From: Natrinema salsiterrestre
GTDB lineage: Archaea; Halobacteriota; Halobacteria; Halobacteriales; Natrialbaceae
DNA length: 64,000 nt
NCBI RefSeq assembly: GCF_029502005.1
Contig: NZ_JAMQOT010000010.1
Location: 1 to 64,000 of the forward strand
Direction: 5' to 3'
Position numbers and translations under genes: made by a program. The notes below the pieces were generated by a model that worked only from the letters and a program-made list of their open reading frames with translations, was not told the origin of the DNA and made no database searches. Numbering within the stretch: position 1 is the stretch's first letter; every line of letters starts with the position of its first letter. Below are positions 1-64,000 of the stretch, piece after piece.

Positions 1-2
1 CA

Positions 3-119
3 TGGGTCGGCAGTCGGGCGAGCGTCAGAGGATGGATTGAACAGTTCGTACACTACTATAACACACAGCGACCGCACCAGTCACTCAACGGACAGACGCC
101 AGCGGAGGTGCTAAACTAG
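3..119 (+). mobile_element. 3' end of an integrase-core (DDE) transposase
   Basis: The window opens inside a reading frame that ends at 119. Its last residues include YYNTQRPHQSLNG and TPAEVLN, the usual C-terminus of rve-fold transposases (IS3/IS481-like), in which the helix with RPHQSL follows the catalytic Glu. The 5' part lies outside the window, so the IS family cannot be named. The stop is almost directly followed by a cyclase gene that has lost its N-terminus, so this copy, or a rearrangement at it, probably removed the start of that gene. The IS terminal repeat should lie between about 120 and 165, but only one end is available and I cannot define it. Confidence 0.75.
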
Positions 120-120
120 A

Positions 121-816
121 CAGTGCCATCGAGAGCGTTATCTTCGACACCACAGTTCAGCGGACTACGGGTATGACAATTTTGCCGAAGACGTCTGGGA
201 ATGGCTTACCAAGAAATTCGACAGTAGGAATATTAGCTGGACAGGAAAAGCAATCGAGATAAGCAAAGAGAGCGGTCGGCTCAACGTGGATGTAGATCTT
301 GTTCCCTGCGTCGAACATCGGCATTATACCAGCTATCCCGCCTACAAGGACGGAACATATGACTCGGGGATGGCTTTTCAACCCCGGTTCTCCTCGGAGA
401 CGATCGTCAACTATCCTGGCCTGCACTATGAGAATGGCTGTGATATGCATTCGAACTATAAGGAAACTGTGCGAATATTCAAAAACGCACGTGACTACTA
501 CAACGAAAACTTCGATACCGTCTGGACGATCGGCGCGCACTCCTACGGCATCGAGTGCCTGATATACAACGTTCCCGAGGCTATCCTCAAACGCTCAAAC
601 CGTGCAGACCGATTTGATGAGACGCTGCAATTCCTTGAAGACGCCGAGGAAAGCGACGATCTTGAGGGGTTCGATCAGGTTTCCGAGATGGAGGAACTGT
701 TCGGATCCAGTAACACGCAGTGGGAAGTAAGCGAGGCAGAGTACATGATCTCCCGTCTTAGAGGGATGTGGGACGACTGGTACGACAAACAAAAAAATGC
801 ACAGCTATTCAACTGA
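121..816 (+). pseudogene. CBASS cyclase (CD-NTase), 5'-truncated
   Basis: CD-NTases make cyclic di- or trinucleotide alarms on phage infection that switch on a cell-killing effector. The frame is open from 115 with a stop at 112-114 and no plausible start. It carries the third catalytic acidic patch of SMODS nucleotidyltransferases (VDVDLVPC, about 283-306), followed by family-typical stretches such as IVNYPGLHYENG and the YKETVRIFKNARDYY helix. The N-terminal third, which should hold the GS...DxD metal-binding motif, is missing and replaced by transposase sequence. The last 20 nt overlap the next gene, a Cap15-type effector, which is typical two-gene CBASS spacing. Without the DxD aspartates it cannot make a signal. 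A GTG at 286 could start a fragment but not an enzyme. The family call rests on recognition by eye. Confidence 0.78.
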
Positions 817-1420
817 TAAGCGTCGGTGGAAGACGTACTTATCTCTCGGAGCGATAGCACTTAGCATCTCTCTCGGAAGCGGTTTTATCGCCCAAATTCT
901 CCAAGTTCGATTTGGATTTGCGCTTGGTTCACTCTCGTTTGGTCTATCCTCATACGTTGTTTACTATCTCTTCACCAATAGAATATGGAATTGGGACCTA
1001 TCTCGCAAAATTGGCATTACGAAGGTTCCAGATTTCAGTGGCAAATGGGAAGGTCACCTCTATACATCATACGATGATGCAGAGCCAAGTGAAACTGCAG
1101 AAATAGAACATGAGGGTCTAACTCCGATGGAGGCTACAATTGAAATCGAACAGACTTGGGATGAGATTCTGATCTTTTTAAATGGTCCTGATTCGACGTC
1201 CGAAAGCATCGGTGCAACAATACTAGTCGGAGGGCATTGGCCATCACTGACGTACAATTATGAGAACACTGGAGACGCTCATCATGACGAGAAAAACCAT
1301 CATTACGGGACAACCATGTTAGACTATAACCCAGAAGAGGATACTTTCTCTGGGACATACTATACTGGACCAAATCGGGAAAATACGGGCCGATTTGAGC
1401 TAAAGCGCGTTGAAGACTGA
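797..1420 (+). CDS. Cap15-type CBASS effector (2TM + beta-barrel)
   Basis: The 207-residue protein has two N-terminal membrane helices (about residues 14-36 and 38-60) and then a beta-rich domain with DFSGKWEGHLYTSY, an IEQTWDEILIFL strand and the LTYNYENT/HYGTTML/FSGTYYTG strands. This is the layout of Cap15 (SMODS-associated 2TM, beta-strand-rich effector), which binds the cyclic nucleotide with its barrel and then disrupts the inner membrane. It starts 20 nt inside the upstream cyclase gene, so the pair was cotranscribed. The frame is complete with no stops, although its cyclase is broken. It may be an orphan, or may respond to a cyclase elsewhere in the cell. Function is inferred from family and neighbour. 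Confidence 0.8.
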   Translation: MHSYSTDKRRWKTYLSLGAIALSISLGSGFIAQILQVRFGFALGSLSFGLSSYVVYYLFTNRIWNWDLSRKIGITKVPDFSGKWEGHLYTSYDDAEPSETAEIEHEGLTPMEATIEIEQTWDEILIFLNGPDSTSESIGATILVGGHWPSLTYNYENTGDAHHDEKNHHYGTTMLDYNPEEDTFSGTYYTGPNRENTGRFELKRVED

Positions 1421-1433
1421 TTTGGTCTGTATC

Positions 1434-1463
1434 TTATATAGGAAGCCGCAGCCAACGCCGGCG
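1434..1463 (+). promoter_or_regulatory. Leaderless promoter and conserved 5' segment
   Basis: TTATATA at 1434-1440 sits 24-30 nt before the ATG at 1464, the spacing of a haloarchaeal TATA box driving a leaderless transcript. The bases between, GAAGCCGCAGCCAACG then GGCG, are almost identical to those before the related gene at 7643 and recur before the relative at 34327. Here the conserved block begins right after the effector gene, and the longer upstream repeat seen at 7370 is absent, which points to a recombination junction near 1425-1435. Confidence 0.65.
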
Positions 1464-1643
1464 ATGTACGATCGCACCCCACAAGAGGATCTCCTCATCG
1501 TTGAAGCGCTCGTCGAATGCCACGACGATCGGAAGGACGTCCAACCCGAACGGGCGAGCAGAGCGTGGGTGATCGCGAAAGAGATCGCCGCGAGTCACGG
1601 ACTCGAGATCGAGGATGCGATGCGCCAGCGGACGTCGGTGTAG
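1464..1643 (+). CDS. Small protein, four-member local family
   Basis: A 59-residue protein of unknown function. The ATG at 1464 was chosen over 1410 because the TATA box and conserved leader point to it. It aligns with the proteins from 7643 and 39763 and the remnant at 34327: a short N-terminus with D/E residues, then DLL and V/A-ALxE, then a W plus hydrophobic residues and a final acidic segment with EDA or EAVDA. The pattern suggests two or three helices, with no Cys and no membrane segment. All four share flanking leader DNA, so the unit has spread as a gene-plus-promoter cassette. Function is not recognised. Confidence 0.7.
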   Translation: MYDRTPQEDLLIVEALVECHDDRKDVQPERASRAWVIAKEIAASHGLEIEDAMRQRTSV

Positions 1644-1658
1644 TATCCTGTCGATTAG

Positions 1659-1862
1659 GGGTATCGATATTCCAACTCATCAGTCGCGTTCGGAGTCGGG
1701 CTCACGTTCCTCGAGGACGTCGACGCCGCGGTGGATGACTACTACGACGAGCACGCGGTCACGGAGGGGATGCTCAGATGGGAACAGAAACGAAACCGTA
1801 GCAAGCAGGACAGTAGCCGCCAGTCTGGTCTCGAGCAATTCGCCGGAGGTGGCCAGCTGTGA
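1659..1862 (+). pseudogene. C-terminal remnant of an unknown gene
   Basis: This frame is open from a stop at 1656 to a TGA at 1860-1862 but has no sensible start. Its residues (FLEDVDAAVDDYYDEHA, then a basic stretch, then GLEQFAGGGQL) have the acidic bias of real haloarchaeal protein and end in GTGA overlap with the next gene's start. That overlap is a normal operon junction, so this is probably the tail of a former upstream partner whose 5' end was lost when the 1464 cassette arrived. Family not recognised. Confidence 0.5.
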
Positions 1863-2332
1863 CGGATGACCCGATCGCGACGCCAACCGACACGAAGACG
1901 CGGATTATGAAGACCGGCGACGCGGGCTTCGTCGTTGCGTGTGCCTGCGGCGCGGACACGCTCGAGGACGCCGACGAGAGGCCCCACGAGACGCCCGACC
2001 AGTTCGTCAACATCGATGCGAACGCGCCGAGCTCGACCGAGTGGCTTCGACTTGAGGAAGCCGCCGAGGGATGGTACGCGGCCGATCCGTGGACGCCGCC
2101 AGAGAGCTACATTGGAACACGCGCCCAGCGTCGGCAGCGCGTTCGCGAGCGAGTGCGTGAGATCGCCGACGAGGTCGCGTGCCCGACCTGCGGCGCGAAC
2201 GCCGGTCGGAAGTGCCAGCGCCCATCGGGTCACCGCGTTCGGAGCGCCCATGCTGACCGCGTCGACGCCGCTCGCGAGGCCGGTATCCTCGAGAGCGAGG
2301 GCGACGGCGAGTCCGAGGAGGAGAGTGAATAG
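1859..2332 (+). CDS. Zinc-ribbon plasmid protein
   Basis: A 157-residue acidic protein with two Cys-rich spots: ACACGAD near residue 28, and CPTCGANAGRKC followed by SGHRVRSAHADR near residues 107-130. The second matches a small metal-binding module (CxxC...C...H) common in plasmid and virus proteins of actinobacteria and haloarchaea. The GTG start at 1859 overlaps the preceding stop (GTGA). An alternative ATG at 1907 would lose about 16 residues. The tail is almost purely Glu/Asp/Ser. It probably binds nucleic acid, but no function is known. Confidence 0.7.
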   Translation: MTDDPIATPTDTKTRIMKTGDAGFVVACACGADTLEDADERPHETPDQFVNIDANAPSSTEWLRLEEAAEGWYAADPWTPPESYIGTRAQRRQRVRERVREIADEVACPTCGANAGRKCQRPSGHRVRSAHADRVDAAREAGILESEGDGESEEESE

Positions 2333-2383
2333 GCAGGACTCGAGGCGTTCACAGGGACAGCGTGAAATCAGTCGGTTCGGGGA

Positions 2384-2704
2384 TTAAAAACCGAGTTGCC
2401 CTGCCGCCCACTCCTCGACTGCCTTCCCCTGCATTCTTTCCCCGGTGGGGAACCGAGTATACTTGTCGACGTATTCATCTATTTCGTTTTGTGAAGCCAG
2501 TTTGAGTAACTCGTCTACTGAGTCAGCGTCCCATGGACTGTCCCTTAGAAACTCCTCAAGCGAGGAAAAGCTCGTGTGCTTCCGCATGAACTGCTCGTTG
2601 TAGAGTTCGTCCCACGGAACCTCATTCTCGCCGTCGAGTTCTTCGGCGTTTTCGGCTAGCTTTTCGAGGTCGTCGGCGACGTCATCAAAACCGTCCGTCG
2701 TCAT
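2384..2704 (-). CDS. Conserved acidic protein, function unknown
   Basis: A 106-residue, strongly acidic, probably all-helical protein. A stretch like EVPWDELYNEQFMRKHT and a later AVEEWAAGQLGF resemble a short family found across archaeal and phage genomes in which EVPFDELF...FM..HT is the core. No membrane segment or Cys is present. It stands alone on the minus strand with the integrase region divergent on its 5' side. The ATG at 2704 is the only good start. Confidence 0.65.
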   Translation of the reverse strand: MTTDGFDDVADDLEKLAENAEELDGENEVPWDELYNEQFMRKHTSFSSLEEFLRDSPWDADSVDELLKLASQNEIDEYVDKYTRFPTGERMQGKAVEEWAAGQLGF

Positions 2705-3033
2705 TACATCCTGTCGTTGGGTTGTGAACAGGTAAAGACTGCCGCCACCGGAGTGAAAGTGAATTGTGCTTGCTTCTGCCGGGGACCGGGGCGAGAGTGC
2801 TTCAAACCACGTCAGACGATACTTTCAACGCACGAACTGACTAGAGCTGGGGCGGAAGTATTCTGTATAGCACTATACTGTTTACGATACTTTCACAACA
2901 CCATTTATACCCCGATATCGATACTCTCAAAGCCTGTAACCACAAACGAATCAACATCAACAGGACACAGTACATTAGACCAATAATGTACGGTGCTATT
3001 TTGTAGGTCCGCGCCCTTGGGTAAGCCGAGTCG
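2705..3033. other. Intergenic region before the integrase
   Basis: There is no convincing gene here. The segment at 2833-2880 (GAACTGA, GGGCGGAAGTATTC, then AGCACTATACTG) resembles blocks at 9976-10000 and 11638-11700 and may be an old mobile-element remnant. TTTATACC near 2905 is a possible TATA box, but it lies about 125 nt from the integrase start. Just before ATG 3034 is a GC-rich block CGCGCCCTTGGG, weakly similar to the hairpin leaders described elsewhere in this window. Confidence 0.4.
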
Positions 3034-4185
3034 ATGGAAACAACAGATTCCGGGCCTTCACCCACGGGAAAACTCCTCGAGAACGCCCTTGACGAGTGCA
3101 TCCGATCGTTCGACGGCAACTACGACGGCGATCCCTCAGAGATCGACGGCAACTATCCGCGAAATCTCCACCGAGTCACGTCAAAGTGGATCACATGGTG
3201 TGGGAAGCGAGAGACGCACACGCTCGAGGACGTCTCGGTGCGAACGATGCAACGCTACGCCTCGCACTTAGAACAGCGGGTCCGTGCGAAACAGGCCGAT
3301 TCCAGTAAGGGAATCAGCGCCTCGAGTGCGTGGACATACTACAACTACATCTCTGCGTTCCTCTCGTGGGCTGTTCGGTGGGAGTATCTGGCCGAGAATC
3401 CGGCTGAAAAGGAGCGCGCGAAAAAGGAAATGCCCTCGCGATCGACGAGCAACAGCGGCGATCAACAGTTTTGGCAGCCAGAACAACGCCGTGCGATCAT
3501 GGACTACGTCGACGAACAGGCACGTGAGGCGATCGACGCCGACGGGATGGACGCGTTCGAGCAAGTCCGCAACCGGGCGTTGTTGGCTGTCCTCGCCTAT
3601 ACGGGCGTTCGTGGTGCGGAACTACTGGCCGACTCCCGTGACTCCCGACGCAACGGCATCCGATGGGGTGACGTCGATCTCGAGGACGGCTATCTCGACG
3701 TGCTGGGGAAAAGCCAGGACGAGGAGGAAACGGCGCTTCCCGAACAGGCAGTCGAACCACTCCGGCGGCTCGAGACGCTGTTGATGCCCCCGAATGAGGA
3801 CTGGCCGGTCTTTCCCTCCCGGCATCCACCGTCGCTGTACGATGCAATCGACAACTCGGAACATGACCGTCCCGACGGAAACCCGTGGGAGTTCGTTCTT
3901 GAAAGAGACATCAAACCGCCGTCGATGAGCAAGTCCGGCGCTCGGACGCTCATGAAGCGACTCTCGAAGGAAGCTGATGTCCCACTCGAGGACTCGCCAA
4001 AAGACTATCTCACGCTACACGGAGCCCGCCGCGGCGTGGGCGAAAAGCTCTATCGTGAGCATGGGGCCGCGGCGTCACAACGAACGTTGCGACACGCCGA
4101 CCCACAGACGACGAGTGAAATGTACTCGCACATCGAAGCGAGCGAGCTGGCCGAAGACAATACGGAGGTGTTTGAGAACGAATGA
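3034..4185 (+). CDS. Tyrosine recombinase / phage-type integrase
   Basis: A 383-residue integrase that cuts and rejoins DNA at attachment sites or resolves plasmid dimers. The N-terminal SAM-like core-binding domain covers about residues 10-130. The catalytic domain carries R193 (TGVRGAEL), H329 and R332 (LHGARRG), H354 (RHADPQTT) and the nucleophile Y364 (MYSHIEA), so all expected residues are present. Its last bases overlap the next gene's start (ATGA). No tRNA gene or direct repeat marking an attachment site is visible in this window, so it may act on a site outside it or as a plasmid resolvase. Confidence 0.92.
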   Translation: METTDSGPSPTGKLLENALDECIRSFDGNYDGDPSEIDGNYPRNLHRVTSKWITWCGKRETHTLEDVSVRTMQRYASHLEQRVRAKQADSSKGISASSAWTYYNYISAFLSWAVRWEYLAENPAEKERAKKEMPSRSTSNSGDQQFWQPEQRRAIMDYVDEQAREAIDADGMDAFEQVRNRALLAVLAYTGVRGAELLADSRDSRRNGIRWGDVDLEDGYLDVLGKSQDEEETALPEQAVEPLRRLETLLMPPNEDWPVFPSRHPPSLYDAIDNSEHDRPDGNPWEFVLERDIKPPSMSKSGARTLMKRLSKEADVPLEDSPKDYLTLHGARRGVGEKLYREHGAAASQRTLRHADPQTTSEMYSHIEASELAEDNTEVFENE

Positions 4186-4976
4186 CGGTTTTCAGACGCG
4201 AAGAGGAAGACATGCACCCCACGTTCGAAGAGGTGATGGGTAGTCAGTTAGATGAGCGGTATGCGTCGTACCTATTCCACGAGGTCTCCGTAGGTACTCG
4301 CGGTTCGCGTGCGGATTTCGCCGCCGCTCACGTCGATCCAGACCGCGCATGGAAACGTCTCGTACGGTACGGAAACACGGAGGGTGTTCCTGACGAGTAT
4401 CGCGCTGCCTATAGCTGGGCTAAAAGTGGGTCACCAATCACGAAAGATGAGTTAGTGAGCCGACTTGCCCGCCGAGATAATCCAGAAGAGGCTGTCGACT
4501 GGCTAATAGAGCAAAACTATCTTTTAGAGGACTCTGACGGCTGGCTTCATTTCCACCTCCCGAATAACATCCTCGAGACTGTGGAAACGTTCGAGCTGAA
4601 AATCAGCGACTGGAAGTCGGGGATCATGCAGGCAAAGAAGTACCGAGCGTCTCTTGGGGACTTCTCTCATGTTGTCATGGACGCTAAATGTGTTCACCGG
4701 GCCGAAGACAATTTGGACGAGTTCAAATCAGATAATATCGGGCTTCTCGCACTCTCCCGGGACAGTCTCGAAGTGATCTATGATCCACGACACCAGCCGA
4801 ATCAGTACCACAACGAGGGTGCAAGAAACGACCTCTCTGAGAGAGCGTTCAAGAAATTCACGGACGAACATCAAGAAGACCCTAGCGAACGGTGGTCTGA
4901 CCGAGATATCGAGGACTGGGAAAACCCGCTTGAGGCTATGCAGGTTGCGAGCCGGATAGATCGGCTTCGCAGGTGA
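4182..4976 (+). CDS. PD-(D/E)XK nuclease-like protein, coupled to integrase
   Basis: A 264-residue protein whose start overlaps the integrase stop. Residues 1-120 look like a winged-helix-type DNA-binding region (ITKDELVSRLARRDNPEEAVDWLIEQNYL). Residues 133-190 hold FELKISDWKSGIMQAKKY with E138, K140 and Q150, then a hydrophobic strand FSHVVMDAKC. This is the ExK plus QA-x-x-Y arrangement of the restriction-endonuclease fold. The preceding catalytic Asp would be at about 120-130, perhaps the D of the SDGW segment, but I cannot assign it. The tight coupling suggests a joint role in element mobility or protection. M11 at 4212 is an alternative start. Confidence 0.6.
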   Translation: MTVFRREEEDMHPTFEEVMGSQLDERYASYLFHEVSVGTRGSRADFAAAHVDPDRAWKRLVRYGNTEGVPDEYRAAYSWAKSGSPITKDELVSRLARRDNPEEAVDWLIEQNYLLEDSDGWLHFHLPNNILETVETFELKISDWKSGIMQAKKYRASLGDFSHVVMDAKCVHRAEDNLDEFKSDNIGLLALSRDSLEVIYDPRHQPNQYHNEGARNDLSERAFKKFTDEHQEDPSERWSDRDIEDWENPLEAMQVASRIDRLRR

Positions 4977-5024
4977 CCGCCTGTCCCCGATACCTTCAAC
5001 TATCAAACAGCCGAACTTCAGTAC

Positions 5025-5447
5025 ATGAACCTACGCCACACACTCGCCGACCTCCGCTGGTGGTATCGCACGACGTTCAAACAGTGGTACGAGGGGCCAG
5101 CGTACGCTGAGTGCCCCGACTGCGACGGGCAAGTGTATCACTATCAGGGCGGCTGTTCGCGTTCGGTGATCGAACACCAGTACCGCGACTGTTCGTGGTC
5201 GGACTTCGGAACGGCCGATTTCGAGTTTTACCAAGAACAGGCAACGAAACCGGCGGCGTGGGACGTACTGAAAACCTACATGCGGATCTTCGACGACGAG
5301 TGTCCCGGTGGCAATCTCGACGACAAGAAGGCGTGGCTCGAGAACGGTGGCGTCGATATCGTGTTCGACCGGCTGGCCGAAGAATATGATCCCGACGACT
5401 TCAGGCGGGCGCTCAATGACTTAGAGCGGGTGGATGTCGATGGATAA
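5025..5447 (+). CDS. Zinc-ribbon-like hypothetical protein
   Basis: A 140-residue protein with YAECPDCDGQVYHYQGGC near residues 28-45, probably half of a zinc ribbon with further Cys at the CSRS and DCSW segments. The C-terminal half is acidic and helical. The gene begins 48 nt after the nuclease-like gene and overlaps the following membrane-protein gene by 14 nt, so the four genes from 3034 to 5634 probably form one transcript. No known function. Confidence 0.6.
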   Translation: MNLRHTLADLRWWYRTTFKQWYEGPAYAECPDCDGQVYHYQGGCSRSVIEHQYRDCSWSDFGTADFEFYQEQATKPAAWDVLKTYMRIFDDECPGGNLDDKKAWLENGGVDIVFDRLAEEYDPDDFRRALNDLERVDVDG

Positions 5448-5634
5448 AGACAAACCCACCGTCGACGCCTACGACGCCGAGACGGGCGCACACGTAGCTG
5501 AGGGAACCGTCGTGGAACCGGACCTCTCGCGCTGGCAGCGTGGGTATCGACGTCTCAAAACCGGACTCCTCCGTCGTCCTGAAATCTGGCTCATGCTCAC
5601 GGCCGGCGTGTTGCTCGTGGCAGAACTCTCCTAG
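5434..5634 (+). CDS. Small single-pass membrane protein
   Basis: A 66-residue protein with an acidic N-terminal half, a basic patch (RRLKTGLLRRPE) and one C-terminal membrane helix (about residues 50-65). This is a tail-anchored layout with the acidic part probably in the cytoplasm. It overlaps the preceding gene. ATG 5434 and ATG 5440 are both possible. Function unknown; it may be the membrane partner of the protein encoded just upstream. Confidence 0.55.
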   Translation: MSMDKDKPTVDAYDAETGAHVAEGTVVEPDLSRWQRGYRRLKTGLLRRPEIWLMLTAGVLLVAELS

Positions 5635-5727
5635 CCGGTCTCTCGAATACGGTTTAGGACAGCGAGTAGTACAGTCTGTCACGCTTCTGAAAGAACTAAG
5701 CTGTTTGTGCTGGTAGAGGCCCGCGCC

Positions 5728-5862
5728 GTGCCAACCGATGCATGCTCTGTCTGTGGTACAACCGAAAACCTCGAATGGGCGAACGAACCGACTGTCTACG
5801 ATACCGTTTGTGTCTGTAGGGACTGTCGAAACGATATTCCGTCGTTGATTCCGATTCGCTAG
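5728..5862 (+). CDS. 44-residue zinc-finger micro-protein
   Basis: This is a short frame starting at GTG 5728. Its product has CSVCG near the N-terminus and CVCRDC near residue 31, giving a CxxC...CxxC pair that would hold one zinc ion. Such micro-proteins are numerous in haloarchaea and some affect stress or swarming. The start follows the GC-rich segment GCCCGCGCC. No partner gene is obvious: it lies between the membrane-protein gene and a remnant on the other strand. Confidence 0.5.
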   Translation: MPTDACSVCGTTENLEWANEPTVYDTVCVCRDCRNDIPSLIPIR

Positions 5863-5864
5863 CG

Positions 5865-6054
5865 CTACTCCCGAACCCTACTCAAAACAGCCCCGACCCG
5901 TTCCTCTCCGATATCGGTCACCGACTCCAACCGCTCCCTGCTACTATCTCGAACGTCGTCCAAATCGTCGTACTCGCGGGCGATCGCCTTCGAGGTCGCC
6001 GGCCCAACTGCTGTCCAGAAGAATGCGATCTGAACATCTACTTTGTCTCCGTGT
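5865..6054 (-). pseudogene. Helix-hairpin-helix domain remnant A
   Basis: Read on the minus strand, this stretch encodes a C-terminal fragment with AVGPATSKAIAREYDDL and SVTDIGEERVGAVL, which is two helix-hairpin-helix motifs (the G-x-A and IGEER turns that grip DNA backbone). There is no start codon; the frame runs into a stop near 6055. A second copy with the same design lies at 6329-6490. Both look like 3' ends of a duplicated gene whose 5' parts were replaced, here by the zinc-ribbon gene at 6072 on the other strand. Confidence 0.55.
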
Positions 6055-6071
6055 AGGGCGTGCTATACCTT

Positions 6072-6320
6072 ATGCCTCAACAGACGCGGGGAGCGAAAAT
6101 AATCCGTAGCCGAGCGAGGGCTGTGGAAGCCGAACAGCTACGCGATCAACTGATAGAGGTGGAGACTGACCAGCGCCGAACGCTCAATACACTCCGTGGA
6201 ATCCTCCATGAGTCGAAGATGGAACTTGGTAGTTTGTGCCCTCGATGTGGTGGCTCATACATGCTCATCAAAAATGGGTTGATGACCTGTCCAGCATGTT
6301 CGAATCGAGTCTCGGTCTAA
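6072..6320 (+). CDS. Small C-terminal zinc-ribbon protein
   Basis: An 82-residue protein with a helical, charged N-terminal part (probably coiled coil, residues 15-50) and a C-terminal ribbon CPRCGG...CPACSN that would hold one zinc. The start is ATG 6072, just after a TATA-like CTATACC. The GTG at 6060 is less likely. It lies between two helix-hairpin-helix remnants of opposite strand, so it was probably inserted there. Function unknown. Confidence 0.6.
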   Translation: MPQQTRGAKIIRSRARAVEAEQLRDQLIEVETDQRRTLNTLRGILHESKMELGSLCPRCGGSYMLIKNGLMTCPACSNRVSV

Positions 6321-6328
6321 TTCTGATT

Positions 6329-6490
6329 TCAAATCAGTTCAAGAACCGTTTCTTCCGTCTCTTCGCCAACCCCATAGACACTTTCCAACCGCTCCCTGTC
6401 ACCCCTCCGCAACCCCTCGAGCGTCTCGTACTCGCGGACGGTCGCCTTCGAGGTCGCCAGGCCGACGCGGTTCGTATTGATCCGATTTCC
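6329..6490 (-). pseudogene. Helix-hairpin-helix domain remnant B
   Basis: The minus-strand frame gives NRVGLATSKATVREYETL and SVYGVGEETEETVLELI before a TGA at 6329-6331. This matches remnant A at 5865 residue by residue in the VG-ATSKA and GEE turns. The frame has no start of its own and abuts the 3' end of the HalOD1 gene at 6492. It is probably the tail of a lost DNA-binding protein gene. Confidence 0.55.
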
Positions 6491-6491
6491 G

Positions 6492-6743
6492 TCACTGAGC
6501 TGGTGCCTGCTCGTCCTCGAGTGAGATGTCTGTCTCGCCGTCGTACTCCACGAGAACAGTATATCCGTGATATGAAAATTCTACTTGCTTCGGTTCGGTC
6601 TCTCCATCCCCGTCCAACTCAAAGAGGGCATCAAGAGCATCAGCATTGATTGTGTTGTGCAGTGGTGGGAGATTTACTGGATCTGTTCCGTCTCTTTTTG
6701 CAACATCTAAAATTACTCTGGTGGATATTTTGTCTTTTTCCAT
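6492..6743 (-). CDS. HalOD1 output-domain protein
   Basis: An 83-residue stand-alone HalOD1 domain, a haloarchaeal module thought to be an output of two-component or sensory pathways. The hallmark LPPLHNTINADALDALF is at about residues 25-41, and the strand pair VEFSYHGYTVLVEYDG follows. It is one of three copies in the window (others at 39106 and 46492), near response-regulator and kinase genes. The gene is single, with its 5' end facing the divergent gene at 6869. No DNA-binding motif is visible. Confidence 0.82.
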   Translation of the reverse strand: MEKDKISTRVILDVAKRDGTDPVNLPPLHNTINADALDALFELDGDGETEPKQVEFSYHGYTVLVEYDGETDISLEDEQAPAQ

Positions 6744-6868
6744 CGTTCCCTTCCTGCGTTAGCCAGACTCTACCCACCTGTATTAATGACTGGCGGTCTG
6801 GTGGACTTAATTGGGAATGGTAGTAATTTGCCACAACAAGGATATGCAGTCGTGTGCTATATTTTACC

Positions 6869-7192
6869 ATGATCTCTGTAGATACCGTGCTCGACCTGTT
6901 GCATGACCAAGAACGGCGATATGTCTTCTACTATCTGGATGAGCAAACAGCCCCCGTTCCCATCGGTGAGGTAGCTGAGGCAGTTGCAGATATGGCCGCA
7001 CCCACGGATGGAGCAGGCATCAGCGGGACAAGCGAACAGATCGAAGTGTCGATACATCATAAACATCTCCCGAAAATGGAACCGTTAGGGTTCGTCTCTC
7101 ACCACGTTGAGACGAACGAGATTGAGATAGACGATCCACCAACAACGTTCGATACGCTCCTCATCACTACGAAGGTCCTGGAAATGGAGTAG
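6869..7192 (+). CDS. DUF7344-type winged-helix regulator
   Basis: A 107-residue protein of the haloarchaeal DUF7344 kind. The VLDLLHDQERRYVFYYL helix is followed by VPIGEVAEAVADM (recognition-helix region) and VSIHHKHLPKMEPLGFV, the conserved HLPKLxxxGxV wing segment. It is probably a transcription regulator working with the HalOD1/kinase network. The ATG at 6869 was chosen because it follows the TATA-like CTATATTTT at 6857-6865, though that spacing is short; GTG 6854 is possible. A relative lies at 36534. Confidence 0.72.
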   Translation: MISVDTVLDLLHDQERRYVFYYLDEQTAPVPIGEVAEAVADMAAPTDGAGISGTSEQIEVSIHHKHLPKMEPLGFVSHHVETNEIEIDDPPTTFDTLLITTKVLEME

Positions 7193-7369
7193 AATATCCG
7201 GGAAGATGAGGGGTTGGGGAGATGACCTCATGGATATGAATTACCGACCCGGACATCAATCACTGCGCCCGCATACAATTTGAAGGTTTACTCTATTTCA
7301 ATTTGTGAGTTGTCCCAGATCGCTCTGTTCAAAAAGAAACTAAACGCTGTTTCTACCGGTATCAAACAG

Positions 7370-7642
7370 CTGAGAACGGCCAATAGGTTGATGTCAGTTG
7401 TATCCCAACGATCAGATGGCGAGGGGGAAAGATTAGTCAACACCCATTGACTGTTCGACACGAGACATCCAGACCTCGCCGCACTGAGATCGCTCCGATA
7501 TGAAGCCATTGGCCATATTGTCACCCGGTCTCAGACCCACCATGGTTGACACACCACCGAAGGGATATTAACGCCGACATCCCCCTGTCGGCGATTTCTG
7601 GACCGCGAAGGTTTATATACGAAGCCGCAGCCAACGTTGGCG
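7370..7642 (+). repeat. Long leader repeat with hairpin and TATA box (copy at 7 kb)
   Basis: About 270 bp recur, inverted, at 34328-34610 and, more diverged, at 39590-39762, each time upstream of a member of the small-protein family. Shared blocks are CGGCCAATAGGTTGAT, AACACCCATTGACTGTTCGACAC, CCATATTGTCACCCGGT and a hairpin CGCCGACA-(6 nt)-TGTCGGCG at 7571-7592. TTTATATA at 7612-7619 is the TATA box, 24 nt before ATG 7643. The hairpin sits upstream of the TATA box, so it acts at DNA level (operator) unless transcription begins further upstream. Confidence 0.7.
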
Positions 7643-7819
7643 ATGCTGACCGATCGACACGAGGACCTCCTAGTTGCCGTCGCATTGACTGAGTTTTCAG
7701 TCCACTACGAGCAGGCCAATCCCGAGCTCGCCGAACAGGCGTGGTACCTGGCCGCCGACCGCCTCGTCAGTCACGACGTTGGGCCCGCCGAGGCCGTCGA
7801 CGCACCCGAGATTAGATAG
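7643..7819 (+). CDS. Small protein, four-member local family
   Basis: A 58-residue acidic protein related to those at 1464 and 39763 (EDLLVAVALTEFS, then AEQAWYLAADRLVSHD, ending in AEAVDA). The ATG lies 24 nt downstream of a TATA box, consistent with leaderless transcription. It is probably a helical dimer; the sequence has no enzyme motif. Genes of this size with a conserved long upstream region are often autoregulators or antitoxin-like, but no partner gene sits beside it. Confidence 0.7.
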   Translation: MLTDRHEDLLVAVALTEFSVHYEQANPELAEQAWYLAADRLVSHDVGPAEAVDAPEIR

Positions 7820-8160
7820 CTATCGCTGGGAGGTTGGTTGTGGTCTCAAAACCGCCCGGATGGGCAAAGGAGGATGGCCGCCGGACGGAGTAGGTGGATG
7901 ACTCGGGGTGGGGGTTAACTAAGTCACCGTGTCGCGCCTGTGAGGAACGCGACAGTGAATATGTTCGGCGGCATGACAATCAATCTCGTCCAGATTATCA
8001 GTCAGCCAGAATTGTCCCCCCCCCCCTGTCCTTTTATATCACACCCGCTCGGCGTTCCTCGAGGACAGGATTCGCGGACACAGTATCCGCAGTAAGTACA
8101 TATCGAATTATACAGTTCTCTTCCCGAAAACACTTACCAGTTGTATTGGAAGGCAGATTC
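7820..8160. other. Intergenic region with a poly-C tract
   Basis: No gene is supported. A run of about a dozen C (about 8017-8028) is a possible slippage site, but no coding frame crosses it convincingly. A frame starting at 7894 lacks haloarchaeal amino-acid bias. The stretch ACACAGTATCCGCAGTAAG near 8078 weakly resembles intergenic sequence near 9950. Confidence 0.35.
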
Positions 8161-8238
8161 GTGAACCGGCGAATACTTCTTACTTCGATCTCGGTGGGCG
8201 CGGCTATAGCCGGTGTTTTTCTATTTAATAGCTGTTAG
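8161..8238 (+). pseudogene. Orphan signal-peptide fragment
   Basis: GTG 8161 opens a 25-codon frame reading NRRILLTSISVGAAIAGVF and ending FNSC then stop. This is a twin-arginine-like, lipobox-style export signal with nothing behind it. It overlaps the 3' end of the convergent membrane-protein gene at 8221. It is probably what remains of a lipoprotein gene cut off just after the signal peptide. Chance is possible for so short a frame. Confidence 0.35.
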
Positions 8239-8583
8239 CCACACCAAGAGACGAAAGAGGAGATATTGGAACAGTGATCCAAAAATGAGGGAACCAATTG
8301 CAAGCAGAATGATCCATAGAGGCCTACTTATTGATCGATGTAGGGGGATGTATCTGATCCCCTTTTCGTCGACGGTACCAATAGAATCGAAAAGATACCA
8401 TCCTGCGACGAAGAATCCTAATGGAGGGACAGTGAGTAAGAGGGCTCCCATTAGAATCCATACCCAAGTTTCGATATCGCTAGTGGAGAGTACATAATTG
8501 CGAGGGGGGCCTCTATTATGGTTCAAGAAATCTGATCCTCCGTCAGTCGATGGTTTTGAGTCAGGCTCCTGAGGATTTTCCAT
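8221..8583 (-). CDS. Membrane protein, function unknown
   Basis: A 120-residue protein with a soluble N-terminus of about 38 residues rich in Asp/Ser/Pro, then membrane helices at about residues 40-68 (WVWILMGALLLTVPPLGFFVAGW) and 88-117 (LWIILLAIGSLIFGSLFQYLL). The ATG at 8583 is the only clear start. AT-rich DNA upstream (8690-8740) contains several possible TATA boxes, so it probably has its own promoter. No family recognised. Confidence 0.6.
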   Translation of the reverse strand: MENPQEPDSKPSTDGGSDFLNHNRGPPRNYVLSTSDIETWVWILMGALLLTVPPLGFFVAGWYLFDSIGTVDEKGIRYIPLHRSISRPLWIILLAIGSLIFGSLFQYLLFRLLVWLTAIK

Positions 8584-8966
8584 GAGTATAAACCTGTGGT
8601 GTATTCAAAAAAGTTTGTGCCTAACGGAGTTCCAATTTCGATATGAATGACATGGAAGTTGGAACGGTGGTGGACGTATTTCTCGTGAAATAAAACGATC
8701 TATATCTTCGTTTATAAATTATATTAGTCACACACAACTTTTAACAGCTGAACCGTGTGTCAAGGATTTCCTGGGACAGTATCTCGTCAGTTCTGGGTCT
8801 GGCTCGGAGTACCTTGTTGACGTACGAATTGATGCCTGAAGTACTCGAATCACGGGTACTGCGACCGCAAGTACAAGCATATCAAACGCTGGCCTACACC
8901 TCAGGAGAACGACCGGTCCCCGGAGGTGTCGATCTATCCGCCTCTTTACACAGCCTCTCTATAATA
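8584..8966. other. Intergenic region, AT-rich promoter part
   Basis: The half near 8690-8745 is AT-rich (TTTATAAATTATATTAG) and can supply promoters for the minus-strand gene ending at 8221. The rest (8757-8987) has an open frame on the plus strand reading TYELMPEVLESRVLRPQVQAYQ, which has some coding character but no start context and no known relative. I treat it as unproven. Confidence 0.35.
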
Positions 8967-9725
8967 TTATGTCCACTTCTCGTCTAGGACGTTCATCACC
9001 GTCCGCTCAAATTCCGGGGTCACGAGCTGTATTCCGCGAGGAAGGACGATATCCGTTTCTGTATTGTCGCCAAAAATGAACCGATAGATCGTGTGTTTGC
9101 CGACATGTGTTGTTATCGCAATCGGCATTTCTGCATCCAGTATCGTTTTGACACCTAATGCATCTACTGGGAATGCAGCGTGTATCGTTGCGATGGAGAT
9201 AGTACCGTGTCCTGAACCTAGATTCTGATGAATGGTATTGACATCACTCCCTTGGCGGTGAGCTACCAATCGACACTGGTTGTTTGTCTCTGTGGCTAAG
9301 ACGTTCAGCAATAACTCGTCCGTGTACCCTGCTGCATCAGTAAGCGCTTCCGCAGCTGTTGTTGCCGAAAGAACGGCTTCGGCAGTCTTGACGTCATCAA
9401 GACTCCGATGAACTGATTCTACTTCGTCAGGCGGTAGCGCTGCTTGTTCCGCATTAAATTCTTCCATGAAGGCGTAGATCGTGGTCACTGCCTTATTCCA
9501 GTCCTTAACGGACGTTTGCATGTTCCGATTCCCGAAGGTTCCTTCACCAGATCGATCCTGATGGACATGGATGACAAATCTCGCAGAGTTCGTATCAGAC
9601 TGACTCGTCTTTCCCGCTCGGGAGATCGGTTTGATACCGACCTCGATGCGTTTTGCATTGTTACTAAACCTCACTGATTTTTCACCGAATCTATGCATAT
9701 TCCATCCAGAAGGCGGAGAATCCAT
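8967..9725 (-). CDS. Hypothetical protein, no family recognised
   Basis: A 252-residue soluble protein. Visible features are a basic N-terminus, FVIHVHQDRSGEGTFGNR, a helical middle (VKTAEAVLSATTAAEALTDAA) and a C-terminal strand-rich part (THVGKHTIYRFIFGDNTETD). The ATG at 9725 was preferred to the GTG six codons upstream. Base composition is more AT-rich than the operon genes nearby, and both flanks are long non-coding stretches, which suggests separate acquisition. No function can be offered. Confidence 0.5.
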   Translation of the reverse strand: MDSPPSGWNMHRFGEKSVRFSNNAKRIEVGIKPISRAGKTSQSDTNSARFVIHVHQDRSGEGTFGNRNMQTSVKDWNKAVTTIYAFMEEFNAEQAALPPDEVESVHRSLDDVKTAEAVLSATTAAEALTDAAGYTDELLLNVLATETNNQCRLVAHRQGSDVNTIHQNLGSGHGTISIATIHAAFPVDALGVKTILDAEMPIAITTHVGKHTIYRFIFGDNTETDIVLPRGIQLVTPEFERTVMNVLDEKWT

Positions 9726-10184
9726 ACTGACACTCCCCCACACGATTACAAAAATACGAGGGTTCCAGAATTTTTCTCAAACAGTTTCGATCTTTACGGA
9801 GGAAAGTATACAAAATTATAGATGGTTTTGAATTCGCCCTCTTACTCATCTATCCACCTCTATTTTGTATATTATTTCTAGAGTGAATTACAATCTTCAG
9901 TGTTTTGTCCGTCCATACTTACGGCTGTCCTTGAAGACGGAGTTTGCGGACACAGCACTCACGGTAAATAGAGACGCGAACTGACCAGCACATTCGTTCC
10001 ACCCGTATCAAAAACGTCTATCTGGTAGTGTCTGAGAAGGGTCAGTAGTGGTCAGACGGGTCTATCCTGATCTACTTCCAACTCTTATACTGGAACGGCT
10101 TCTGTATCTTCTCAGCAATTGTCAAAAGTCATCGTGGGAAATCTATTTAAACATTTTCAACAAGATAGCACGCTTTGACAAGTG
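9726..10184. other. Intergenic region with degenerate repeat
   Basis: AT-rich and without a credible gene. GTAAATAGAGACGCGAACTGA at 9964-9984 followed by CAGCACATTCGTTC resembles 11625-11660 (GTAACTATAGATGCGAACTGA, then CACCCATTCGCTC). This looks like a decayed dispersed element. Confidence 0.4.
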
Positions 10185-11363
10185 TTAACGTCTACCGAAT
10201 TCCGTTGTAGACTTCCGTGGAACTGATATCGTCATCGTTGTTCCCCCTTCCGTGTCGGTTGCCTCCACGGAACCATTATGATTAGTAACAATCCAACGAG
10301 AAATCCACAGTCCTAACCCACTACCATGATCTAGCGGGGTTTCTGTTCCTGTTTTCAACACATCAGCTTCGTGATCAGCCAGTCCTGGCCCATCATCTGA
10401 GATCTGAATCTCGACGGCATTTCGGACTGATTCAATGGTCACGGTGACAGTCGGAGTCTCACTGCTATGCTTCACAGCGTTCTCGATTAGTTCCTCGACA
10501 GCCTGTGCAAAACTCGGCGACACGTCTACCGTAACTTCTTCGTTATAGTTGATAGAAACTGACGCTGACGAGTTTTCTTGTGTGACTGTCTCGCCAACAT
10601 TCTTAACGAGTGCTACAATGTCCGTGGATTCGCGGTCATAATCGGCGGTGACAATCCGATTCAGATCACGTGCTTTCTGACTCAATTTGAGGAGATTATC
10701 GATTTGGTTGAGTGCAATATCGCCAGAGGGATCGTCCTCTAGTTTCTCAGCCATAAGTTGCGTATGCCCTCTGATTATAGACATGTCGTTCCGGAGGTTG
10801 TGTCGAAGCACTCGGTTAAGCACAGTGGCGAGGTTGGCTTGTCTGGTAAGTTTAGTCTCGTGTTGCTCTCGTTCGAGTTCACGTTCGAGCAACCGGGTGA
10901 TGAGTTCAGTAAACAGTATCTCTCCATCACTGAATGGCTCATTTCGTGGGTCTTCAGCAACGAAACAGACTGTTCCATAGGGCTCTCCGTCTACTACGAG
11001 TCGTGTTCCGTGATAGCAGTGAAGGCCATGTGTTTCGAAAGCTGGGTCATCAGCCCATCCTTGCTTCGGGGCATCATGGAGAGCAATTTGAGAGTGAGCT
11101 GTAATCGTTTGACGACAGTATGTTGTCCCAAGGTCGAGTTCCAGACCAGGGGGGAATTGTCCGTCTGCTGGGTCAGTACTGGCTATCACTTCCCAGTAAT
11201 TGGTTTCCTGATCGGTCCGTGTGAGATGCCCATTATCCACACCTAGATATCGCTTGCCGAGAGTAAGCGCATCATTTGCTTTTTCCTCAAACGAAGCATC
11301 TCTTCGGATCGAACTATAGAGTTCCTGTCTCACTTCCTGTGCAGCTAATTCGCTTTCAGTCAT
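10185..11363 (-). CDS. GAF-domain sensor histidine kinase
   Basis: A 392-residue cytoplasmic kinase. The N-terminal GAF domain spans about residues 20-165 (FEEKANDALTLGKRYLGVD, then YCRQTI...GTRLVVDGEPYGTVCF). The dimerisation helix has the H-box VLRHNLRNDM with phospho-acceptor H188. The ATPase domain has the N-box ELIENAVKH, the DDGPGLAD G1 box and GSGLGLWI. There are no membrane helices, so it senses a cytoplasmic cue such as redox or a small ligand. It faces the same way as the larger kinase at 11812, separated by about 450 nt. No receiver gene is directly adjacent; partners may be the stand-alone regulators elsewhere in the window. Confidence 0.88.
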   Translation of the reverse strand: MTESELAAQEVRQELYSSIRRDASFEEKANDALTLGKRYLGVDNGHLTRTDQETNYWEVIASTDPADGQFPPGLELDLGTTYCRQTITAHSQIALHDAPKQGWADDPAFETHGLHCYHGTRLVVDGEPYGTVCFVAEDPRNEPFSDGEILFTELITRLLERELEREQHETKLTRQANLATVLNRVLRHNLRNDMSIIRGHTQLMAEKLEDDPSGDIALNQIDNLLKLSQKARDLNRIVTADYDRESTDIVALVKNVGETVTQENSSASVSINYNEEVTVDVSPSFAQAVEELIENAVKHSSETPTVTVTIESVRNAVEIQISDDGPGLADHEADVLKTGTETPLDHGSGLGLWISRWIVTNHNGSVEATDTEGGTTMTISVPRKSTTEFGRR

Positions 11364-11811
11364 TTCTCGTGTGGGAGTTTCAGCTGGTTGTTTCGCTGCT
11401 AAAATCGCCGATCTTTCATCACCTCTTTTGTCTCTGGTTACTAGTTCCGTCGCGTGTATATACTATCTAGTTCTGTCCGTTTCAGTGTTTCACCAAACAA
11501 TGTTGGTATTAGAATATGTGTTAAACCCATAATATTGTGTCAATAAAATGTACGCGGCCTTTATTGACCGCTGATTCGCGATCTCCTGTCCGGTTCTGTT
11601 CTACTTCTCGGACACGCCGCTTTTGGTAACTATAGATGCGAACTGAACACCCATTCGCTCTAAGGCAAGGCGGAAATATCCACACAGCAATACTCTATGC
11701 GGAGGCAAAACTGAACATCGGCGAGTGGTCACGAGCGGATGTACCGATACACTGACGAACGGATTCTGATTTCGGGGCCGCGCAAGCAGACGTACTGACA
11801 GGCCAGCGCTG
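11364..11811. other. Intergenic region with degenerate repeat
   Basis: AT-rich for about 180 nt, then a block (11625-11705: GATGCGAACTGA, GGCGGAAATATCC, AGCAATACTCTATGC) resembling segments near 2833 and 9976. No gene is supported. Confidence 0.35.
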
Positions 11812-14800
11812 TTACTCTACGAATTCTACCCCAGTAATTTCGAAGCGCGCGCCGCCATCGTTTCCCGCAGTACTCTCAATCTGCCAGTCGTGGGCTGTGA
11901 CAATATCTTGGACGATACTCAACCCGAACCCAGTCCCATTCTCCGAGGTGGAATACCCGACTTCGAACACCTCAAACCGGTCGTCTTCTGGAATGCCAGG
12001 TCCGTCGTCCTCAATATAAAATCCGTCATCTAGTTCGCCGACAGACACAGTCACGTTCTCGCCGCCATGCTCGACCGCATTGCGATACAGATTTTCGAAC
12101 AGCTGTTTCAGACGGCTTTCGTCAGCCTGGATGGTTCGGTCAATATTGGCAGTGAGCGTGGCGTCACCTGTGGCAACGTTTTCCCAACATCCCTCAATGA
12201 GCGCTCCAAGCTCGATTCTTTTGCGGTCGGTCACAGCATCGCCTTCCCGAGCCAGGAGGAGGAGATCATCGATCAACGTCCGCATCCGCTCATTGGCCCA
12301 ACTAATCTCCTCGAGGTATTTACTGTCGTATTCCTCGCGAGCGAGTTCCAAATTCCCCTCAGCTACGTTCAACGGGTTCCGGAGATCATGAGAGATGACA
12401 CTAGCGAACTGTTCCAATCGTTCGTTTTGTCGCATTAGTTCTTGCTCGCGATCACGAAGTTGGTTGGTTCGATCGACTTGATCAAGTGCGATAGCGATGT
12501 TGCTGGTGAGGATATCGCCAAGTAGCACGTCTCGTTGGTCGAATGCTGCTGGCGTCGGTGACCCAGCAATCAGGATGCCATGGTTGTCAAGTGGAAGATA
12601 CAATCCACTCCTGATCGGCGTCTCTGGATTGTATCTGTCCGGATCGTCGTGAATATCGTCGAGTGCGTGTGCATCACCCTGTTCGTAAACGCGCCACGCG
12701 ATGCTATCATCGCCAGTGAACGTGGGGGGATCACCGACGAGCTCGTAGACGGCATCACTCGCCGCGACTGGTTTCAACGCTGATTCCTTCTCGTCGTACA
12801 GATGGATAGAGTTCGCATCGAGATTGAGGATTTCTTTGGCGACCTTGACACCGATTTCAGCGACTTCCTCGCGCGTTTCAGCGGTCAGTAATTGACGTAT
12901 CGCTTGGTTCAGTGCTTGGAGTCGTTGTTCGTAATTTTTCCGTTCAGAGATATCTGTCGCAACGCCAAACATAGCTACCGGTGTATCGGAACCGGACCGC
13001 GTACCCGTATCGTAGATGGGGACTTTTGTTGTGATGAAGATACGTTCCTCATTACCAACGAGTATGCGTTCCTCGGCTTTGACCGGTTCTTCATGCCCGA
13101 TAGCAGCCATATCGTTCTGCTGGACTTCCTCAGCCATCTCTGAGGAATGAATGTCGTGATCAGTCCGCCCGACGATCTGCTCGTCTTGGAGATCAAATAG
13201 GTCCCGGTATGCCTGGTTGACGAAGATGTACTTACCGTTGTCTTCCTTCATGAACATCGGTGTCGTCGAATTCTCGAGAATCGCTTCGAGTTGCCGTTTC
13301 ATCGTCTGGAGGTCCTGATCGCGGTGCTTGCGCTCGGTGATGTCTTGATATACCCACAAATGACCATCTCCTGTCGAAAGTTCGATTGGACGGTGCGCTC
13401 GTTCAAATATTCGACCGTCTGTGAGTGCCAATTCCTCACTGTCCAGAGACTGGCCCTCAGCGATTAGGGTATTAATTCGTTCGATGAATCCCTCCGACTC
13501 AACGAACATTTCACTGGCTTTTTCGGCCATCTCTTCACAATCCGCACCGAGAACATCCGCCGGGGAACTTGGCAACTCGAACAACTCGAAAAACTGTTGA
13601 TTGGCTGCTAGGACTTCGCGTGATTCCGTCTCTGCAAGAATACCCTGGGGAAGAGTATCGAATAGGGTCGAAAGCAGAGCATTCGTCTGCTCGAGTTCCT
13701 GTACCTGCTGCTCGTTCGTAATATCGAGATACAGCGCGAGTGTCCCGATGATCTCGCCGTTCTGATTTCGGCGTGGTGACGCACGGAGGATGGTGGACAC
13801 CTCTTCCCCATCACGAGTTACTAACGTTCGCTGTTCACGCACGAACTCGCCGGATAGTGCCTGTTGATATCCTTTCTCGAGAAGTTTGTCGGCGGATGAT
13901 TTGGTGTAGTGGTCAGCCAAAGATGTCCCCTGAAGTTCTGTACGCGTGTATCCGAGCCGTTCGGTGAACGCTCGATTACAGTCATCAATAATCGGTTCAT
14001 CAGTGGTCGCTTGCGTAGACACGATCATCACCGGGGCTTCCTCGAACAAGTTGCGGTACTGTTCGACGTACTGTCGCTGGAGGTCTATCCGATGGTGGGC
14101 GTGAGCGATGGTCTCGCCGAGATTTGAGAGCAACTGTTGCTCCTCTTCATCGAAGGCATGCGTGCGATCAGCGTAGATAGTCAGGACGCCATACAGCGTA
14201 TCCTCATAAACGAGTGGAATAGCGGCACTAGATCGACACCCTTGCTCGATGGCTTGCTTTCGCCACGGCTTATATTGGGGAATTTCTACAATATCCTTCA
14301 CTATTTCCAGTTCGCGATTCTGCACAGCTCGTTCGGTTGGGCCTTGTCCAGTTGGACTTTCGTCGGTCGTAATCTTGATTGTGTGGAGAGACTCCGTCCC
14401 GATACCGATGGCTGTCCGGGGCTCAACAGTTTTTGTCTCAGTGTCATGCTCACCGATCCAGGCGAACTGGTACGGTTTTGAATCACTGATAATCTCACAG
14501 ACGCGCTCGTCGATTTGAGTTTGCGTCGTTGCATGAATGAGTGCCTTGTTGACCTTCCGTACAACCGAGTTGATTCGATGGTTGTTCGTGATTCGTCGGT
14601 TGGCTCGGTACTGTTCGACAGCGTTCCGGATCCGATTTGCCAGCAACGTGTACTGATCAGTCCCTCCCTCTTTTTGAAGATAATCAGTGACCCCTGCCGA
14701 GATCGCCTTACTTGCGACTTCTTCTGATCCCTTCCCTGTGTAGAGAATGAACGGGAGGTCGGAATGCTCGGTCCGGATCGCTTCGAAGAACGCAATTCCG

Positions 14801-15003
14801 TTCTGGCCCGGCAAATCGTAGTCGCTGACGACACAGTCGACATGGTTCTCCGCTAAATAATCGAGTCCTTCCCTCGCATTAGTCGCCGTCTCGACGGAAA
14901 ACCGGTCGTCCTCCCGTTCAAGAATCCTTGCAACCATCTCGGCAAAATTCGACTCAGCGTCCACGTGAAGGACCGAGATATCCCCCTCCCCGGTAGTTGG
15001 CAT
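11812..15003 (-). CDS. Receiver-GAF-PAS-GAF hybrid sensor histidine kinase
   Basis: A 1063-residue soluble signalling protein. The N-terminal receiver domain (1-125) has phospho-acceptor D61 (VVSDYDLPG) and the K of YLQKEGG. A GAF domain follows (about 150-310), then PAS units at about 320-435, 440-560 and 575-695 (the third with DISERK after it), a second GAF (about 710-850) and a kinase core with H-box ASVISHDLRNPL, N-box NLYRNAVEHGG and G-boxes DDGPGIPEDD and GTGFGLSI. A receiver at the N-terminus lets an upstream kinase tune it. Domain borders are estimated by eye. The frame is clean over 3.2 kb, so it is under selection. Confidence 0.9.
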   Translation of the reverse strand: MPTTGEGDISVLHVDAESNFAEMVARILEREDDRFSVETATNAREGLDYLAENHVDCVVSDYDLPGQNGIAFFEAIRTEHSDLPFILYTGKGSEEVASKAISAGVTDYLQKEGGTDQYTLLANRIRNAVEQYRANRRITNNHRINSVVRKVNKALIHATTQTQIDERVCEIISDSKPYQFAWIGEHDTETKTVEPRTAIGIGTESLHTIKITTDESPTGQGPTERAVQNRELEIVKDIVEIPQYKPWRKQAIEQGCRSSAAIPLVYEDTLYGVLTIYADRTHAFDEEEQQLLSNLGETIAHAHHRIDLQRQYVEQYRNLFEEAPVMIVSTQATTDEPIIDDCNRAFTERLGYTRTELQGTSLADHYTKSSADKLLEKGYQQALSGEFVREQRTLVTRDGEEVSTILRASPRRNQNGEIIGTLALYLDITNEQQVQELEQTNALLSTLFDTLPQGILAETESREVLAANQQFFELFELPSSPADVLGADCEEMAEKASEMFVESEGFIERINTLIAEGQSLDSEELALTDGRIFERAHRPIELSTGDGHLWVYQDITERKHRDQDLQTMKRQLEAILENSTTPMFMKEDNGKYIFVNQAYRDLFDLQDEQIVGRTDHDIHSSEMAEEVQQNDMAAIGHEEPVKAEERILVGNEERIFITTKVPIYDTGTRSGSDTPVAMFGVATDISERKNYEQRLQALNQAIRQLLTAETREEVAEIGVKVAKEILNLDANSIHLYDEKESALKPVAASDAVYELVGDPPTFTGDDSIAWRVYEQGDAHALDDIHDDPDRYNPETPIRSGLYLPLDNHGILIAGSPTPAAFDQRDVLLGDILTSNIAIALDQVDRTNQLRDREQELMRQNERLEQFASVISHDLRNPLNVAEGNLELAREEYDSKYLEEISWANERMRTLIDDLLLLAREGDAVTDRKRIELGALIEGCWENVATGDATLTANIDRTIQADESRLKQLFENLYRNAVEHGGENVTVSVGELDDGFYIEDDGPGIPEDDRFEVFEVGYSTSENGTGFGLSIVQDIVTAHDWQIESTAGNDGGARFEITGVEFVE

Positions 15004-15381
15004 ATTTATAATTCTTGTATCCTGTCTCGTTGTTCTTTCGGCCGCTCAAACGCGACTTCAGAAATATCACTTGAAACAATGAGATAGCGACTTAACCTGA
15101 GAGATCGACTCTGATTTACTACAAAATCGCCATCGTATTCTGGTGCTCTTTCTCCTCGCTATCACAGCACTCTAACTGGGGATGGTCTGAGATGGCGAAC
15201 GATTCCGAAGCCGATGACTGATTGGAACGGTTGAAAGGGACCATCGATCAGTTTCATGCTGACGAATGCAGCCACTGGGGGTGAGAAACTCTACAAGGAA
15301 GGGAACCGACTCCTTGCAGGAGATCATAATTTTGGTGGGAAATAGCTGGGTTAAACACTCAAACCATCGATTTTTGCCAAT
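15004..15381. other. Intergenic region, nothing recognised
   Basis: Between the hybrid kinase and the small winged-helix gene I see short broken frames only. The AT-rich part next to 15003 probably holds the kinase promoter. No repeat or hairpin stands out. Confidence 0.3.
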
Positions 15382-15612
15382 TCATTTAGATACTGTATAG
15401 AGATATTGACGAGCATCCTGGAAGAACACCTGTTTCTTAATCAGTTCTTCCTCCTCAAGCCGAGAAATCGCATAGCGAACAGTTCGGGCGACAAGCATCG
15501 TCTCTTCTACGAGTTCCTTCTGCGTACATTCCCCCTCATATTCTAAGGTTTTATAGACGAGTTTTGCACTTGGTGGTAGTTTTTCAAGTGAAGTTTCTAC
15601 TGAACATCTCAT
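15382..15612 (-). CDS. Small MarR/TrmB-like winged-helix regulator
   Basis: A 76-residue DNA-binding protein typical of haloarchaea. LPPSAKLVYKTLEYEG is followed by TQKELVEETMLVARTVRYAISRLEEEELI (helix-turn-helix) and FFQDARQYLYTV (wing). Full-length members of this mini-family are about this size, so it is not truncated. It probably regulates nearby genes as a dimer. ATG 15612 is the natural start, with AT-rich DNA upstream. Confidence 0.8.
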   Translation of the reverse strand: MRCSVETSLEKLPPSAKLVYKTLEYEGECTQKELVEETMLVARTVRYAISRLEEEELIKKQVFFQDARQYLYTVSK

Positions 15613-15746
15613 GTGTTATGGTAACAGTGGTCTGAGAACGGTATAGATAATTTCGGTTTAGCGCTCGTATTGCGATATTGGTTTTGAGTCTGCCATAAAT
15701 GAGTTAGTGGTCGCGTTTACGATTGAATACAATGGAGGTTTGCCGG

Positions 15747-16730
15747 TCACGGGCCCTCTGTCGTTGATTGATGATTGGAAAGGATGTCGAACGACTCCTC
15801 GATGTCACCGAGTACGAGCAGCGCGTAGTATCTGAGATACATCACGACTGGAACCTGCGCGAGCGCCGAGATGATGAGTATCGACAGCCCGAATAGGAGT
15901 GCGAGCCCGACGAGGAGGACGGTTCCGACTGTCGACGACAGCGAGACCGTCACGTGTGTGACAGCAGCCACGATGAGAACGGGAATGAGAAGCACGATTG
16001 CGATGATTCCGACGACGCTCGAGGCGATGATCCCGGCTGCGACCGTCAACAGGAACGCGATTACGATATACGTTAGATACTGTTTCCACGCTGACCTGAT
16101 CGAACCCCAGAGTCGCATCCAAGCCGCGAGAACTCCGGAGTCTGCCTGTATCATTAGCGGCACGACGAACACGGTCGTTAACCCCGACACCAGCGCGTAC
16201 AATAGACCGATGATAAATAACACTGGGATCCCGACGAGGAACGCTGCGAAGGGAATCGTGAGGTCGAGCCCAGTTAGGATCGGAACGACGAGCAGCGCGA
16301 GCCACCCGGCGAACAGTGCAACCATCGGGACCCCGATTGCGATCCGGAACCCGAACAGGCGGAGTCCTTGTCGCCAGCGGCGACTCCAGTAGCGTCGGAT
16401 CGACACCTCGCCGGTTCGAAGTGATTCGATCAGCACGAATTCCATGATCGCTCCGATCAGCGTGAACAGCGCACCGAGGAGGAGTCCGGCAACGATGAGC
16501 GCGACAACGAGCAGTACGATGTCCACCGGGACGTTGAACGGGAGACCGCTTTCAGGGACATCTCTGGATGGCGTCGACGTGTTGAACTGTGCCGATGGGA
16601 AGCTAACGCCACTCCCGACAAAGAACACGACGAGCGCGAGCTTCAGCCAGCGGCGCACGTCGATCGGCGTTAGGAACTCCCGGGTAACGCTGAACGCCTC
16701 TCCGATGTTTTCGACGGCGTGGAGGGACAT
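15747..16730 (-). CDS. Polytopic membrane protein (DUF7544-like)
   Basis: A 327-residue inner-membrane protein with a conserved-looking N-terminal start (ENIGEAFSVTREFL, RRWLKLALVVFF) and about six to seven hydrophobic helices, including paired helices around 76-100, 128-185 and 225-300. The design resembles haloarchaeal DUF7544 proteins, whose function is unknown. It is divergent from the transfer operon starting at 16932, so the 200-nt gap between them holds both promoters. The GC-rich coding style suggests a long-resident gene. Confidence 0.65.
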   Translation of the reverse strand: MSLHAVENIGEAFSVTREFLTPIDVRRWLKLALVVFFVGSGVSFPSAQFNTSTPSRDVPESGLPFNVPVDIVLLVVALIVAGLLLGALFTLIGAIMEFVLIESLRTGEVSIRRYWSRRWRQGLRLFGFRIAIGVPMVALFAGWLALLVVPILTGLDLTIPFAAFLVGIPVLFIIGLLYALVSGLTTVFVVPLMIQADSGVLAAWMRLWGSIRSAWKQYLTYIVIAFLLTVAAGIIASSVVGIIAIVLLIPVLIVAAVTHVTVSLSSTVGTVLLVGLALLFGLSILIISALAQVPVVMYLRYYALLVLGDIEESFDILSNHQSTTEGP

Positions 16731-16931
16731 ATGTTTGATAAGTTTAACCAGATAATTAGCCCTTCTGGTGGTCTCTCACGGGACTTTTCCGCACGAACGT
16801 TCTTTAATACAGTATTCTGTTAGAGGGGGCCGTGTTATTTCATATTGCACCAAACAAAAAATATATTTGCATCCCCATGGATATGACAGTATGCACCGGG
16901 ATTGAGCCAGTGCATACCCAAATTCGCATAT
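16731..16931. promoter_or_regulatory. Divergent promoter region of the transfer operon
   Basis: This 200-nt AT-rich gap separates the membrane-protein gene (minus) from the first gene of the transfer operon (plus). AAAAATATATTTGC at 16857-16870 is a strong TATA candidate for the plus strand, about 65 nt before ATG 16932, leaving a short 5' leader. ATGCATATGA-like AT motifs near the start could give a second, leaderless promoter. Most genes of 16.9-30.9 kb have overlaps or tiny gaps, so this is probably the main promoter. Confidence 0.5.
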
Positions 16932-17180
16932 ATGATTACACGGTCAGTCACTATCGAAGAGATCGATGATCTGTACCTAATGTGGAACGACCACATTAAC
17001 GCCTCTGCCCTCTATCGTCGCGCACTCCGCGAGGAAATGGACGTTAGAGGTATCGATCCTGATGAACTCCGTGACCTTGTCGAGCGAGCCCGCGAGCAGG
17101 GCTACACACTCGAAGAGATCGCTGAAAATACCAACCGATTCGTCGATCTCCAGTCGCTCGTGGAGGACCAGCAATGCTAG
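16932..17180 (+). CDS. Small first protein of the transfer operon
   Basis: An 82-residue acidic helical protein (RSVTIEEIDDLYLMWNDHIN, then a basic-acidic helix and IDPDELRDLVERAREQGYT). The beginning resembles a ribbon-helix-helix or short helical regulator, which would fit a gene leading an operon. ATG 16932 was chosen over a TTG at 16902. It lies 36 nt before the VirB2-like gene. It could be an operon repressor or a relaxosome accessory protein; sequence alone does not decide. Confidence 0.6.
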   Translation: MITRSVTIEEIDDLYLMWNDHINASALYRRALREEMDVRGIDPDELRDLVERAREQGYTLEEIAENTNRFVDLQSLVEDQQC

Positions 17181-17216
17181 CCGCAGGCTGGAGATGCCAC
17201 TGATGAGTAACTCGCT

Positions 17217-17636
17217 ATGTCCCAGGATATCAACTCCTCCGAACCCGAACCTAGCACCGAAACGGAGCCATCGACGATCAGTAGAATCCCAAAACAGGCT
17301 GCATTCACCATCGTCCTTCTGAGTCTGTTTGCCGTACAGCCTGTCGCGGCACAGAGTAACGCAGTCTGTAGTGCGGACAACCTTCCCAGCATGATTGAAG
17401 GCTTTTTCCAGCTAACCACTGCACTGGGAATCGTCGGCCTCGCTATCGTCTGGCAAGCAGACTCCCTTATCGAGATGTTTACGCTCAATCCGGAGCAAAA
17501 GAAGGGGCTCAAACGTCACAAGCGCTCGGCGATGAAGTCCGCGATTGTCCTCGTCGTTCTCGGCCCACTGTATACCGTTGCTGGGTCGATGATGAGCCTT
17601 CCGCTGGCGGAGTGCGTTGACCTCGTCCCCTGGTAA
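17217..17636 (+). CDS. VirB2-like small membrane protein
   Basis: A 139-residue protein. A signal-like helix ending VQPVAAQS (about residues 27-48) is followed by two membrane helices (about 65-85 and 108-128) separated by a basic loop (KKGLKRHKRSAMK). This is the small, processed, two-helix form of VirB2/TrbC-type pilin or channel subunits of type IV secretion. Position at the head of a VirB4/VirD4 operon supports that role. Archaeal versions differ strongly from bacterial ones, so the match is by architecture. Its 3' end overlaps the most upstream possible start of the next gene. Confidence 0.5.
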   Translation: MSQDINSSEPEPSTETEPSTISRIPKQAAFTIVLLSLFAVQPVAAQSNAVCSADNLPSMIEGFFQLTTALGIVGLAIVWQADSLIEMFTLNPEQKKGLKRHKRSAMKSAIVLVVLGPLYTVAGSMMSLPLAECVDLVPW

Positions 17637-17664
17637 TCTCCCTGCTATCCCCGACGTGAGCCTC

Positions 17665-19398
17665 ATGTCCCACCGAAAGCTCTCCGTGTTCATGGCCGCC
17701 GTGCTCGTGACAAGCGTAGCATCGGGCATCGTCGCAGCTGGTCCGCCGCGACCGGGCACGGAGGGGAACGGGCTCACTGAAAACGAGTCTGCATCACTGT
17801 GGTCGCACGATGCAGACAACTACGTCTCCCAAGAAGAGTACCGCCAGCGATACGGCGAGAACCGCTCCGCTGTCCACCAAGTCGCTAATGGCACAGATAT
17901 TACGTTCAAACGGCCGCCGGAGACCGCTGCAACGTGGACGCGAAACGACTTCGAGGACCTCGACGCTGGCAACGCAGACACCTCCGTACATCCGCCACAC
18001 GCGGACCTCGAGGACGGCGTCTTCATCGATGATGCTCATGCCACGATCTTCGCTGTCCACCCCTCCACACGGGGACACCTCGAGTCCAGCGAGGCACCGC
18101 TGTATATCGCGCCGAACGGGTCGATCCGGGGGTTCATCGACTATCGTGTTCGGGTCCCCAACGGGAATTCCTCCGAAAACGCGACTACTGAGTGGGCGCT
18201 TGCGGAGCACGAGATCGAAGAAGTCCGATTGAAGAACGATCAAGAGGTCATCGCAGCGCAAGACGGATCCCATACGCCGACTCTCAACTACCAGATTGAG
18301 GATGCCTGGAGTGCAAATCTCACGCTCGAAGCGGAGATCGACGTCCGTCTAAAGAAGACCACCCAGACTGGTCGAAACAATCAGACAGACACCACCGTCA
18401 GCTACCGGACGGAATCACATACCGTCTCGGATTCGATCGACGTCGAGATCTATGACTTCTCGGCATCCACCTATTATGCCGAGTATCCCAACGGGGATTC
18501 CGGCGTTGCCACCTTCCAGTCTCGGCCGTGGCAGGGGTATACCTTGACTGAGGATGGTGATACGAGGGTTCGTGGAGTCTGGCGGTTCTACACTGCTCGA
18601 AACACCAACTGGGATACGCTCATTCGGTCGAACCGGACGGATAGCACCACGGTCGAATCCGATGCGATTCCGGTCTACGTCCATGCGTATCCGTCGCGTA
18701 TCGGTCCGCGTGCCGAGCCAGTTCGAAACGGCCCGGAACTCATCGATACGTGGGGGATTGACCGCCCATCACCAGTCGATACCATCGGAGAGAACATCAA
18801 CATCGACATCGTCAACGAGTCGTACACGACGACGTATGGGGTTGCGGTACGTGCCGAAAACGTCGACCGCGACGCTCTTCAGGTAGCCGGAATCGTCCGA
18901 GGCGTGAATGCCTCGATCATCGAACCGGAGGGAGGCTCCCAGCGACAGCTCCGGCGTAGCAACCTCTCCGTAGAGGTCGTCGAGCAGAATCAATCGCAAG
19001 CGACTGTCCGGCTCGAGCTCCGGGATAATGAGACCAGTGCACCGATCGAACTCGATGATAGCCGGCAGTATCCAATCGGAGGGACCACCCGGAACGGACA
19101 CATCACCATCGCGGATCAGAGTGTCGAAACCAACGCGTCCGGGGTCGCTATCGTGACGATTGATGATCCGGGCATCTACACGGCTCGATACCACCCAGGT
19201 TCGTGGCTTAGCCATAATCCCGCATACGTGAGTGATACCGCAACCGCTCGATGGCACCCATTAGGGACGATCGGGGGGTGGTTCGCTCTCGTATTCGAGG
19301 TTGGCTGGCAGCTCCTCCCGTTTTTCGTGATGTTCTACGCAGGCAAACGACTTCTGCGGATGCTCGGTCCAGAAGACATCTTCCAACGAAATCCATGA
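17665..19398 (+). CDS. Large secreted, membrane-anchored surface protein
   Basis: A 577-residue protein with an N-terminal export signal (LSVFMAAVLVTSVASG, about residues 6-22), a long acidic Thr/Asn-rich extracellular region with many N-glycosylation sequons (NES, NGT, NRS, NAT) and a C-terminal membrane helix (WFALVFEVGWQLLPFFVMFYAG, about 545-566). ATG 17665 was chosen over 17617 because it places the signal peptide first. It overlaps the lipoprotein gene behind it (ATGA). In the transfer operon it may contact recipient cells or line the envelope part of the channel. No domain is recognised. Confidence 0.65.
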   Translation: MSHRKLSVFMAAVLVTSVASGIVAAGPPRPGTEGNGLTENESASLWSHDADNYVSQEEYRQRYGENRSAVHQVANGTDITFKRPPETAATWTRNDFEDLDAGNADTSVHPPHADLEDGVFIDDAHATIFAVHPSTRGHLESSEAPLYIAPNGSIRGFIDYRVRVPNGNSSENATTEWALAEHEIEEVRLKNDQEVIAAQDGSHTPTLNYQIEDAWSANLTLEAEIDVRLKKTTQTGRNNQTDTTVSYRTESHTVSDSIDVEIYDFSASTYYAEYPNGDSGVATFQSRPWQGYTLTEDGDTRVRGVWRFYTARNTNWDTLIRSNRTDSTTVESDAIPVYVHAYPSRIGPRAEPVRNGPELIDTWGIDRPSPVDTIGENINIDIVNESYTTTYGVAVRAENVDRDALQVAGIVRGVNASIIEPEGGSQRQLRRSNLSVEVVEQNQSQATVRLELRDNETSAPIELDDSRQYPIGGTTRNGHITIADQSVETNASGVAIVTIDDPGIYTARYHPGSWLSHNPAYVSDTATARWHPLGTIGGWFALVFEVGWQLLPFFVMFYAGKRLLRMLGPEDIFQRNP

Positions 19399-20255
19399 CA
19401 CAGAAGAATCCACGAATCAGTAGGCGAACCGTCCTACGAACATTCACAGGCGCTACGTTCGTGAGCGTTGCTGGCTGCCTGAACAACGATGGTGGCTCTG
19501 GAACATCTGGTGACAGAACTACCTCGCCAGACGGTCAAGGTCCGCTCCAACGTATTGCTGTCGATGGGACAAAGCTTGTCGTTGAGCTTTCGGCAGAAAC
19601 CGATGTCGATCAGATCAATCTCATCCAGCCGGATGGAGAAGTGTTCGGACAGCGTGATGTGGCCACAGGTTCCCAACAGGTCTTGTTCGAAATCGGAACC
19701 ACGTATTCCCCCGGTGAATATCGTGTACTCGCTCTAGAAGGCGAAGAGACTGTAGAGGAGTCTTCCCTTTCTATCCAGCCTGATCTCAGAATTATGGAAA
19801 TGGGAATAGGGAAGAATCGACCTGAAAAGATGTGGGATAGCTCAAGTGATAAAATCACTAAAGAGGCATTCGTATCTGTCGAAAACCGAGGGAGTGGCCC
19901 AGATGCGATCATGCAGCTCCTCTTCGTTGGAGATGTCCCGTATCCCTCAGATGGGGAAGGAACGAACTACGCCGACAGCGATGAAATCAGTGGCATATAC
20001 GACCCAGAAAGGGATGCAGAAGTTGATGAGATGGTCATAGAACCAGGAGAGCAGCTTACATTGTACAGTTACCGTTCACCGTTTGCGTTCATTCGAGGAG
20101 AGGGGACTTCGTGTAAGAACGAAGAACAAAACGGGAGCTTCGAAGTTGTCTTGGAAACACAAGTAAGGACTGACCGAGTTTCTGAGTCTTACAGTATCCA
20201 TTACTCTGCGTCAGAAGAGTTCGATAATTGCGGGATCACAATTAGTGAGGACTAA
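19395..20255 (+). CDS. Tat-exported lipoprotein
   Basis: A 286-residue protein whose N-terminus has the twin-arginine signal SRRTVLRTF and lipobox VAGC, with the Cys at about residue 28, as in most haloarchaeal lipoproteins. The mature part starts with a Gly/Ser/Thr linker and continues as strand-rich domains (VDGTKLVVELSAETDVDQINL and similar) that look like Ig-like folds. ATG 19395 overlaps the previous stop. In this operon it probably forms part of the outer face of the transfer machine, anchored by lipid. No enzyme motifs. Confidence 0.75.
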   Translation: MTQKNPRISRRTVLRTFTGATFVSVAGCLNNDGGSGTSGDRTTSPDGQGPLQRIAVDGTKLVVELSAETDVDQINLIQPDGEVFGQRDVATGSQQVLFEIGTTYSPGEYRVLALEGEETVEESSLSIQPDLRIMEMGIGKNRPEKMWDSSSDKITKEAFVSVENRGSGPDAIMQLLFVGDVPYPSDGEGTNYADSDEISGIYDPERDAEVDEMVIEPGEQLTLYSYRSPFAFIRGEGTSCKNEEQNGSFEVVLETQVRTDRVSESYSIHYSASEEFDNCGITISED

Positions 20256-20257
20256 CG

Positions 20258-21373
20258 ATGGTAGACCTGATTGATGTCATCCTAGAGGGGTTCAAAGACA
20301 TCGTAGATTGGGTGATCGGCCTCTTCATGGAAGGGTTGAACACCGGTTATGAAACTCTCTCTGAGGAGATGTTTAGGACCCCTACGCCCGAAACGGAGGG
20401 AGCATTTGTCTTTGGTGCGCCGACAAACGGACCCTGGCCAGCAATTCGCGATGCGTTGGTTGGGGGTGAGATTCTGCTTATCTCTCTACTTCTTTTGGTA
20501 ATGTGTGTACAAGGACGACACACAGTTCGAATATTCAATATTGGAAGTGCCTATGAAGCGAGGCGGACAAAGAAGACCGCTTGGGTTGGCGCCTTCCTCA
20601 TTATCAGTTGGTACTGGGTGAGTGTTCTCGGCCTCTACATCGTCGACGGATTCACTATTGCGTTGATGCCGAGTCTGGACTCCCTAGCTGATGCGATGCT
20701 GAATTTCCTCAAAGAGTCACTGACGAACCCCGGACTTGCATTCGTGTTCGCGATTATCGGTGGCCTCTCAATGTGGGCTTTGGAGGCCCTATATTACATC
20801 CGGGAGGTTTTGCTCTACGTGTATGTCTATGGAATGCCGTTGGCGTTCGCCCTCGCATACGGTAACATTCCAGTCCTTTCCGACATCGCGATGGGATTTT
20901 CCAAGCGATTTGTTCCTCTAGCAGTTCTTCCCCTTCCAGCAGCAGTCGTGTTCAAAGGATACGATCTGCTCTACTCAGAAGGGGCTCTTTCTCCAAATAG
21001 TGCGTTTCTGAAGTACTTAGTTGCCGCTTCACTACCTCTCATCGCGGTCTATCTCACTTGGAAGACCTTCAAATTCGCAACCCCGCTGACCGCTAAGATC
21101 CTTGGAGGTGCGACAAAAGGAGCAGCTCTTGTCGGCGGCGTGGCTGCCGGGGCCTACATTGGCGGCGCCGGCGTCGCGACGACCGCCGCTCGGTGGGGCC
21201 CGAAAGCCGCTGCGGGCCACGCTCTTGCCCAGAAGGCTGCTGCTCGAGGTGGGCATACCGGTGAGGGAGGAGGCGCACCATCGTACCGCCGCACGGAAAA
21301 CGACCCCGGTGGAGTCACAGCGGAGACAGCGAGTGACGGCCGTGGAATGGATTTTGACCGAGGTATCCACTAA
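20258..21373 (+). CDS. VirB6/TrbL-like polytopic membrane protein
   Basis: A 371-residue protein with an amphipathic N-terminus and about six membrane helices (around residues 72-90, 108-128, 160-180, 185-200, 220-238 and 260-275), followed by a Gly/Ala-rich segment (about 280-320) and a hydrophilic tail. This is the layout of VirB6/TrbL proteins, which form the inner-membrane DNA pore of conjugation machines. It starts 2 nt after the lipoprotein stop and ends 2 nt before the next start. The Ala/Gly stretch is much more GC-rich than the first 800 bases, hinting at a mosaic gene. Confidence 0.7.
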   Translation: MVDLIDVILEGFKDIVDWVIGLFMEGLNTGYETLSEEMFRTPTPETEGAFVFGAPTNGPWPAIRDALVGGEILLISLLLLVMCVQGRHTVRIFNIGSAYEARRTKKTAWVGAFLIISWYWVSVLGLYIVDGFTIALMPSLDSLADAMLNFLKESLTNPGLAFVFAIIGGLSMWALEALYYIREVLLYVYVYGMPLAFALAYGNIPVLSDIAMGFSKRFVPLAVLPLPAAVVFKGYDLLYSEGALSPNSAFLKYLVAASLPLIAVYLTWKTFKFATPLTAKILGGATKGAALVGGVAAGAYIGGAGVATTAARWGPKAAAGHALAQKAAARGGHTGEGGGAPSYRRTENDPGGVTAETASDGRGMDFDRGIH

Positions 21374-21375
21374 CG

Positions 21376-22497
21376 ATGTCGATCGATAAAGACGCAGCCG
21401 CACGGCGTATCATGGATCAGTTCGGTGAGGAGAGTCGTATCCCCTATCTCAACATCGAGGAGGGTGACGTAGGCATCTTGATCGCCTTCCCGATCATCGG
21501 CCTGTTCATCGCCGGCCTGACCGGCATCGAATCACTCGCTCTCCCATTCGTCGCGGGTGGCTTCGGCTTCGGCGTCGCGATCGTCTACGTCTCACCCGAC
21601 CATGTGAATGCATGGACGTGGACGAAGGACGTCTATCGCTACGCGAAGCGGCCTCAGATCACGTTCAGCGCACCTGAAGAAGCCGACAATAGCACGAATG
21701 AGACGGAGCGGAACGAGGGCGGGCTCGCAAACTACACGCCGTTCAAGCCGGACGAACGAACCCAGGACCTCACGAACATCGAGCGAGCGTGGCCGGGCGC
21801 TGGCGCGATTCAACGTGCCGACGGGACGATGGAGGCGTTCATCGAGATTGACCCGGACAACATGGATTTCGCGATGTCCGACGACTGGGCCCAACTCCAG
21901 GAAGCCGGGGAAAAGTTCGCCAACAAAGAACTGGACTCGAAGCTCAAACTCCATGCGACAACCCGCTCGTTCCCCGTTGAACAGATTACGGAGACTATCG
22001 AAGATCGACTAAATGACGAAGACGTCACGGAGAATCCGATCTTCAAAGAACTCCTCGAGGAGTACCGAGAGACCCGGCCGAAGGAGATGCGCGAACGGGG
22101 CATCCAGCAAGTGCGGTACTACATCGGCGTCGAGGTCACGCCGCTGGAGGTCTACGATCGCTTCCGGGACGAGGGTACTCCTGCCGAGAAGCTGACGCAG
22201 TTCCCCGTTATCGGGTTCCTGTTCAATCCGTTTGTCACTCGCCGTGAGGACCTCACCGATGTCGAGCGCCGCGCCCAGATGTTCGAAAAGCTCGATAGCC
22301 GAGTCAACGACGTCCGAGTCGAGTTCGTCCAGCAAGCATCCGGATGGTCCGCGCGTCGACTCAGCACGGTAGAACTGTTCGTCCTGAATATGGACTTCTG
22401 GAACGGTCGCGAACACGACTACGACGAGGCAGCACGCGTTGTTCGCGAACGACCCATCATCGGCCACTCACGCCGGGAGGATGACCACAATGCGTGA
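21376..22497 (+). CDS. VirB3/VirB4-N-terminal-like transfer protein
   Basis: A 373-residue protein. Two membrane helices near the N-terminus (about residues 35-53 and 57-75, VGILIAFPIIGLFIAGL and FVAGGFGFGVAIVYV) resemble VirB3/PrgI. The long soluble part (WPGAGAIQRADGTMEAFIEIDP, then QVRYYIGVEVTPLEVY) resembles the N-terminal domain of VirB4/TraC ATPases. In many archaeal systems this half and the ATPase half are separate genes, as here: the ATPase gene overlaps this one by 8 nt. It is probably the membrane anchor of the ATPase. Confidence 0.7.
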   Translation: MSIDKDAAARRIMDQFGEESRIPYLNIEEGDVGILIAFPIIGLFIAGLTGIESLALPFVAGGFGFGVAIVYVSPDHVNAWTWTKDVYRYAKRPQITFSAPEEADNSTNETERNEGGLANYTPFKPDERTQDLTNIERAWPGAGAIQRADGTMEAFIEIDPDNMDFAMSDDWAQLQEAGEKFANKELDSKLKLHATTRSFPVEQITETIEDRLNDEDVTENPIFKELLEEYRETRPKEMRERGIQQVRYYIGVEVTPLEVYDRFRDEGTPAEKLTQFPVIGFLFNPFVTRREDLTDVERRAQMFEKLDSRVNDVRVEFVQQASGWSARRLSTVELFVLNMDFWNGREHDYDEAARVVRERPIIGHSRREDDHNA

Positions 22498-24697
22498 TCT
22501 GTCCCTCCAGTCTGGTAGCCGCGCTATCGGCCAAGCAGTCGAGTGGCTCTCGAACCCGACGTCGGCCGAAGGTGCGGCTCTCTACGTCGGGATCATTGTC
22601 GTCCTCGGCGCCGTCGGGAAATTCCTCTGGAACAGGTACACCGAGGACGACGAAGAAGAGGTCGAGTTCTCGGACCTGCTCGAGGAGGAAACGCTCGAAG
22701 ACGGCCACGCCGAACGCCAGCTCCTCGACGACATCGCCGAGTCACACAAGACGGTCACGGCGCCGGCCGCCATCGAGTGGGAAACACGAGCTGCACGGGT
22801 CGGGGAGCAGTGGACGACGACGCTATACATCGCTGACTATCCGGACTATCCCAACGACGGCTACCTCAGCGAGCTCTTCGAGATGACCGACGTGCAGTTC
22901 GACCTGACGGCCCACATCACACCGAAGAACCAGGAACGGGCACGGAATGAACTGCAGGACATCGCTGACGACCTTCAGGTTGACGCCGATCTCGAACAGA
23001 GCGTCCGGAGTGCCTATCTGCAGGAGCGCGCCAATGAGGCCGCCGCGACGTACACAGCCGTCGAGAACGGTGCGAGCGTCTTCGGACAGGGTATGTTCAT
23101 CACAGTGCGGGCCGACGAGAAAGACGAGCTCAGGGACGCCGTTCAGACGGTCAAGAGTGCGCTCCGCGACGATCCGGCGAACCTCACGCCGAAGACCGCA
23201 ATCTGCCGGCAGGATCTCGCCCTCCAGTCCGCCGCGCCCATCGGTGACAACGAATTCGGCCGGACGTCCATCGCGCTCGGGGGCGCGGTCGGAGCGTTGC
23301 TCTCTTCGCCGCACAATGCGACGATCCTCGAGGAGGGCGGCGTCGAGTTCGGGATTCACAAGGACAACCAGAGCCCGGTCGTCATCGATCCGTTTGCTCG
23401 CGACAACGGGTACGCGATGTTCACCGTCGGCGACACGGGCTCGGGGAAGTCGTTCAGCTCCAAGCAGAACTTCATCCGGTCGATCGAGCAGAGCAAGGAC
23501 CGCATCGGCATCATCCTCGAACCGCTGAACAACTGGGCTGGCGTCTCGGAGGCGCTGGATGCCAAGCGGATCACCGTCGGTGGGACGCTCGGCCTCAACC
23601 CCCTAGAGATTCGGGAGACCCCCGAGCACGTGCAGCGAGCGATGGGCGAGGACGCCAGCCCGTTCAACGAGAAGCTCGACGACGCGATGAGCTTCCTCAC
23701 CAACTTCTTCGCGCTTCGTGGAATCTCACTGGGCGACCGCCGGACGACGCTCGAACTCGGTCTCAAGCGAGCGTACAAGCGCAACGGCATCACCGACGAC
23801 ATCACCACGCACGGCAATCCGAGTCCGACCATCCGGGACATGATGGACATCTTCGAGGAGATGGTCGACGAGCCCGAGGAGTTCGTCGTTCGGTCTGACG
23901 AGGAAGCAGGGAAGATCAAAGAGGATGCGACGTGGCTCCTCGACCAGCTCCGCCCCTTCGAGGAGGGCGGTCGGCACGCCAATCTCGGGCAACCTTCGGA
24001 TTTCGACATCCGCGACGAGAAGGTCATCTACCTCGACCTCGCCCAGCAGGAGGGCAGCGTCGACAGTAGTACGGCACTGACGATGCAGCTGCTCATCTCG
24101 CTGGTCTACGAGCGTGCAAAAGTCTCGGAGAAGGAGGTCGTGTTCTACATCGACGAAGCAAGATACATTATGCAGGACGCTGCGAGTCTCGCGTTCCTCG
24201 AGACAGTCTTCCGGCACCATCGACACCACGACCTCTCGATCCGGCTGGTCACGCAGACCGTCGACGAGTTCTTCGAACACGCGGAGTCCGAAGCGATTCT
24301 GGATCAGTGTGCAGTCAAGCAGTTCCACCGATTGGACGGAATGGACAGGGAGTGGGCCGACGAGTTCGGGTTGAACTATGCACAGATGCGGTTCGTCCAA
24401 GATGCCGTCCCTGGCAACGAGGACGCTGGTTTCTCCGAAGCGCTGGTCGGCGTCGACGGCGAGTGGCGTGGGATCAAGGTCGAAGCGATGCCCAAGGAGA
24501 AGGAGATCATCGACTTCGACCCGACCACACAGGTTCGGTCCTCGCTCCCTGGCGCCGGCGACCGCGCCGTTGATACCGAGATACAGGAATTCCAGGAGGA
24601 GCTCGAATACCGAGCAACGAACGGCGAGGACGACGACGCAGACGTCATTGCGGCCGAACCGGACGGTGGGTCTACCGAGGGGGATAGCGATGGGTGA
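22490..24697 (+). CDS. virB4: VirB4/TraC-like conjugation ATPase
   Basis: A 735-residue ATPase that powers assembly of the transfer channel. A membrane helix lies near residues 22-42 and an N-terminal domain covers about 70-270. The P-loop is GDTGSGKSF at about 315-323, Walker B is VVFYIDEARYIM near 550, and a downstream HHRHHDLSIRLVTQTV helix and sensor segment is typical of VirB4/HerA folds. ATG 22490 overlaps the previous gene; ATG 22481 is nearly as good. The next ATPase starts 8 nt before this one ends. All motor motifs look intact. Confidence 0.88.
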   Translation: MRDLSLQSGSRAIGQAVEWLSNPTSAEGAALYVGIIVVLGAVGKFLWNRYTEDDEEEVEFSDLLEEETLEDGHAERQLLDDIAESHKTVTAPAAIEWETRAARVGEQWTTTLYIADYPDYPNDGYLSELFEMTDVQFDLTAHITPKNQERARNELQDIADDLQVDADLEQSVRSAYLQERANEAAATYTAVENGASVFGQGMFITVRADEKDELRDAVQTVKSALRDDPANLTPKTAICRQDLALQSAAPIGDNEFGRTSIALGGAVGALLSSPHNATILEEGGVEFGIHKDNQSPVVIDPFARDNGYAMFTVGDTGSGKSFSSKQNFIRSIEQSKDRIGIILEPLNNWAGVSEALDAKRITVGGTLGLNPLEIRETPEHVQRAMGEDASPFNEKLDDAMSFLTNFFALRGISLGDRRTTLELGLKRAYKRNGITDDITTHGNPSPTIRDMMDIFEEMVDEPEEFVVRSDEEAGKIKEDATWLLDQLRPFEEGGRHANLGQPSDFDIRDEKVIYLDLAQQEGSVDSSTALTMQLLISLVYERAKVSEKEVVFYIDEARYIMQDAASLAFLETVFRHHRHHDLSIRLVTQTVDEFFEHAESEAILDQCAVKQFHRLDGMDREWADEFGLNYAQMRFVQDAVPGNEDAGFSEALVGVDGEWRGIKVEAMPKEKEIIDFDPTTQVRSSLPGAGDRAVDTEIQEFQEELEYRATNGEDDDADVIAAEPDGGSTEGDSDG

Positions 24698-27600
24698 CTA
24701 CCTTCGCGTGACGCCGACGTCCGAACGACTCGATCCGGAGCGTATCTCTCGAGTCCTCGAGAGTCTCCACAAACTGACCACGCCCAGTTCGTCGAGTCTC
24801 GGGGCGACACTGAATCCGCTCCACAGTGAGACACCGCCGCGGTTCGAGTTCCTCGCGATGAGTAATGGCCCGGACGATCCGGTGGAGTTCTTCTACGGGG
24901 TTGATGCACACCTCGATACGCTCGAGAAGCGCCTCCGTTCCATCTACCCAGCAACGTTCAACATCGAACGCGTCGATGTTGACGTCGTCGCCCGGCTCAT
25001 TCAGCCGGTCGAGTACACACCGCAGGAGTTCGTCGAGCACTACGACGCCGGTCGCCTTCAGTACGAGTTCGGTCCAGCGGAGCAGTACGATCTCATCGAC
25101 GAGGAGCCAGCAGACACCAAGTCAGCCGAAGCAGAGCCGATTGTCGACGGCGGTACGGCGTCCACCACAGTACCAGATCACCACGTTACTGTCGGGGACT
25201 CGGTCCTCGAACTAGCGCCGCCCGATGCACTCCCAGACGACGAGGAGGAACGGTGGGCCATCGAGAAGCCGACGATGACACCGGAAGGCACGATTCTGGC
25301 TCGCCCGGCGAAAGACGCCGTCTCACCACTCGGTGTCCGCTGGTGTGGCTCCGCGACGCGGAAGCAGGACTGGATGACCTCGCTGACGCCGTTCACGGCG
25401 GAGGAAACGAACGGTGACCTCTCGTCCGTCGATCAATCGGGCTCAGCTCTGGCGTCGCTGATCGATCACCTGATGGAAGCAACAGCGCCGACCGCGTTCC
25501 AGGTCGTCTTCCAACGCCGATCCAGCTGGCAGGCCGACGCGGAGGTGCGGAAAGAAGACCTCGTCGACGGCCGGGATACGTTCTTCCAGGAGGTCGTCGG
25601 ATCGTTGCTCGAGGTCGAAGACCAACGGAGCGACCAGGACGAACGCCAGATCAGCGAATCCGTCGAGAAACGGATCGAGTACATCGACGCGAAGAACGCC
25701 AAACGGTCGTTCACCGCCAATATCCGCGCTGTCGGCGTTCCTACCGAGGACACTCGTGACGATCTCGATGCCCGCATGGACTCACTGCTCCCGGTGTTCG
25801 ACCCGCTTGATGGACCGTTCTACGAAGTCGAGGGGAAACGCCTCCGTGACAGTGGTTTCCGGGAGAAAACGAAGACGAAGAACGCACGGGCCGCTCTGCA
25901 GCGTCTCCTCGACCGCGAACTGACGACCGGACGAGGCAAGATACGTCCCGAGTTAGTGCTCTGTGGAACGGAGCTCGCGAACTTCGTGTTGGTTCCCTCC
26001 TCTGAACAATTGACGGTCGAGGGGACACGGGGCACTCGAGCCGAGCAACAGAGCAGAAATCCATTGCCGTGGCCGAATCCAGACCTGATTCAGCAGTTCC
26101 AAGACGGGATGGCCATCGGGTATGCCCTCGACGAGAACGGCGAGCCGCGACCGGATCCGATCCGTATTCCGCCGGATCTGTTGACAACGCACTACGGCCG
26201 TTTCGCGTCGACTGGCGGTGGAAAGTCGAAAGCTATCATCAATGATGCCCTCTCACTTCAAGAGACGACCGGCGGGCCCGTCGTCATTGTCGACCCGAAG
26301 GGCGACGGCATGTGCGAGAACTATCTGCGCTGCCACTACGAGCAGTTCGGTGGGTTGGACGACGTCTACCAGTTTCGCGTCCCGGAAGCCATCCCCGCGT
26401 TCTCCTTCTTCGATATCCGTCCCGCGCTGGAAGCCGGACGCAGCCGTGAGGATGCGATTCAGGATAAGGTTGACCACTTCCACGACATCCTCCGGATGAT
26501 TATGGGCCGCGAGCAGCACGGTCAGGCATTCGTCGCAAACGAGATCCTCAGCTACCTGATCAAGGCGCTCTTCGATGAGGAGTACGGCAGCGACGCCTTC
26601 GGCCTTGATGATCTCTTCACGGCTGCACTCCAGATGCAACGCGAGCGGACAGTACCTCCGGTCTCTGCAGAGAATCAGAATGTCGAGGAGTCTCTCACAC
26701 GGCACTTCTCGAAGGACGACCACCAGTTCCAGGTATCGATGGACGCCGTCGGGAACCGTCTCGATAAACTCAGAGAAGACGCGCACCTGCGACGTATCTT
26801 CAGTCACGTTCCGGAACGGGATGATGACGGAGACTATATTGACAACCGCTTCGATTTCCGCGAATTCCTCGGCGAAGACGCCACGATTCTGTTCGACTTG
26901 GGTGATCTGCGTCCCGAGGCACAGCGGGCAATCACACTCCTCCTGTTGAGTAACCTCTGGGACGCCGTCCAAGTGCGCCGGCGTGATGGAAAGACAGACT
27001 ACGAGAACCTCACTAACCTCATTATCGAGGAAGCCGCCCCTGTGGCCTCGACAAAACTCGTCTCCGAACAATTGCTTCCACAAGGACGGTCATTCGGCCT
27101 GTGCATGGGACTGGTGATGCAGTTCCCCGGCCAAGTTCGAAATCGAAATGAGCGCGCCTACGACGAGGTTCTCAACAACATCAAGACGAAGCTCATCGGG
27201 AACATCTCCATCGAACGCGACCTCGCCGAGTCACTGGCCCACGAAGACTTGAGTCCCATTGACCTGCGAAATCGGATTAACACGCTCCCTAGCGGGGAGT
27301 GGATTGCACAACTCCCGAGCCCGTCATTCGGGGAGACGGGGCCAGCCCCATTCTCTGTGAAGCCGCTCCCGATAGCAGCTGGCCATCCAGAGAGCGACGA
27401 GCCGCTTTCTGTCGAACAGGAGGACCACTTCGAGACCGTGGCCCTCCCCCGCCTCTCGGAGCGTACACAGGCCCAGTACGGGCTTGCTGAGGCCACTAGC
27501 GAATCAGAGGCCGGAGACACCGAAGGATGGGGAAGTAGACCGACGGATGAACGGTCGACATCCAGAGAATCGGCTAGTCCTGTGGACACGACGCAGTCGT

Positions 27601-28529
27601 CGTTCATCGGACAGGCAACCAGTGGTTCAGCAGCCGACGAAGAGAACGAAGAGAACGAAGGAAACGAACGAAACGAAGGAAACGAAGGGGAAGACAGGGA
27701 CACCACCAACCCGCTCTTTGGAGATCCTGAGTCAGAAGATCTAGTCGGTGAAGAAGAGGAGACAGCTGTCGACGAGAACGGATCGTCACCAGTACAGGCT
27801 GGTGGAGTAACCGTCCCAGATGACGAGCTTCGACGGCGCAGGCTTACTCACGACGACATCCGCTTCCTGACCCACATTCTCGACGTCATGAATGGTGACG
27901 CACCGGATCATGGACTCTTGGATTCAATGAGTGCGTTCAAGAACGACTTTGACGACCTGGACGTGCAACGACTCGTCGATCAAGACCTGCTGGAGGAAGG
28001 ACGAGCGTGCGGTCGGAAGTACTACACCGTACTCCCGGCAGGGCGAGAACTGCTCGGCCAGAAACTCAAGGTCGGTCCTGGTCAGGGAGATGTCGGCGAG
28101 AAGACGCCGCACAAGGTCGGTGTGAAGCTGCTCGAACTATGGCTAGACTCTCGCGACGACGTCGCACAGGTCGAATCCTACTATGAGTACGATGAGGAGA
28201 CGGTGTTCGATGTTGCCGGTCTCGATGCTGACGGGGAACTCGTGTGGGTCGGTGAAGCTGAACTCGCAAGTAACAACAAACACGCGCCGGTCGACGACTA
28301 CGACAAGCAGAGTGCGGTGGATGCGAACGCTGTCTGGGCGTTCAACAGACGCGAGACAGCCGTCGAGGTGCTGGACTGTCTCTCTGAGGTTGATCGAATT
28401 GAAAGCAGTGTGGGCGGGCGTGCGGCCCGGTCGTTCTCAGACATTCGAGAGGCCGTTGAATCGTTCGACGCAGCTGGGCTGACGACGGTTCGGAGCTTCA
28501 ACAAACTCGACCAGGAGTTGAACACATGA
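24690..28529 (+). CDS. VirD4/TraD-like coupling ATPase with extra C-terminal domain
   Basis: A 1279-residue protein. The N-terminal about 450 residues are specific to archaeal transfer systems. The motor has P-loop STGGGKSKA near residue 507 and Walker B NLIIEEAAPV near 777, fitting a coupling protein that delivers DNA to the channel. A low-complexity Glu/Asn/Gly linker follows (about 985-1000), then a winged-helix-like stretch (about 1050-1130) and a terminal domain with DVAGLDADGELVWVGEAELAS that resembles a PD-(D/E)XK core (D...GExE). ATG 24690 overlaps the VirB4 stop by 8 nt; the longer open frame upstream is only a shadow of VirB4. It overlaps the primase gene by 4 nt. Confidence 0.8.
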   Translation: MGDYLRVTPTSERLDPERISRVLESLHKLTTPSSSSLGATLNPLHSETPPRFEFLAMSNGPDDPVEFFYGVDAHLDTLEKRLRSIYPATFNIERVDVDVVARLIQPVEYTPQEFVEHYDAGRLQYEFGPAEQYDLIDEEPADTKSAEAEPIVDGGTASTTVPDHHVTVGDSVLELAPPDALPDDEEERWAIEKPTMTPEGTILARPAKDAVSPLGVRWCGSATRKQDWMTSLTPFTAEETNGDLSSVDQSGSALASLIDHLMEATAPTAFQVVFQRRSSWQADAEVRKEDLVDGRDTFFQEVVGSLLEVEDQRSDQDERQISESVEKRIEYIDAKNAKRSFTANIRAVGVPTEDTRDDLDARMDSLLPVFDPLDGPFYEVEGKRLRDSGFREKTKTKNARAALQRLLDRELTTGRGKIRPELVLCGTELANFVLVPSSEQLTVEGTRGTRAEQQSRNPLPWPNPDLIQQFQDGMAIGYALDENGEPRPDPIRIPPDLLTTHYGRFASTGGGKSKAIINDALSLQETTGGPVVIVDPKGDGMCENYLRCHYEQFGGLDDVYQFRVPEAIPAFSFFDIRPALEAGRSREDAIQDKVDHFHDILRMIMGREQHGQAFVANEILSYLIKALFDEEYGSDAFGLDDLFTAALQMQRERTVPPVSAENQNVEESLTRHFSKDDHQFQVSMDAVGNRLDKLREDAHLRRIFSHVPERDDDGDYIDNRFDFREFLGEDATILFDLGDLRPEAQRAITLLLLSNLWDAVQVRRRDGKTDYENLTNLIIEEAAPVASTKLVSEQLLPQGRSFGLCMGLVMQFPGQVRNRNERAYDEVLNNIKTKLIGNISIERDLAESLAHEDLSPIDLRNRINTLPSGEWIAQLPSPSFGETGPAPFSVKPLPIAAGHPESDEPLSVEQEDHFETVALPRLSERTQAQYGLAEATSESEAGDTEGWGSRPTDERSTSRESASPVDTTQSSFIGQATSGSAADEENEENEGNERNEGNEGEDRDTTNPLFGDPESEDLVGEEEETAVDENGSSPVQAGGVTVPDDELRRRRLTHDDIRFLTHILDVMNGDAPDHGLLDSMSAFKNDFDDLDVQRLVDQDLLEEGRACGRKYYTVLPAGRELLGQKLKVGPGQGDVGEKTPHKVGVKLLELWLDSRDDVAQVESYYEYDEETVFDVAGLDADGELVWVGEAELASNNKHAPVDDYDKQSAVDANAVWAFNRRETAVEVLDCLSEVDRIESSVGGRAARSFSDIREAVESFDAAGLTTVRSFNKLDQELNT
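27640..27691 (+). repeat. Tandem GAAACGAA-type codon repeat in the coupling protein
   Basis: GAAGAGAACGAA, GAAAACGAA and GGAAACGAA units follow one another and encode a Glu/Asn/Gly/Arg string within the linker between the motor and C-terminal domain. Such repeats expand and shrink by slippage in multiples that keep the frame. It probably sets linker length. Confidence 0.7.
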
Positions 28530-29410
28530 CGTGGCGTCACGCAACTCGCGAAGAGATCTACCGGTACTACGCCGAGGAGTTTCCCTCATACCGTGACGAA
28601 CTCCCGTCGTTCATCACAGCGAAGGGACCGAAACAGTACGCACTCGCGTTTCGGGAACCCCACCCGGTACGGAAAGACGGAGTTCCCGACAAGAACTTCA
28701 TTCGGCGAGATACGTGGCAGACGAATACCTCTGGTGAGCGGACCACGGCAGCGTTTCAGGAGTTCGACGACGTCCTCGAGTTCATCCGGCATCCAGCACG
28801 GAATGATCCACTCGGTCGGAGTAACTTCGCGCTCGCAGATCCCGACCTGCTTGACAAACCAGACCCGTGTCCTGATGCAGTCTACTACGCGCTGGATCAC
28901 TGGGAGCGGCCCTGGGTCCTCCTCGTCGACATCGACGCGAAAGACATCGCCAGGAACCGAGCAGCGGGTACGGTCTCGGAGGACGTCGACGATCGGGACA
29001 ACGATGCGCTCCTCAACGCCGCAGGAATCCTCGACGCCGCTCCCGAGGGATATCCGTATGCCTTTGAGGATATCGAACGGGCCATCGAGTACGGCTTCGA
29101 GCTACGGGATATCTTCGAGGACGACTTCAATGCCGAGGAGACGATGGTGGTGTACAGCGGTCAGGGCGTTCACGTATATCTCCTCGATACGGACCCTGCC
29201 CATCGGTACGACGCCAAGAGTCGAGAAGTGCTGAACGACCTTCTGCAAGACACCTACGGGATCCCTATCGACCCAGTGGTTACTGCCGACCGTCGTCGAG
29301 TCGCCCGACTGCCCTACTCGTTGCACGCTGACGTCTGTAGCATCGTCATGCCAATTGAGAGCCCGACCTTCGACGTTCGGTCTGCGACACCGGAGGTGCT
29401 CCAGTCATGA
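28526..29410 (+). CDS. Archaeo-eukaryotic primase, small catalytic subunit
   Basis: A 294-residue AEP-family primase that makes RNA or DNA primers. Catalytic motif I is LVDIDAKD (D135, D137), motif II SGQGVHVYL (S211, H216) and motif III DRRRVARLPYSLH (about 255-267), in the order and spacing of PriS. The region before 130 contains an unusual insert, and the sequence is far from chromosomal PriS, so this is an element-borne copy. It overlaps the coupling-protein gene (ATGA) and the following PriL-like gene. It may prime second-strand synthesis of transferred DNA or replication of the element. Confidence 0.82.
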   Translation: MTWRHATREEIYRYYAEEFPSYRDELPSFITAKGPKQYALAFREPHPVRKDGVPDKNFIRRDTWQTNTSGERTTAAFQEFDDVLEFIRHPARNDPLGRSNFALADPDLLDKPDPCPDAVYYALDHWERPWVLLVDIDAKDIARNRAAGTVSEDVDDRDNDALLNAAGILDAAPEGYPYAFEDIERAIEYGFELRDIFEDDFNAEETMVVYSGQGVHVYLLDTDPAHRYDAKSREVLNDLLQDTYGIPIDPVVTADRRRVARLPYSLHADVCSIVMPIESPTFDVRSATPEVLQS

Positions 29411-30918
29411 GTCGGTCGACGCCTGTCGAGGACGAGAGTACCGCCTATCGCGTTGCGACGCTCCCACTCGAATACGGCACGACCCGAATCAACCAGCTGT
29501 TCACGCGGGGCTACAATCGCTACATCGTCGACGGGGAAGACCAACCAGACGATCTATTAAACGACCTCGAGCGATTCGGGACAGCGGCGTTCAAAGAAGA
29601 CGTCAGGGCCAATGCCGCAGAGGAACCTTTCGTCGACGATCCCGGAACGCTCGTCGTCCTCGCAACGTTGAGTGCGATCTGCGTCAAAGCACACCCGAAG
29701 TTCGAACACGCCCCACCACGAAAGGTGCAGGTCCTCTACGATATTCGCGAGCTCTATGTCAACAATCTCGCGTCCCTCCTTCGAGAATTCGGTGACGGGG
29801 GTCTTCAACAGGATATCGCAGAAGTGCTATACGCGAAAGGCCCCGGAGAGGATGGTCCGCACCCTGGTCGCGTTTGTACAGGGATCAAGGAGATGCCCGA
29901 GTTTGGTGAGGGGTTGTATCTCGAAATCCCGATGACTGCGGCGTCGAGGGACTGTCTCGTTCACGCCGACCCCGAGCCAGGAGAGACCGGAGAACTGCTC
30001 ACTCGCATCAAGGACAACTGCCTCTACGTACCGGTCGGTGATTTCGACACGAAGTATCGCGAGTACGCCAGACGTGCGTTCAAGAAGCTCCTGCGAGTCC
30101 AGGAGGAGAATCTCTCAGAAGACCAGCTGACGTGGCTGAGCACGAATGAGTCGGCCATCACAGATCGCATCGACCGCTTCATCGAGACGGGACACCACGA
30201 GCGAATCTGGCGAGACTGGAACCCCGGTGAACGGACCATCCGTGTACTCCGGGACGCGATTCGAGACGTTCCAGATGAGGTCGTCTCACTGGGGGAGTTC
30301 CACTCGGCGAAGGAGCTGTTTGAAGCAGTAGAGGCCTACGACCCAGAAGCGGACTGGAATCGGGACGTATGTGATCGTATCTCTAGTCCTCGGAGTCTTG
30401 GGAATGTTCTTGCATCCCAGCGCGACCATCGGAATCTCACTATCCGACAGCACGGAAATACGAACCACTATCGGATTCAGGAGTCTTCGCGTGGCGTACA
30501 GCCTCTTGACGTCGAGTCGATTGAAGATCTGTTCGAGCTCCCCTGTATGGCGAACATGGCCGAACGCCTCTACGAAAAGAAGCCAGTCCGAAAGGATCTG
30601 TACAGCTTTGCTCGGATGGTGATGTGGCTGCCCCAGTACCAAGACAGTGACCTCGAGACGATTGTCGCGGATCTCAAGGACATCTTCTCACGATGGCCGT
30701 GGTACGACGAACAGGTCACCGACTACCAGATTCGCTACGAATTCTCGAATACGATTGGTGGCGACACCCCGCTTCCGATGAACTGCGATAACGACGATAT
30801 GCAGCGGTACTGCATCGGACAGGATGAGTGTCCATACTCGATTTGGGGGAGTCTCCCCTTCCCGGATGAGATGTACAATCGACTAAGTGAAACCGAGGGT
30901 AAGGGAAACGAGTTCTAA
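29407..30918 (+). CDS. Primase large-subunit-like protein with Fe-S domain
   Basis: A 503-residue protein that overlaps the small primase gene. The C-terminal about 130 residues match the PriL iron-sulphur domain: LPCMANMAERLYEKK (first Cys), YSFARMVMWLPQY, the YQIRYEF strand, then MNCDNDDMQRYCIGQDEC (three more Cys), the spacing C-(about 80)-C-8-C-6-C. The N-terminal part has helical regions like the PriL body (VQVLYDIRELYVNNLASLLREF). It is probably the regulatory partner that loads nucleotide and template for the upstream catalytic subunit. The gene ends the operon; 500 nt of non-coding DNA follow. Confidence 0.72.
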   Translation: MSRSTPVEDESTAYRVATLPLEYGTTRINQLFTRGYNRYIVDGEDQPDDLLNDLERFGTAAFKEDVRANAAEEPFVDDPGTLVVLATLSAICVKAHPKFEHAPPRKVQVLYDIRELYVNNLASLLREFGDGGLQQDIAEVLYAKGPGEDGPHPGRVCTGIKEMPEFGEGLYLEIPMTAASRDCLVHADPEPGETGELLTRIKDNCLYVPVGDFDTKYREYARRAFKKLLRVQEENLSEDQLTWLSTNESAITDRIDRFIETGHHERIWRDWNPGERTIRVLRDAIRDVPDEVVSLGEFHSAKELFEAVEAYDPEADWNRDVCDRISSPRSLGNVLASQRDHRNLTIRQHGNTNHYRIQESSRGVQPLDVESIEDLFELPCMANMAERLYEKKPVRKDLYSFARMVMWLPQYQDSDLETIVADLKDIFSRWPWYDEQVTDYQIRYEFSNTIGGDTPLPMNCDNDDMQRYCIGQDECPYSIWGSLPFPDEMYNRLSETEGKGNEF

Positions 30919-31418
30919 CGCGGACAGTCGATTGTCAGGTACCACACCATTATTCAAAAGACGGGGATGTGACGGATATTGAAATCTCGTCATCCACTTT
31001 TCAGGCCTTGTATCGACCAATTTGGCCAAGAACGGGTGAGTCACTAGAACCAACATCATGTAGCCCATCATTTGCCGTCAGTCAGTTATACCAAACCTCA
31101 ATTACAATGTGAATCCGATTCTCTCGAATTCAAGGACTTCACCACCCCGTCGAGTACAATCCCATCAAATCACCGTATCTTAGAACACGTCGAGGACATC
31201 AATAACCGCTGAGAACTGCCCGACGCCCCTCTTGCTAAATCTAAGCCCGTTTCATCACTCTCTGCACCTCCAAAATCATCCAAAGTAAGGCTAGGGTACA
31301 CCGGTGCAAATGCCGCTGGCTCTCTCCGGCCGAGGGGCCAGCAAACGACGAGCGTCTCTAGCCGATATATCAGAAGTTACTCATTGGATAGTGGCGCGAT
31401 TCGCGGTGGATTTTCTCA
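30919..31418. other. Non-coding region downstream of the transfer operon
   Basis: No gene is supported in 500 nt. Several short AT-rich segments (31080-31120) and scattered frames without start context are present. Possible origin or transfer-origin sequence could lie here, since it borders the primase genes, but I see no iterons and no nic-like inverted repeat. Confidence 0.35.
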
Positions 31419-31440
31419 CCCCCAGGAGGGGTGAGGGGGC
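31411..31440 (+). promoter_or_regulatory. GC hairpin leader element, copy 1
   Basis: T-rich TTTTCT is followed by CTCACCCC (31415-31422), a CAGGA loop and GGGGTGAG (31428-31435), a perfect 8-bp stem, then GGGGC. It lies 25-30 nt before the ATG at 31465. Six further copies with different stem sequences but the same layout occur in the window (35197, 38634, 42812, 43789, 49648, 52873). Confidence 0.6.
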
Positions 31441-31464
31441 GCAGTGATCGCCCACCGAACTACT

Positions 31465-31905
31465 ATGTCTTCAGAACACGAGCGACAGCAATCGCGGCTA
31501 CGTGGCGAACAGATAGAACAATCAAGCGAAGTGCCGTGGGCGGATCTCGAATTGACGGTTCCCAACGAGAGAAGTCAGCTCTCCATCGTCTCATTTGTCG
31601 AGTGTGTCCTCGTGGAACTCACCCACGAGGAGGTCGGTGCGGAGTACGTCTCTGCGAACGTGTGGGGAGCAAAGCGAACCCAGTTCATCGCTATCGACGA
31701 CAACGGAGAGATGTTCCGGAAACGGCACTACGACGATCGACTCGGATGGCACGAATCGACGATCAGTCGGCGGGCTGTCCGCGAGGATCTCATCACCCGA
31801 TTCACCCGGACGTCGTCGCTGACAACTGATCGCAGTCACGACGTGCCGGTCGACAACCCAGATACGTTCAGCGTCAAACCCGCTCGAAAGCTCCGGATGC
31901 ACTGA
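31465..31905 (+). CDS. Hypothetical plasmid protein
   Basis: A 146-residue protein behind the GC hairpin leader. Sequence features are a charged N-terminus, VPWADLELTVPNERSQLSIVSFVECVLVEL and VSANVWGAKRTQFIAIDDNGEMFRKRHYDDRLGWH, which suggest an alpha/beta fold. No Cys, signal or catalytic motif. The ATG at 31465 was preferred to 31444 because the latter lies right at the hairpin. The palindrome at 31916 begins 10 nt after its stop. Confidence 0.55.
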   Translation: MSSEHERQQSRLRGEQIEQSSEVPWADLELTVPNERSQLSIVSFVECVLVELTHEEVGAEYVSANVWGAKRTQFIAIDDNGEMFRKRHYDDRLGWHESTISRRAVREDLITRFTRTSSLTTDRSHDVPVDNPDTFSVKPARKLRMH

Positions 31906-31915
31906 TCTAAGTGAG

Positions 31916-31956
31916 TTAACCAACAACACCCTGAGTCCAGACCTGTTGTTGGTTAA
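31916..31956. promoter_or_regulatory. TTAACCAAC palindrome, copy 1
   Basis: TTAACCAACAACA (31916-31928) and TGTTGTTGGTTAA (31944-31956) form a perfect 13-bp inverted repeat around a 15-nt spacer. Two other copies are at 43688-43728 and 54854-54894. After the right arm each continues TA-T/C-x-x-T/G-x-GC, so part of the flank is conserved too. It may be an operator or a plasmid-partition or replication site; the lack of a T-tract argues against a terminator. Confidence 0.65.
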
Positions 31957-32061
31957 TATCGTGCTCCTTTCGAAGCCAACAGCCGGTACCCGGTACGCTA
32001 CACAGATCAAGAAACTATTCCTCGAAGTAAGAATTATATCCTTCAGCCTTCAATACCGAGT

Positions 32062-32595
32062 ATGTCCGAGACAGACGCCGCCGATGGGCCACCTCCCTTC
32101 GAGGATGCGTTCAGCAGCGACGACGTCGAACAACGCATCTACGGCACCATCCTGCAGACCCGCGAGCCGACAACGGCGAGCGCGATCGCCGACAGCGCCG
32201 ACTGTGACCCCAAGACCGCCCGGAAGTACCTTGGCTGGTTCGACGATTTGGGAATCGTCACCCGGCACGATGGCCATCCGGCCACCTACGAACGGAATGA
32301 CGCGTATTTTGAGTGGCGACGCATCAACCAGCTCGCAGCCGACCATTCCGTCGAGGACCTGCAGGATCGCGTTCGTAAGCTGACGACACGCATCACCGAG
32401 TACGAGGCGACGTACGACGCCGCGTCACCGGCCGCCGTCGACGCCGTCGCCGCCGCGGAGGGCAGCGACGAGCGGACCATCGACGACGTGTACAGCGACC
32501 TCGCTGACTGGGCGACCGCCCGCGAGGAGCGTGACCGCTACGAACGCGCGCGCCAGCAACGCACGGGTGGCGAGCGCGAACAGGCGTCCGGGTAG
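32062..32595 (+). CDS. Winged-helix regulator, possible antitoxin (DUF7342-like)
   Basis: A 177-residue protein. TILQTREPTTASAIADSADCDPKTARKYLGWFDDLGIVTRHDG (residues 28-70) is a clear winged helix-turn-helix, followed by ATYERNDAYFEWRRINQLAADH and a coiled-coil tail (about 95-130). It resembles the haloarchaeal DUF7342 group. The gene is leaderless: TTATATC at 32034-32040 lies about 25 nt before the ATG. It is followed after 8 nt by a TumE-like gene, so regulator and toxin-like protein probably form a toxin-antitoxin unit repressed through the site at 31916 or its own promoter. The pairing is inference. Confidence 0.72.
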   Translation: MSETDAADGPPPFEDAFSSDDVEQRIYGTILQTREPTTASAIADSADCDPKTARKYLGWFDDLGIVTRHDGHPATYERNDAYFEWRRINQLAADHSVEDLQDRVRKLTTRITEYEATYDAASPAAVDAVAAAEGSDERTIDDVYSDLADWATAREERDRYERARQQRTGGEREQASG

Positions 32596-32603
32596 CCCGC
32601 TCG

Positions 32604-33038
32604 ATGGTGCCACCGACAGGCGATGGCGGGAGCCCTGCCCCCATCGATCGTCCAATCCTCGAGTTCCTCCAGACGCGGCTCCAAGCGACGAGGCAGGTCT
32701 CTCGAGCGACCGTCACGGATACAAGCGGCCATCTGGAACTCCACGTCGTCTTTACCTCGTCGTACTACCCGATAGCCGTCGACGAGGCGGAGTTGACGGT
32801 CCGTTGGTACACGAACGACGACTTCAAACTCCACTATCGAGAGCAGCACGCGGACCACACCTGGGAGTGTCGGTGGGACCGACACCCGAATCCGCACAAT
32901 ACACGGGATCATTTCCACCCCCCGCCCACCGCCCCGACGCCCGGCGAGGACGCATCGTGGCCAGACGACCATCGTGACGTCGTTGCGCTCGTCCTCGATG
33001 AGATCGAAGACCGGATCACGGTCCTGTGGGACGAGTAG
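32604..33038 (+). CDS. TumE-like toxin candidate (DUF6516-like)
   Basis: A 144-residue protein. The core reads LTVRWYTNDDFKLHYREQH, WECRWDRHPNPHN and DHFHPPP, the RW-D-x-P-H-x...HxH layout of TumE-type toxins, a ribonuclease-like family paired with a DNA-binding antitoxin. It sits 8 nt behind a winged-helix regulator gene, the expected order antitoxin then toxin. The His/Asp-rich centre is what would catalyse RNA cleavage. The match is by motif pattern only, so the toxin role is a proposal. The start ATG 32604 could also be GTG-free downstream; 32604 is the first Met. Confidence 0.5.
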   Translation: MVPPTGDGGSPAPIDRPILEFLQTRLQATRQVSRATVTDTSGHLELHVVFTSSYYPIAVDEAELTVRWYTNDDFKLHYREQHADHTWECRWDRHPNPHNTRDHFHPPPTAPTPGEDASWPDDHRDVVALVLDEIEDRITVLWDE

Positions 33039-33095
33039 GCGACCCAGCAGGGGCCAACAACTATTTCTCGCCACTGGCAGTTCTCTTAACTGAGA

Positions 33096-34127
33096 GTGTA
33101 TTCCGTAGTTGACTCTGACTTACTCCAAGTTGCGTTTGAGGCACTGCCATTTGAGGTTGCTTTGATAGATACGACAGGAGAGATACTATTCGTTAACGAA
33201 AAATGGAAAGCATTTGGGGATAATAATAGTGGTACACACGATTCCTATTGGGTCGAAGAAAATTACCTATCTATATGTCACAGATCGAATGATCCGATCG
33301 CTACCGCTGTTGCAAATGCCCTTAGTGCTTTATTAGCGGGTGATCAAAACAACTTCCAACTGGAATACCCGTGCCATCCACCTGACGGTCAGCGCTGGTT
33401 TCTTCTTGAAGCAACAGCAGTTACCTATGATAATGCACGATATGCTATTGTCACTCACATAGATATCACTGCCCGTAAGGAGGCAGAACTTCAACGAAAA
33501 ACTCGAACGGACCAGTTAGAAACCATCGTTAGTATCCTCTCACATGATCTCCGCAATCCGCTCAGCATTATTCATGGCTACGCCGAGGAGCTTTCCACCC
33601 AGGATGTAGACACGGAGACAGTCACAGCTATTCAAGAAAGCGCAGACCGGATGGCAGAACTAATTGACACAACCCTCAAATTCGCTCGCACGCAAAGCAT
33701 TGATGATTTGACTCAAGTATCATTGGAAGATACCGCTATGGATGCGTGGGCACAAACTCCAACAGCCAATGCGTCGCTGGAGATCGAAGCAACACGTTCA
33801 TTTATGGCCGATAAACAGCTTCTCCACCAACTGTTTGCAAACCTATTTCGGAACGCCGTTGAACACGGTGGATCATCAGTGACCGTCTGGGTAGGAACGA
33901 CTACTGACGGAATATACATTGAAGATAATGGCTCAGGGATTCCAGCCGCCAAACGCGACCAATTACAGGAGCGTGACGTCTCTCGCGATTCGAAAACGGG
34001 ATTGGGACTAGCAATCGTTCGAGCGATTGTGATCGCACATGACTGGTCTTTTGCTATACTTGAAGGCCGTGAAAATGGGACACGTATTGAGATCTCTGGT
34101 ATCCCTTCCAGTATAAACAGCAATTAA
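33096..34127 (+). CDS. PAS-domain histidine kinase
   Basis: A 343-residue soluble kinase. The PAS domain (residues 5-130: FEVALIDTTGEILFVNEKWKAF, ending ITARKEAEL) is followed by the H-box IVSILSHDLRNPLSIIHGYAEEL, N-box NLFRNAVEHGG, and G-boxes DNGSGIPAAKR and KTGLGLAI. The GTG at 33096 gives the natural N-terminus of the PAS domain. Coding sequence is less GC-rich than its left neighbours, so it was probably acquired separately. A response regulator gene is 1.8 kb downstream on the other strand (35895). Confidence 0.87.
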   Translation: MYSVVDSDLLQVAFEALPFEVALIDTTGEILFVNEKWKAFGDNNSGTHDSYWVEENYLSICHRSNDPIATAVANALSALLAGDQNNFQLEYPCHPPDGQRWFLLEATAVTYDNARYAIVTHIDITARKEAELQRKTRTDQLETIVSILSHDLRNPLSIIHGYAEELSTQDVDTETVTAIQESADRMAELIDTTLKFARTQSIDDLTQVSLEDTAMDAWAQTPTANASLEIEATRSFMADKQLLHQLFANLFRNAVEHGGSSVTVWVGTTTDGIYIEDNGSGIPAAKRDQLQERDVSRDSKTGLGLAIVRAIVIAHDWSFAILEGRENGTRIEISGIPSSINSN

Positions 34128-34150
34128 ACGATATAGGCTAGTATGAATTT

Positions 34151-34327
34151 TTAGGAGTTGGTTCGTCTGTACTGAACAGCGGTTCTATGTGACAACCAAT
34201 AGGATATCTGAATCCTGTACTTGCCATAGATCGTTAGAATTGTGTCAAATTTTAAAATTTCCAATAGAACCAATTCGGTCAGTGCGACGGCCATCTGATG
34301 ATCCCTCTGTTGATTGGATAGCTGCAT
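34151..34327 (-). pseudogene. Decayed member of the small-protein family
   Basis: Read on the minus strand, ATG 34327 begins QLSNQQRDHQMAVALTELV, aligning with the family (MLTDRHEDLLVAVALTEF at 7643), but the rest diverges into an aromatic/basic sequence unlike the relatives, as after a frameshift or replacement. The leader repeat upstream (34328-34610) is well kept, including AAGAAGCCGCGGCCAACGCTGGGG next to the start. The promoter outlasted the gene. Confidence 0.55.
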
Positions 34328-34610
34328 CCCCAGCGTTGGCCGCGGCTTCTTGGATAACCCTACGTGCTCTAGAAAACGCCGACAGGGGATGTCGGCATTC
34401 ATGTCCCTACGGTGGTGTGTCAACCGTGGTGGTTCTGAGACCGGGTGACAATATGGCTATTGTCTTCACGTTGGAGCGATCTCAGCGCAGCGAGGTTGTA
34501 TGTCTCGTGTCGAACAGTCGATGGGTGTTGACTGGTCTTTCCCCCCGCCAGCTGGTTCTTAGAACACAACTGGTATCAACCTATTGGCCGTTTGGTAGTA
34601 TTAGAAATGG
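34328..34610 (-). repeat. Long leader repeat with hairpin (inverted copy)
   Basis: On the minus strand this copy matches 7370-7642: CGGCCAATAGGTTGAT, AACACCCATCGACTGTTCGACAC, CCATATTGTCACCCGGT and the hairpin GCCGACA-TCCCC-TGTCGGC (about 34378-34396). The TATA box of the other copy is replaced by TAGAGCACGT-like sequence here, so promoter activity may be lost. Confidence 0.65.
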
Positions 34611-34653
34611 TGGATAACAATCTCTGAAAACAATTATAGAAATTGATAATCGG

Positions 34654-34932
34654 CTACTCTAAGTCAACATATTGGTTTTCCCAGTCTCGGCGAGCTTCGA
34701 GTTCTCGAGTGCCGCGAGCAGTGATCGAGTAGACGTTTGTCCGCTGGTCCTTCTCACCTTTTTCAACCAGTCCTTTGTCTACGATCTCGTCTAGATTCGG
34801 GTAAAGCCGTCCATGGTGGATTTCTTTCTCGTAATAGTCTTCGAGTTCGTCTTTGATGGCAAGGCCGTGTGGCTCTTCTTGACCGGCGATCACGTATAGC
34901 AAATCCCGCTGAAACCCAGTAAGATCGTACAT
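34654..34932 (-). CDS. PadR-family transcriptional regulator
   Basis: A 92-residue PadR winged-helix protein. DLTGFQRDLLYVIAGQ is followed by PHGLAIKDELEDYY, HHGRLYPNLDEIVDKGLVEKG (the hallmark G-x-LYPxLxxLxxxG segment) and RTNVYSITARGTRELEAR. ATG 34932 was chosen over an upstream in-frame ATG because family members begin here. PadR proteins usually repress a neighbouring gene in response to a small molecule; the target here is not evident. Confidence 0.88.
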   Translation of the reverse strand: MYDLTGFQRDLLYVIAGQEEPHGLAIKDELEDYYEKEIHHGRLYPNLDEIVDKGLVEKGEKDQRTNVYSITARGTRELEARRDWENQYVDLE

Positions 34933-35196
34933 ACTATTGGACTCTTTGAGTAGTCGCATAAAGCCCCACCTATCTCTGATGTAGAGTTATTAGTTTTCAA
35001 TTGTTTTACAGCGAGAGTCTCAGATACATGGTCACACAGTCACCACTATCGATCTGTTTACGAATATCCCACGATGGATAGTAAAACCTCATTCGTAGAA
35101 CGGCCTCGAGGAGTGAATCCGAAAGAACAGAGACCGCTCGTTCCAGTCAGAAACCGCTCTCCTCCACCGACAATCCGCTCTCAAAGCTGGTTTTTT

Positions 35197-35218
35197 CGCG
35201 CCTGACGGGTGAGGCGCG
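35197..35218 (+). promoter_or_regulatory. GC hairpin leader element, copy 2
   Basis: GGTTTTTT runs into CGCGCC (35197-35202), loop TGACGGGTGA and GGCGCG (35213-35218), 25 nt before ATG 35243. The stem differs from copy 1 on both sides while staying paired, which argues for selection on structure. GGGTGAG inside the loop is shared with copy 1. Confidence 0.6.
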
Positions 35219-35242
35219 TCCACGCGTACCTCGAGAGCACCC

Positions 35243-35806
35243 ATGAGTACAGATCGACCGATCCAAAGCGAGCAACACCAGGACTACCAACATGATTGTA
35301 ATAACACCAGTGACCGAGAGCAACGCTATTCCGGCGACATCGCTCGACTGAACGAGCACGAACTCGTCGCCATCGACGAGTGGCTGCCAGGCACGGAGCC
35401 AACACCGTACGAGATTGACCTCACCGATGGTTTTGAGTACCGCACTCGGTACTGGCGCTGCCGGAACTGCGGTCAAGAACGAAATCGTCGTGATGAGTTC
35501 ATCGATCACTGTGAGACGCCAGACCCACCAACTCTACTCGAGGCAGGTGGCTACTCGATCGAGGATTCGCGAACCCGGCGTGCATTAAGCGAGGAGATGG
35601 ACGTCCGGTTCGCCAGGGTGGGCTCCATCTACGAGGTCGTCAGCGAGAGCGGGAACACCTACGAGGTTAACGTTGAGACGGAGACGTGTACCTGCCCAGA
35701 TTGGAAACAACGCCAGCCCACCGGTGGTTGTAAGCATCTCAGACGTGTTGATCTCGAGATCCGAACTGGGATCATCCCCGCTCCAGATGGGACGTTCAAT
35801 CGATAA
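35243..35806 (+). CDS. SWIM zinc-finger protein
   Basis: A 187-residue protein with a first ribbon half CRNCGQERNRRDEFIDHC (residues 72-90) and a C-terminal SWIM finger TCTCPDWKQRQPTGGCKHL (about 151-170; CxC...CxH), a DNA- or protein-binding module. The N-terminal 45 residues are polar and probably unstructured. It follows a GC hairpin leader. SWIM proteins of this size are common on haloarchaeal plasmids; their partner is unknown. Confidence 0.8.
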   Translation: MSTDRPIQSEQHQDYQHDCNNTSDREQRYSGDIARLNEHELVAIDEWLPGTEPTPYEIDLTDGFEYRTRYWRCRNCGQERNRRDEFIDHCETPDPPTLLEAGGYSIEDSRTRRALSEEMDVRFARVGSIYEVVSESGNTYEVNVETETCTCPDWKQRQPTGGCKHLRRVDLEIRTGIIPAPDGTFNR

Positions 35807-35894
35807 CAGTAGTTAGCAAGACTATTTCTTTATCCAGTGTTGGTCAGGAAACTCGCGCTCAGTACAGGACAAGCAGTTACCGCAGAAGCCCGAA

Positions 35895-36335
35895 TCAGTC
35901 TTCTCGCATAACTGCTAACCGGAACTGGTCAAACGATCGAATTACCTCGACGAACTCGCCGGGATCGACCGGTTTTTTCAGGACTGCATCTTCGTCCGCA
36001 TCGTGATCGAGGTCATGGGATTCGATCAGGTCTTCATCCAGCCCAGTCAGGATTATCACCGGGACGTGATCCAGTTTCGGGTGATGTTTAATCTCGTGTA
36101 GAACGTCCTCACCGTCCACTCTCGGCAAGTTTAGGTCGAGTAGTACAATGTCCGGTCGGGGAGCGTCTTCGTACTCTTCGCGTCGATGAATGAAGTTGAG
36201 TGCTGCTTGCCCATCGGTGACGGCGTTGAGTTTGGTTGCGACGTTGCCCTCCGAGAAGGCTTCTTCAATGAGGCGAACATCACCCGGATTGTCTTCTACC
36301 AATAGTATTTCAGCCTCTGAAAGCCCACTATCCAT
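35895..36335 (-). CDS. Stand-alone receiver (CheY-like) response regulator
   Basis: A 146-residue single-domain receiver: acidic pair in LLVEDNPGDV, phospho-acceptor D67 (IVLLDLNLPR), T in ILTG and K in LKKPVDP, all in place. These haloarchaeal proteins (often next to PAS kinases) pass phosphate on or act by protein contact. ATG 36335 was chosen over 36425 because the receiver fold starts here. Candidate kinase partners in the window are at 33096 and 40540. Confidence 0.9.
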   Translation of the reverse strand: MDSGLSEAEILLVEDNPGDVRLIEEAFSEGNVATKLNAVTDGQAALNFIHRREEYEDAPRPDIVLLDLNLPRVDGEDVLHEIKHHPKLDHVPVIILTGLDEDLIESHDLDHDADEDAVLKKPVDPGEFVEVIRSFDQFRLAVMRED

Positions 36336-36533
36336 AGTATGACGATTCAGGTTAACGCGTATAAGGGATTCGGCGAGTGGCTTGTGTCGTATTTCACTTC
36401 TCCTATTTCCGATACAATCGTCCACTCGACCCAGTAGTTATCAATTAGTACAGAAAGCTTAGACACCGTCCAAGCAGAAAACCCCAAAACCTGTTGGCAC
36501 TATCTTTTCGGCTTCGCGGCTTGTTGCAGGCGT

Positions 36534-36833
36534 ATGGACGAGTTCCTCAGAATAGTATCAAACGGCCAGCGTCGCCAAACTCTTCTCGAATTACATGGCC
36601 GTTCTGTACAAGCAGATGGTGGTGTAACAATAGCAGACCCTACTGAGAATTGTACGGAAGAGTCGGAAATACAGTTATATCACAATCATCTTCCTCGATT
36701 GGCAGAGGGCGATTACATCGTTTGGAATCAAGATACAGGTGAGGTGAGAAAGAGGCCCAAATTTGATGAAATAAGGCCCCTTCTTGAACTTCTTGATAGT
36801 CACGCTGATGAATTGCCTGAGAATCGGATCTGA
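36534..36833 (+). CDS. DUF7344-type regulator
   Basis: A 99-residue protein related to the one at 6869: FLRIVSNGQRRQTLLEL, then IQLYHNHLPRLAEGDYIVWNQDTGEV, the conserved HLPRLxxxxYIxW segment. It probably belongs to the same phospho-signalling network as the nearby receiver. TATA-like DNA upstream is weak (TATCTTTTCG). Confidence 0.65.
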   Translation: MDEFLRIVSNGQRRQTLLELHGRSVQADGGVTIADPTENCTEESEIQLYHNHLPRLAEGDYIVWNQDTGEVRKRPKFDEIRPLLELLDSHADELPENRI

Positions 36834-37303
36834 AGGGACATGTAAGCCTATCTGCTGGTGTTCAGTACGCAGACATAGTTACCGGAAACACTGTGTCCGA
36901 GAATCAGAGTGGGGTCGGGCAGGAGATTGTGAACTAGCGGTAAGACAGGTAACTCACCTATCGTTTCGCAAAAGAATGAGCCGCCCGCGAGAGTGGAGCT
37001 CATTCACCTATCTCGGGAGTGACTTAGACACGGCTGCTTTCAACTATAATTCTCGAGACAATATGTAATGGAGGCCACTATCGTCAAAAGGTCTCCCCTC
37101 GAAAAAGCAAGCCCATCGAAGAAGGGTGGAATATTCACTACAAGTGACAGAGTTCCAGTGTCTCAGCGAAGGAAGTCAGCAGTCTGATTGTGAATATCGC
37201 ATCTGAGAATTGTTCGGTTGATGTATCAAATTCTCTCCTTTTTGGCAAGAGATACTGGACGGCTATCCCCCTTGTTGAATACACTTGATGTGTACGACAG
37301 CAT
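36834..37303. other. Non-coding region, nothing firm
   Basis: Frames in this 470-nt stretch have Cys/Trp/Arg-rich compositions unlike local proteins and no promoter. GAATGAGC (36974-36981) and GCTCATTC (36998-37005) form an 8-bp inverted repeat with a 16-nt spacer, of unknown meaning. Confidence 0.35.
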
Positions 37304-37474
37304 ATGGGTGACGAATCTGAAACTCGCATCGACAACCCGGAACAACTCTGCGATGCAATAGTTGAGATTGTAGACGAACTTGAAGATAATGAGATAATTG
37401 GAAAAGAGCGGGCATCTAAATTGCGATCAAAGATCTACCGCTCAGTTGATATCTCTGAAGAAGAGGTTGGATAA
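37304..37474 (+). CDS. 56-residue acidic protein
   Basis: Short frame beginning MGDESETRIDNPEQLCDAIVEIVDELED, then IGKERASKLRSKIYRS. The amphipathic helices and acidic/basic alternation look like a real haloarchaeal micro-protein. The ATG is preceded by TTGAATACAC, a weak TATA. No function. Confidence 0.45.
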   Translation: MGDESETRIDNPEQLCDAIVEIVDELEDNEIIGKERASKLRSKIYRSVDISEEEVG

Positions 37475-37541
37475 ATGCGCTACTTCGATACTGACGCGGA
37501 TATTTCTCTTTAAGCAGCCGTTTCACTCAATCAAAGATATT

Positions 37542-37736
37542 TCATATGTCTACGTCTTCAAGAACAGCCGTATCGTTACTAAGGATACGAAGATCTCCAT
37601 TCTCGCATGTGCAGCTGGTATCCAATCCGCACCCAATTGGCTGTATTTCGCCGTCGGGACCGAGACGTACTGCGTGAGCAGTCCCGCAGTTCTCACACAC
37701 TGCCGCTGCCCGTTGATTCTCCTCGTCTTCAACCAT
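37542..37736 (-). CDS. Cys-rich zinc-binding micro-protein
   Basis: A 64-residue protein with CENCG near residue 14 and CGLDTSCTC near residue 36, enough ligands for one zinc site. ATG 37736 was chosen because residues before it lack the acidic bias. It could be a nucleic-acid-binding zinc ribbon. Neighbours give no clue. Confidence 0.5.
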   Translation of the reverse strand: MVEDEENQRAAAVCENCGTAHAVRLGPDGEIQPIGCGLDTSCTCENGDLRILSNDTAVLEDVDI

Positions 37737-37932
37737 CTCGACTATACTTTGTGTGACGATCTGAGTTATACCCCTTCTATGAAGATAGAGAGATAGTGAA
37801 TCAGTGATCAGTTCGCACACGGAGTTACCGCTCAGCGGCAATACTCAGAATAGGCGATTTATAAGGCGATAATGACCAGTGTGTGTTGGCTCTGCCGTTT
37901 TCTCCCGTGGATGAGTATGGTGGGTGTAGATC

Positions 37933-38370
37933 ATGAGCAACACCAACACTGAAACGGGCCGCGATGCTGCGTCTACTCGGAACAGAGATACCCTCAACAC
38001 GGACACGATGCAGTGGGTGAGCGCGATCGTCGCCTTAGCCGGACTGGGACTCGTCGCCTACCCGTTCATATTTGAGTCCACGGAGGCGGCAATCTGGAAC
38101 GACACCCTCACAGGGACGGCGATCTTCCTGCTCTCCGGCTATAACTTCGTCCGCCTGTCGCGTGACCGGCTGGCGAGCGTCGGCGTCGCCTCGCTGGCCA
38201 CGCTACTCGGACTCTGGGCGCTCGTCTCACCAGCGGTTATCGAGATGGGAAGCAGTGAACTCGCAATGGCCACCGCCGCTGGCGGACTGATCGCAGCTGC
38301 CCTCTCAGCCTACAATGCCTATGCCAATAGCAAGGCTGATACCTCCGAACGCGCCCCCGCTCGCGCCTAA
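37933..38370 (+). CDS. SPW-repeat membrane protein
   Basis: A 145-residue membrane protein with four helices (about residues 27-47, 57-75, 82-103, 109-128). The middle contains AYPFIFESTEAAIWNDTLTGTAIFLLSGY, which matches the SPW repeat (helix, P-F, W-N-D, helix). SPW proteins occur in bacteria and haloarchaea with no known role. TTTATAAG at 37857-37864 is a good TATA box about 70 nt upstream. Confidence 0.75.
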   Translation: MSNTNTETGRDAASTRNRDTLNTDTMQWVSAIVALAGLGLVAYPFIFESTEAAIWNDTLTGTAIFLLSGYNFVRLSRDRLASVGVASLATLLGLWALVSPAVIEMGSSELAMATAAGGLIAAALSAYNAYANSKADTSERAPARA

Positions 38371-38584
38371 ATAAAATTACCAGTTTCCATCCCGGAGAGG
38401 GGAGAACGTATTCGATATTCTTGACGACGAAGAGAATGTAGAGAGACTATGCTGTTTCAGCTCTGTCAAACCCTCTTCTTTCTATACCTAATCTAATGGA
38501 ACTACTGCTCACTACGCATCTGTAGTTGTCGAATCAGGAAATTCGGTTTCAGAACCAATTCTAAATAAAGAAATAGTGCTACTA

Positions 38585-38720
38585 TCTACTAATGAATTAC
38601 AGTTAAACTGGTCATTCGCTCAATATAGTTTCTTGCCCCTAGAGGGGTACGGGGGCTCGACTGAAGCCCACCGCAGCAATCCATGCGAACAACTGGTGTA
38701 GCAACAGCGTCGCCAGACGT
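38585..38720 (+). repeat. Dispersed 130-bp segment, copy A (with hairpin leader copy 3)
   Basis: This segment matches 42767-42895 at about three bases in four. It contains the hairpin TGCCCC-TAGA-GGGGTA (38634-38649), then GACTGAAGCCC, GCAATCCATGCGAACAACTG and ACAGCGTCGCCAGACG. Both copies lead into a short frame beginning MRTT that soon decays. Confidence 0.6.
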
Positions 38721-38958
38721 CCACCCCGATAATGACGATCCCGGCGTTGCAGAGTTCCAGCAAATCCAGAAGATGAAAGAGACGATGCTAGATGAGTTGA
38801 TCACCAACTTTCCCGGAACTTCGCTCGAGGAGCCAAATAGCATTGGAGATACTAATATCATCTCCACACCTCAAGGTAGAGGTACAGCAGGGCACCACAT
38901 CGATGCTCCCTCCCCCCGGACATCCTCCCCCCAAACATGCCCTGCTGGTCCTACTTGA
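38683..38958 (+). pseudogene. Truncated gene behind a hairpin leader
   Basis: The frame starts MRTTGVATASPDVHPDND, continues with a plausible helix (AEFQQIQKMKETMLDELIT) and then dissolves into Pro/Ser/His-rich sequence from about 38870. The first codons recur at 42862. It is probably a remnant whose 3' half was replaced. A further short coding-like piece (MVSEYYADDTN, about 39040-39108) follows. Confidence 0.4.
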
Positions 38959-39105
38959 GAACTAAAGCCGAAGCCACCACCATTCGAGAGTGCCGACGAG
39001 GTACTCGAGTGCTGAGGAAGACCGACCTCTAGGTCGAATGGTTAGCGAGTACTATGCGGATGATACGAACGCCCCACACATATCTGCCTGCCCAGACGAT
39101 GTCGG

Positions 39106-39372
39106 TTAATCAAATACCGAAGCGATTTCTTCGGTTGTAATCCGTAATTCCTCATCAAACTCAGCGATCACCGTATAGCCATTATATTGGAACTCGACTC
39201 GTCCCGACCGCTCTGCTCCATCTTTTTTTGACGCAAAAAGCCGCTCGAGTGCATCTGGATCGATTGCCTCGTAGAGAGGTGGAAGCTTTACTGGCTCAGT
39301 TCCCTCCATTTTTGCAATATGTTCGATTATCTTGGTAGATACGCCCCGTTTTACCCCGGAGTCTCCAAGCAT
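39106..39372 (-). CDS. HalOD1 output-domain protein
   Basis: An 88-residue stand-alone HalOD1 domain. VKLPPLYEAIDPDALERLF (residues about 28-46) and VEFQYNGYTVIAEFDEEL are the family signature; the copy at 6492 is its closest local relative. ATG 39372 is used; 39387 is an alternative. It probably relays a signal from a PAS kinase. Confidence 0.8.
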   Translation of the reverse strand: MLGDSGVKRGVSTKIIEHIAKMEGTEPVKLPPLYEAIDPDALERLFASKKDGAERSGRVEFQYNGYTVIAEFDEELRITTEEIASVFD

Positions 39373-39589
39373 ACCACCTCGTCCCACAGTAGTCTATTAA
39401 AAACTGTCGGCCTTAGAATTTCCATAGGACATATTCTAAAGAGGATTTACATCGGGTGACAACGGTGTTACCATACTATATGGGCAATAAGCTTACTTAT
39501 CAACACATGTGAAACAGAGTTGGCGAGGGATTGAGGATCTGATCACGCAGTCAGAATTCGATCCGCTTCGAGACATCACCAGAACTCGC

Positions 39590-39762
39590 CACCTCAAATC
39601 GGTCCACCGACGCCAATTGCCATATTGTCACTCGGTTCCGGACCATCACCCCCAGTCGAACACCCATTGACAGGGGGAACCAACGCTGGCACTCCCTCCC
39701 CCCGTCAGCGTTTCTGTGCAGTATCAGGACTTTATCACTATCCATACAAATAGTCAGAGGCA
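39590..39762 (+). repeat. Leader repeat, diverged copy
   Basis: Shares ATTGCCATATTGTCAC, an ACACCCATTGAC block and a hairpin with 7370-7642, but the stem is now AACGCTGGC/GTCAGCGTT (39690-39716 region) instead of CGCCGACA/TGTCGGCG. The arms changed together and still pair, with one G-T. TTTATCACTAT near 39731 may be the TATA box. Confidence 0.6.
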
Positions 39763-40020
39763 ATGTTCACTGACCAGCATCGCGATGATCTCCTCACTGC
39801 CGTCGCCTTAGCCGAGTTTTCGTATCGGCGGCAGAGAGACACTCCACGTCTGGATGCGCGATCCTGGCAACTCGCGGTCAATCACCTTTCGAAGTACGGA
39901 ATTGAGCCTTACGAAGCGGTCGATGCACTCAGAGCCGATGATAAACGGAATGCCGACGCTGAATTTGAAATACGAACCGAGATGATCGACGCACCGATTC
40001 GTGAAGGGCCTGAACCTTGA
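39763..40020 (+). CDS. Small protein, four-member local family
   Basis: An 85-residue protein, the longest family member. DDLLTAVALAEFSYRRQ, then DARSWQLAVNHLSKYGIEPYEAVDA aligns with the 7643 product, followed by an extra 27 residues (ADDKRNADAEFEIRTEM...). Helical, no Cys. The leader repeat upstream is conserved in layout, so it is probably expressed under the same control as its relatives. Function unknown. Confidence 0.7.
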   Translation: MFTDQHRDDLLTAVALAEFSYRRQRDTPRLDARSWQLAVNHLSKYGIEPYEAVDALRADDKRNADAEFEIRTEMIDAPIREGPEP

Positions 40021-40539
40021 TCGAATAAACCACGACAACACTGGCGATGCAAACACCTGATCGACAGCTCGTCAGGGGTAAATCTAAACGGAAAGCAGCA
40101 CGAGTTCCCCGCCCCACTGTGGGTGGGGGTCAAGCGGGTACGCTTTGCTGCACAATCCATGTGTTCAAGTCATTGCAGAAGCATATTTACAGCACGGGAG
40201 CCACGTTATCTGCCTCGCAAAACACCCGCCAGGGTTGCGCCGGGCTGTGTCGGGCGGTGGTGAAGCCGCCGAACTCCACGGACACGCCACCTACGGCGGC
40301 ACTAGACGTCCTCTAGTGCGGTAGGATTTACGGCGTGTTTGTGTGTTACTGCTCCTACACGACCTGTTCAGGAAGTGTGGAGGGAATTAAATTCACCTGC
40401 CACCGTTACGCTTCCTATTAGGAGAGGGCAAACGGCGAAGGCCCGCGCCACCGCGTGCGGGTACTTCACACAGGGCCCATAGAGAGCGTTCATTAAAGCG
40501 TAATCTCTGGGCTGTTCAGATCCCCCCGGAGCAGGCGAT
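40021..40539. other. Structured non-coding region
   Basis: Over 500 nt with no credible gene, yet GC-rich and full of paired segments: the long hairpin at 40283-40337, CCTATTAGG near 40412 and CCCGC...GCGGG near 40443-40462. It could be the end of an IS200/IS605-type element, whose right ends carry such hairpins, or an RNA gene. I could not match it to RNase P, SRP or tRNA. Confidence 0.4.
40283..40337. other. Long three-stem hairpin
   Basis: CACGCC pairs with GGCGTG at the base, CCTAC with GTAGG in the middle, and GCACTAGA with TCTAGTGC at the tip around a 5-nt loop. Nineteen base pairs in 55 nt is far beyond chance for plain intergenic DNA. It may be an RNA stem or a transposon-end hairpin. 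Confidence 0.6.
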
Positions 40540-42597
40540 TCACTGTGGGTTCTGAAGCGTCAAAGAGAACCTCGCGCCACCACTCGGTGTCGAGTCGACC
40601 CAGATCTCGCCCCCGTGGCGCTCAACAATTCGCTTACACAGCGCGAGTCCGATCCCTGTGCCGGCGTGTTCTTCCTGGGTGTGGAGCCGCTCGAACACCT
40701 CGAAGATGCGCTCTTGATTCTCGGGATCGATCCCGATGCCCTCGTCGGTGACCGATAGGGTCCATTCGTCACCGGACCCCGTGGCCGAAACGTTGGCGTG
40801 GGGCGGTTCGTCGCCGCTGTACTCGATAGCGTTCTTGAGCAGGTTCTGGAACAGCTGACGGAGCTGACTGGCGTCGCCCTCGACCGTCGGGAGTTCCTCG
40901 ACTGTAATCTCCGCGTCATGCTCCTCGATCGGGATCTGGAGATCAGCCATCACGTTTTCAAGGACGTCATTCAGGTCAACAGGTTCAAATGGCTCTCCCT
41001 CTGTCTCGACACGCGAGTACTCGAGAAGTCCGTCAATCATCGCACGCATCCGTTCTGCCCCGTCGACGGCGAACTCGATGAACTCGCGGCCGTCCTCATC
41101 GAGATCGTCGACGTACCGGTGCTCAATCAACTGGAGATAACTGGAGACCATCCGTAGTGGTTCCTGAAGATCGTGGGAGGCGGCGTAGGCGAACTGTTCG
41201 AGTCGTTCATTCGACTCTTCGAGCTTTCGCTCGTAGGTCTTCTGTTCGGTAATGTCACGAGCGACGCCGATCACCCGCGTTGGACCGTCATCGTCCTGGA
41301 TCGGATAACCGGGAGCTTCGATCCATCGCACCTCCCCGTCCCGGACAATGCGAATCTCTTCGGATTTCGGCTCGCCCGTCTCGAGGGCCTTCTCGATACC
41401 CTCTCGTACCGTCTGTCTATCCTCCGGATGGATCACCTCGACGAAGTCCTCCCATGTCTCGACGGTCGTTCCGTAAAGCGACTCCGCCGAGGGGTAAAAC
41501 GACGCCCGGTCCTCGTCGACGTTCCAGTCCCAGACGACCGCGTCGGTGGCATTGAGCGCGAACTCCATCCGTTCTCGGACATGCTGAAGTTCACGTTCGC
41601 GCTCTTTGCGGCCAGTGATGTCTCGAAAGTAAACAGACATTCCCGACTCGATGGGGTACCCTCGGACCTCCACCCAGATATCAAGTACATTCGAAAAATA
41701 CTCTAGCTCCAGCGGTTCATTAGCCGCCATTGCTTCCTCGGCCATCTCGCGGGGGTGTTCATCGGCGATCTCGTAGAGAACATCCCAGACACGAGCCCCC
41801 AGGAGTTCCTCCGGGGGCAACTGGACCAAGTCGGCAGTCTGGTCGTTGACGTAGGTGATATTCCACTCATTGTCGAGGGCCATGAACGCCTCGTCGACTC
41901 GCTTAAAGATTTCATCACGTTCCGCCTCGAGTTCGTCCCGCTGCCGTTCGAGCTTCTCGGCCTGTTCCTCTAGTTGTTGCTCGTACTCGCGGCGGTCAGT
42001 CATGTCTCGTGTGACCTTCGTGAATCCCCGGAGTTCTCCCTCGTCGTCCCGGATAGCGGTGAGCGTCACGTTCGCCCAGAACCGCGAGCCGTCTGCACGG
42101 ACCCGCCACCCCTCATCTTCGATCCGGCCATCTGCCACTACATCCTCAAGGTTCTGCTCCGGTACGTCATCGGCGATGTCCTCGTCAGTGTAGAACGTCG
42201 AAAAGTGTTTGCCCAGGATTTCGTCTTCTGAGTAACCTTTGATCCGATCGGCTCCCTCGTTCCAGCTCACGATGTTGCCGTCGGGACCGAGCAAGAAGAT
42301 GGCGTAATCCGTGACGGCACTCACGAAGGCCCGGAACTGTTCTTCACCCGGCTGCCGGCTACTCGATAGCTGTCTCTGGGGTTTCCACCAGACCCTGTCC
42401 GAACCGTTTCCTTGCTTGGTTCGAATCTCCCCTCGGTCGACGAGCTCTTCCAGACAGCACTTGACGACTTGCGGGGGGCACTCCAGTGCTTCCGAGATCT
42501 CCTCAGTAAAGAATGGCGTCGACGGGCAGGGTGTTTGACTGAGGAACCTCCGGATATCGTCTCTCGTCACGTTCTGTGTTGGCCCCTGAGATCCCAT
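40540..42597 (-). CDS. Winged-helix/PAS multi-sensor histidine kinase
   Basis: A 685-residue soluble kinase. The N-terminal about 70 residues (TRDDIRRFLSQ, EEISEALECPPQVVKCCLEEL, IRTKQGNGSDRVWW) form a winged-helix module seldom fused to kinases outside haloarchaea. Three PAS domains follow (about 85-205, 230-335 and 340-455), then the H-box YAASHDLQEPLRMVSSYLQL, N-box NLLKNAIEYSG and G-boxes DEGIGIDPEN and GTGIGLAL. The tail ends in a normal catalytic core. A likely partner is the receiver at 35895. Confidence 0.9.
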   Translation of the reverse strand: MGSQGPTQNVTRDDIRRFLSQTPCPSTPFFTEEISEALECPPQVVKCCLEELVDRGEIRTKQGNGSDRVWWKPQRQLSSSRQPGEEQFRAFVSAVTDYAIFLLGPDGNIVSWNEGADRIKGYSEDEILGKHFSTFYTDEDIADDVPEQNLEDVVADGRIEDEGWRVRADGSRFWANVTLTAIRDDEGELRGFTKVTRDMTDRREYEQQLEEQAEKLERQRDELEAERDEIFKRVDEAFMALDNEWNITYVNDQTADLVQLPPEELLGARVWDVLYEIADEHPREMAEEAMAANEPLELEYFSNVLDIWVEVRGYPIESGMSVYFRDITGRKERERELQHVRERMEFALNATDAVVWDWNVDEDRASFYPSAESLYGTTVETWEDFVEVIHPEDRQTVREGIEKALETGEPKSEEIRIVRDGEVRWIEAPGYPIQDDDGPTRVIGVARDITEQKTYERKLEESNERLEQFAYAASHDLQEPLRMVSSYLQLIEHRYVDDLDEDGREFIEFAVDGAERMRAMIDGLLEYSRVETEGEPFEPVDLNDVLENVMADLQIPIEEHDAEITVEELPTVEGDASQLRQLFQNLLKNAIEYSGDEPPHANVSATGSGDEWTLSVTDEGIGIDPENQERIFEVFERLHTQEEHAGTGIGLALCKRIVERHGGEIWVDSTPSGGARFSLTLQNPQ

Positions 42598-43090
42598 TAC
42601 CTTCGAATCTCATCGTGAACCCATAAGCGCTTGGCGTTCCCAAACAATGGCTTCCACATCTATCCCGTTATAGTGTGAAAACCCACTATGTATTTGGTAC
42701 GACTTTCTAGATATTTTCAGATATTAGGAAATTCCCTGGCAGTCAATACACAGCTGTAATATCTATTGAGCAACTGTGAGTTGAACTGGTCGTCCGCTTG
42801 AGATGGTTTGTCGCCCCCAGGAGGGGTGCGGGGGCCCGACTGAAGCCCGCCGTAGCAATCCATGCGAACAACTGATGCAACAACAGCGTCGCCAGACGCG
42901 GAAACGACTCAGTTCCTGAAGCGAGGTATCGCCAGATGACCAACCGCAACGCGTGTCGGATGCCGGGTTGTTCGGCACCCACTCGCGATCAGGCAGGATA
43001 CGCTCGCTGATTCTGTTCGGACAGCTGTGAGGTCCGATACGAACACCTGCAGGCGGACGCTCGAGATGCGGCTCAGGAGGCTATACCCTG
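42598..43090. other. Intergenic region with repeat copy B and hairpin leader copy 4
   Basis: The first half is AT-rich promoter-like DNA for the kinase. The second half holds the dispersed 130-bp segment (42767-42895) and the hairpin CGCCCC-CAGGA-GGGGTG (42812-42828, one G-T pair). It leads into a 25-codon remnant at 42862. Confidence 0.5.
42862..42939 (+). pseudogene. 25-codon remnant behind a hairpin leader
   Basis: Frame MRTTDATTASPDAETTQF then a stop at 42937-42939. The first dozen codons equal those of the longer remnant at 38683, so both descend from one leader-plus-gene unit. Confidence 0.4.
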
Positions 43091-43291
43091 ATGCTCGGGC
43101 AGATCGACCACCGCGGCAAGCGCTTCACGATCGATGACAACGATATCGGAGATGACGGGAGAATTGACCGCTGTCGTCGGGCAGACACCCTCGGACGACA
43201 GGCCAAGCGAGAGTGTCGCGAACTCGAGCGTGCGAAAGCGGTCGCTGGTCCAGCCGGTGCGAATCCCGACGTCGAGGTACTCGATCGATGA
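43091..43291 (+). CDS. Small basic hypothetical protein
   Basis: A 66-residue protein (GQIDHRGKRFTIDDNDIGDDGRID, then a charged helix RQAKRECRELERAKAVAG). It overlaps the next gene by 4 nt (ATGA), so the two are cotranslated. The ORF may be the 3' part of a larger former gene, since the DNA before it also has coding character. Function unknown. Confidence 0.45.
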   Translation: MLGQIDHRGKRFTIDDNDIGDDGRIDRCRRADTLGRQAKRECRELERAKAVAGPAGANPDVEVLDR

Positions 43292-43593
43292 CGCCAGAGG
43301 TGCCCGATCCACAGGAGGCTCCTGAGTTCGACCGGGCTCTCGGTGTCGACGATCCGGTTCCCGACTCGGAGGACGGTGATCAGAAAAATCACCCAGAACG
43401 TGGCGCCGTGGATGGTACGCAGATTCACGGTGGCGATCTGTATGAGGCACTCCTCGAGGCCAACCAGGCTCTTAGAGAGATCAACGAACACCTTCCCGAG
43501 CCACTGACGCTCAACAGGTCACTCACCGAACTACGCGCCACTGCAGACGCGTATGTTCGGCTCGATTCTGAGCACTGCAGTGGTGGGGACTAA
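43288..43593 (+). CDS. Hypothetical plasmid protein
   Basis: A 101-residue acidic protein with a disordered N-terminus and a helical C-terminal half (LYEALLEANQALREINEHL, RSLTELRATADAYVRL). ATG 43288 overlaps the previous stop. Similar small helical proteins occur near plasmid toxin-antitoxin or replication genes, but no family is recognised. Confidence 0.5.
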   Translation: MTPEVPDPQEAPEFDRALGVDDPVPDSEDGDQKNHPERGAVDGTQIHGGDLYEALLEANQALREINEHLPEPLTLNRSLTELRATADAYVRLDSEHCSGGD

Positions 43594-43687
43594 GTCACCG
43601 TACGTAGCGTAGCCGCTTCTTGGAGGTCGGTCCCTGTCTCTCTGGGCTTGTGTTCTTTTCTACAGTTCTGTGGAAGAGGACCTGTCC

Positions 43688-43728
43688 TTAACCAACGATA
43701 CCGAGAGTTATCTCAAATCGTTGGTTAA
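43688..43728. promoter_or_regulatory. TTAACCAAC palindrome, copy 2
   Basis: TTAACCAACGAT (43688-43699) and ATCGTTGGTTAA (43717-43728) form a perfect 12-bp inverted repeat with a 17-nt spacer. The inner three pairs differ from copy 1 yet remain complementary. It lies in front of the 43837 operon, about 60 nt before its hairpin leader. Confidence 0.65.
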
Positions 43729-43788
43729 TACTCTCAGCATTTGGGCTCTACCTCATTACCCTATCTGCTACTGACGATGAGTCTGTCG

Positions 43789-43822
43789 GCGCCGTGAGGC
43801 GCGAGGCGCGCTCTCGCGTGCC
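43789..43822 (+). promoter_or_regulatory. GC hairpin leader element, copy 5
   Basis: GCGCC-GTGA-GGCGC (43789-43802) is followed by a second small hairpin GGCGCG-CTCT-CGCGTGCC, ending 14 nt before ATG 43837. The T-rich tract before it (GTCTGTCG) is weaker than in other copies. Confidence 0.5.
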
Positions 43823-43836
43823 CAGCACGGTTCACC

Positions 43837-44127
43837 ATGGCTAATCCCAATCCTCGCGACGATACGAGTGCCGACTATGAACAGTTCGAGCGAACGCTGC
43901 TCGCTCAGGACCGCGACGCCACCAGTGTCACGACGGCGGACGTCGACGATGCGACGGCCCAGCACCTGGTCAGCGAGCTCATCGACGCGGACGTCGTTAC
44001 TCCGATTCCCGAGGACCGCGTTCTGGTTCACGAGCCGAGCGGCGCCGCGTTCGACTCCACGACGCAGTTGGCCGTCTTCCACCGGGGCTGGACGGCCGTA
44101 CGCGACACCGACTCGGAGGGAGAGTGA
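43837..44127 (+). CDS. Hypothetical protein, first of a four-gene run
   Basis: A 96-residue acidic protein (YEQFERTLLAQDRDATSVTTADVDDATAQHLVSELIDADVVT, then VLVHEPSGAAF). The helix-turn-helix-like middle may be a small DNA-binding domain. Its stop overlaps the start of the zinc-finger gene (TGATG). Together with genes to 45482 it probably forms one transcript behind the hairpin leader. Confidence 0.55.
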   Translation: MANPNPRDDTSADYEQFERTLLAQDRDATSVTTADVDDATAQHLVSELIDADVVTPIPEDRVLVHEPSGAAFDSTTQLAVFHRGWTAVRDTDSEGE

Positions 44128-44465
44128 TGCAGCAAACCCTCGTCGGCTGTGCCTTCTGCGATGCCCCACCCGGTACCGAGACTGGCGAGGCGCACACTTG
44201 GGGGCAGGACGAGCGGGTCACCCACCCGATCTGCGTCGATTGTGCCATCCAGACGGAGCCGGATCCAGACGAGCGCGATCACGTCGCCTGTGACGGCTGT
44301 GGGCTGGTCGTCGACACGCTCGCAGCGCTCACGCGGTTCCGAGTTGAATTCAGCCATCTGGAAGGCCAGGTACAGCTGTGCGCCCGCTGTAGCCCGGGTG
44401 GCCTCGCGACGTACTGGACGCGCGACCTCGAGGAGCATCTCATCGTCACCGCGAGTCATGATTGA
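44127..44465 (+). CDS. Multi-Cys zinc-finger protein
   Basis: A 112-residue protein with four CxxC motifs (CAFC at about 8, CVDC at about 36, CDGC at about 54, CARC at about 84), enough for two zinc ions. The pairs are spaced like treble-clef or ribbon fingers. ATG 44127 overlaps the previous stop; the GTG one codon earlier is less likely. Probably binds nucleic acid or protein; function unknown. Confidence 0.65.
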   Translation: MQQTLVGCAFCDAPPGTETGEAHTWGQDERVTHPICVDCAIQTEPDPDERDHVACDGCGLVVDTLAALTRFRVEFSHLEGQVQLCARCSPGGLATYWTRDLEEHLIVTASHD

Positions 44466-44497
44466 TCCCTGAGAGTGACGGATATCAATGTGCAAGC

Positions 44498-44546
44498 TGT
44501 GTGCATTCTCCGAAACGGTTATCATCTCATGTGCAGAATACACACA
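44498..44546. promoter_or_regulatory. Operator-like inverted repeat before the RHH-PIN pair
   Basis: TGTGTGCATTCT (44498-44509) and AGAATACACACA (44535-44546) match as inverted arms at 11 of 12 positions with a 25-nt spacer, ending 4 nt before ATG 44551. Two dimers of a ribbon-helix-helix antitoxin could bind here and repress their own operon. Confidence 0.6.
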
Positions 44547-44550
44547 TAGA

Positions 44551-44916
44551 ATGAGCGCAAGTGACGAGCCGCGACGGGTTCACTTCCAATCCCCACAGTA
44601 CTTGGTCGAACGTCTCGACGCGGTCGCCGAACTCTTCGACACAGATCGGACAGATCTGCTCGTCAAAGCGATTCGCGAGTACCTCGAAGAGACGGCTGAC
44701 AGCGAGACGTTCCAGGAACTCGTCGCGACGAAATACTACGACGACCAGCTCGAGTTCGAGACCGTCAAGCAGTTAGTCGGCACTGAAACCGCCCAGCGGC
44801 TCCGCCTTCTCAAAGCGGACCTCGAGGACGAGCCGCTGGATCTTGGCGCCCCTGACGACGTCGACATCTACGGCGACGACACGGCGACGGTCGACACCGC
44901 TGACGACAAGCGATGA
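44551..44916 (+). CDS. Ribbon-helix-helix antitoxin-like regulator
   Basis: A 121-residue protein. RRVHFQSPQYLVERLDAVAELFDTDRTDLLVKAIREYLEET (residues about 8-48) is a ribbon-helix-helix fold, with the strand carrying the DNA-contacting residues. The rest is an acidic tail (about 50-121) of the kind that wraps a toxin. Its stop overlaps the PIN gene's start (ATGA). ATG 44551 was chosen over 44488, which lies inside the operator repeat. Confidence 0.82.
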   Translation: MSASDEPRRVHFQSPQYLVERLDAVAELFDTDRTDLLVKAIREYLEETADSETFQELVATKYYDDQLEFETVKQLVGTETAQRLRLLKADLEDEPLDLGAPDDVDIYGDDTATVDTADDKR

Positions 44917-45482
44917 CAGGCCGGCGACTGCAGACGGTTGTTGCCGACACGAGCGCGCTGGTCAGTTTGGCTGTGCCCCGCGCCGACGCGGCGTACGATA
45001 CTGGTACCGCCCCAGACCCCCTTCAGTATCTGCTCACCTCGTGCGACGTATTCGTCCCGCCGGAGGTCCTCACAGAGCTCCAAGAGCTCACCCAGTATCA
45101 GGATATCCACAGCGCTGCAGCGACGAACGTCCTGGCGGCTCGCAATCATTACACTGTCGAGGATCCCTACAAGGGTGACGAAACTCCGGACTCGCGGCCA
45201 ACGTACGGCCTCGACGACGGTGAAACCGATGGGATCGTTCTCGCGAACGCGCTCGACGTCGACGGTTTCCTCACCGACGAGTTCGGCGGGACGAACTTCC
45301 CGCTCATCCACGCGGTATTGCAGGGGCCGCGAATCGTCCCGACGCCGCGGCTCATCTGTGACTACGCCCGGAACGGTTATATGACCGACGACGAAGCTCG
45401 AACGCTATTGGCAACGATTAGTCCACACCGGAGTTGGGGAAACAGTCCCTACGTTGCCCAGCTGCGAGACCGCCTCGAGTAA
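44913..45482 (+). CDS. PIN-domain toxin-like ribonuclease
   Basis: A 189-residue PIN protein: D12 in VVADTSALVSLA, a Glu in PPEVLTELQEL (about residue 57), and GLDDGETDGIVLANALDVDGFLTDEFGG with the further acidic residues that bind Mg. The partner RHH gene directly upstream makes this a VapBC-like type II toxin-antitoxin pair, cutting tRNA or rRNA when free. Length (189) is longer than typical VapC (about 130), because of extra loops. Such pairs often maintain plasmids. Confidence 0.82.
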   Translation: MTGRRLQTVVADTSALVSLAVPRADAAYDTGTAPDPLQYLLTSCDVFVPPEVLTELQELTQYQDIHSAAATNVLAARNHYTVEDPYKGDETPDSRPTYGLDDGETDGIVLANALDVDGFLTDEFGGTNFPLIHAVLQGPRIVPTPRLICDYARNGYMTDDEARTLLATISPHRSWGNSPYVAQLRDRLE

Positions 45483-45599
45483 GGCACCAATCAAATCTGC
45501 CGACGTATCTGGATGGAAAAACTGTATTTGTCCTTTGAAGGACGATTTAACATAGAGAAGCTCAAACGTACGTTACAGATCTTGAAGTAGAGGGCTACT

Positions 45600-45830
45600 A
45601 TGCGGAACTCACAGAAGTTTGAGGACGATCAACGCCAGAACACGGGGCGACGGCGTGCCATGATCAAGCGCTGGGCCGAGTACGTTCGGACGCACGACGA
45701 TCGTGAGTGGTCACGCCAGCAGAATCGCCTTATTGACTCCCAGCTCCAGTCGGCGAATGAGATGGCTGCGGCTGGCGACACTGATCCTGTTCAGTTTGCG
45801 GCTGCTCGAAATCGGTTGGGCGATCGGTGA
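45600..45830 (+). CDS. Small basic helical plasmid protein
   Basis: A 76-residue protein rich in Arg/Gln (EDDQRQNTGRRRAMIKRWAEYVRTHDDREWSRQQNRLIDSQLQSA), probably one long helix pair. Similar proteins are common near haloarchaeal plasmid toxin-antitoxin genes. It is followed by the 45856 gene. Function unknown. Confidence 0.55.
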   Translation: MRNSQKFEDDQRQNTGRRRAMIKRWAEYVRTHDDREWSRQQNRLIDSQLQSANEMAAAGDTDPVQFAAARNRLGDR

Positions 45831-45855
45831 CTGCCTAGGGGGCGCTGCGACAGCA

Positions 45856-46026
45856 ATGACCTTGGATACTACTCCAGCAGGGTCAGACGCTGACGAGGTC
45901 CGCCAGCTGTACGAGCGGTACTACGCGGCAGAGAGCAACGCTAAACGTCTCGAAATCGCCCTCGAAATGGGGAAGCTTGACGGACGTCGCCACGCGGAGA
46001 TCTACGCAGTACTCGAGAACGAGTGA
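45856..46026 (+). CDS. 56-residue helical protein
   Basis: Starts at ATG 45856 (LDTTPAGSDADEVRQLYERYYAAESNAKRLEIALEMGKLDGRRH). A longer frame back to 45703 is just an open frame without coding bias. It is probably cotranscribed with 45600. Unknown function. Confidence 0.5.
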   Translation: MTLDTTPAGSDADEVRQLYERYYAAESNAKRLEIALEMGKLDGRRHAEIYAVLENE

Positions 46027-46110
46027 GCACGCCCGCTTTTTCGGAACCATGTGTGGAGGTTCATAATTGGCGACCGATTATTCGCCGGCCGAGGTTGTCG
46101 CCAGCTGAAT

Positions 46111-46371
46111 TCATTCAGTCTCGAGGTTGCGAGCATCGAGCTCACCGGTAAGGTACTGCTCCCCCTCACGGGTGATATCGTAGACACCGTTCCCGAGGTG
46201 GACGAGGAGTCCGTATGTAACGAGTGTCTTGCAGCGGGCGTTGATGTGTTGCCGTGAGAATCGCACGCGATCACTGTCAGCCATCTCCTTGGGAGTGTCT
46301 GGACCCTCCTCAGCAAGATGCTCCAGAATGCGGTCGTCGGCGCGCGACATCCAGTCGGCGTCAAAGCGCAT
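46111..46371 (-). CDS. PhiH1 repressor-like winged-helix protein
   Basis: An 86-residue winged-helix protein resembling the phage PhiH repressor of Halobacterium: DADWMSRADDRILEHLAEEGPDTPKEMA, FSRQHINARCKTLVTYGLLVHLGNGVYDITREGEQYLTGELD. ATG 46371 gives the family's usual N-terminus (46392 is an alternative). Upstream lies an inverted repeat (46412-46448) with a perfect core palindrome, well placed as its operator. Divergent from the HalOD1 gene at 46492. Confidence 0.82.
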   Translation of the reverse strand: MRFDADWMSRADDRILEHLAEEGPDTPKEMADSDRVRFSRQHINARCKTLVTYGLLVHLGNGVYDITREGEQYLTGELDARNLETE

Positions 46372-46411
46372 ACTCGCCTCTGGTTGCGCCAACGATATTC
46401 CAGACGCGCTA

Positions 46412-46448
46412 AGTCAACTGAAAAAGCTTCAAGCAACTATAGTTGACT
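46412..46448. promoter_or_regulatory. Operator-like repeat of the PhiH1-like repressor
   Basis: AGTCAACT (46412-46419) and AGTTGACT (46441-46448) are inverted arms; within this lies the perfect 12-bp palindrome CAACTATAGTTG (46434-46445). Both the repressor gene (minus) and the HalOD1 gene (plus, from 46492) start beside it, so one site may control both. Confidence 0.55.
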
Positions 46449-46491
46449 TCAAATCGTTTAAGCGTCGGAGATATCAATATCTAAGTGTTCA

Positions 46492-46749
46492 ATGACCTCA
46501 TCAGCGGCTGGGCCTGGAGTAGCGTCGAATCTCTTGGTCGACATCATCGAAACACTCGAAGCGTGTGGGCTAGATCGGGACGAGTATCACCTGTACGATA
46601 CCGTCGACGTCGAGGCGCTTGAGGGGATCATGCACTCCTCGAATGGGAACGTCGAAGTACAGTTCACGGTAGAAGGAATTCGGCTCGCAGTGACGCCGGA
46701 AAGCGTCGATGTCCTGATCGACGAAGAACCCTGCTCAACGGATCAGTAG
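46492..46749 (+). CDS. HalOD1-like output-domain protein
   Basis: An 85-residue protein with a weaker HalOD1 pattern (LDRDEYHLYDTVDVEALEGIM, then VEVQFTVEGIRLAVTPESVDV): the Pro-Pro of LPPL is replaced, the strands are retained. It is divergent from the PhiH1-like repressor gene. Probably an output or accessory partner of a kinase. Confidence 0.65.
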   Translation: MTSSAAGPGVASNLLVDIIETLEACGLDRDEYHLYDTVDVEALEGIMHSSNGNVEVQFTVEGIRLAVTPESVDVLIDEEPCSTDQ

Positions 46750-47143
46750 CGAGATCACGGTCGACGCGCAAAACATTCCTGAAAGCCTGCGGCTGCTTGA
46801 CATCCCGCGACCGTGCGAGACCCCTTCTTGCTGGCCCTTGTTCGCTTCGCTCACGAGGACGCCGCTGCGCGCCTCGTTCCTGCTGTGCTTGCGGGGTTGG
46901 GAGCCGGCCGGGGCAGCCTCGCCCTTTCTGAGTCCGCCAGGATGGTGGTGGTTGCCGAGCGACGCGTCTAGCTGTTCAAGTGGTGCGTGTAACCGCCCGC
47001 CCCGCTCGCCGTTGCCGCCCTCCGCTTGTTCACGGGATTCACTGTCATGAGCGTGGTCCACTGCTATTAAGTGCTGATAAAGATACACGCAAATCCATCT
47101 CTGTTCACACATTTATTTGACAGGGGCTGGTATTGTTCAGCAG
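46750..47143. other. GC-rich non-coding region
   Basis: No gene is supported. It contains CCCGCTCGCCGTTGCCGCCCTCCGCTTG (about 47013-47030), similar to DNA at 48215-48235, and several open frames without Asp/Glu bias. It resembles the GC-rich leaders that surround replication-related genes on haloarchaeal plasmids. Confidence 0.35.
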
Positions 47144-48112
47144 ATGAGACGGCGTGAGTTTCTGAAGTCGTCCGGGACGACGGCAGTAGGCGGTCACGTT
47201 TTCCAGCAATGGACTACGATTGAGGTGCCAGAGGAACTCTCTGGGGCTCTCAGATACATAGTCACCGATTTTCTCGACACCGGCTGGAGTATAGAAGAGT
47301 TTGAAGAAGAATTGATGGATGCCCTCGATCTTGTCTGCTATGCATATGGTGAAATCCAAGATATTGGGGAAGAAACGCCTGAGGAGCCTGGGTTTCTTGC
47401 CCAATTCCAAGACCTCGCATGGGACGAGCTACAGGACTCAGCAACTGCATACGAAGGGATTCTGGACTATGCAAGCGAAATTGTATACTTTATTAGCGGA
47501 TTTGATGCATTTTCGGATACTGTAGCTGAACGGATGGAAGAGGTAGCAGACATAGCTGAAGATGCTCGGACTGGAGCCAAATTCATTCCTCTTGTTTGGA
47601 GTGTCAAGGGAGTTTGTGATTCCGGGTGCCAGATACACAGCCGGCTTGAAGTAGATGAATCGGTAAAACAGAGTACCTACGTCAATTTTTTGAAAAGCAT
47701 AGCACTCGTTATTGTTGAGGTCTTGTTGCTCGCAACTGGAGTGGGTGCTGCATACAGTTTCTCATACGGCAGTGTAGGCACAATAAATAGTATACTTATC
47801 CACAGAATCGGCCCAAAAATTGGATGGTCCGCATATTCTCGACTACTAAGTGTGGCCCATTGGGGGGTGAGAATTATTTACACCAAATCCTTTGGAGCTG
47901 CTATTGATGGGGCAGTCGAAGGAGTGTCTGAAGAAGTTGTAGAAGCCTCTGAAGAAGTGTCTGAAGAAGATGTAGAAGTCACTCCGCTCTCTGAAGCTGA
48001 GGCTGATGAGCTGGCACAGAGCGATATCAAGAAGATAGCAGAAGAATCAGACTGGATTGGGTACACTATATGGGAAACAAGAGAATGGATAGAGAATTGG
48101 TCCATCAGTTGA
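47144..48112 (+). CDS. Tat-exported or membrane protein, function unknown
   Basis: A 322-residue protein. The N-terminus MRRREFLKSSGTTAVGG is a twin-arginine signal without a lipobox. The middle is helical and acidic; hydrophobic stretches at about 193-215 and 222-265 (IALVIVEVLLLATGVGAA, then SYGSVGTINSIL) could cross the membrane. The tail repeats EEVVEASEEVSEEDVEV. Codon use is visibly more AT-rich than its neighbours, which points to a foreign origin. ATG 47144 puts the signal first. No family recognised. Confidence 0.55.
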   Translation: MRRREFLKSSGTTAVGGHVFQQWTTIEVPEELSGALRYIVTDFLDTGWSIEEFEEELMDALDLVCYAYGEIQDIGEETPEEPGFLAQFQDLAWDELQDSATAYEGILDYASEIVYFISGFDAFSDTVAERMEEVADIAEDARTGAKFIPLVWSVKGVCDSGCQIHSRLEVDESVKQSTYVNFLKSIALVIVEVLLLATGVGAAYSFSYGSVGTINSILIHRIGPKIGWSAYSRLLSVAHWGVRIIYTKSFGAAIDGAVEGVSEEVVEASEEVSEEDVEVTPLSEAEADELAQSDIKKIAEESDWIGYTIWETREWIENWSIS

Positions 48113-48204
48113 TTATTTTCTGGTAGTGTAGACCCCGATATGAAAGAGTAGTCCGGTAAACGAGGCATCTGAGACAGGTCCGATTTTTGCTGTAAACGCA
48201 ACGG

Positions 48205-48608
48205 AACGCACCGCTCACCGCTGCCGCCCTCCGCGTCGCTCGCGACCGACCATTCCGGGCGGTCTGCCTGCAGTAGCGGGCGGACTGCCGGGCTAAAGTG
48301 TATGTGCCCTCGACGCCAGCGCTTCACCCGTTCGGATCCTGCGGACCTCGGCAAAGCCGACCGCGACGGACGTGGTTGCGTCGCGGCGAACGGGGAATGC
48401 GCTGGCCGCTCGCTCCGGGCGGGTCGGCGCGCGGTGCTAGTTGGGGCCACCTCATGCAGGCGCGCTCTCGCTCGCGCCCGGTAGGGCGCTCGCGAAGGCG
48501 CGAGCGAGAGCGCGCAGATGGTTCTGTCGGTAGTGTCGTCGGAAAACCGCGATGTTGGAGCATCGCGGAGTCGGCGCGTGAGCGCCTTCGGAATCTGGTG
48601 AGATTCCA
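48205..48608 (+). other. Highly structured leader before the OB-fold gene
   Basis: About 400 nt carry at least six perfect inverted repeats: TCGGC/GCCGA (48348-48360), CCGCGACG/CGTCGCGG (48361-48386), a 19-bp GC stem (48460-48478 with 48497-48515), CCGCGATG/CATCGCGG (48547-48568), GGCGC/GCGCC (48573-48586) and GGAATC/GATTCC (48590-48607), the last ending 1 nt before ATG 48609. If transcribed, the final stem would hide the start codon. Frames across it have Arg/Ser-rich, non-coding composition. It may be a riboregulatory leader or an origin-like region. Confidence 0.5.
48460..48515. repeat. 19-bp perfect GC inverted repeat
   Basis: The arms at 48460-48478 and 48497-48515 pair over 19 consecutive bases (GCGCGCTCTCGCTCGCGCC and its complement) around an 18-nt spacer. 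This is the longest perfect inverted repeat I noticed in the window. Confidence 0.75.
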
Positions 48609-49475
48609 ATGTCCAGTAACAACGCTAGCGGAAAGGTCGTTTCGGTCGATGAACAGGCTTTCGAGAAAGCGGGCGAGCAGGCGGTTAATGAAGACGGCTT
48701 CCCGGTCGTCGACGAGACGCCGGAGTTCGAGGCGGCGGTCGAGCAGGAGACGCAGGCCAAGGTGGATGCGAACCACCCAGACGGGATCTCGGACACGAGC
48801 AATGACCGGATTCACGGTGTCACCCTCGAGCAGGAGGAGCGCATTCGGGCGCGGGAAGCCGAACTGGAGCGCATCAGTGCCCAGGCCGAGCTAGGAACGC
48901 AGGACGGTCGGGAGCAGCGCACGCGAGAGGTCGTCAGCAAGCTGTGTGGCCGTGATGAGCCGGCGTCGGCGGAGCGGACGGATCCCCGAGAGAAGCTGAC
49001 GCAAGACGAACTCGCGGCGGTCAACGAGCAAGCGATGCGGATCAGCGACGAGGTGAAGGGCGGTTGGTCGAGAGCGGTCGTCGCAAAGCAGCTGGCCGAG
49101 AAGGTGCAGCGCGGTCGGGACGTCACGAAGGCGGTGTTGGAGACTCTCGAGGAGTTGAAGGCGGCGCCGGGGGCGATCGTACCTATCGCGGATGTGCCGG
49201 ACGTCCCGGTCGGAGAGGTGACGGTCGAAGGAACCATCGAGACGCTCTGGGAGCCTTCCTCAACGAGCATCCAGCAAGTCGGGCTTATAGCGGATGACAG
49301 TGGGAGAATCAAGTTCACCGTTTGGAACAAGAGCAACCAGACGGAGATGCAGGAAGGCGAAACGGTCCGGTTCCGGGCGGCAGCCAAAAACTGGTACGAA
49401 GGCCGGTGCTCAATCGCGCTGACCGGGTGGTCAGATATCCACTTCCCAGAGCGCGGCCGCTGGTGGGAAGCATAG
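48609..49475 (+). CDS. RPA-like OB-fold DNA-binding protein
   Basis: A 288-residue protein of the replication protein A type used by many haloarchaeal plasmids. The acidic N-terminus and two helical blocks (QEERIRAREAELERISAQAE, RISDEVKGGWSRAVVAKQLAEKV) are followed by an OB fold from about residue 195 (PVGEVTVEGTIETLWEP, VGLIADDSGRIKFTVWNKS, GETVRFRAAAKNWYEGRCSIAL). It probably coats single-stranded DNA during replication or transfer. ATG 48609 sits directly behind the hairpin chain. A T-rich tract 15 nt after the stop ends the transcript. Confidence 0.8.
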   Translation: MSSNNASGKVVSVDEQAFEKAGEQAVNEDGFPVVDETPEFEAAVEQETQAKVDANHPDGISDTSNDRIHGVTLEQEERIRAREAELERISAQAELGTQDGREQRTREVVSKLCGRDEPASAERTDPREKLTQDELAAVNEQAMRISDEVKGGWSRAVVAKQLAEKVQRGRDVTKAVLETLEELKAAPGAIVPIADVPDVPVGEVTVEGTIETLWEPSSTSIQQVGLIADDSGRIKFTVWNKSNQTEMQEGETVRFRAAAKNWYEGRCSIALTGWSDIHFPERGRWWEA

Positions 49476-49490
49476 CCAGTCGAGCAGCCT

Positions 49491-49500
49491 TCTTTTTTTA
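49491..49500 (+). terminator. T-rich terminator of the OB-fold gene
   Basis: TTCTTTTTTT begins 16 nt after the stop codon at 49475. Archaeal termination needs only a U-rich stretch, so this is a fair terminator candidate. Confidence 0.55.
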
Positions 49501-49647
49501 CGGGCCGGGCCGACCCAGACCCCGCCACCCTACCCTCCGCTCCGTGCTCGCTTCGCTGCGCACGCAGCCATGACCTTGAGCTGACGCTCCACGAGCTGTA
49601 CATCAGATCGAAAATCACGCGAGCGAATCGGTACGGTTTGTTTTGCG

Positions 49648-49663
49648 CCCGGAGGGGGGCGGT
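49648..49663 (+). promoter_or_regulatory. GC hairpin leader element, copy 6
   Basis: After GGTTTGTTTTG, CGCCC (49648-49652) pairs with GGGCG (49659-49663) around GGAGGG, about 29 nt before ATG 49692. It matches the layout of the copies at 31415 and 35197. Confidence 0.55.
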
Positions 49664-49691
49664 GTGACAGTATCGCGCCCTTGAACCAGCT

Positions 49692-49952
49692 ATGTCCGAG
49701 GATACGAACGAGTACGTTTGTGAATTCTGTGGGGAAGACTTCAAATCAGGCAGCAAGAAAGCCGGACACATCTCGTGGTATCACCGCGATGATCGCCAAG
49801 AAGAGGACTTGATAACCGAACTACAACGGCTTGCCACCGAGAAAGGACGCCCGCCGGAGATGGGTGAGATGGACACTAAGGGAGGAACCATTAGCGCCGC
49901 ATCGATCGATGGGAGACAGTTACGCGTATCCTGTCTGGATAGACGGGCATGA
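49692..49952 (+). CDS. Zinc finger plus broken homing-endonuclease-associated repeat
   Basis: An 86-residue protein. CEFCGEDFKSGSKKAGHISWYH is a C2H2-like finger; EDLITELQRLATEKGRPPEMGEMDTKGG matches the start of the HNH-associated repeat (L..ELxRLAxExGRPPxMxEM). That repeat normally continues with an FGSW motif, but here the frame runs into unrelated residues and stops, so a frameshift near 49900 may have cut it. Related full-length proteins carry several such repeats and bind DNA. Confidence 0.55.
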   Translation: MSEDTNEYVCEFCGEDFKSGSKKAGHISWYHRDDRQEEDLITELQRLATEKGRPPEMGEMDTKGGTISAASIDGRQLRVSCLDRRA

Positions 49953-49972
49953 TCTTCGTTTTCAGGGAGCTG

Positions 49973-50437
49973 TTATTCCTGTTCCCCAGAGTCAGTATCT
50001 CCCGGTAGTCGAGTCCCAAGCGACCGCTGCTTATCCTCCTGCACGTCTGGTTCCTGCACTAGTTCGTTCATGCTCTTGCTGCCATACTCCGAGGCAACTT
50101 TCCGAACTCGGTCGCGCGTACTCTGGAACGAATCATCCAGATAGGACTTGGTACGTTCGAATCCACTTACGTATCGCTCTCCCTTCTCCGTTTCTTCAAT
50201 ATCACGGGACTGGCCCTCTTCATCAGCCTCGACGATTCCCATGTCGATGTATCGCTTAATCGTTCGCGAGAGTCCTTCGTCAAATGGGCCTCGGTCTTTG
50301 AGGACAGTATCGACGTCAGTCTCCCCGGGTTCACGCCGATATCGATCTAGCAGTTTATGATACTTCCCTCGGCCTTCGATCTCCCCCCCGGTCTCGTGCA
50401 GGAGGAGCAACTCTGGGTGATGATCCTCGTCGCTCAT
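49973..50437 (-). CDS. Winged-helix-like third gene of the SMC operon
   Basis: A 154-residue acidic protein. HHPELLLLHETGGEIEGRGKYHKLLDRYR, then RGPFDEGLSRTIKRYIDMGIVEADE resembles the winged-helix domain shared by YwgA/SocA-like proteins (EGR.K..KLL...GP...L...I....GI). The second half is helical and acidic (TKSYLDDSFQSTRDRVRKVASEYG). Its start overlaps the stop of the ATPase gene (ATGA), so the two are made together. It may be the sensor or the antitoxin-like partner of the ATPase. Exact role unknown. Confidence 0.6.
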   Translation of the reverse strand: MSDEDHHPELLLLHETGGEIEGRGKYHKLLDRYRREPGETDVDTVLKDRGPFDEGLSRTIKRYIDMGIVEADEEGQSRDIEETEKGERYVSGFERTKSYLDDSFQSTRDRVRKVASEYGSKSMNELVQEPDVQEDKQRSLGTRLPGDTDSGEQE

Positions 50438-52149
50438 AGGTATTCATCGAGGGTCGCCGCTTCAGTGCTGATTCGACCCAACTGGATGATCTGTGACTGA
50501 TCATCTTGGAAGTGTGATTGAATCCGATCAAGCGGAGACGTCATGATGCACTGGATCTCCACATCTCGAAGATACCGAGCTGCGGCGTCCTGAATGTCTG
50601 ATTCAAGGTTCGTGAGTGGTTCGTCAAGCACTAACACCTGCCAGTTGTGGGCATCCTTATTTTCTTGGGCAAACTGCGCTACAGTGAGCCCGAATGCAAG
50701 ATTGACCAACCGCTTCTCGCCACTGCTGAGCCGGTCATAAGGACGGATGCCCTCAGACCCCGTCCCCGGGAACTCTAGTTCCCCATCCGGTGTGAGACCG
50801 ACTTCAGTGCCGAGATCTGGTGCGATTTCTTGGTAAACCTCCGAAAGTCGGTCTGTGAAGGTTTCTCGAATCTCTTCGAATGCTTCTTGCTCCAGTTCCT
50901 CTATCTGAGCCTCTGCAGCAGATATCGATTCATCAATAGCGTTGATGAGCTCTTGGCGGTTTTCGAGTTGCGTACCGAGCTCTTCTTTCTGAGATTTGAA
51001 CTCCTCTAGGTCCTCTCGCTTCTGCGTAAGTTCAGCATTAGTCCTTTCCTGAAGTTGGTCGATATCGTGTTCTGCCTGCTTGAGTGCAGTCCTGACGAAC
51101 TGGTTGAGGTCATGTAGTTCGGGCTCGGATTCCGTGAGTTCGGTAATTTCAGCCTTAACTTCCGAGAGTTCTTCCTCTAGGTCTCCGATCTCCTCTTTCA
51201 GAGACTCAATCCGGTCGTCTGCACTATCTACCTTCTCTCGAAGCTGCTCCCGGAGTTCGCTGAGATCACGGTTACGTCCACACTGAGGGCACCTGTTCGG
51301 GAGGCGGTTCCGTGCCTTTTTTTCTTCAACCAGCCGTCCACACACGGGGCAGGTAAATTCCTGAATGGCATCAATGATGAGGTCATTGACCTTCTGCGTA
51401 TATCTGGACGTGTCACTGAGTTCCCGCCGTTTTTGTTTGAGTTGGTCCTCAAGGAACCGTCGCCGGTCATAGAGTCCGTCAAGTCGCTCTGCAACCTCGT
51501 CTTTCGCTTGAAGCCGAGCGCTGATACTCTCAATCTCCCCCGACTCAACCAGTTCTTTGAGCTCTTCGATCTCTTCAATCCGGTTCTGCGTTCTAGAGAT
51601 GGGAAGAGAATTCAGGTTCTCTTCCAGTTGCCTGATACTCGGTTTCTCTTCTCCACGTCTTCGAATCTCTCGAAGGTGGTCTAGGTCGTGTTTTGCACGG
51701 CGATGGCGTTCGATTTTTATCTGATTCTCCGCGCTGAGGAGCGACCTAATTCGATTCAGCAGATCCTCCCCAGAGTGTGCGCTGATCGGCTGGTTTGCCG
51801 GATTTGCGGTGATAAACTGGAGGCGAACATCCTCCTCTGGTCCGATGTATGATCTCACCCCTTCACCGGCATTGAGAGATTGACCATCGTGTTCGTATGT
51901 ATGTTTCTGATCCCGTAGCACTGCATCTGTGTTATCGAAGTGGACGTTCACCGTACTGTGTTGACCGGACGTGACTCCGAACGTTCCAGACCGTCCGTAC
52001 AACGCGTAAAGGATGGCGTTAAATGTCAACGTCTTTCCGGATCTGTTTCCGCCGGACAACAACAAGTCATCGCCGGAAATCGTCTCTTCGGCGATTGTTG
52101 GGCTCTCATCGATTGCGAAGTTCTCGATTTCGAGTCTACTGATTTTCAT
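50434..52149 (-). CDS. SMC/Rad50-like ATPase with zinc ribbon
   Basis: A 571-residue ABC-type ATPase of the Rad50/SMC superfamily. The P-loop is GGNRSGKT near residue 35. Coiled coils flank a central CPVCG...CPQCG ribbon that would bind zinc at the hinge. The signature RLSSGEKRLVNLAF is near 472, Walker B VLVLDEPLTN near 505, and the D-loop and switch follow. All motor motifs are intact. ATG 52149 was chosen over 52185 because MKISRLEIENF is the usual start of the fold. It overlaps the membrane-protein gene upstream by 14 nt and the next gene by 4 nt. It resembles archaea-specific SMC-related proteins and Lamassu-type LmuB in outline; the relation is not proven. Confidence 0.82.
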   Translation of the reverse strand: MKISRLEIENFAIDESPTIAEETISGDDLLLSGGNRSGKTLTFNAILYALYGRSGTFGVTSGQHSTVNVHFDNTDAVLRDQKHTYEHDGQSLNAGEGVRSYIGPEEDVRLQFITANPANQPISAHSGEDLLNRIRSLLSAENQIKIERHRRAKHDLDHLREIRRRGEEKPSIRQLEENLNSLPISRTQNRIEEIEELKELVESGEIESISARLQAKDEVAERLDGLYDRRRFLEDQLKQKRRELSDTSRYTQKVNDLIIDAIQEFTCPVCGRLVEEKKARNRLPNRCPQCGRNRDLSELREQLREKVDSADDRIESLKEEIGDLEEELSEVKAEITELTESEPELHDLNQFVRTALKQAEHDIDQLQERTNAELTQKREDLEEFKSQKEELGTQLENRQELINAIDESISAAEAQIEELEQEAFEEIRETFTDRLSEVYQEIAPDLGTEVGLTPDGELEFPGTGSEGIRPYDRLSSGEKRLVNLAFGLTVAQFAQENKDAHNWQVLVLDEPLTNLESDIQDAAARYLRDVEIQCIMTSPLDRIQSHFQDDQSQIIQLGRISTEAATLDEYL

Positions 52150-52663
52150 AGTTTTCCTCGTAGGGGACAGACATCTGTTTTGCAAGCTGGTTCAGTTCAC
52201 GAAACGACCGGACAGAGAACACACGTAATATGATGGCGGCAAGCCCGACGCCGATAAACAGGCCCACAAACTTGCCGATCACATATCCTGTGATTGGTAC
52301 TGTGATTGCGAGAAGAATTCCGGCTAGAATGGAGACGTGATGGCTATAGCCCTTCTCGTCGAAGTCATCTATTGCGTCTTTCACCTCTTGCTGGGCGGAG
52401 TCAAAGAAATCGTTTTCTCCGGTAATCCTCAGAATGGTTGCTGTGGATCGCTTCAGATTCCCTCCTGCCCAGAAGTCGTTGAGCCAATCATTAGCAACAA
52501 CGACTGTGAACATCACGGCTAGAGCCGGAACGGTAGCTGCCACAAGTGCTATCCGATCTGTCGAAATTAGAGGAATATCCCAGTATAGCAAGACGAGGAG
52601 GGAGTACACGTATATCGCCAGTGCCCCCCATCCACCGTTCTTTATCTGAGAAGTAAGCCCCAT
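52136..52663 (-). CDS. Four-helix membrane protein, first gene of the SMC operon
   Basis: A 175-residue protein with four membrane helices (about residues 13-32, 38-58, 108-128 and 131-150), a soluble loop of about 45 residues between helix pairs (WLNDFWAGGNLKRSTATILRITGENDFF) and a polar C-terminus. It overlaps the ATPase gene by 14 nt. Membrane proteins encoded with SMC- or AAA-type ATPases in defence loci often act as effectors that damage the membrane, but no known effector domain is recognised. Confidence 0.6.
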   Translation of the reverse strand: MGLTSQIKNGGWGALAIYVYSLLVLLYWDIPLISTDRIALVAATVPALAVMFTVVVANDWLNDFWAGGNLKRSTATILRITGENDFFDSAQQEVKDAIDDFDEKGYSHHVSILAGILLAITVPITGYVIGKFVGLFIGVGLAAIILRVFSVRSFRELNQLAKQMSVPYEENYENQ

Positions 52664-52872
52664 TGTGACACTGTTCCGTCAAACAATGTCACAGGCAATA
52701 AAGTGTGTGGTGGTTGGCAGGCAAATCTATTAAGCTTACTAATAGTTCGTATGTATAGAACGCCTACCTATCCGTTGTTCCTACTCCGTTGTACGGGAAG
52801 AAACGGTCATAACTCAGCTGTCTAGATTTCATAATCTCTTATCAGAATATCCGTACTGCGGTAGTTTTTATT

Positions 52873-52895
52873 AGCCCCTCAAGGGGTGAGTGGCT
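52873..52895 (+). promoter_or_regulatory. GC hairpin leader element, copy 7
   Basis: After GTTTTTATT, CCCC (52875-52878) pairs with GGGG (52883-52886) around TCAA, with AGCC/GGCT as outer arms. It precedes the TFB gene start at 52933. GGGGTGAG is shared with copy 1. Confidence 0.55.
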
Positions 52896-52932
52896 CGCTG
52901 TACTGGCGGGTTCCCGAAATACGGTGAGAACG

Positions 52933-53859
52933 ATGGCATCCAGAGACATCTACGAAACTGGCTTCGACGAAGACGTCCGAACGGAATCGAGCGCGAACAA
53001 ATGTCCCGAGTGCGGCGGACGAGTCACGACGAACGCGGTCGAAACGGTCTGCGAGGACTGTGGGCTGGTCATCGACGAACAGCGAATCGATCACGGGCCG
53101 GAGTGGCGGGCGTACGACGACGAGGAATGTGAACGAACGGGTGCCCCACTTGCTGCGGCTCGCCACGATCCCGGCCTGTCGACGGAAATCGGTCGCGGCA
53201 CCGACGCGAAAGGAAACTAACTCTCTGGGAAGAAGCGGCGGCGACTCGCGCGAATTCGCCGAGAGTAGACCCGGGGTCGCTGGCGGTTGGAATCGGAACG
53301 GAATCTCGCCCACGGACTGGGCGAAGTGCGTCGGTTAGCGAGTGCCCTCGAGATCTCCGATTCGGTCCGCGACCAGGCGTGTCAGCTCTTCCGGAGCGCC
53401 CAGAACGAGGATCTGCTTCGTGGCAGATCCATCGAGGCCATTGCTGCGGCCAGCGTCTACGGAGCCTGCCGGTGTAACGGCCTCTCTCGGTTAGTGGACG
53501 ACATCAGCGAGATGGCCCGCGTCGCGGAGCCACGGGTCACGAACGCGTACAAAACGCTGAACGAAGAGCTGAGCCTTCCCGCTGAGCCCGTCTCACCCAG
53601 CATGTTCGTGCCGCGCCTCGCCTCGAACCTCGAGTGCCCGGATGAGATCCGACAGCGGGCCCGAACGCTCGCTGAGCAGGCAGAAGAGCGCGGCGTCACG
53701 ACGGGCGTCTATCCGGCCGGGTTCGCCGCGGCCTGCCTCTACAAGGCCGGTCGCGAGCAGGGCCGATGGTTGACGCAATCCGAGGCCGCGGACGTGGCGA
53801 ACGCCTCGAAGGCGACCGTCTGGACACACCGAGATACGTTGGAGGAACAGGTCGCCTGA
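52933..53859 (+). pseudogene. tfb: Transcription factor TFB gene with two in-frame stops
   Basis: TFB (archaeal TFIIB) recruits RNA polymerase to TATA-bound promoters. The N-terminus has the zinc ribbon CPECGG...CEDCG and the B-finger region WRAYDDEE...[20 protein letters not shown]. The frame is stopped by TAA at 53218 and TAG at 53266 and then continues in the same frame through linker residues (AERT-less LARIRRE...TRGRW region) into both cyclin repeats (VRRLASALEISDSVRDQACQLFR and VFVPRLASNLECPDEIRQRARTL) to 53859. Both stops lie in codons normally Glu and Gln. Everything else is intact, so decay is recent. Confidence 0.82.
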
Positions 53860-53953
53860 GGCAGATCACGGTCTCTCCGTCTGTACTGCACATCGTTCTA
53901 TCCACGCTACGATTTAAACACGAAGACGAGCCATGTTCTCTGTAGACTGCTCT

Positions 53954-54835
53954 ATGAACGGTCGTTACTCCGACTTTGAGGAACTGCGGCCGACCGGCGA
54001 GGCGTCCCACATTCCGGACACGAGGCTGGATGACGGGTGTGAGGGAGACCCCCGGCGGCAACGCGTCGCGACGAGTACTGGTGGCTACCCTGATGCGCCG
54101 ACGGTAACCGATGGCGAGTGCCAGTCCTGTGGGGCGTCAGTCCCAGACGGCCAGACAAAATGCCGGTTCTGTCTCACCAACCATCTCGGAAGTGACGCCA
54201 CTAGCACGAACGAGACAGCGTCGACGACGTTTCTCGGCATCGTTCACCTGGTCGTCGAGTCGACCACGTTCTACGGCGCCGTGGCGAAGGGCGGCGCCGC
54301 TGCGAACCTCCTCTCCGCCAACGAGGCGGAGCCGGCTGTCGACGACTACACGCTCATCTACGATCTCGATGAGGCGTCGGCGCGCCAGTTGGCCGAACAA
54401 TAGCCCTCACTCCCCGACGCGGTACAGGTGTCGGCAGCGGCGGGAGAACGGCTTCTTAGTGCCGCCCGTGACCGGGCTGGGTGGCACGGGCAGGGAGCGT
54501 CGGAGCGTCGGGAGCAGACCCCGACGCGGCTCTACGACCAGCGTGGGGACGGCATCCGCGACGCGTCACGGCTCACTGAGGTCCTCGACGACGCCGACGA
54601 CGCGGTGTGGCTGGTTCCAGCGATGGCGCTGACCGAATCTACTGGCGAAGCTGGGGCTGATCGCCAGATGTCGGCGGTGCCGGCGACTCTGGAACTCGAC
54701 TGTCAAAACTGTGGACGGGCAACCGACCACCGGTTCAAGACCCATGAATCAATCCCAGATGAGGCGTGGACGGGACAACCGATCTGGGAGTGCCGGGTGT
54801 GTGGCTCGGCTCGCTACGGACCCAGTCTCGAGTAG
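53954..54835 (+). pseudogene. Biosurfactant-protein-like gene with one in-frame stop
   Basis: A haloarchaeal plasmid gene, sometimes annotated biosurfactant protein, interrupted by TAG at 54401-54403. The first part has CQSCGASVPDGQTKCRFC (zinc ribbon, about residues 54-71), FLGIVHLVVESTTFYGAV and DDYTLIYDLDEASARQLA. After the stop the same frame continues PSLPDAVQVSAAAGERLL and ends CQNCGRATDHRF...CRVCG. The stop is at a codon that is Trp in complete relatives as I recall them. The two halves together make one protein of about 293 residues. Confidence 0.6.
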
Positions 54836-54853
54836 CACAGGGTTGGATGTCGA

Positions 54854-54894
54854 TTAACCAACATCTTGCATGGTCTCCGAGCTTTGTTGGTTAA
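54854..54894. promoter_or_regulatory. TTAACCAAC palindrome, copy 3
   Basis: TTAACCAACA (54854-54863) and TGTTGGTTAA (54885-54894) form a 10-bp inverted repeat with a 21-nt spacer. It begins 18 nt after the stop of the preceding gene. The right flank TACTGTGAGCTCC resembles that of copy 1 (TATCGTGCTCC). Confidence 0.65.
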
Positions 54895-54991
54895 TACTGT
54901 GAGCTCCTGCGACGATCTGGAGTCAATACACCAAATCGAGCCAGCGACAGCCGATTACCCTGCGTTCGAATAAGAGATCACGTCCTTCGAC

Positions 54992-55093
54992 ATGCTCGCG
55001 ACGTTCATCAACGAGCAGCCGGTGGAGTTCGACGCGATCTTCGAAGAGCTGACTGAGGAGGTCAAAGCAAGCCTTGAAGCGGAACGAGAATAG
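54992..55093 (+). pseudogene. C-terminal remnant of an acidic protein
   Basis: A 33-residue frame MLATFINEQPVEFDAIFEELTEEVKASLEAERE with strong haloarchaeal bias. The same frame upstream (PATADYPAFE) is cut by a TAA. It is probably the tail of a decayed gene. Confidence 0.4.
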
Positions 55094-55156
55094 TAGGAGT
55101 ACTGAGAGGATTTGCGTATAGTTCACGGGATTGCTCGTATCTCATGGACCGCGCGG

Positions 55157-55187
55157 GATACTTAAATGAATGGTCAATATTTTTACC
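55157..55187 (+). promoter_or_regulatory. Promoter of the Cas4-like/MrfB/MrfA operon
   Basis: CTTAAA at 55161-55166, preceded by GGGATA as a BRE-like element, gives an expected transcription start about 25 nt downstream, at or next to ATG 55188. The transcript would begin with the 22-codon leader frame. Confidence 0.5.
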
Positions 55188-55256
55188 ATGATCGCTGTAC
55201 AGCGGGAGGTTATGCAAAATGAGGAGCCCTATGGTATATGCGGGTCAATGATGTAG
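55188..55256 (+). CDS. Possible 22-residue leader peptide
   Basis: ATG 55188 opens a frame (MIAVQREVMQNEEPYGICG, then SMM) that stops at 55254-55256, one base before ATG 55258 of the Cas4-like gene. With the TATA box about 25 nt upstream it would be leaderless and so efficiently translated. Ribosomes ending here could restart on the next gene. It may equally be chance; no relatives can be checked. Confidence 0.35.
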   Translation: MIAVQREVMQNEEPYGICGSMM

Positions 55257-55257
55257 C

Positions 55258-56100
55258 ATGTCTGGGAGCAAGGCGCACATAACAGAGCCCTCGGAAATCG
55301 CTCAAGACCAGTTGTCCCTGTTCGACGCGTTATCAGGCGACGATGCAGAGCGGATTATCCCGCTCAGCATGCTCGAGACACAGCACTACTGTGAGCAGAA
55401 AGCCCGGTTCCAACGTGGCAGCGACTGGGACGAAGAGTCACTCCCAGCACGTCTCGTTCGAGGACGAGAACAACACAGCGAACTCGCCGAAACAACGACT
55501 TCAACCGATAATGAGTACACGCTCGCAGACGCATGGGATGACATCCAGTCCGGGGATGTCTCACTGATCTACCCGCCCTTCGCACACGAATTCGTGAACA
55601 TGGTGGTAGTCGGACGACCGATGTTTCTCCGGTTCACCGAGAGTCAACCATCCCAGCTGACGCTCGTCCGCGGCGTCACCAAAGAACCGTACACGGAGCG
55701 ACTCTTCTCAAACGAGGAGTTTCTGTTGTGGTGTCACGGCAACTTGTTGGACCGAATCGGGTTCGACGTCTCAGACCTTTCGATTCGCTACCTCAAGTAC
55801 CCTCAGTCGAAGTTCGACGCTGTCGAAGTGAGCAGAGCACAACTTCTGCTCGCCGCCGAAGACGGTGACGACATCACCGTTCAACTTGACCAAAACTCCT
55901 CACTACACCCAAACATTCGGCGCCATCCGATCACGTACGAACGGGACAGTGAACGAGGGAAGCAACTCCGGGCGTACGCCGCATTCTGGCGAGACGACGG
56001 CGACGACCCTGACGGTGCGAATCACTGGAAGCAATGTGCGAGTTGTCGCTTCCAGCCACAGTGCGACTTAGCACTCGCCGAAGGGGACCACCGCGGGTGA
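55258..56100 (+). CDS. Cas4/RecB-like Fe-S nuclease-fold protein
   Basis: A 280-residue protein with the Cas4/AddB cysteine layout: C45 (TQHYCEQK) near the N-terminus and C260, C263, C269 (CASCRFQPQC) at the end, which would hold a 4Fe-4S cluster. RGREQHSEL near 70 is the helix carrying the first conserved His. The usual catalytic core (G-x-x-D and E-x-K, about 120-145) reads GRPMFLRF and LTLVRG, so the Asp and Glu/Lys appear replaced. It may be a structural partner rather than an active nuclease. It is the first gene of an operon with an exonuclease and a helicase; the next start (GTG 56097) overlaps its stop. Confidence 0.65.
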   Translation: MSGSKAHITEPSEIAQDQLSLFDALSGDDAERIIPLSMLETQHYCEQKARFQRGSDWDEESLPARLVRGREQHSELAETTTSTDNEYTLADAWDDIQSGDVSLIYPPFAHEFVNMVVVGRPMFLRFTESQPSQLTLVRGVTKEPYTERLFSNEEFLLWCHGNLLDRIGFDVSDLSIRYLKYPQSKFDAVEVSRAQLLLAAEDGDDITVQLDQNSSLHPNIRRHPITYERDSERGKQLRAYAAFWRDDGDDPDGANHWKQCASCRFQPQCDLALAEGDHRG

Positions 56101-57638
56101 TCACTGATGAATATCCAGACGCTGATAGTCCAAATGATGCACAGCCGAAGGCGACCACGGAAATGGCCACTTCGGGCGACAGCAATCGGAGGACGTCCAT
56201 GATCGGCCTCACTGTCCTTCCTGAGCCGACGATAGAACAGTGTGAGAGGACCCAACTCAAAGACATTGTCCACTACTTTGACTCTGAGGTCGTCTTTACC
56301 CCGGATCAGGTCCACGAACCGTTTCTCAATGCTACTCTCGAAGATTCCGTAGAGGTAATGACTCAACCGCTGGCCCGTGGGCGGGCCACGCAGATCGCGT
56401 GCGATGACGATACACGGTTGGTCTGGGCCTCGACTCCGGCCGAACTTGAGGAAGCCATCCAATTAACACAGACCGGAGTACTAGAGGACCGCCCGGAGTG
56501 CTTTATTCTCTCCGACCAGTTGCGTGTCTCCGTCGACCTGATCGACTTGGAAGCCCATCTCGATGGCCTTGCGGAGTATCGAGCACCGTTCGACAAGCAC
56601 GATGCCGTCGACGCGTTTACGCACCTCACGGTTGAAGCGAACCCGAAGTACCGCGCAGAGTGGGAAGGTATTGATGTTCAAGGTGTAATGCCCGGCGCAA
56701 ACAAACAGCAAGGGGCCAGCGGCGCCGGCGTCGCACACTTCGAACTGCAGGCGGGCGGTGTCGTCGGGGAAAAGACACGCAAGCTGAGTGCATTCGGACT
56801 TCAAGCCGTTGACCAAGTCGGCCGGTCACGAGCAGCCACGCTCAACGAGGCCGGTATTCAATCCCGTCAGGACCTCGAATCGGCCTCTGTCCACGAAATC
56901 TCCAAGCTAGCAAATCTCGGGCAGCAAACGGCAAGAACCGCAATTGAATCCGCGCAAGTAATCGAACACGGCGAGATCCGGAAAGCACCTGGAGCAAGCC
57001 TTCCAGAGAAAGACCCGATCTTCATTGACATCGAGACTGATGGCCTCAACCCAACGATTATCTGGCTCATCGGCGTCTACATCCCGTCACAGGACGACCG
57101 GTATATGCCGTTTATTGAGACGGACCCGACGCAGCCAGCAACGGCTCTTGAGGAGTTCCTCTCGTGGCTATCCGAACACGGGAACAACCGGCCGATCGTC
57201 GCCTACAATGGGTGGAACTTCGATTTCCCGGTCATCCACGAACACATCGACGAGCACTGCCCACAATACCTCGACTTCTGGGAGAGCACTCACCGATTCG
57301 ACCTCTACGACTGGGCGGTCAGAAAGAACAACGCCCTCCTCCCCGGATTAACGAACAAACTGGACGACGTCGCGCCGGCACTGGGATGGGAACCACTTGA
57401 CACTGGCCTAACGGGCGCTGAGGTTGGCCGGCTATTCCAACGATACGCTGCGAACCCTTGCCCTGCTACTGAGCTGGACTGGGAGCGGCACAAACGGTAC
57501 TGCGAGGACGACGTTCGCGCACTCGCACACATCTATGACCGGGTCGCAACAGCGACACGACGCATGACGACAACCAACCGCAGATCGACTTCGGCGACCG
57601 AAGACACCACGTCACAAGGAACACTCAACGATTTCTAA
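56097..57638 (+). CDS. YprB/MrfB-like RNase-H-fold exonuclease
   Basis: A 513-residue protein. The N-terminal half is of unknown fold. At about residues 250-310 is a helix-hairpin-helix pair (LQAVDQVGRSRAATLNEAGI, ISKLANLGQQTARTAI). The C-terminal RNase-H-like exonuclease domain carries FIDIETDGL (D, E), VAYNGWNFDFPVI (D) and YCEDDVRALAHIY (D), the four acidic residues of the DEDD type. Bacillus MrfB/YprB works with helicase MrfA in mitomycin repair; the same pair is here. GTG 56097 was chosen for its 4-nt overlap; M at 56163 or 56199 is possible. Confidence 0.72.
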   Translation: MITDEYPDADSPNDAQPKATTEMATSGDSNRRTSMIGLTVLPEPTIEQCERTQLKDIVHYFDSEVVFTPDQVHEPFLNATLEDSVEVMTQPLARGRATQIACDDDTRLVWASTPAELEEAIQLTQTGVLEDRPECFILSDQLRVSVDLIDLEAHLDGLAEYRAPFDKHDAVDAFTHLTVEANPKYRAEWEGIDVQGVMPGANKQQGASGAGVAHFELQAGGVVGEKTRKLSAFGLQAVDQVGRSRAATLNEAGIQSRQDLESASVHEISKLANLGQQTARTAIESAQVIEHGEIRKAPGASLPEKDPIFIDIETDGLNPTIIWLIGVYIPSQDDRYMPFIETDPTQPATALEEFLSWLSEHGNNRPIVAYNGWNFDFPVIHEHIDEHCPQYLDFWESTHRFDLYDWAVRKNNALLPGLTNKLDDVAPALGWEPLDTGLTGAEVGRLFQRYAANPCPATELDWERHKRYCEDDVRALAHIYDRVATATRRMTTTNRRSTSATEDTTSQGTLNDF

Positions 57639-57641
57639 CCA

Positions 57642-60077
57642 ATGAGCAACACCACCCCATCACTCGACACGGTCCTGAACACTGACACACTCGAAGACAC
57701 GTTCCCCGAGTATGAAGGCCAGCTGGTCGACACGATTACAGACCCACCGAGGGAGGCAGACAGGGTCTCGGCCACCGACGTACTCCCCGATACACTCGCC
57801 GAGCCACTCGAACACGACCTCTACAGCCATCAGGCGGCAGCAATTCAGGAGTTACAGGCCGGAAACAACGTCACCGTCTCGACGTCGACGTCTTCCGGGA
57901 AGACATGGATTTACACGCTGTACTTCTGCCTTCGGAAACTGCAGAACCCGGACGCCCGTGCACTCTTCCTATACCCGACGAAAGCACTGAGCGCAGATCA
58001 AGAACGCGCGATCAACGACCTATTCAACAAACTCGGCATTGATGCCTTCGCCGAAACGTACGACGGCGACACTAAAGACGACCGGAAGAAACTCATCAGG
58101 GACCGCGTCGATGTCGTCATCTCGAACTTTGCCGGGATGAACCAGTATCTGGAGTCCCATATGAAATGGCGAGATGTCTTCCAGAACTGCGAACTCGTCG
58201 CCGTTGATGAGTGCCACACGTACACTGGCGTTCACGGAATGCACGTTGCGTGGGTCATCCGTCGACTCCGACGGCTACTCGACCACTACGGCTCCGACCC
58301 GCAGTTCGTCTGCTCAACAGCCACCATCGGGAACCCCCGCGAGCACTCTGAACTCCTGACCGGGACTGACTTCCAAGTCATCGACGATGACGGCAGTCCG
58401 CATGGCCGCCGCGAAATCGCGTTCTGGGAACCACCACTTCAAGAAACAGACGGGCCCGTCGACGAACTTGGCGAAGACGAAATCCTCCCATCGATGCGAC
58501 GGAACGCCGACGATGAAGCCGCAGGTGCCCTCGTTCACCTCGCAAAAAACGACGTCCAGACGCTGATGTTCACCGACTCACGGCAAGGCACAGAAATCGG
58601 CGTCAAACGCGCGATCGAAGCCGCCCGAAACCATCCAGAAAGCAGCTACGTCGACATCGACCCGTACCACGCAGGGCTCAGTAAACGGAAACGCCGTGCC
58701 GTCGAGAACAAGCTGAGCAGCAGCGATCTCGACGGCGTCATCTCGACGAGCGCCTTAGAACTTGGGATCGACATCGGATCGATGGACGCCACTGTACTCG
58801 CAGGCTACCCCGGCACCCGGCAATCCTTCTGGCAACGGATCGGCCGCGCCGGCCGCGGAACCACAGACTCCCTGTCTGTATACGTCCCGCAATCCGACGC
58901 CATCGACCAGTATATCCTGGACAACCCAGAGTACGTCCTCGAAGAAAACGTGGAGGACGCCGTCGTCGATCTCTCAAACAATCCAGTCTATGCCAAGCAT
59001 GTCCTCTGCGCTGCGTCTGAACGCCCGCTCACGGAGGCCGACGCGGAATGGTTCGGGTTAGAAGACCGACTCGCACGCGCCATCGACATGTGGCAGGCAG
59101 CAGGACAGATGGTGGGTGATCTGGACCGTGGGGCGCAGTACAACGGGTCCGCCCGCCCGCAAAGCGACATCTCGATGTACGCCACTACAGACGAACAGTA
59201 CAAAGTCCGGCAGGAAGACGGCGACATCGACATGGAACCCCTCGATAAAGAACGCGTCTACCGGGAGTTCTACCCTGGAGCGTTGGTCCTCCACGATGGC
59301 GACCAGTACGAGGTTCAAGAGGTGGTAGAAGACCGTATCCACCCGTACGTCACCGTTGAAGAATCACACTCTTCAAACTATACGCAAGCAATTCACGACA
59401 AGCAAATCACTGACTTAGAGATCGACCGCTCGTACGACCTCGGCAACGGGTACCAGCTCTGTGCCGGCATGGGGACCGTTCACATCAATTACAGCGCCTA
59501 TAACGTCCTCAACATCCACACCGGCGAAGTCGTTGAACCGCTCGTCCCCATCGACTTGGATCCCATCTACCTCCGAACACAACTCATGTGGATCGCCTTC
59601 CCAGACCAAGCAATCAATCAGACGCTCCAAGAGATCCCATCGATTTCATACCTGCAGCCAGACGAGGGGTCCGAGTTCGCATCGATGGGAGAAGAAGAAT
59701 ACACGATCACCGGTGGTCTTCACGGCGGCGAGCACGGCATGATCAAAATGGCTCCGCTAGAGCTCCGGTTGGACAACAGCGACATGGGCGGGTTATCCAC
59801 CCTATACCATTCAGAAGTCGGTAGCGCGGTCTGGTTCATCCACGATGCCGTCGAAGGTGGAATTGGATTCGCCCACAGTATCTACGAGAATTTTGAAGCA
59901 GTAGCCCAGCGCACTCTTGAACGGATCGATGACTGTGACTGCGGGCGTGACGTTGGCTGCCCCGCATGCCTGATGAGCAGTCAATGCGGGAATCAAAACG
60001 AACCACTCCACCGTCCAGCCGCGGTGAGTCTTCTCGGAAAAGCGATCAATCAAGTCGAGACAACCACATCTGACTGA
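57642..60077 (+). CDS. YprA/MrfA-like superfamily 2 helicase
   Basis: An 811-residue helicase. Motif I is STSSGKTW (K87), motif II DECH (D189), motif III STATIGN near 222, motif VI QRIGRAGRG near 405. The C-terminal domain has CDCGRDVGCPACLMSSQCG (about 763-785), the four-Cys MrfA zinc-binding (DUF1998-like) module. It unwinds DNA and in Bacillus acts with YprB. The gene starts 3 nt after the exonuclease stop, so they are made together. Length is close to that of the family (about 750). The C-terminal part includes EEYTITGGLHGGEHG, the part linked to metal binding in the family. Confidence 0.82.
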   Translation: MSNTTPSLDTVLNTDTLEDTFPEYEGQLVDTITDPPREADRVSATDVLPDTLAEPLEHDLYSHQAAAIQELQAGNNVTVSTSTSSGKTWIYTLYFCLRKLQNPDARALFLYPTKALSADQERAINDLFNKLGIDAFAETYDGDTKDDRKKLIRDRVDVVISNFAGMNQYLESHMKWRDVFQNCELVAVDECHTYTGVHGMHVAWVIRRLRRLLDHYGSDPQFVCSTATIGNPREHSELLTGTDFQVIDDDGSPHGRREIAFWEPPLQETDGPVDELGEDEILPSMRRNADDEAAGALVHLAKNDVQTLMFTDSRQGTEIGVKRAIEAARNHPESSYVDIDPYHAGLSKRKRRAVENKLSSSDLDGVISTSALELGIDIGSMDATVLAGYPGTRQSFWQRIGRAGRGTTDSLSVYVPQSDAIDQYILDNPEYVLEENVEDAVVDLSNNPVYAKHVLCAASERPLTEADAEWFGLEDRLARAIDMWQAAGQMVGDLDRGAQYNGSARPQSDISMYATTDEQYKVRQEDGDIDMEPLDKERVYREFYPGALVLHDGDQYEVQEVVEDRIHPYVTVEESHSSNYTQAIHDKQITDLEIDRSYDLGNGYQLCAGMGTVHINYSAYNVLNIHTGEVVEPLVPIDLDPIYLRTQLMWIAFPDQAINQTLQEIPSISYLQPDEGSEFASMGEEEYTITGGLHGGEHGMIKMAPLELRLDNSDMGGLSTLYHSEVGSAVWFIHDAVEGGIGFAHSIYENFEAVAQRTLERIDDCDCGRDVGCPACLMSSQCGNQNEPLHRPAAVSLLGKAINQVETTTSD

Positions 60078-60542
60078 GTTTACCACCCCCGACTGGATTT
60101 CTCCGGCGGCACTGTCTAATTAAGCCAGTTTGAGAAGCGAGCAGTTCGTAGATTTAGTGTCTTGCTCGATCCAGAACTTCTCAAAGAAACGTTGAGCACG
60201 GCGAATGTTGAATTTTGGGGACGTGATCGGACGGCAGCGCCCTGACGAGCGTTGCCGTCTGGCTCCACGCGACCGGCTGTTCGCTTCGAAAAATGAAAGA
60301 AATTCTCCGATTATTCGGCGTAAAACGCTCACCCAAGCAATCTGTCAGTGGGTTCATCCCGTCTCTGATAACGTTGGCGAGAGTCAGCAGACGAGAGAAA
60401 GCCCAGCGTTGGTACGACTGACTGTGGGTATGATGCCCCTCACGCATCGTCTACGGCGCCGAGCGGTGAGTGGGTGAGTGCTGGGCGCTGTTCTTCGGCC
60501 GGGCACGAGGTGGTGGCCCGGTACGGCCGGGTTAGTCAACCA
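60078..60542. other. Intergenic region, no clear gene
   Basis: Open frames on both strands are Arg/Ser-rich and lack promoters. The minus frame ending at 60120 (PKFNIRRAQRFFEKFWIEQ) could be a remnant but is not assignable. The GC-rich end at 60470-60530 precedes the zinc-ribbon gene. Confidence 0.35.
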
Positions 60543-60962
60543 ATGGGTCTCGAAGTACTTGACCGACACAGTGAGGCACTGTTCGAGCTCCTCTGCTGCC
60601 CCGTCTGCGGACAGGAGGTGTTCACCCACATTCCCTTCGAGGGGGTGTTCTGCAAGAACTGCAACACCCAGGTCGAACTCCAAAAGTCCCGAGAGACACG
60701 CGGCTACGAGGTGGCTGTGCTCGCCTGCTTCGATACCGACACGACCCGGAACCTCCACGTCGACGAGAAACTGCGCCGCGACCTGCCTGAATGGGTCTGC
60801 GCGCGTGAAGATCCTGGGCGCACCGGGCGCCTACGAGGTCGACTGGTGGAGTCCGGAGTCGGATGGGGCTGGGAACCTGTGGAGCGTGGAGAGTTCGACT
60901 CGTCGATGATTGCCCGACCGGGCACGTTGTACCGAGCCGGGGAGTGGCCGACGCGGCCGTAG
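60543..60962 (+). pseudogene. Zinc-ribbon protein gene with compensating frameshifts
   Basis: A haloarchaeal zinc-ribbon protein (MGLEVLDRHSEALFELLCCPVCGQEVF, CKNCNTQVELQ) intact to about residue 80 (EKLRRDLPE). The family's following segment, GSARVKILGAPGAYEVDWW, is present but in the +1 frame (60798-60870), while GWEPVERGEFD returns in the original frame. Two opposite indels therefore leave the middle garbled (WVCAREDPGRTGRLRG). The product may still be made with a scrambled loop. Its 3' end overlaps the convergent gene. Confidence 0.55.
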
Positions 60963-61115
60963 CTCGAGTACGTCGACCGACTCGCGAGCTGCGAGCAGCT
61001 GCCGCCAGTAGGCGAACGTCGTCTGGTAGTAAGCGCCGTCGTCGACTGGATAGACGAGCGTTTCGAAGTCCTCGCCGACGACCCGTGGCCCCATTCGGAT
61101 CTGCTCGCACTCCAA
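60831..61115 (-). CDS. Convergent hypothetical protein, possibly truncated
   Basis: A 94-residue frame starting MECEQIRMGPRVVGEDFETLVYPVDDGAYYQTTFAYWRQLLAARESVDVLELRPRRPLPG. The first 60 residues have the acidic character of a real protein. The last 30 are Arg/Ser-rich and antisense to the zinc-ribbon gene, so the original 3' end seems replaced. No family recognised. Confidence 0.45.
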   Translation of the reverse strand: MECEQIRMGPRVVGEDFETLVYPVDDGAYYQTTFAYWRQLLAARESVDVLELRPRRPLPGSVQRARSGNHRRVELSTLHRFPAPSDSGLHQSTS

Positions 61116-61209
61116 GTGGGGGTCAGCGACCGTCGCAATTGGCGGTACTGAACATGTTCTCGCTCCGGTTCAGACTGGACACTCTCGGAGTCGGGGGAAG
61201 GTTCACAGC

Positions 61210-61461
61210 TTGGCTTACGAGGTGGATTCAGCAGATACCTCCGCTGGCGAATGGGCAAATATCGAAAAGGCATGGCTGGAAACCGGATTACAGAGCACTT
61301 CAGTTATCTTCAAGCTCGTTCCAACCCCGAGCGGGGAGCTCGCTCTTTCGTTGGAAAAGTATAAGGAAAACCGCGACGCCGGCGAGTTTATTACCGGCTC
61401 TACCGAGTTCGAGCGTAATCTCAAAGAGAACCTCCACGAACTCGCTAACCTTCTGGGTTGA
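61210..61461 (+). CDS. Small hypothetical protein upstream of GmrSD
   Basis: An 83-residue protein (WANIEKAWLETGLQSTSVIFKLVPTPSGELALSLEKYKENRDAGEF, then NLKENLHELANLLG). The only start is TTG 61210, rare in haloarchaea, so the true 5' end may be missing. It lies 63 nt before the DUF262 gene and may be its small partner. Function unknown. Confidence 0.5.
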   Translation: MAYEVDSADTSAGEWANIEKAWLETGLQSTSVIFKLVPTPSGELALSLEKYKENRDAGEFITGSTEFERNLKENLHELANLLG

Positions 61462-61524
61462 CCTGACTCGGCCCGGAAACCCGCCCACAACGGTAAATGG
61501 AAGGACTACAAACAGCAGTCAATA

Positions 61525-63966
61525 ATGTCGGACGAGGCTGACGATTTGTATGATAAATACATCGACTACGATGGCAGAGATCTCGATACCAGGAATGTCG
61601 GTGATGGGAAAGTAGTTCGGCCGATTACGGCCGAGAACTTCGAGATGGAGAAACGGACTCTAGGGGAAGTTCTCACCGATCAGAAGTTCAACGTACCAGA
61701 GTACCAGCGACTGTACTCGTGGAAGAACATCCACCACGAACAGTATTGGTCGGACATCGAGCAGTTCGTTACTGCCGACCTGGTCGCTGACCGACGCGAG
61801 GTGTCTGACGTGTTCTTCAGCTCGATGTACTTCGCGGTCAACGACGACAAACAGGTGTACGAGGTCATCGACGGCCAACAGCGGCTGACGACGACACACC
61901 TGCTGTTGCGCGTCCTTATGGAGCACCTCGAGGACGTTGATCCAGCTTCTATCGAGGACGATACCCTCGCGGAGTTCCGGGACTATGGGATCGGGCGAAT
62001 CACCGATATCCTCTATGTGGAGGAATCATTCGGGAAACGTGAGCCCCGACTCACGCTGAACAAACACGACGCTGAATTTTTCAAAGCCCTCATGATGGGG
62101 CCGTCCGCCCAGGTGGACTACCTCAAAAATGAAGCGGACTTCAGCATTCACGGGAACAACAGCGACGCGGTGCAAGTCTCGGAATGTCTGGACCGGTTCG
62201 GCATCACGGACGATGAACTCGCAGACTTAGATACGGACTCTCTCTCAATGGGGGCGTTCTTCAAACTATACCGGTCACATCGGCGGTTGTTGAACGCTTA
62301 CGAGTTCTACGACAAGAAGATCAGCGACGTCATCGCCGACGCCGAGACGCCGGACGAGACGGTGCGAGCGCTTGTGAACATCCTCAATTACGTCTACAAC
62401 TCCTACCATGTCGGGGAGTACCTGATTCGAGAGGCGGAATCGGACTTCCGGATGCAGATTTTCGAGATTTTAAATGACCGTGGCGTCGATCTGACGAAAA
62501 TCGACCGTATCAGGGCCGCAGTCGTGAACGCCTTCTTCGATACCGACGTGAAAGACGAGTACGTCGACAAGTGGGAAGACATCGTAGTAGCGTTTGCAAC
62601 CGATGGTAATGCCATCGACGACTACCTCTCGATCTATCTGAGTATCGTCGACGATGGCATCGACAGGATTGGTGATGCGAGCGCTGAACTGACCAACGCC
62701 TTCGACACGCGGAACATCGACTCGGATGTCGTCCCGCGCCTCCGGAATCTCGATGAAGCGAAGGCCTTCCTCGACTACGCGCACGACCTCGTCGACTACT
62801 ATCAAGATATCACAACCACGGAGCTCGCCGCTGAGGACCTTGAGTTAGCCAGTCACCGAGAGCAGTGTCGGGAAATCCTTGTTCGCCTCAATAACCAACA
62901 GATGGACCAGTGGCGGCCGTTCGTCTTGGCGCTCTACTATCACACCAATCCTGAATCGGAACGTGATGCAGCACAGTTCTATCGCGTATTAGAGACCATC
63001 GAGAAACTCAACCTGCGCCGCCTCCTCATTTCTGAACGACCGAGTATTTTCCGCGAGGTGTTCATCGAGGCCGTCGAAGAGTTCAACCTCGCACCAACCG
63101 CGGATGGGACTCCAGACAGTGTGTACGAGGCCTCTCGAGAGTATCTCATCACCGAGATGCGTTCCTCTACGCCGACGCTGTTCGGCGACCGGTTCATCGA
63201 TACGGTCGTTCAGACGCAGTCCTGGAGTACTGGAACGGCGCGACTGCTCTTCGGAAAGATCGCCCAGGATTACTTCGACGACGGTAGTCGTGCCGTCGAG
63301 CGAGACCTGAATATGGGGAACATCCATCTCGAACACGTCCTACCGCAGACTCCCGTCAGCGACCCAGAAGACCCTACGTGGCTTCGCGAGTTTTTCAAAC
63401 TCGATTCGGAGCCGGATATCGAGATTGCGTCAGAGATCGAGCGCTATATCGAGCTGGTGCAGCGCTCGGATCTCGATGAAGAGGAGGAGCGACTGAAAGA
63501 CAACATCTCGGAGTTCATCACGCAGGGGTTCATCGACGATATCGGGAACTTCCTCTTGCTCCGCGATACCGATAATATCGGAGCGAGCAACCGACCACTC
63601 GCCGAGAAGATGACGCAGTACTACTCCGAGATCGACGGGTTCGCGAGTATCTACCCCAATCGGTATTTCACGGCCGAATATGGCAACGTCGATCGCGAAT
63701 TCCTCGACAAACTCCGTGAGCAGCACGATGGCGGTGATGTTTCGAATATGGACGCCGATGTAGTGGCGTATTTCAATTCCTTCTGGACTTATGAGACCCT
63801 GCAGGATCGACGAATCGAGCTCCTGCTGGATATTCTGACGACGCTAGGGTTCGATTCGTTTGAAAACGAATTCGGGATTGAATTCGACCAAGATGAGGTA
63901 CGCCAAGAAATTCGAGAGAAGACTGACCAAGAGTTCGAGAAACGTCTGTCCGTCCGGTCGCTTTGA
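61525..63966 (+). CDS. GmrSD-type DUF262/DUF1524 restriction protein
   Basis: An 813-residue single-chain type IV-like restriction protein. The N-terminal DUF262 domain (ParB-like nucleotidase) has YQRLYSWKNIHHEQYWSDI near residue 55 and the DGQQRLTTTHLL motif (D116). The C-terminal DUF1524 HNH nuclease has LEHVLPQTP (H604) and the later NxxLLRDTDNIGASN (about 675). GmrSD proteins cut DNA with modified cytosines, such as glucosylated phage DNA, using NTPs. The frame is intact. It stands next to the MrfAB-like operon, in a defence island. Confidence 0.87.
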   Translation: MSDEADDLYDKYIDYDGRDLDTRNVGDGKVVRPITAENFEMEKRTLGEVLTDQKFNVPEYQRLYSWKNIHHEQYWSDIEQFVTADLVADRREVSDVFFSSMYFAVNDDKQVYEVIDGQQRLTTTHLLLRVLMEHLEDVDPASIEDDTLAEFRDYGIGRITDILYVEESFGKREPRLTLNKHDAEFFKALMMGPSAQVDYLKNEADFSIHGNNSDAVQVSECLDRFGITDDELADLDTDSLSMGAFFKLYRSHRRLLNAYEFYDKKISDVIADAETPDETVRALVNILNYVYNSYHVGEYLIREAESDFRMQIFEILNDRGVDLTKIDRIRAAVVNAFFDTDVKDEYVDKWEDIVVAFATDGNAIDDYLSIYLSIVDDGIDRIGDASAELTNAFDTRNIDSDVVPRLRNLDEAKAFLDYAHDLVDYYQDITTTELAAEDLELASHREQCREILVRLNNQQMDQWRPFVLALYYHTNPESERDAAQFYRVLETIEKLNLRRLLISERPSIFREVFIEAVEEFNLAPTADGTPDSVYEASREYLITEMRSSTPTLFGDRFIDTVVQTQSWSTGTARLLFGKIAQDYFDDGSRAVERDLNMGNIHLEHVLPQTPVSDPEDPTWLREFFKLDSEPDIEIASEIERYIELVQRSDLDEEEERLKDNISEFITQGFIDDIGNFLLLRDTDNIGASNRPLAEKMTQYYSEIDGFASIYPNRYFTAEYGNVDREFLDKLREQHDGGDVSNMDADVVAYFNSFWTYETLQDRRIELLLDILTTLGFDSFENEFGIEFDQDEVRQEIREKTDQEFEKRLSVRSL

Positions 63967-64000
63967 CCCCTTTGAGAAGTCGGCTTTGCGAGCACCTGTA

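What the first reader, a model, noticed from the sequence alone, without database searches (positions are those of the whole stretch)
55258..60077. Cas4-like protein joined to an MrfA-MrfB-like helicase and exonuclease
YprA/YprB (MrfA/MrfB) is a known bacterial repair pair. Here it is led by an Fe-S Cas4-like protein with overlapping genes, on mobile DNA beside a GmrSD restriction gene. This could be a repair module carried by the element or a nuclease-helicase defence system not yet described.
Basis: partly seen in the sequence, partly recalled or inferred. Interest (0 to 1): 0.65.

Follow-up and report, generated by a model that had tools for sequence, protein, structure and literature searches.

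The report
Mobile MrfAB helicase-exonuclease with inactivated Cas4
Plasmids of salt-loving archaea carry a fixed three-gene cassette in which a DNA-unwinding and DNA-trimming pair known from repair has gained a Cas4-like iron-sulfur protein that has lost its cutting site, a combination I found no description of, whose job (defence or repair) is untested.

Summary
Window 55258-60077, on a 115-kb haloarchaeal plasmid-like contig, encodes a Cas4-like protein, a YprB/MrfB-like exonuclease and an MrfA-family helicase, next to GmrSD. The genes do not overlap: the conserved MrfB start is 56199. The trio recurs in the same order in 10 haloarchaeal species of several families, mostly on plasmid-size replicons. 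In 392 haloarchaeal genomes the Cas4-like gene and this MrfA clade occur in exactly the same 7. The MrfA clade is monophyletic (98/97), so one gain explains the trio. All 20 other MrfAB pairs examined lack the gene. The Cas4-like protein keeps its four iron-sulfur cysteines but has lost its PD-(D/E)XK catalytic residues, yet is under purifying selection. MrfA and MrfB active sites look intact; all 30 haloarchaeal MrfBs end in a PCNA-binding (PIP) motif. MrfA is of the compact MrfAB 'repair' type, not the DISARM/Dpd/Druantia defence type. Neighbours include pAgo, GmrSD and other defence genes, but an unbiased nearest-neighbour test was not significant (5/16 vs 3/20, p=0.22). Best reading: a mobile MrfAB-type helicase-exonuclease with a dead Cas4-like DNA-engaging subunit; defence slightly favoured over plasmid-borne repair, neither shown. 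New variant of a known kind.

The parts
55258..56100 (+). Cas4-like (PF12705/EXO5/Cas4 superfamily) protein, 280 aa, nuclease-dead, Fe-S ligands C45, C260, C263, C269 kept
   Evidence: four Cys invariant in all copies; GxPD->GRP(M/T), (D/E)RK->VRG, QxxLY->LxWCH; dN/dS about 0.07-0.17
55390..55392 (+). first Fe-S cysteine (C45) of the Cas4-like protein
   Evidence: invariant in A1
55621..55674 (+). degenerate catalytic segment (M122 where active relatives have D; V137 for D/E; G139 for K)
56035..56064 (+). C-terminal Fe-S cysteines C260, C263, C269 (CxxCx5C)
   Evidence: invariant in A1; this region matches human EXO5 Fe-S segment, E 0.007
56199..57638 (+). MrfB/YprB-like DEDDy 3'-5' exonuclease: unknown N-terminal domain + HHH + RNase_H_2 (longest ORF starts 56034)
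   Evidence: PF13482 9.7e-29, HHH_5 7.6e-7; conserved start and DxE/D/YCExD
57615..57635 (+). C-terminal PIP-box-like motif QGTLNDF
   Evidence: Q-x-x-L-x-x-[FW] at the C-terminus in 30 of 30 haloarchaeal MrfBs; consensus QxxLxxFx in PMC7776575
57642..60077 (+). MrfA (YprA) helicase, 811 aa, DECH box, MZB Zn-binding domain, no large inserts
   Evidence: 6znp, E 4e-103, collinear 57-779; tree
61525..63966 (+). neighbour, not part of the cassette: GmrSD-type type IV restriction protein
   Evidence: GmrSD_N 6.2e-27, GmrSD_C 8.9e-8

Best explanation
A mobile three-subunit DNA-processing module. MrfA loads on single-stranded DNA and unwinds 3'->5'; MrfB, which can be tethered to the PCNA clamp by its C-terminal PIP-box, digests the exposed strand 3'->5'; the catalytically dead Fe-S Cas4-like protein is a fixed non-catalytic subunit that recognises or clamps DNA (ends, ssDNA/dsDNA junctions) and hands it to the pair. 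It travels on haloarchaeal plasmids. Its selected role is most likely destruction or stalling of invading DNA, ahead of plasmid-borne DNA repair by a narrow margin. Shown by sequence: three genes in fixed order, one origin, co-inheritance, family identities, intact helicase and exonuclease motifs, dead Cas4 site with conserved cysteines, PIP-like motif. Inferred: complex formation, polarity (from B. subtilis MrfA/MrfB), Cas4-like DNA binding, and the defence role.
For: Fixed order Cas4-like - MrfB - MrfA in all 10 species. Exact co-occurrence in the same 7 of 392 genomes (Fisher 3.7e-15). The triad MrfA clade has support 98/97 and one change of state. Cas4-like and MrfA distances correlate, Mantel r 0.98, p 2e-4. 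Cas4-like under purifying selection, dN/dS 0.07-0.17 in all but one informative pair. Catalytic residues lost but cysteines invariant. Plasmid records in 3 of 3 closed replicons. Defence genes nearby at several loci: GmrSD, SMC/LmuB-like, TGT/DpdJ-like (window contig), pAgo and type IIG RM, TmtA and BrxHII, CBASS-type genes and PbeA-like helicase. YprA helicases are central to several defence systems (PMC12458937), and a Cas4-like plus YprA-like link was earlier predicted to be defence (PMC5704561).
Against: The helicase is of the MrfAB type that PMC12458937 assigns to the repair branch and lacks the inserts of the defence branch. The PIP-box is shared with ordinary MrfAB pairs and points to replication/repair. 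An unbiased test of nearest neighbours (>=200 aa) gave 5/16 PADLOC hits for triads vs 3/20 for pairs, p 0.22: defence context is suggestive only, and the richer list of defence neighbours was not sampled without bias. No usable structure of the Cas4-like protein was obtained (pLDDT 35). No physical interaction is shown.
Confidence: 0.42

Rival explanations
1. A plasmid-borne DNA-repair module: a horizontally mobile version of the haloarchaeal MrfAB nucleotide-excision-type pathway, in which the dead Cas4-like Fe-S protein is a lesion- or junction-sensing accessory. It protects plasmid and host from DNA damage and sits among defence genes only because plasmids collect cargo.
For: MrfA is collinear with B. 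subtilis MrfA and nests inside the tree of ordinary haloarchaeal MrfAB pairs. PIP-box in all MrfBs. 148 of 392 haloarchaeal genomes have MrfA-family hits at E <= 1e-150. Of the 7 triad genomes only G000 and G031 show a second MrfA match at that cut-off, so the triad may be the only MrfAB in the other five. The neighbour test did not distinguish triads from pairs.
Against: Very patchy, largely plasmid-borne distribution and a unique added subunit are more typical of conflict systems; G000 and G031 carry a separate MrfAB pair anyway.
Confidence: 0.36
2. Helper of replicon maintenance or recombination (for example plasmid end processing, copy control, or exclusion of rival plasmids) rather than repair or antiviral defence.
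For: Plasmid location; Orc1/Cdc6 near the triad in N. ordinarius and Har. pelagica and on the same contig here; Orc1 97.5% identical between the window contig and the N. ordinarius plasmid.
Against: The cassette occurs on replicons with otherwise different content and the Orc1 gene is about 40 kb away here.
Confidence: 0.15
3. Chance neighbourhood: the Cas4-like gene is an unrelated or decaying passenger upstream of an ordinary MrfAB operon.
For: About 98 bp gap between Cas4-like and MrfB in the window; catalytic site lost.
Against: Present and adjacent in every copy of this clade in several families, under purifying selection, distances co-vary with MrfA.
Confidence: 0.03

Closest known systems
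MrfAB (YprAB) of Bacillus subtilis
   Same: SF2 helicase of the YprA/MrfA family with MZB domain, collinear with the solved structure; adjacent DEDD exonuclease gene
   Different: Extra Cas4-like first gene; MrfB is DEDDy with HHH, a different N-terminal domain and a C-terminal PIP-box, not DEDDh with TPR; plasmid-borne; gene order B then A
Chromosomal haloarchaeal MrfB-MrfA pairs (e.g. G000:C11:275544-279427)
   Same: Same two proteins, same order, same MrfB architecture and PIP-box
   Different: No Cas4-like gene; MrfA 47% identical; beside thioredoxin-like and glutamine synthetase ORFs
Cas4-like (pfam12705) plus YprA-like (COG1205) link of Hudaiberdiev et al. 2017 (PMC5704561)
   Same: Cas4-like gene associated with a YprA-family helicase in bacteria and mesophilic archaea, predicted defence
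   Different: Described as a nuclease; helicase has large inserts with metal-binding domains; no MrfB mentioned in the passage. Here the helicase is the compact MrfA type, an MrfB is present and the Cas4-like protein is dead
DISARM, Dpd, Druantia, ARMADA, BRIGADE, TALON (PMC12458937)
   Same: Built around a YprA-family helicase, some with nucleases or dead nuclease domains
   Different: Their helicases form the other main YprA branch with inserts and partner genes (methylase, BrxHII, PLD or 7-deazaguanine genes) that are not part of this cassette
TM0106 family (TIGR03491), 'RecB-like putative nuclease'
   Same: C-terminal HHH plus RNase_H_2 region matches the MrfB-like protein (49 bits, profile positions 214-458 of 462)
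   Different: Far below the family cut-off (97.45 bits); the match covers only the C-terminal half. That its N-terminal half is a Cas4-like domain, making the trio a split version, is my inference from the family name

Membership tests
MrfA / YprA helicase | SF2 helicase core plus C-terminal MZB/DUF1998 Zn-binding domain | tested here: met
   Pfam DEAD 1.9e-25, Helicase_C 2e-14, MZB 2.5e-17
MrfA / YprA helicase | Collinear with the B. subtilis MrfA structure, no large inserts | tested here: met
   6znp aligned 57-779 of 811, E 4e-103
MrfA / YprA helicase | 3'-5' unwinding and role in mitomycin C repair | not testable with these tools
   needs biochemistry and genetics
MrfB / YprB exonuclease | DEDD exonuclease of the RNase_H_2 family encoded beside MrfA | tested here: met
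   PF13482 9.7e-29; DxE, D and D conserved; profile reaches MrfB structure 8un9 only at E 0.078
MrfB / YprB exonuclease | DEDDh active site and C-terminal TPR domain as in B. subtilis MrfB | tested here: not met
   YCExD (DEDDy), HHH and C-terminal PIP-like motif instead
Cas4 nuclease | Four-cysteine Fe-S cluster binding pattern | tested here: met
   C45, C260, C263, C269 invariant; Fe-S binding itself not testable here
Cas4 nuclease | PD-(D/E)XK catalytic residues (GxxD, D/ExK, QxxxY) | tested here: not met
   D, D/E, K and Q substituted in every copy
Cas4 nuclease | CRISPR adaptation neighbourhood (cas1, cas2) | tested here: inconclusive
   no cas gene noticed among the neighbouring ORFs or annotations read; no dedicated cas1/cas2 search was run
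ARMADA/Druantia/DISARM/Dpd/BRIGADE | Defence-branch YprA helicase with inserted domains and obligate partner genes | tested here: not met
   compact 811-aa helicase; partner set absent from the 3-gene unit; a tree including defence-branch members was not built here

The most novel reading that the evidence does not exclude
A previously undescribed archaeal anti-MGE system in which an MrfAB repair machine was converted to immunity by acquiring a nuclease-dead, iron-sulfur Cas4-like subunit that selects DNA to be unwound and digested, possibly sensing redox state or DNA ends.
Probability: 0.3. Interest if true: 0.72.

Novelty: new variant of a known kind. Interest (0 to 1): 0.52.

Why it matters
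MrfAB is known as a repair pair, while its helicase relatives drive several defence systems. A mobile MrfAB with one fixed added subunit is a plausible intermediate between repair and immunity. A dead Cas4-like protein kept under selection with intact cysteines also poses a clean test of what the Fe-S fold does without the nuclease. The trio occurs on small replicons of Haloferax species, a genus with well-developed genetics, so it can be tested directly.

Tried and rejected
Viral contigs (IMG/VR) and phage records hold no relative of the Cas4-like protein that the searches could find, and viral contigs none of its active relatives, so a phage-borne origin is not supported. Overlapping genes: rejected. 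Active Cas4 nuclease: rejected. Defence-island enrichment: the by-eye list of neighbours looked strong, but the unbiased control did not reach significance, so it is not used as proof. Split TM0106 fusion: TIGR03491 matches only the HHH and RNase_H_2 part of MrfB, and no protein over its cut-off was found among 197 genomes of the phylum; kept as an analogy only. The stand-alone relative in L035 lacks the C-terminal cysteines and MrfAB and was set aside. The sister pair in L072 (MrfA 70%) was checked and no Cas4-like gene was recognised upstream.

Full report
WHAT IS THERE. The window is the first 64 kb of a 115-kb contig of a haloarchaeal genome. The contig has ORFs that look like Orc1/Cdc6, ParA and an integrase, and no terminal overlap was found, so it is plasmid-like but not closed. 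At 55258-60077 (+) lie three genes: a Cas4-like protein (280 aa), an MrfB/YprB-like exonuclease and an MrfA/YprA helicase (811 aa). The longest ORF for MrfB starts at 56034 inside the Cas4-like gene, but homologues start at M-IGLTVLP (56199), and two have a stop codon just upstream, so the genes do not overlap. GmrSD lies 1.4 kb downstream.

THE CASSETTE IS REAL. Every locus examined with a close Cas4-like gene (58-79% identity; nine loci, two of them the same N. ordinarius plasmid) continues into MrfB and MrfA in the same order. A collection scan of 84,980 species added Halorussus ruber and gave names for others: Haloferax elongans, Haloferax denitrificans and Natronorubrum bangense. That makes 10 distinct genomes: the window's, G031, G020, G188, Natronobeatus ordinarius, N. 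bangense, Hfx. elongans, Hfx. denitrificans, Hrs. ruber and Haloarcula pelagica. The three closed replicons are plasmids. In 392 genomes of the class, the close Cas4-like gene and an MrfA of at least 78% identity occur in exactly the same seven (Fisher p 3.7e-15).

ONE ORIGIN. The next nearest MrfAs (49-70%) are two-gene MrfB-MrfA pairs; in 20 such loci no Cas4-like relative was found by tblastn. The MrfA tree puts the ten triad members in one clade (98/97) nested among the pairs, with a single change of state. Protein distances of Cas4-like and MrfA correlate (Mantel r 0.98, p 2e-4). dN/dS of the Cas4-like gene is 0.07-0.17 in informative pairs; one very close pair (dS 0.02) gave 0.53 and says little.

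A DEAD CAS4. Direct family searches give only weak Cas4 matches (Cas4d 0.004; TIGR00372 0.0016-0.007). Homology is secured through two active-looking haloarchaeal Cas4-like proteins (in L032 and L033; PF12705 8e-5 and 5e-8, TIGR00372 2e-8): profile comparison gives probability 98.5%, E 3.9e-15 over 233 columns, and their profile finds the triad proteins at 1e-12 to 1e-16 in whole genomes. Active relatives read GGxPDA...F(E/D)RKT...IQxWLYG; triad proteins read GRP(M/T)...LVRGVT...xLLWC(H/Y), with GCP in one member. The D, D/E, K and Q of the nuclease site are gone in every copy, while C45, C260, C263 and C269 are invariant. The C-terminal cysteine segment resembles that of human EXO5 (E 0.007).

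THE PAIR. MrfA's best solved relative is B. subtilis YprA/MrfA (6znp, E 4e-103), collinear with no large inserts. The MrfB-like protein has HHH and RNase_H_2 domains, conserved DxE, D and YCExD, hence DEDDy; B. subtilis MrfB is DEDDh with a TPR domain (PMC11194089). Thirty of 30 haloarchaeal MrfBs end in QxxLxx(F/W), matching the PIP-box consensus QxxLxxFx given for Haloferax (PMC7776575); that paper also describes NreA, whose family carries a C-terminal PIP motif and whose loss gives mitomycin C sensitivity. The window's genome has a second MrfB-MrfA pair without a Cas4-like gene.

CONTEXT. Defence genes lie near several triads: GmrSD and an SMC/LmuB-like ORF (window), pAgo and type IIG RM (Haloferax), TmtA, BrxHII and PDC-S27 (N. 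ordinarius), CBASS-type genes and a PbeA/SNF2 helicase (Har. pelagica), PDC-S26 (G188). These were partly chosen by eye. Taking only the nearest ORF of at least 200 aa on each side gives 5/16 for triads against 3/20 for pairs, p 0.22. The defence context is suggestive only.

MECHANISM. Established for B. subtilis (papers above): MrfA is a 3'-5' helicase and MrfB a 3'-5' exonuclease acting in mitomycin C repair. Inferred here: the dead Cas4-like protein is a permanent DNA-engaging subunit of such a machine. Whether the substrate is invading DNA or damaged plasmid or host DNA cannot be decided from sequence.

NOVELTY. No paper found in the library holds both 'Cas4-like' and MrfB. [quoted passage not shown] Most subscription papers are not in the library. 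I rate it a new variant of a known kind.

Noticed in passing
G000:C1 67482-96359 (L013, L015; beyond the window): Two TGT/DpdA-like proteins, DUF6884-like and HATPase-like ORFs, a PLD-like ORF, and two very large helicases (1362 aa DpdJ-like by PADLOC; 1575 aa): resembles a Dpd/BRIGADE-type DNA-modification defence system on the same contig.
   Followed up: partly
window 49973-52663 (-): SMC/Rad50-like ATPase (LmuB and archaea-specific SMC-related hits) flanked by a small acidic ORF and a membrane-protein-like ORF: possible Lamassu-like or ASRP module.
   Followed up: partly
window 52924-53859 (+): Transcription factor B split by an in-frame stop: zinc-ribbon ORF 52924-53220 and cyclin-repeat ORF 53287-53859, while an intact paralogue lies at L013 4850-5776; probably a TFB pseudogene.
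   Followed up: no
L036 about 15860-16090 (N. ordinarius plasmid): MrfB of the N. ordinarius triad is interrupted by a roughly 230-bp insertion with terminal inverted repeats and an apparent target duplication of about 10 bp (CATCAAAACC), MITE-like; Cas4-like and MrfA stay intact.
   Followed up: partly
L029 2827-5076 and L030 14588-16837: A prokaryotic Argonaute (PADLOC pAgo E 0 in L029; the L030 ORF has nearly the same N-terminus) lies immediately downstream of MrfA, convergent, in two Haloferax species, followed in L029 by a type IIG methylase.
   Followed up: no
G000:C1 97393-99156 (L118): A second ORF that looks GmrSD-like on the same contig.
   Followed up: no
L035 9488-10348 (-): Stand-alone relative of the dead Cas4-like protein (24% identity, shares LDRxGFDVSDLS) without the C-terminal cysteines and without MrfAB.
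   Followed up: no
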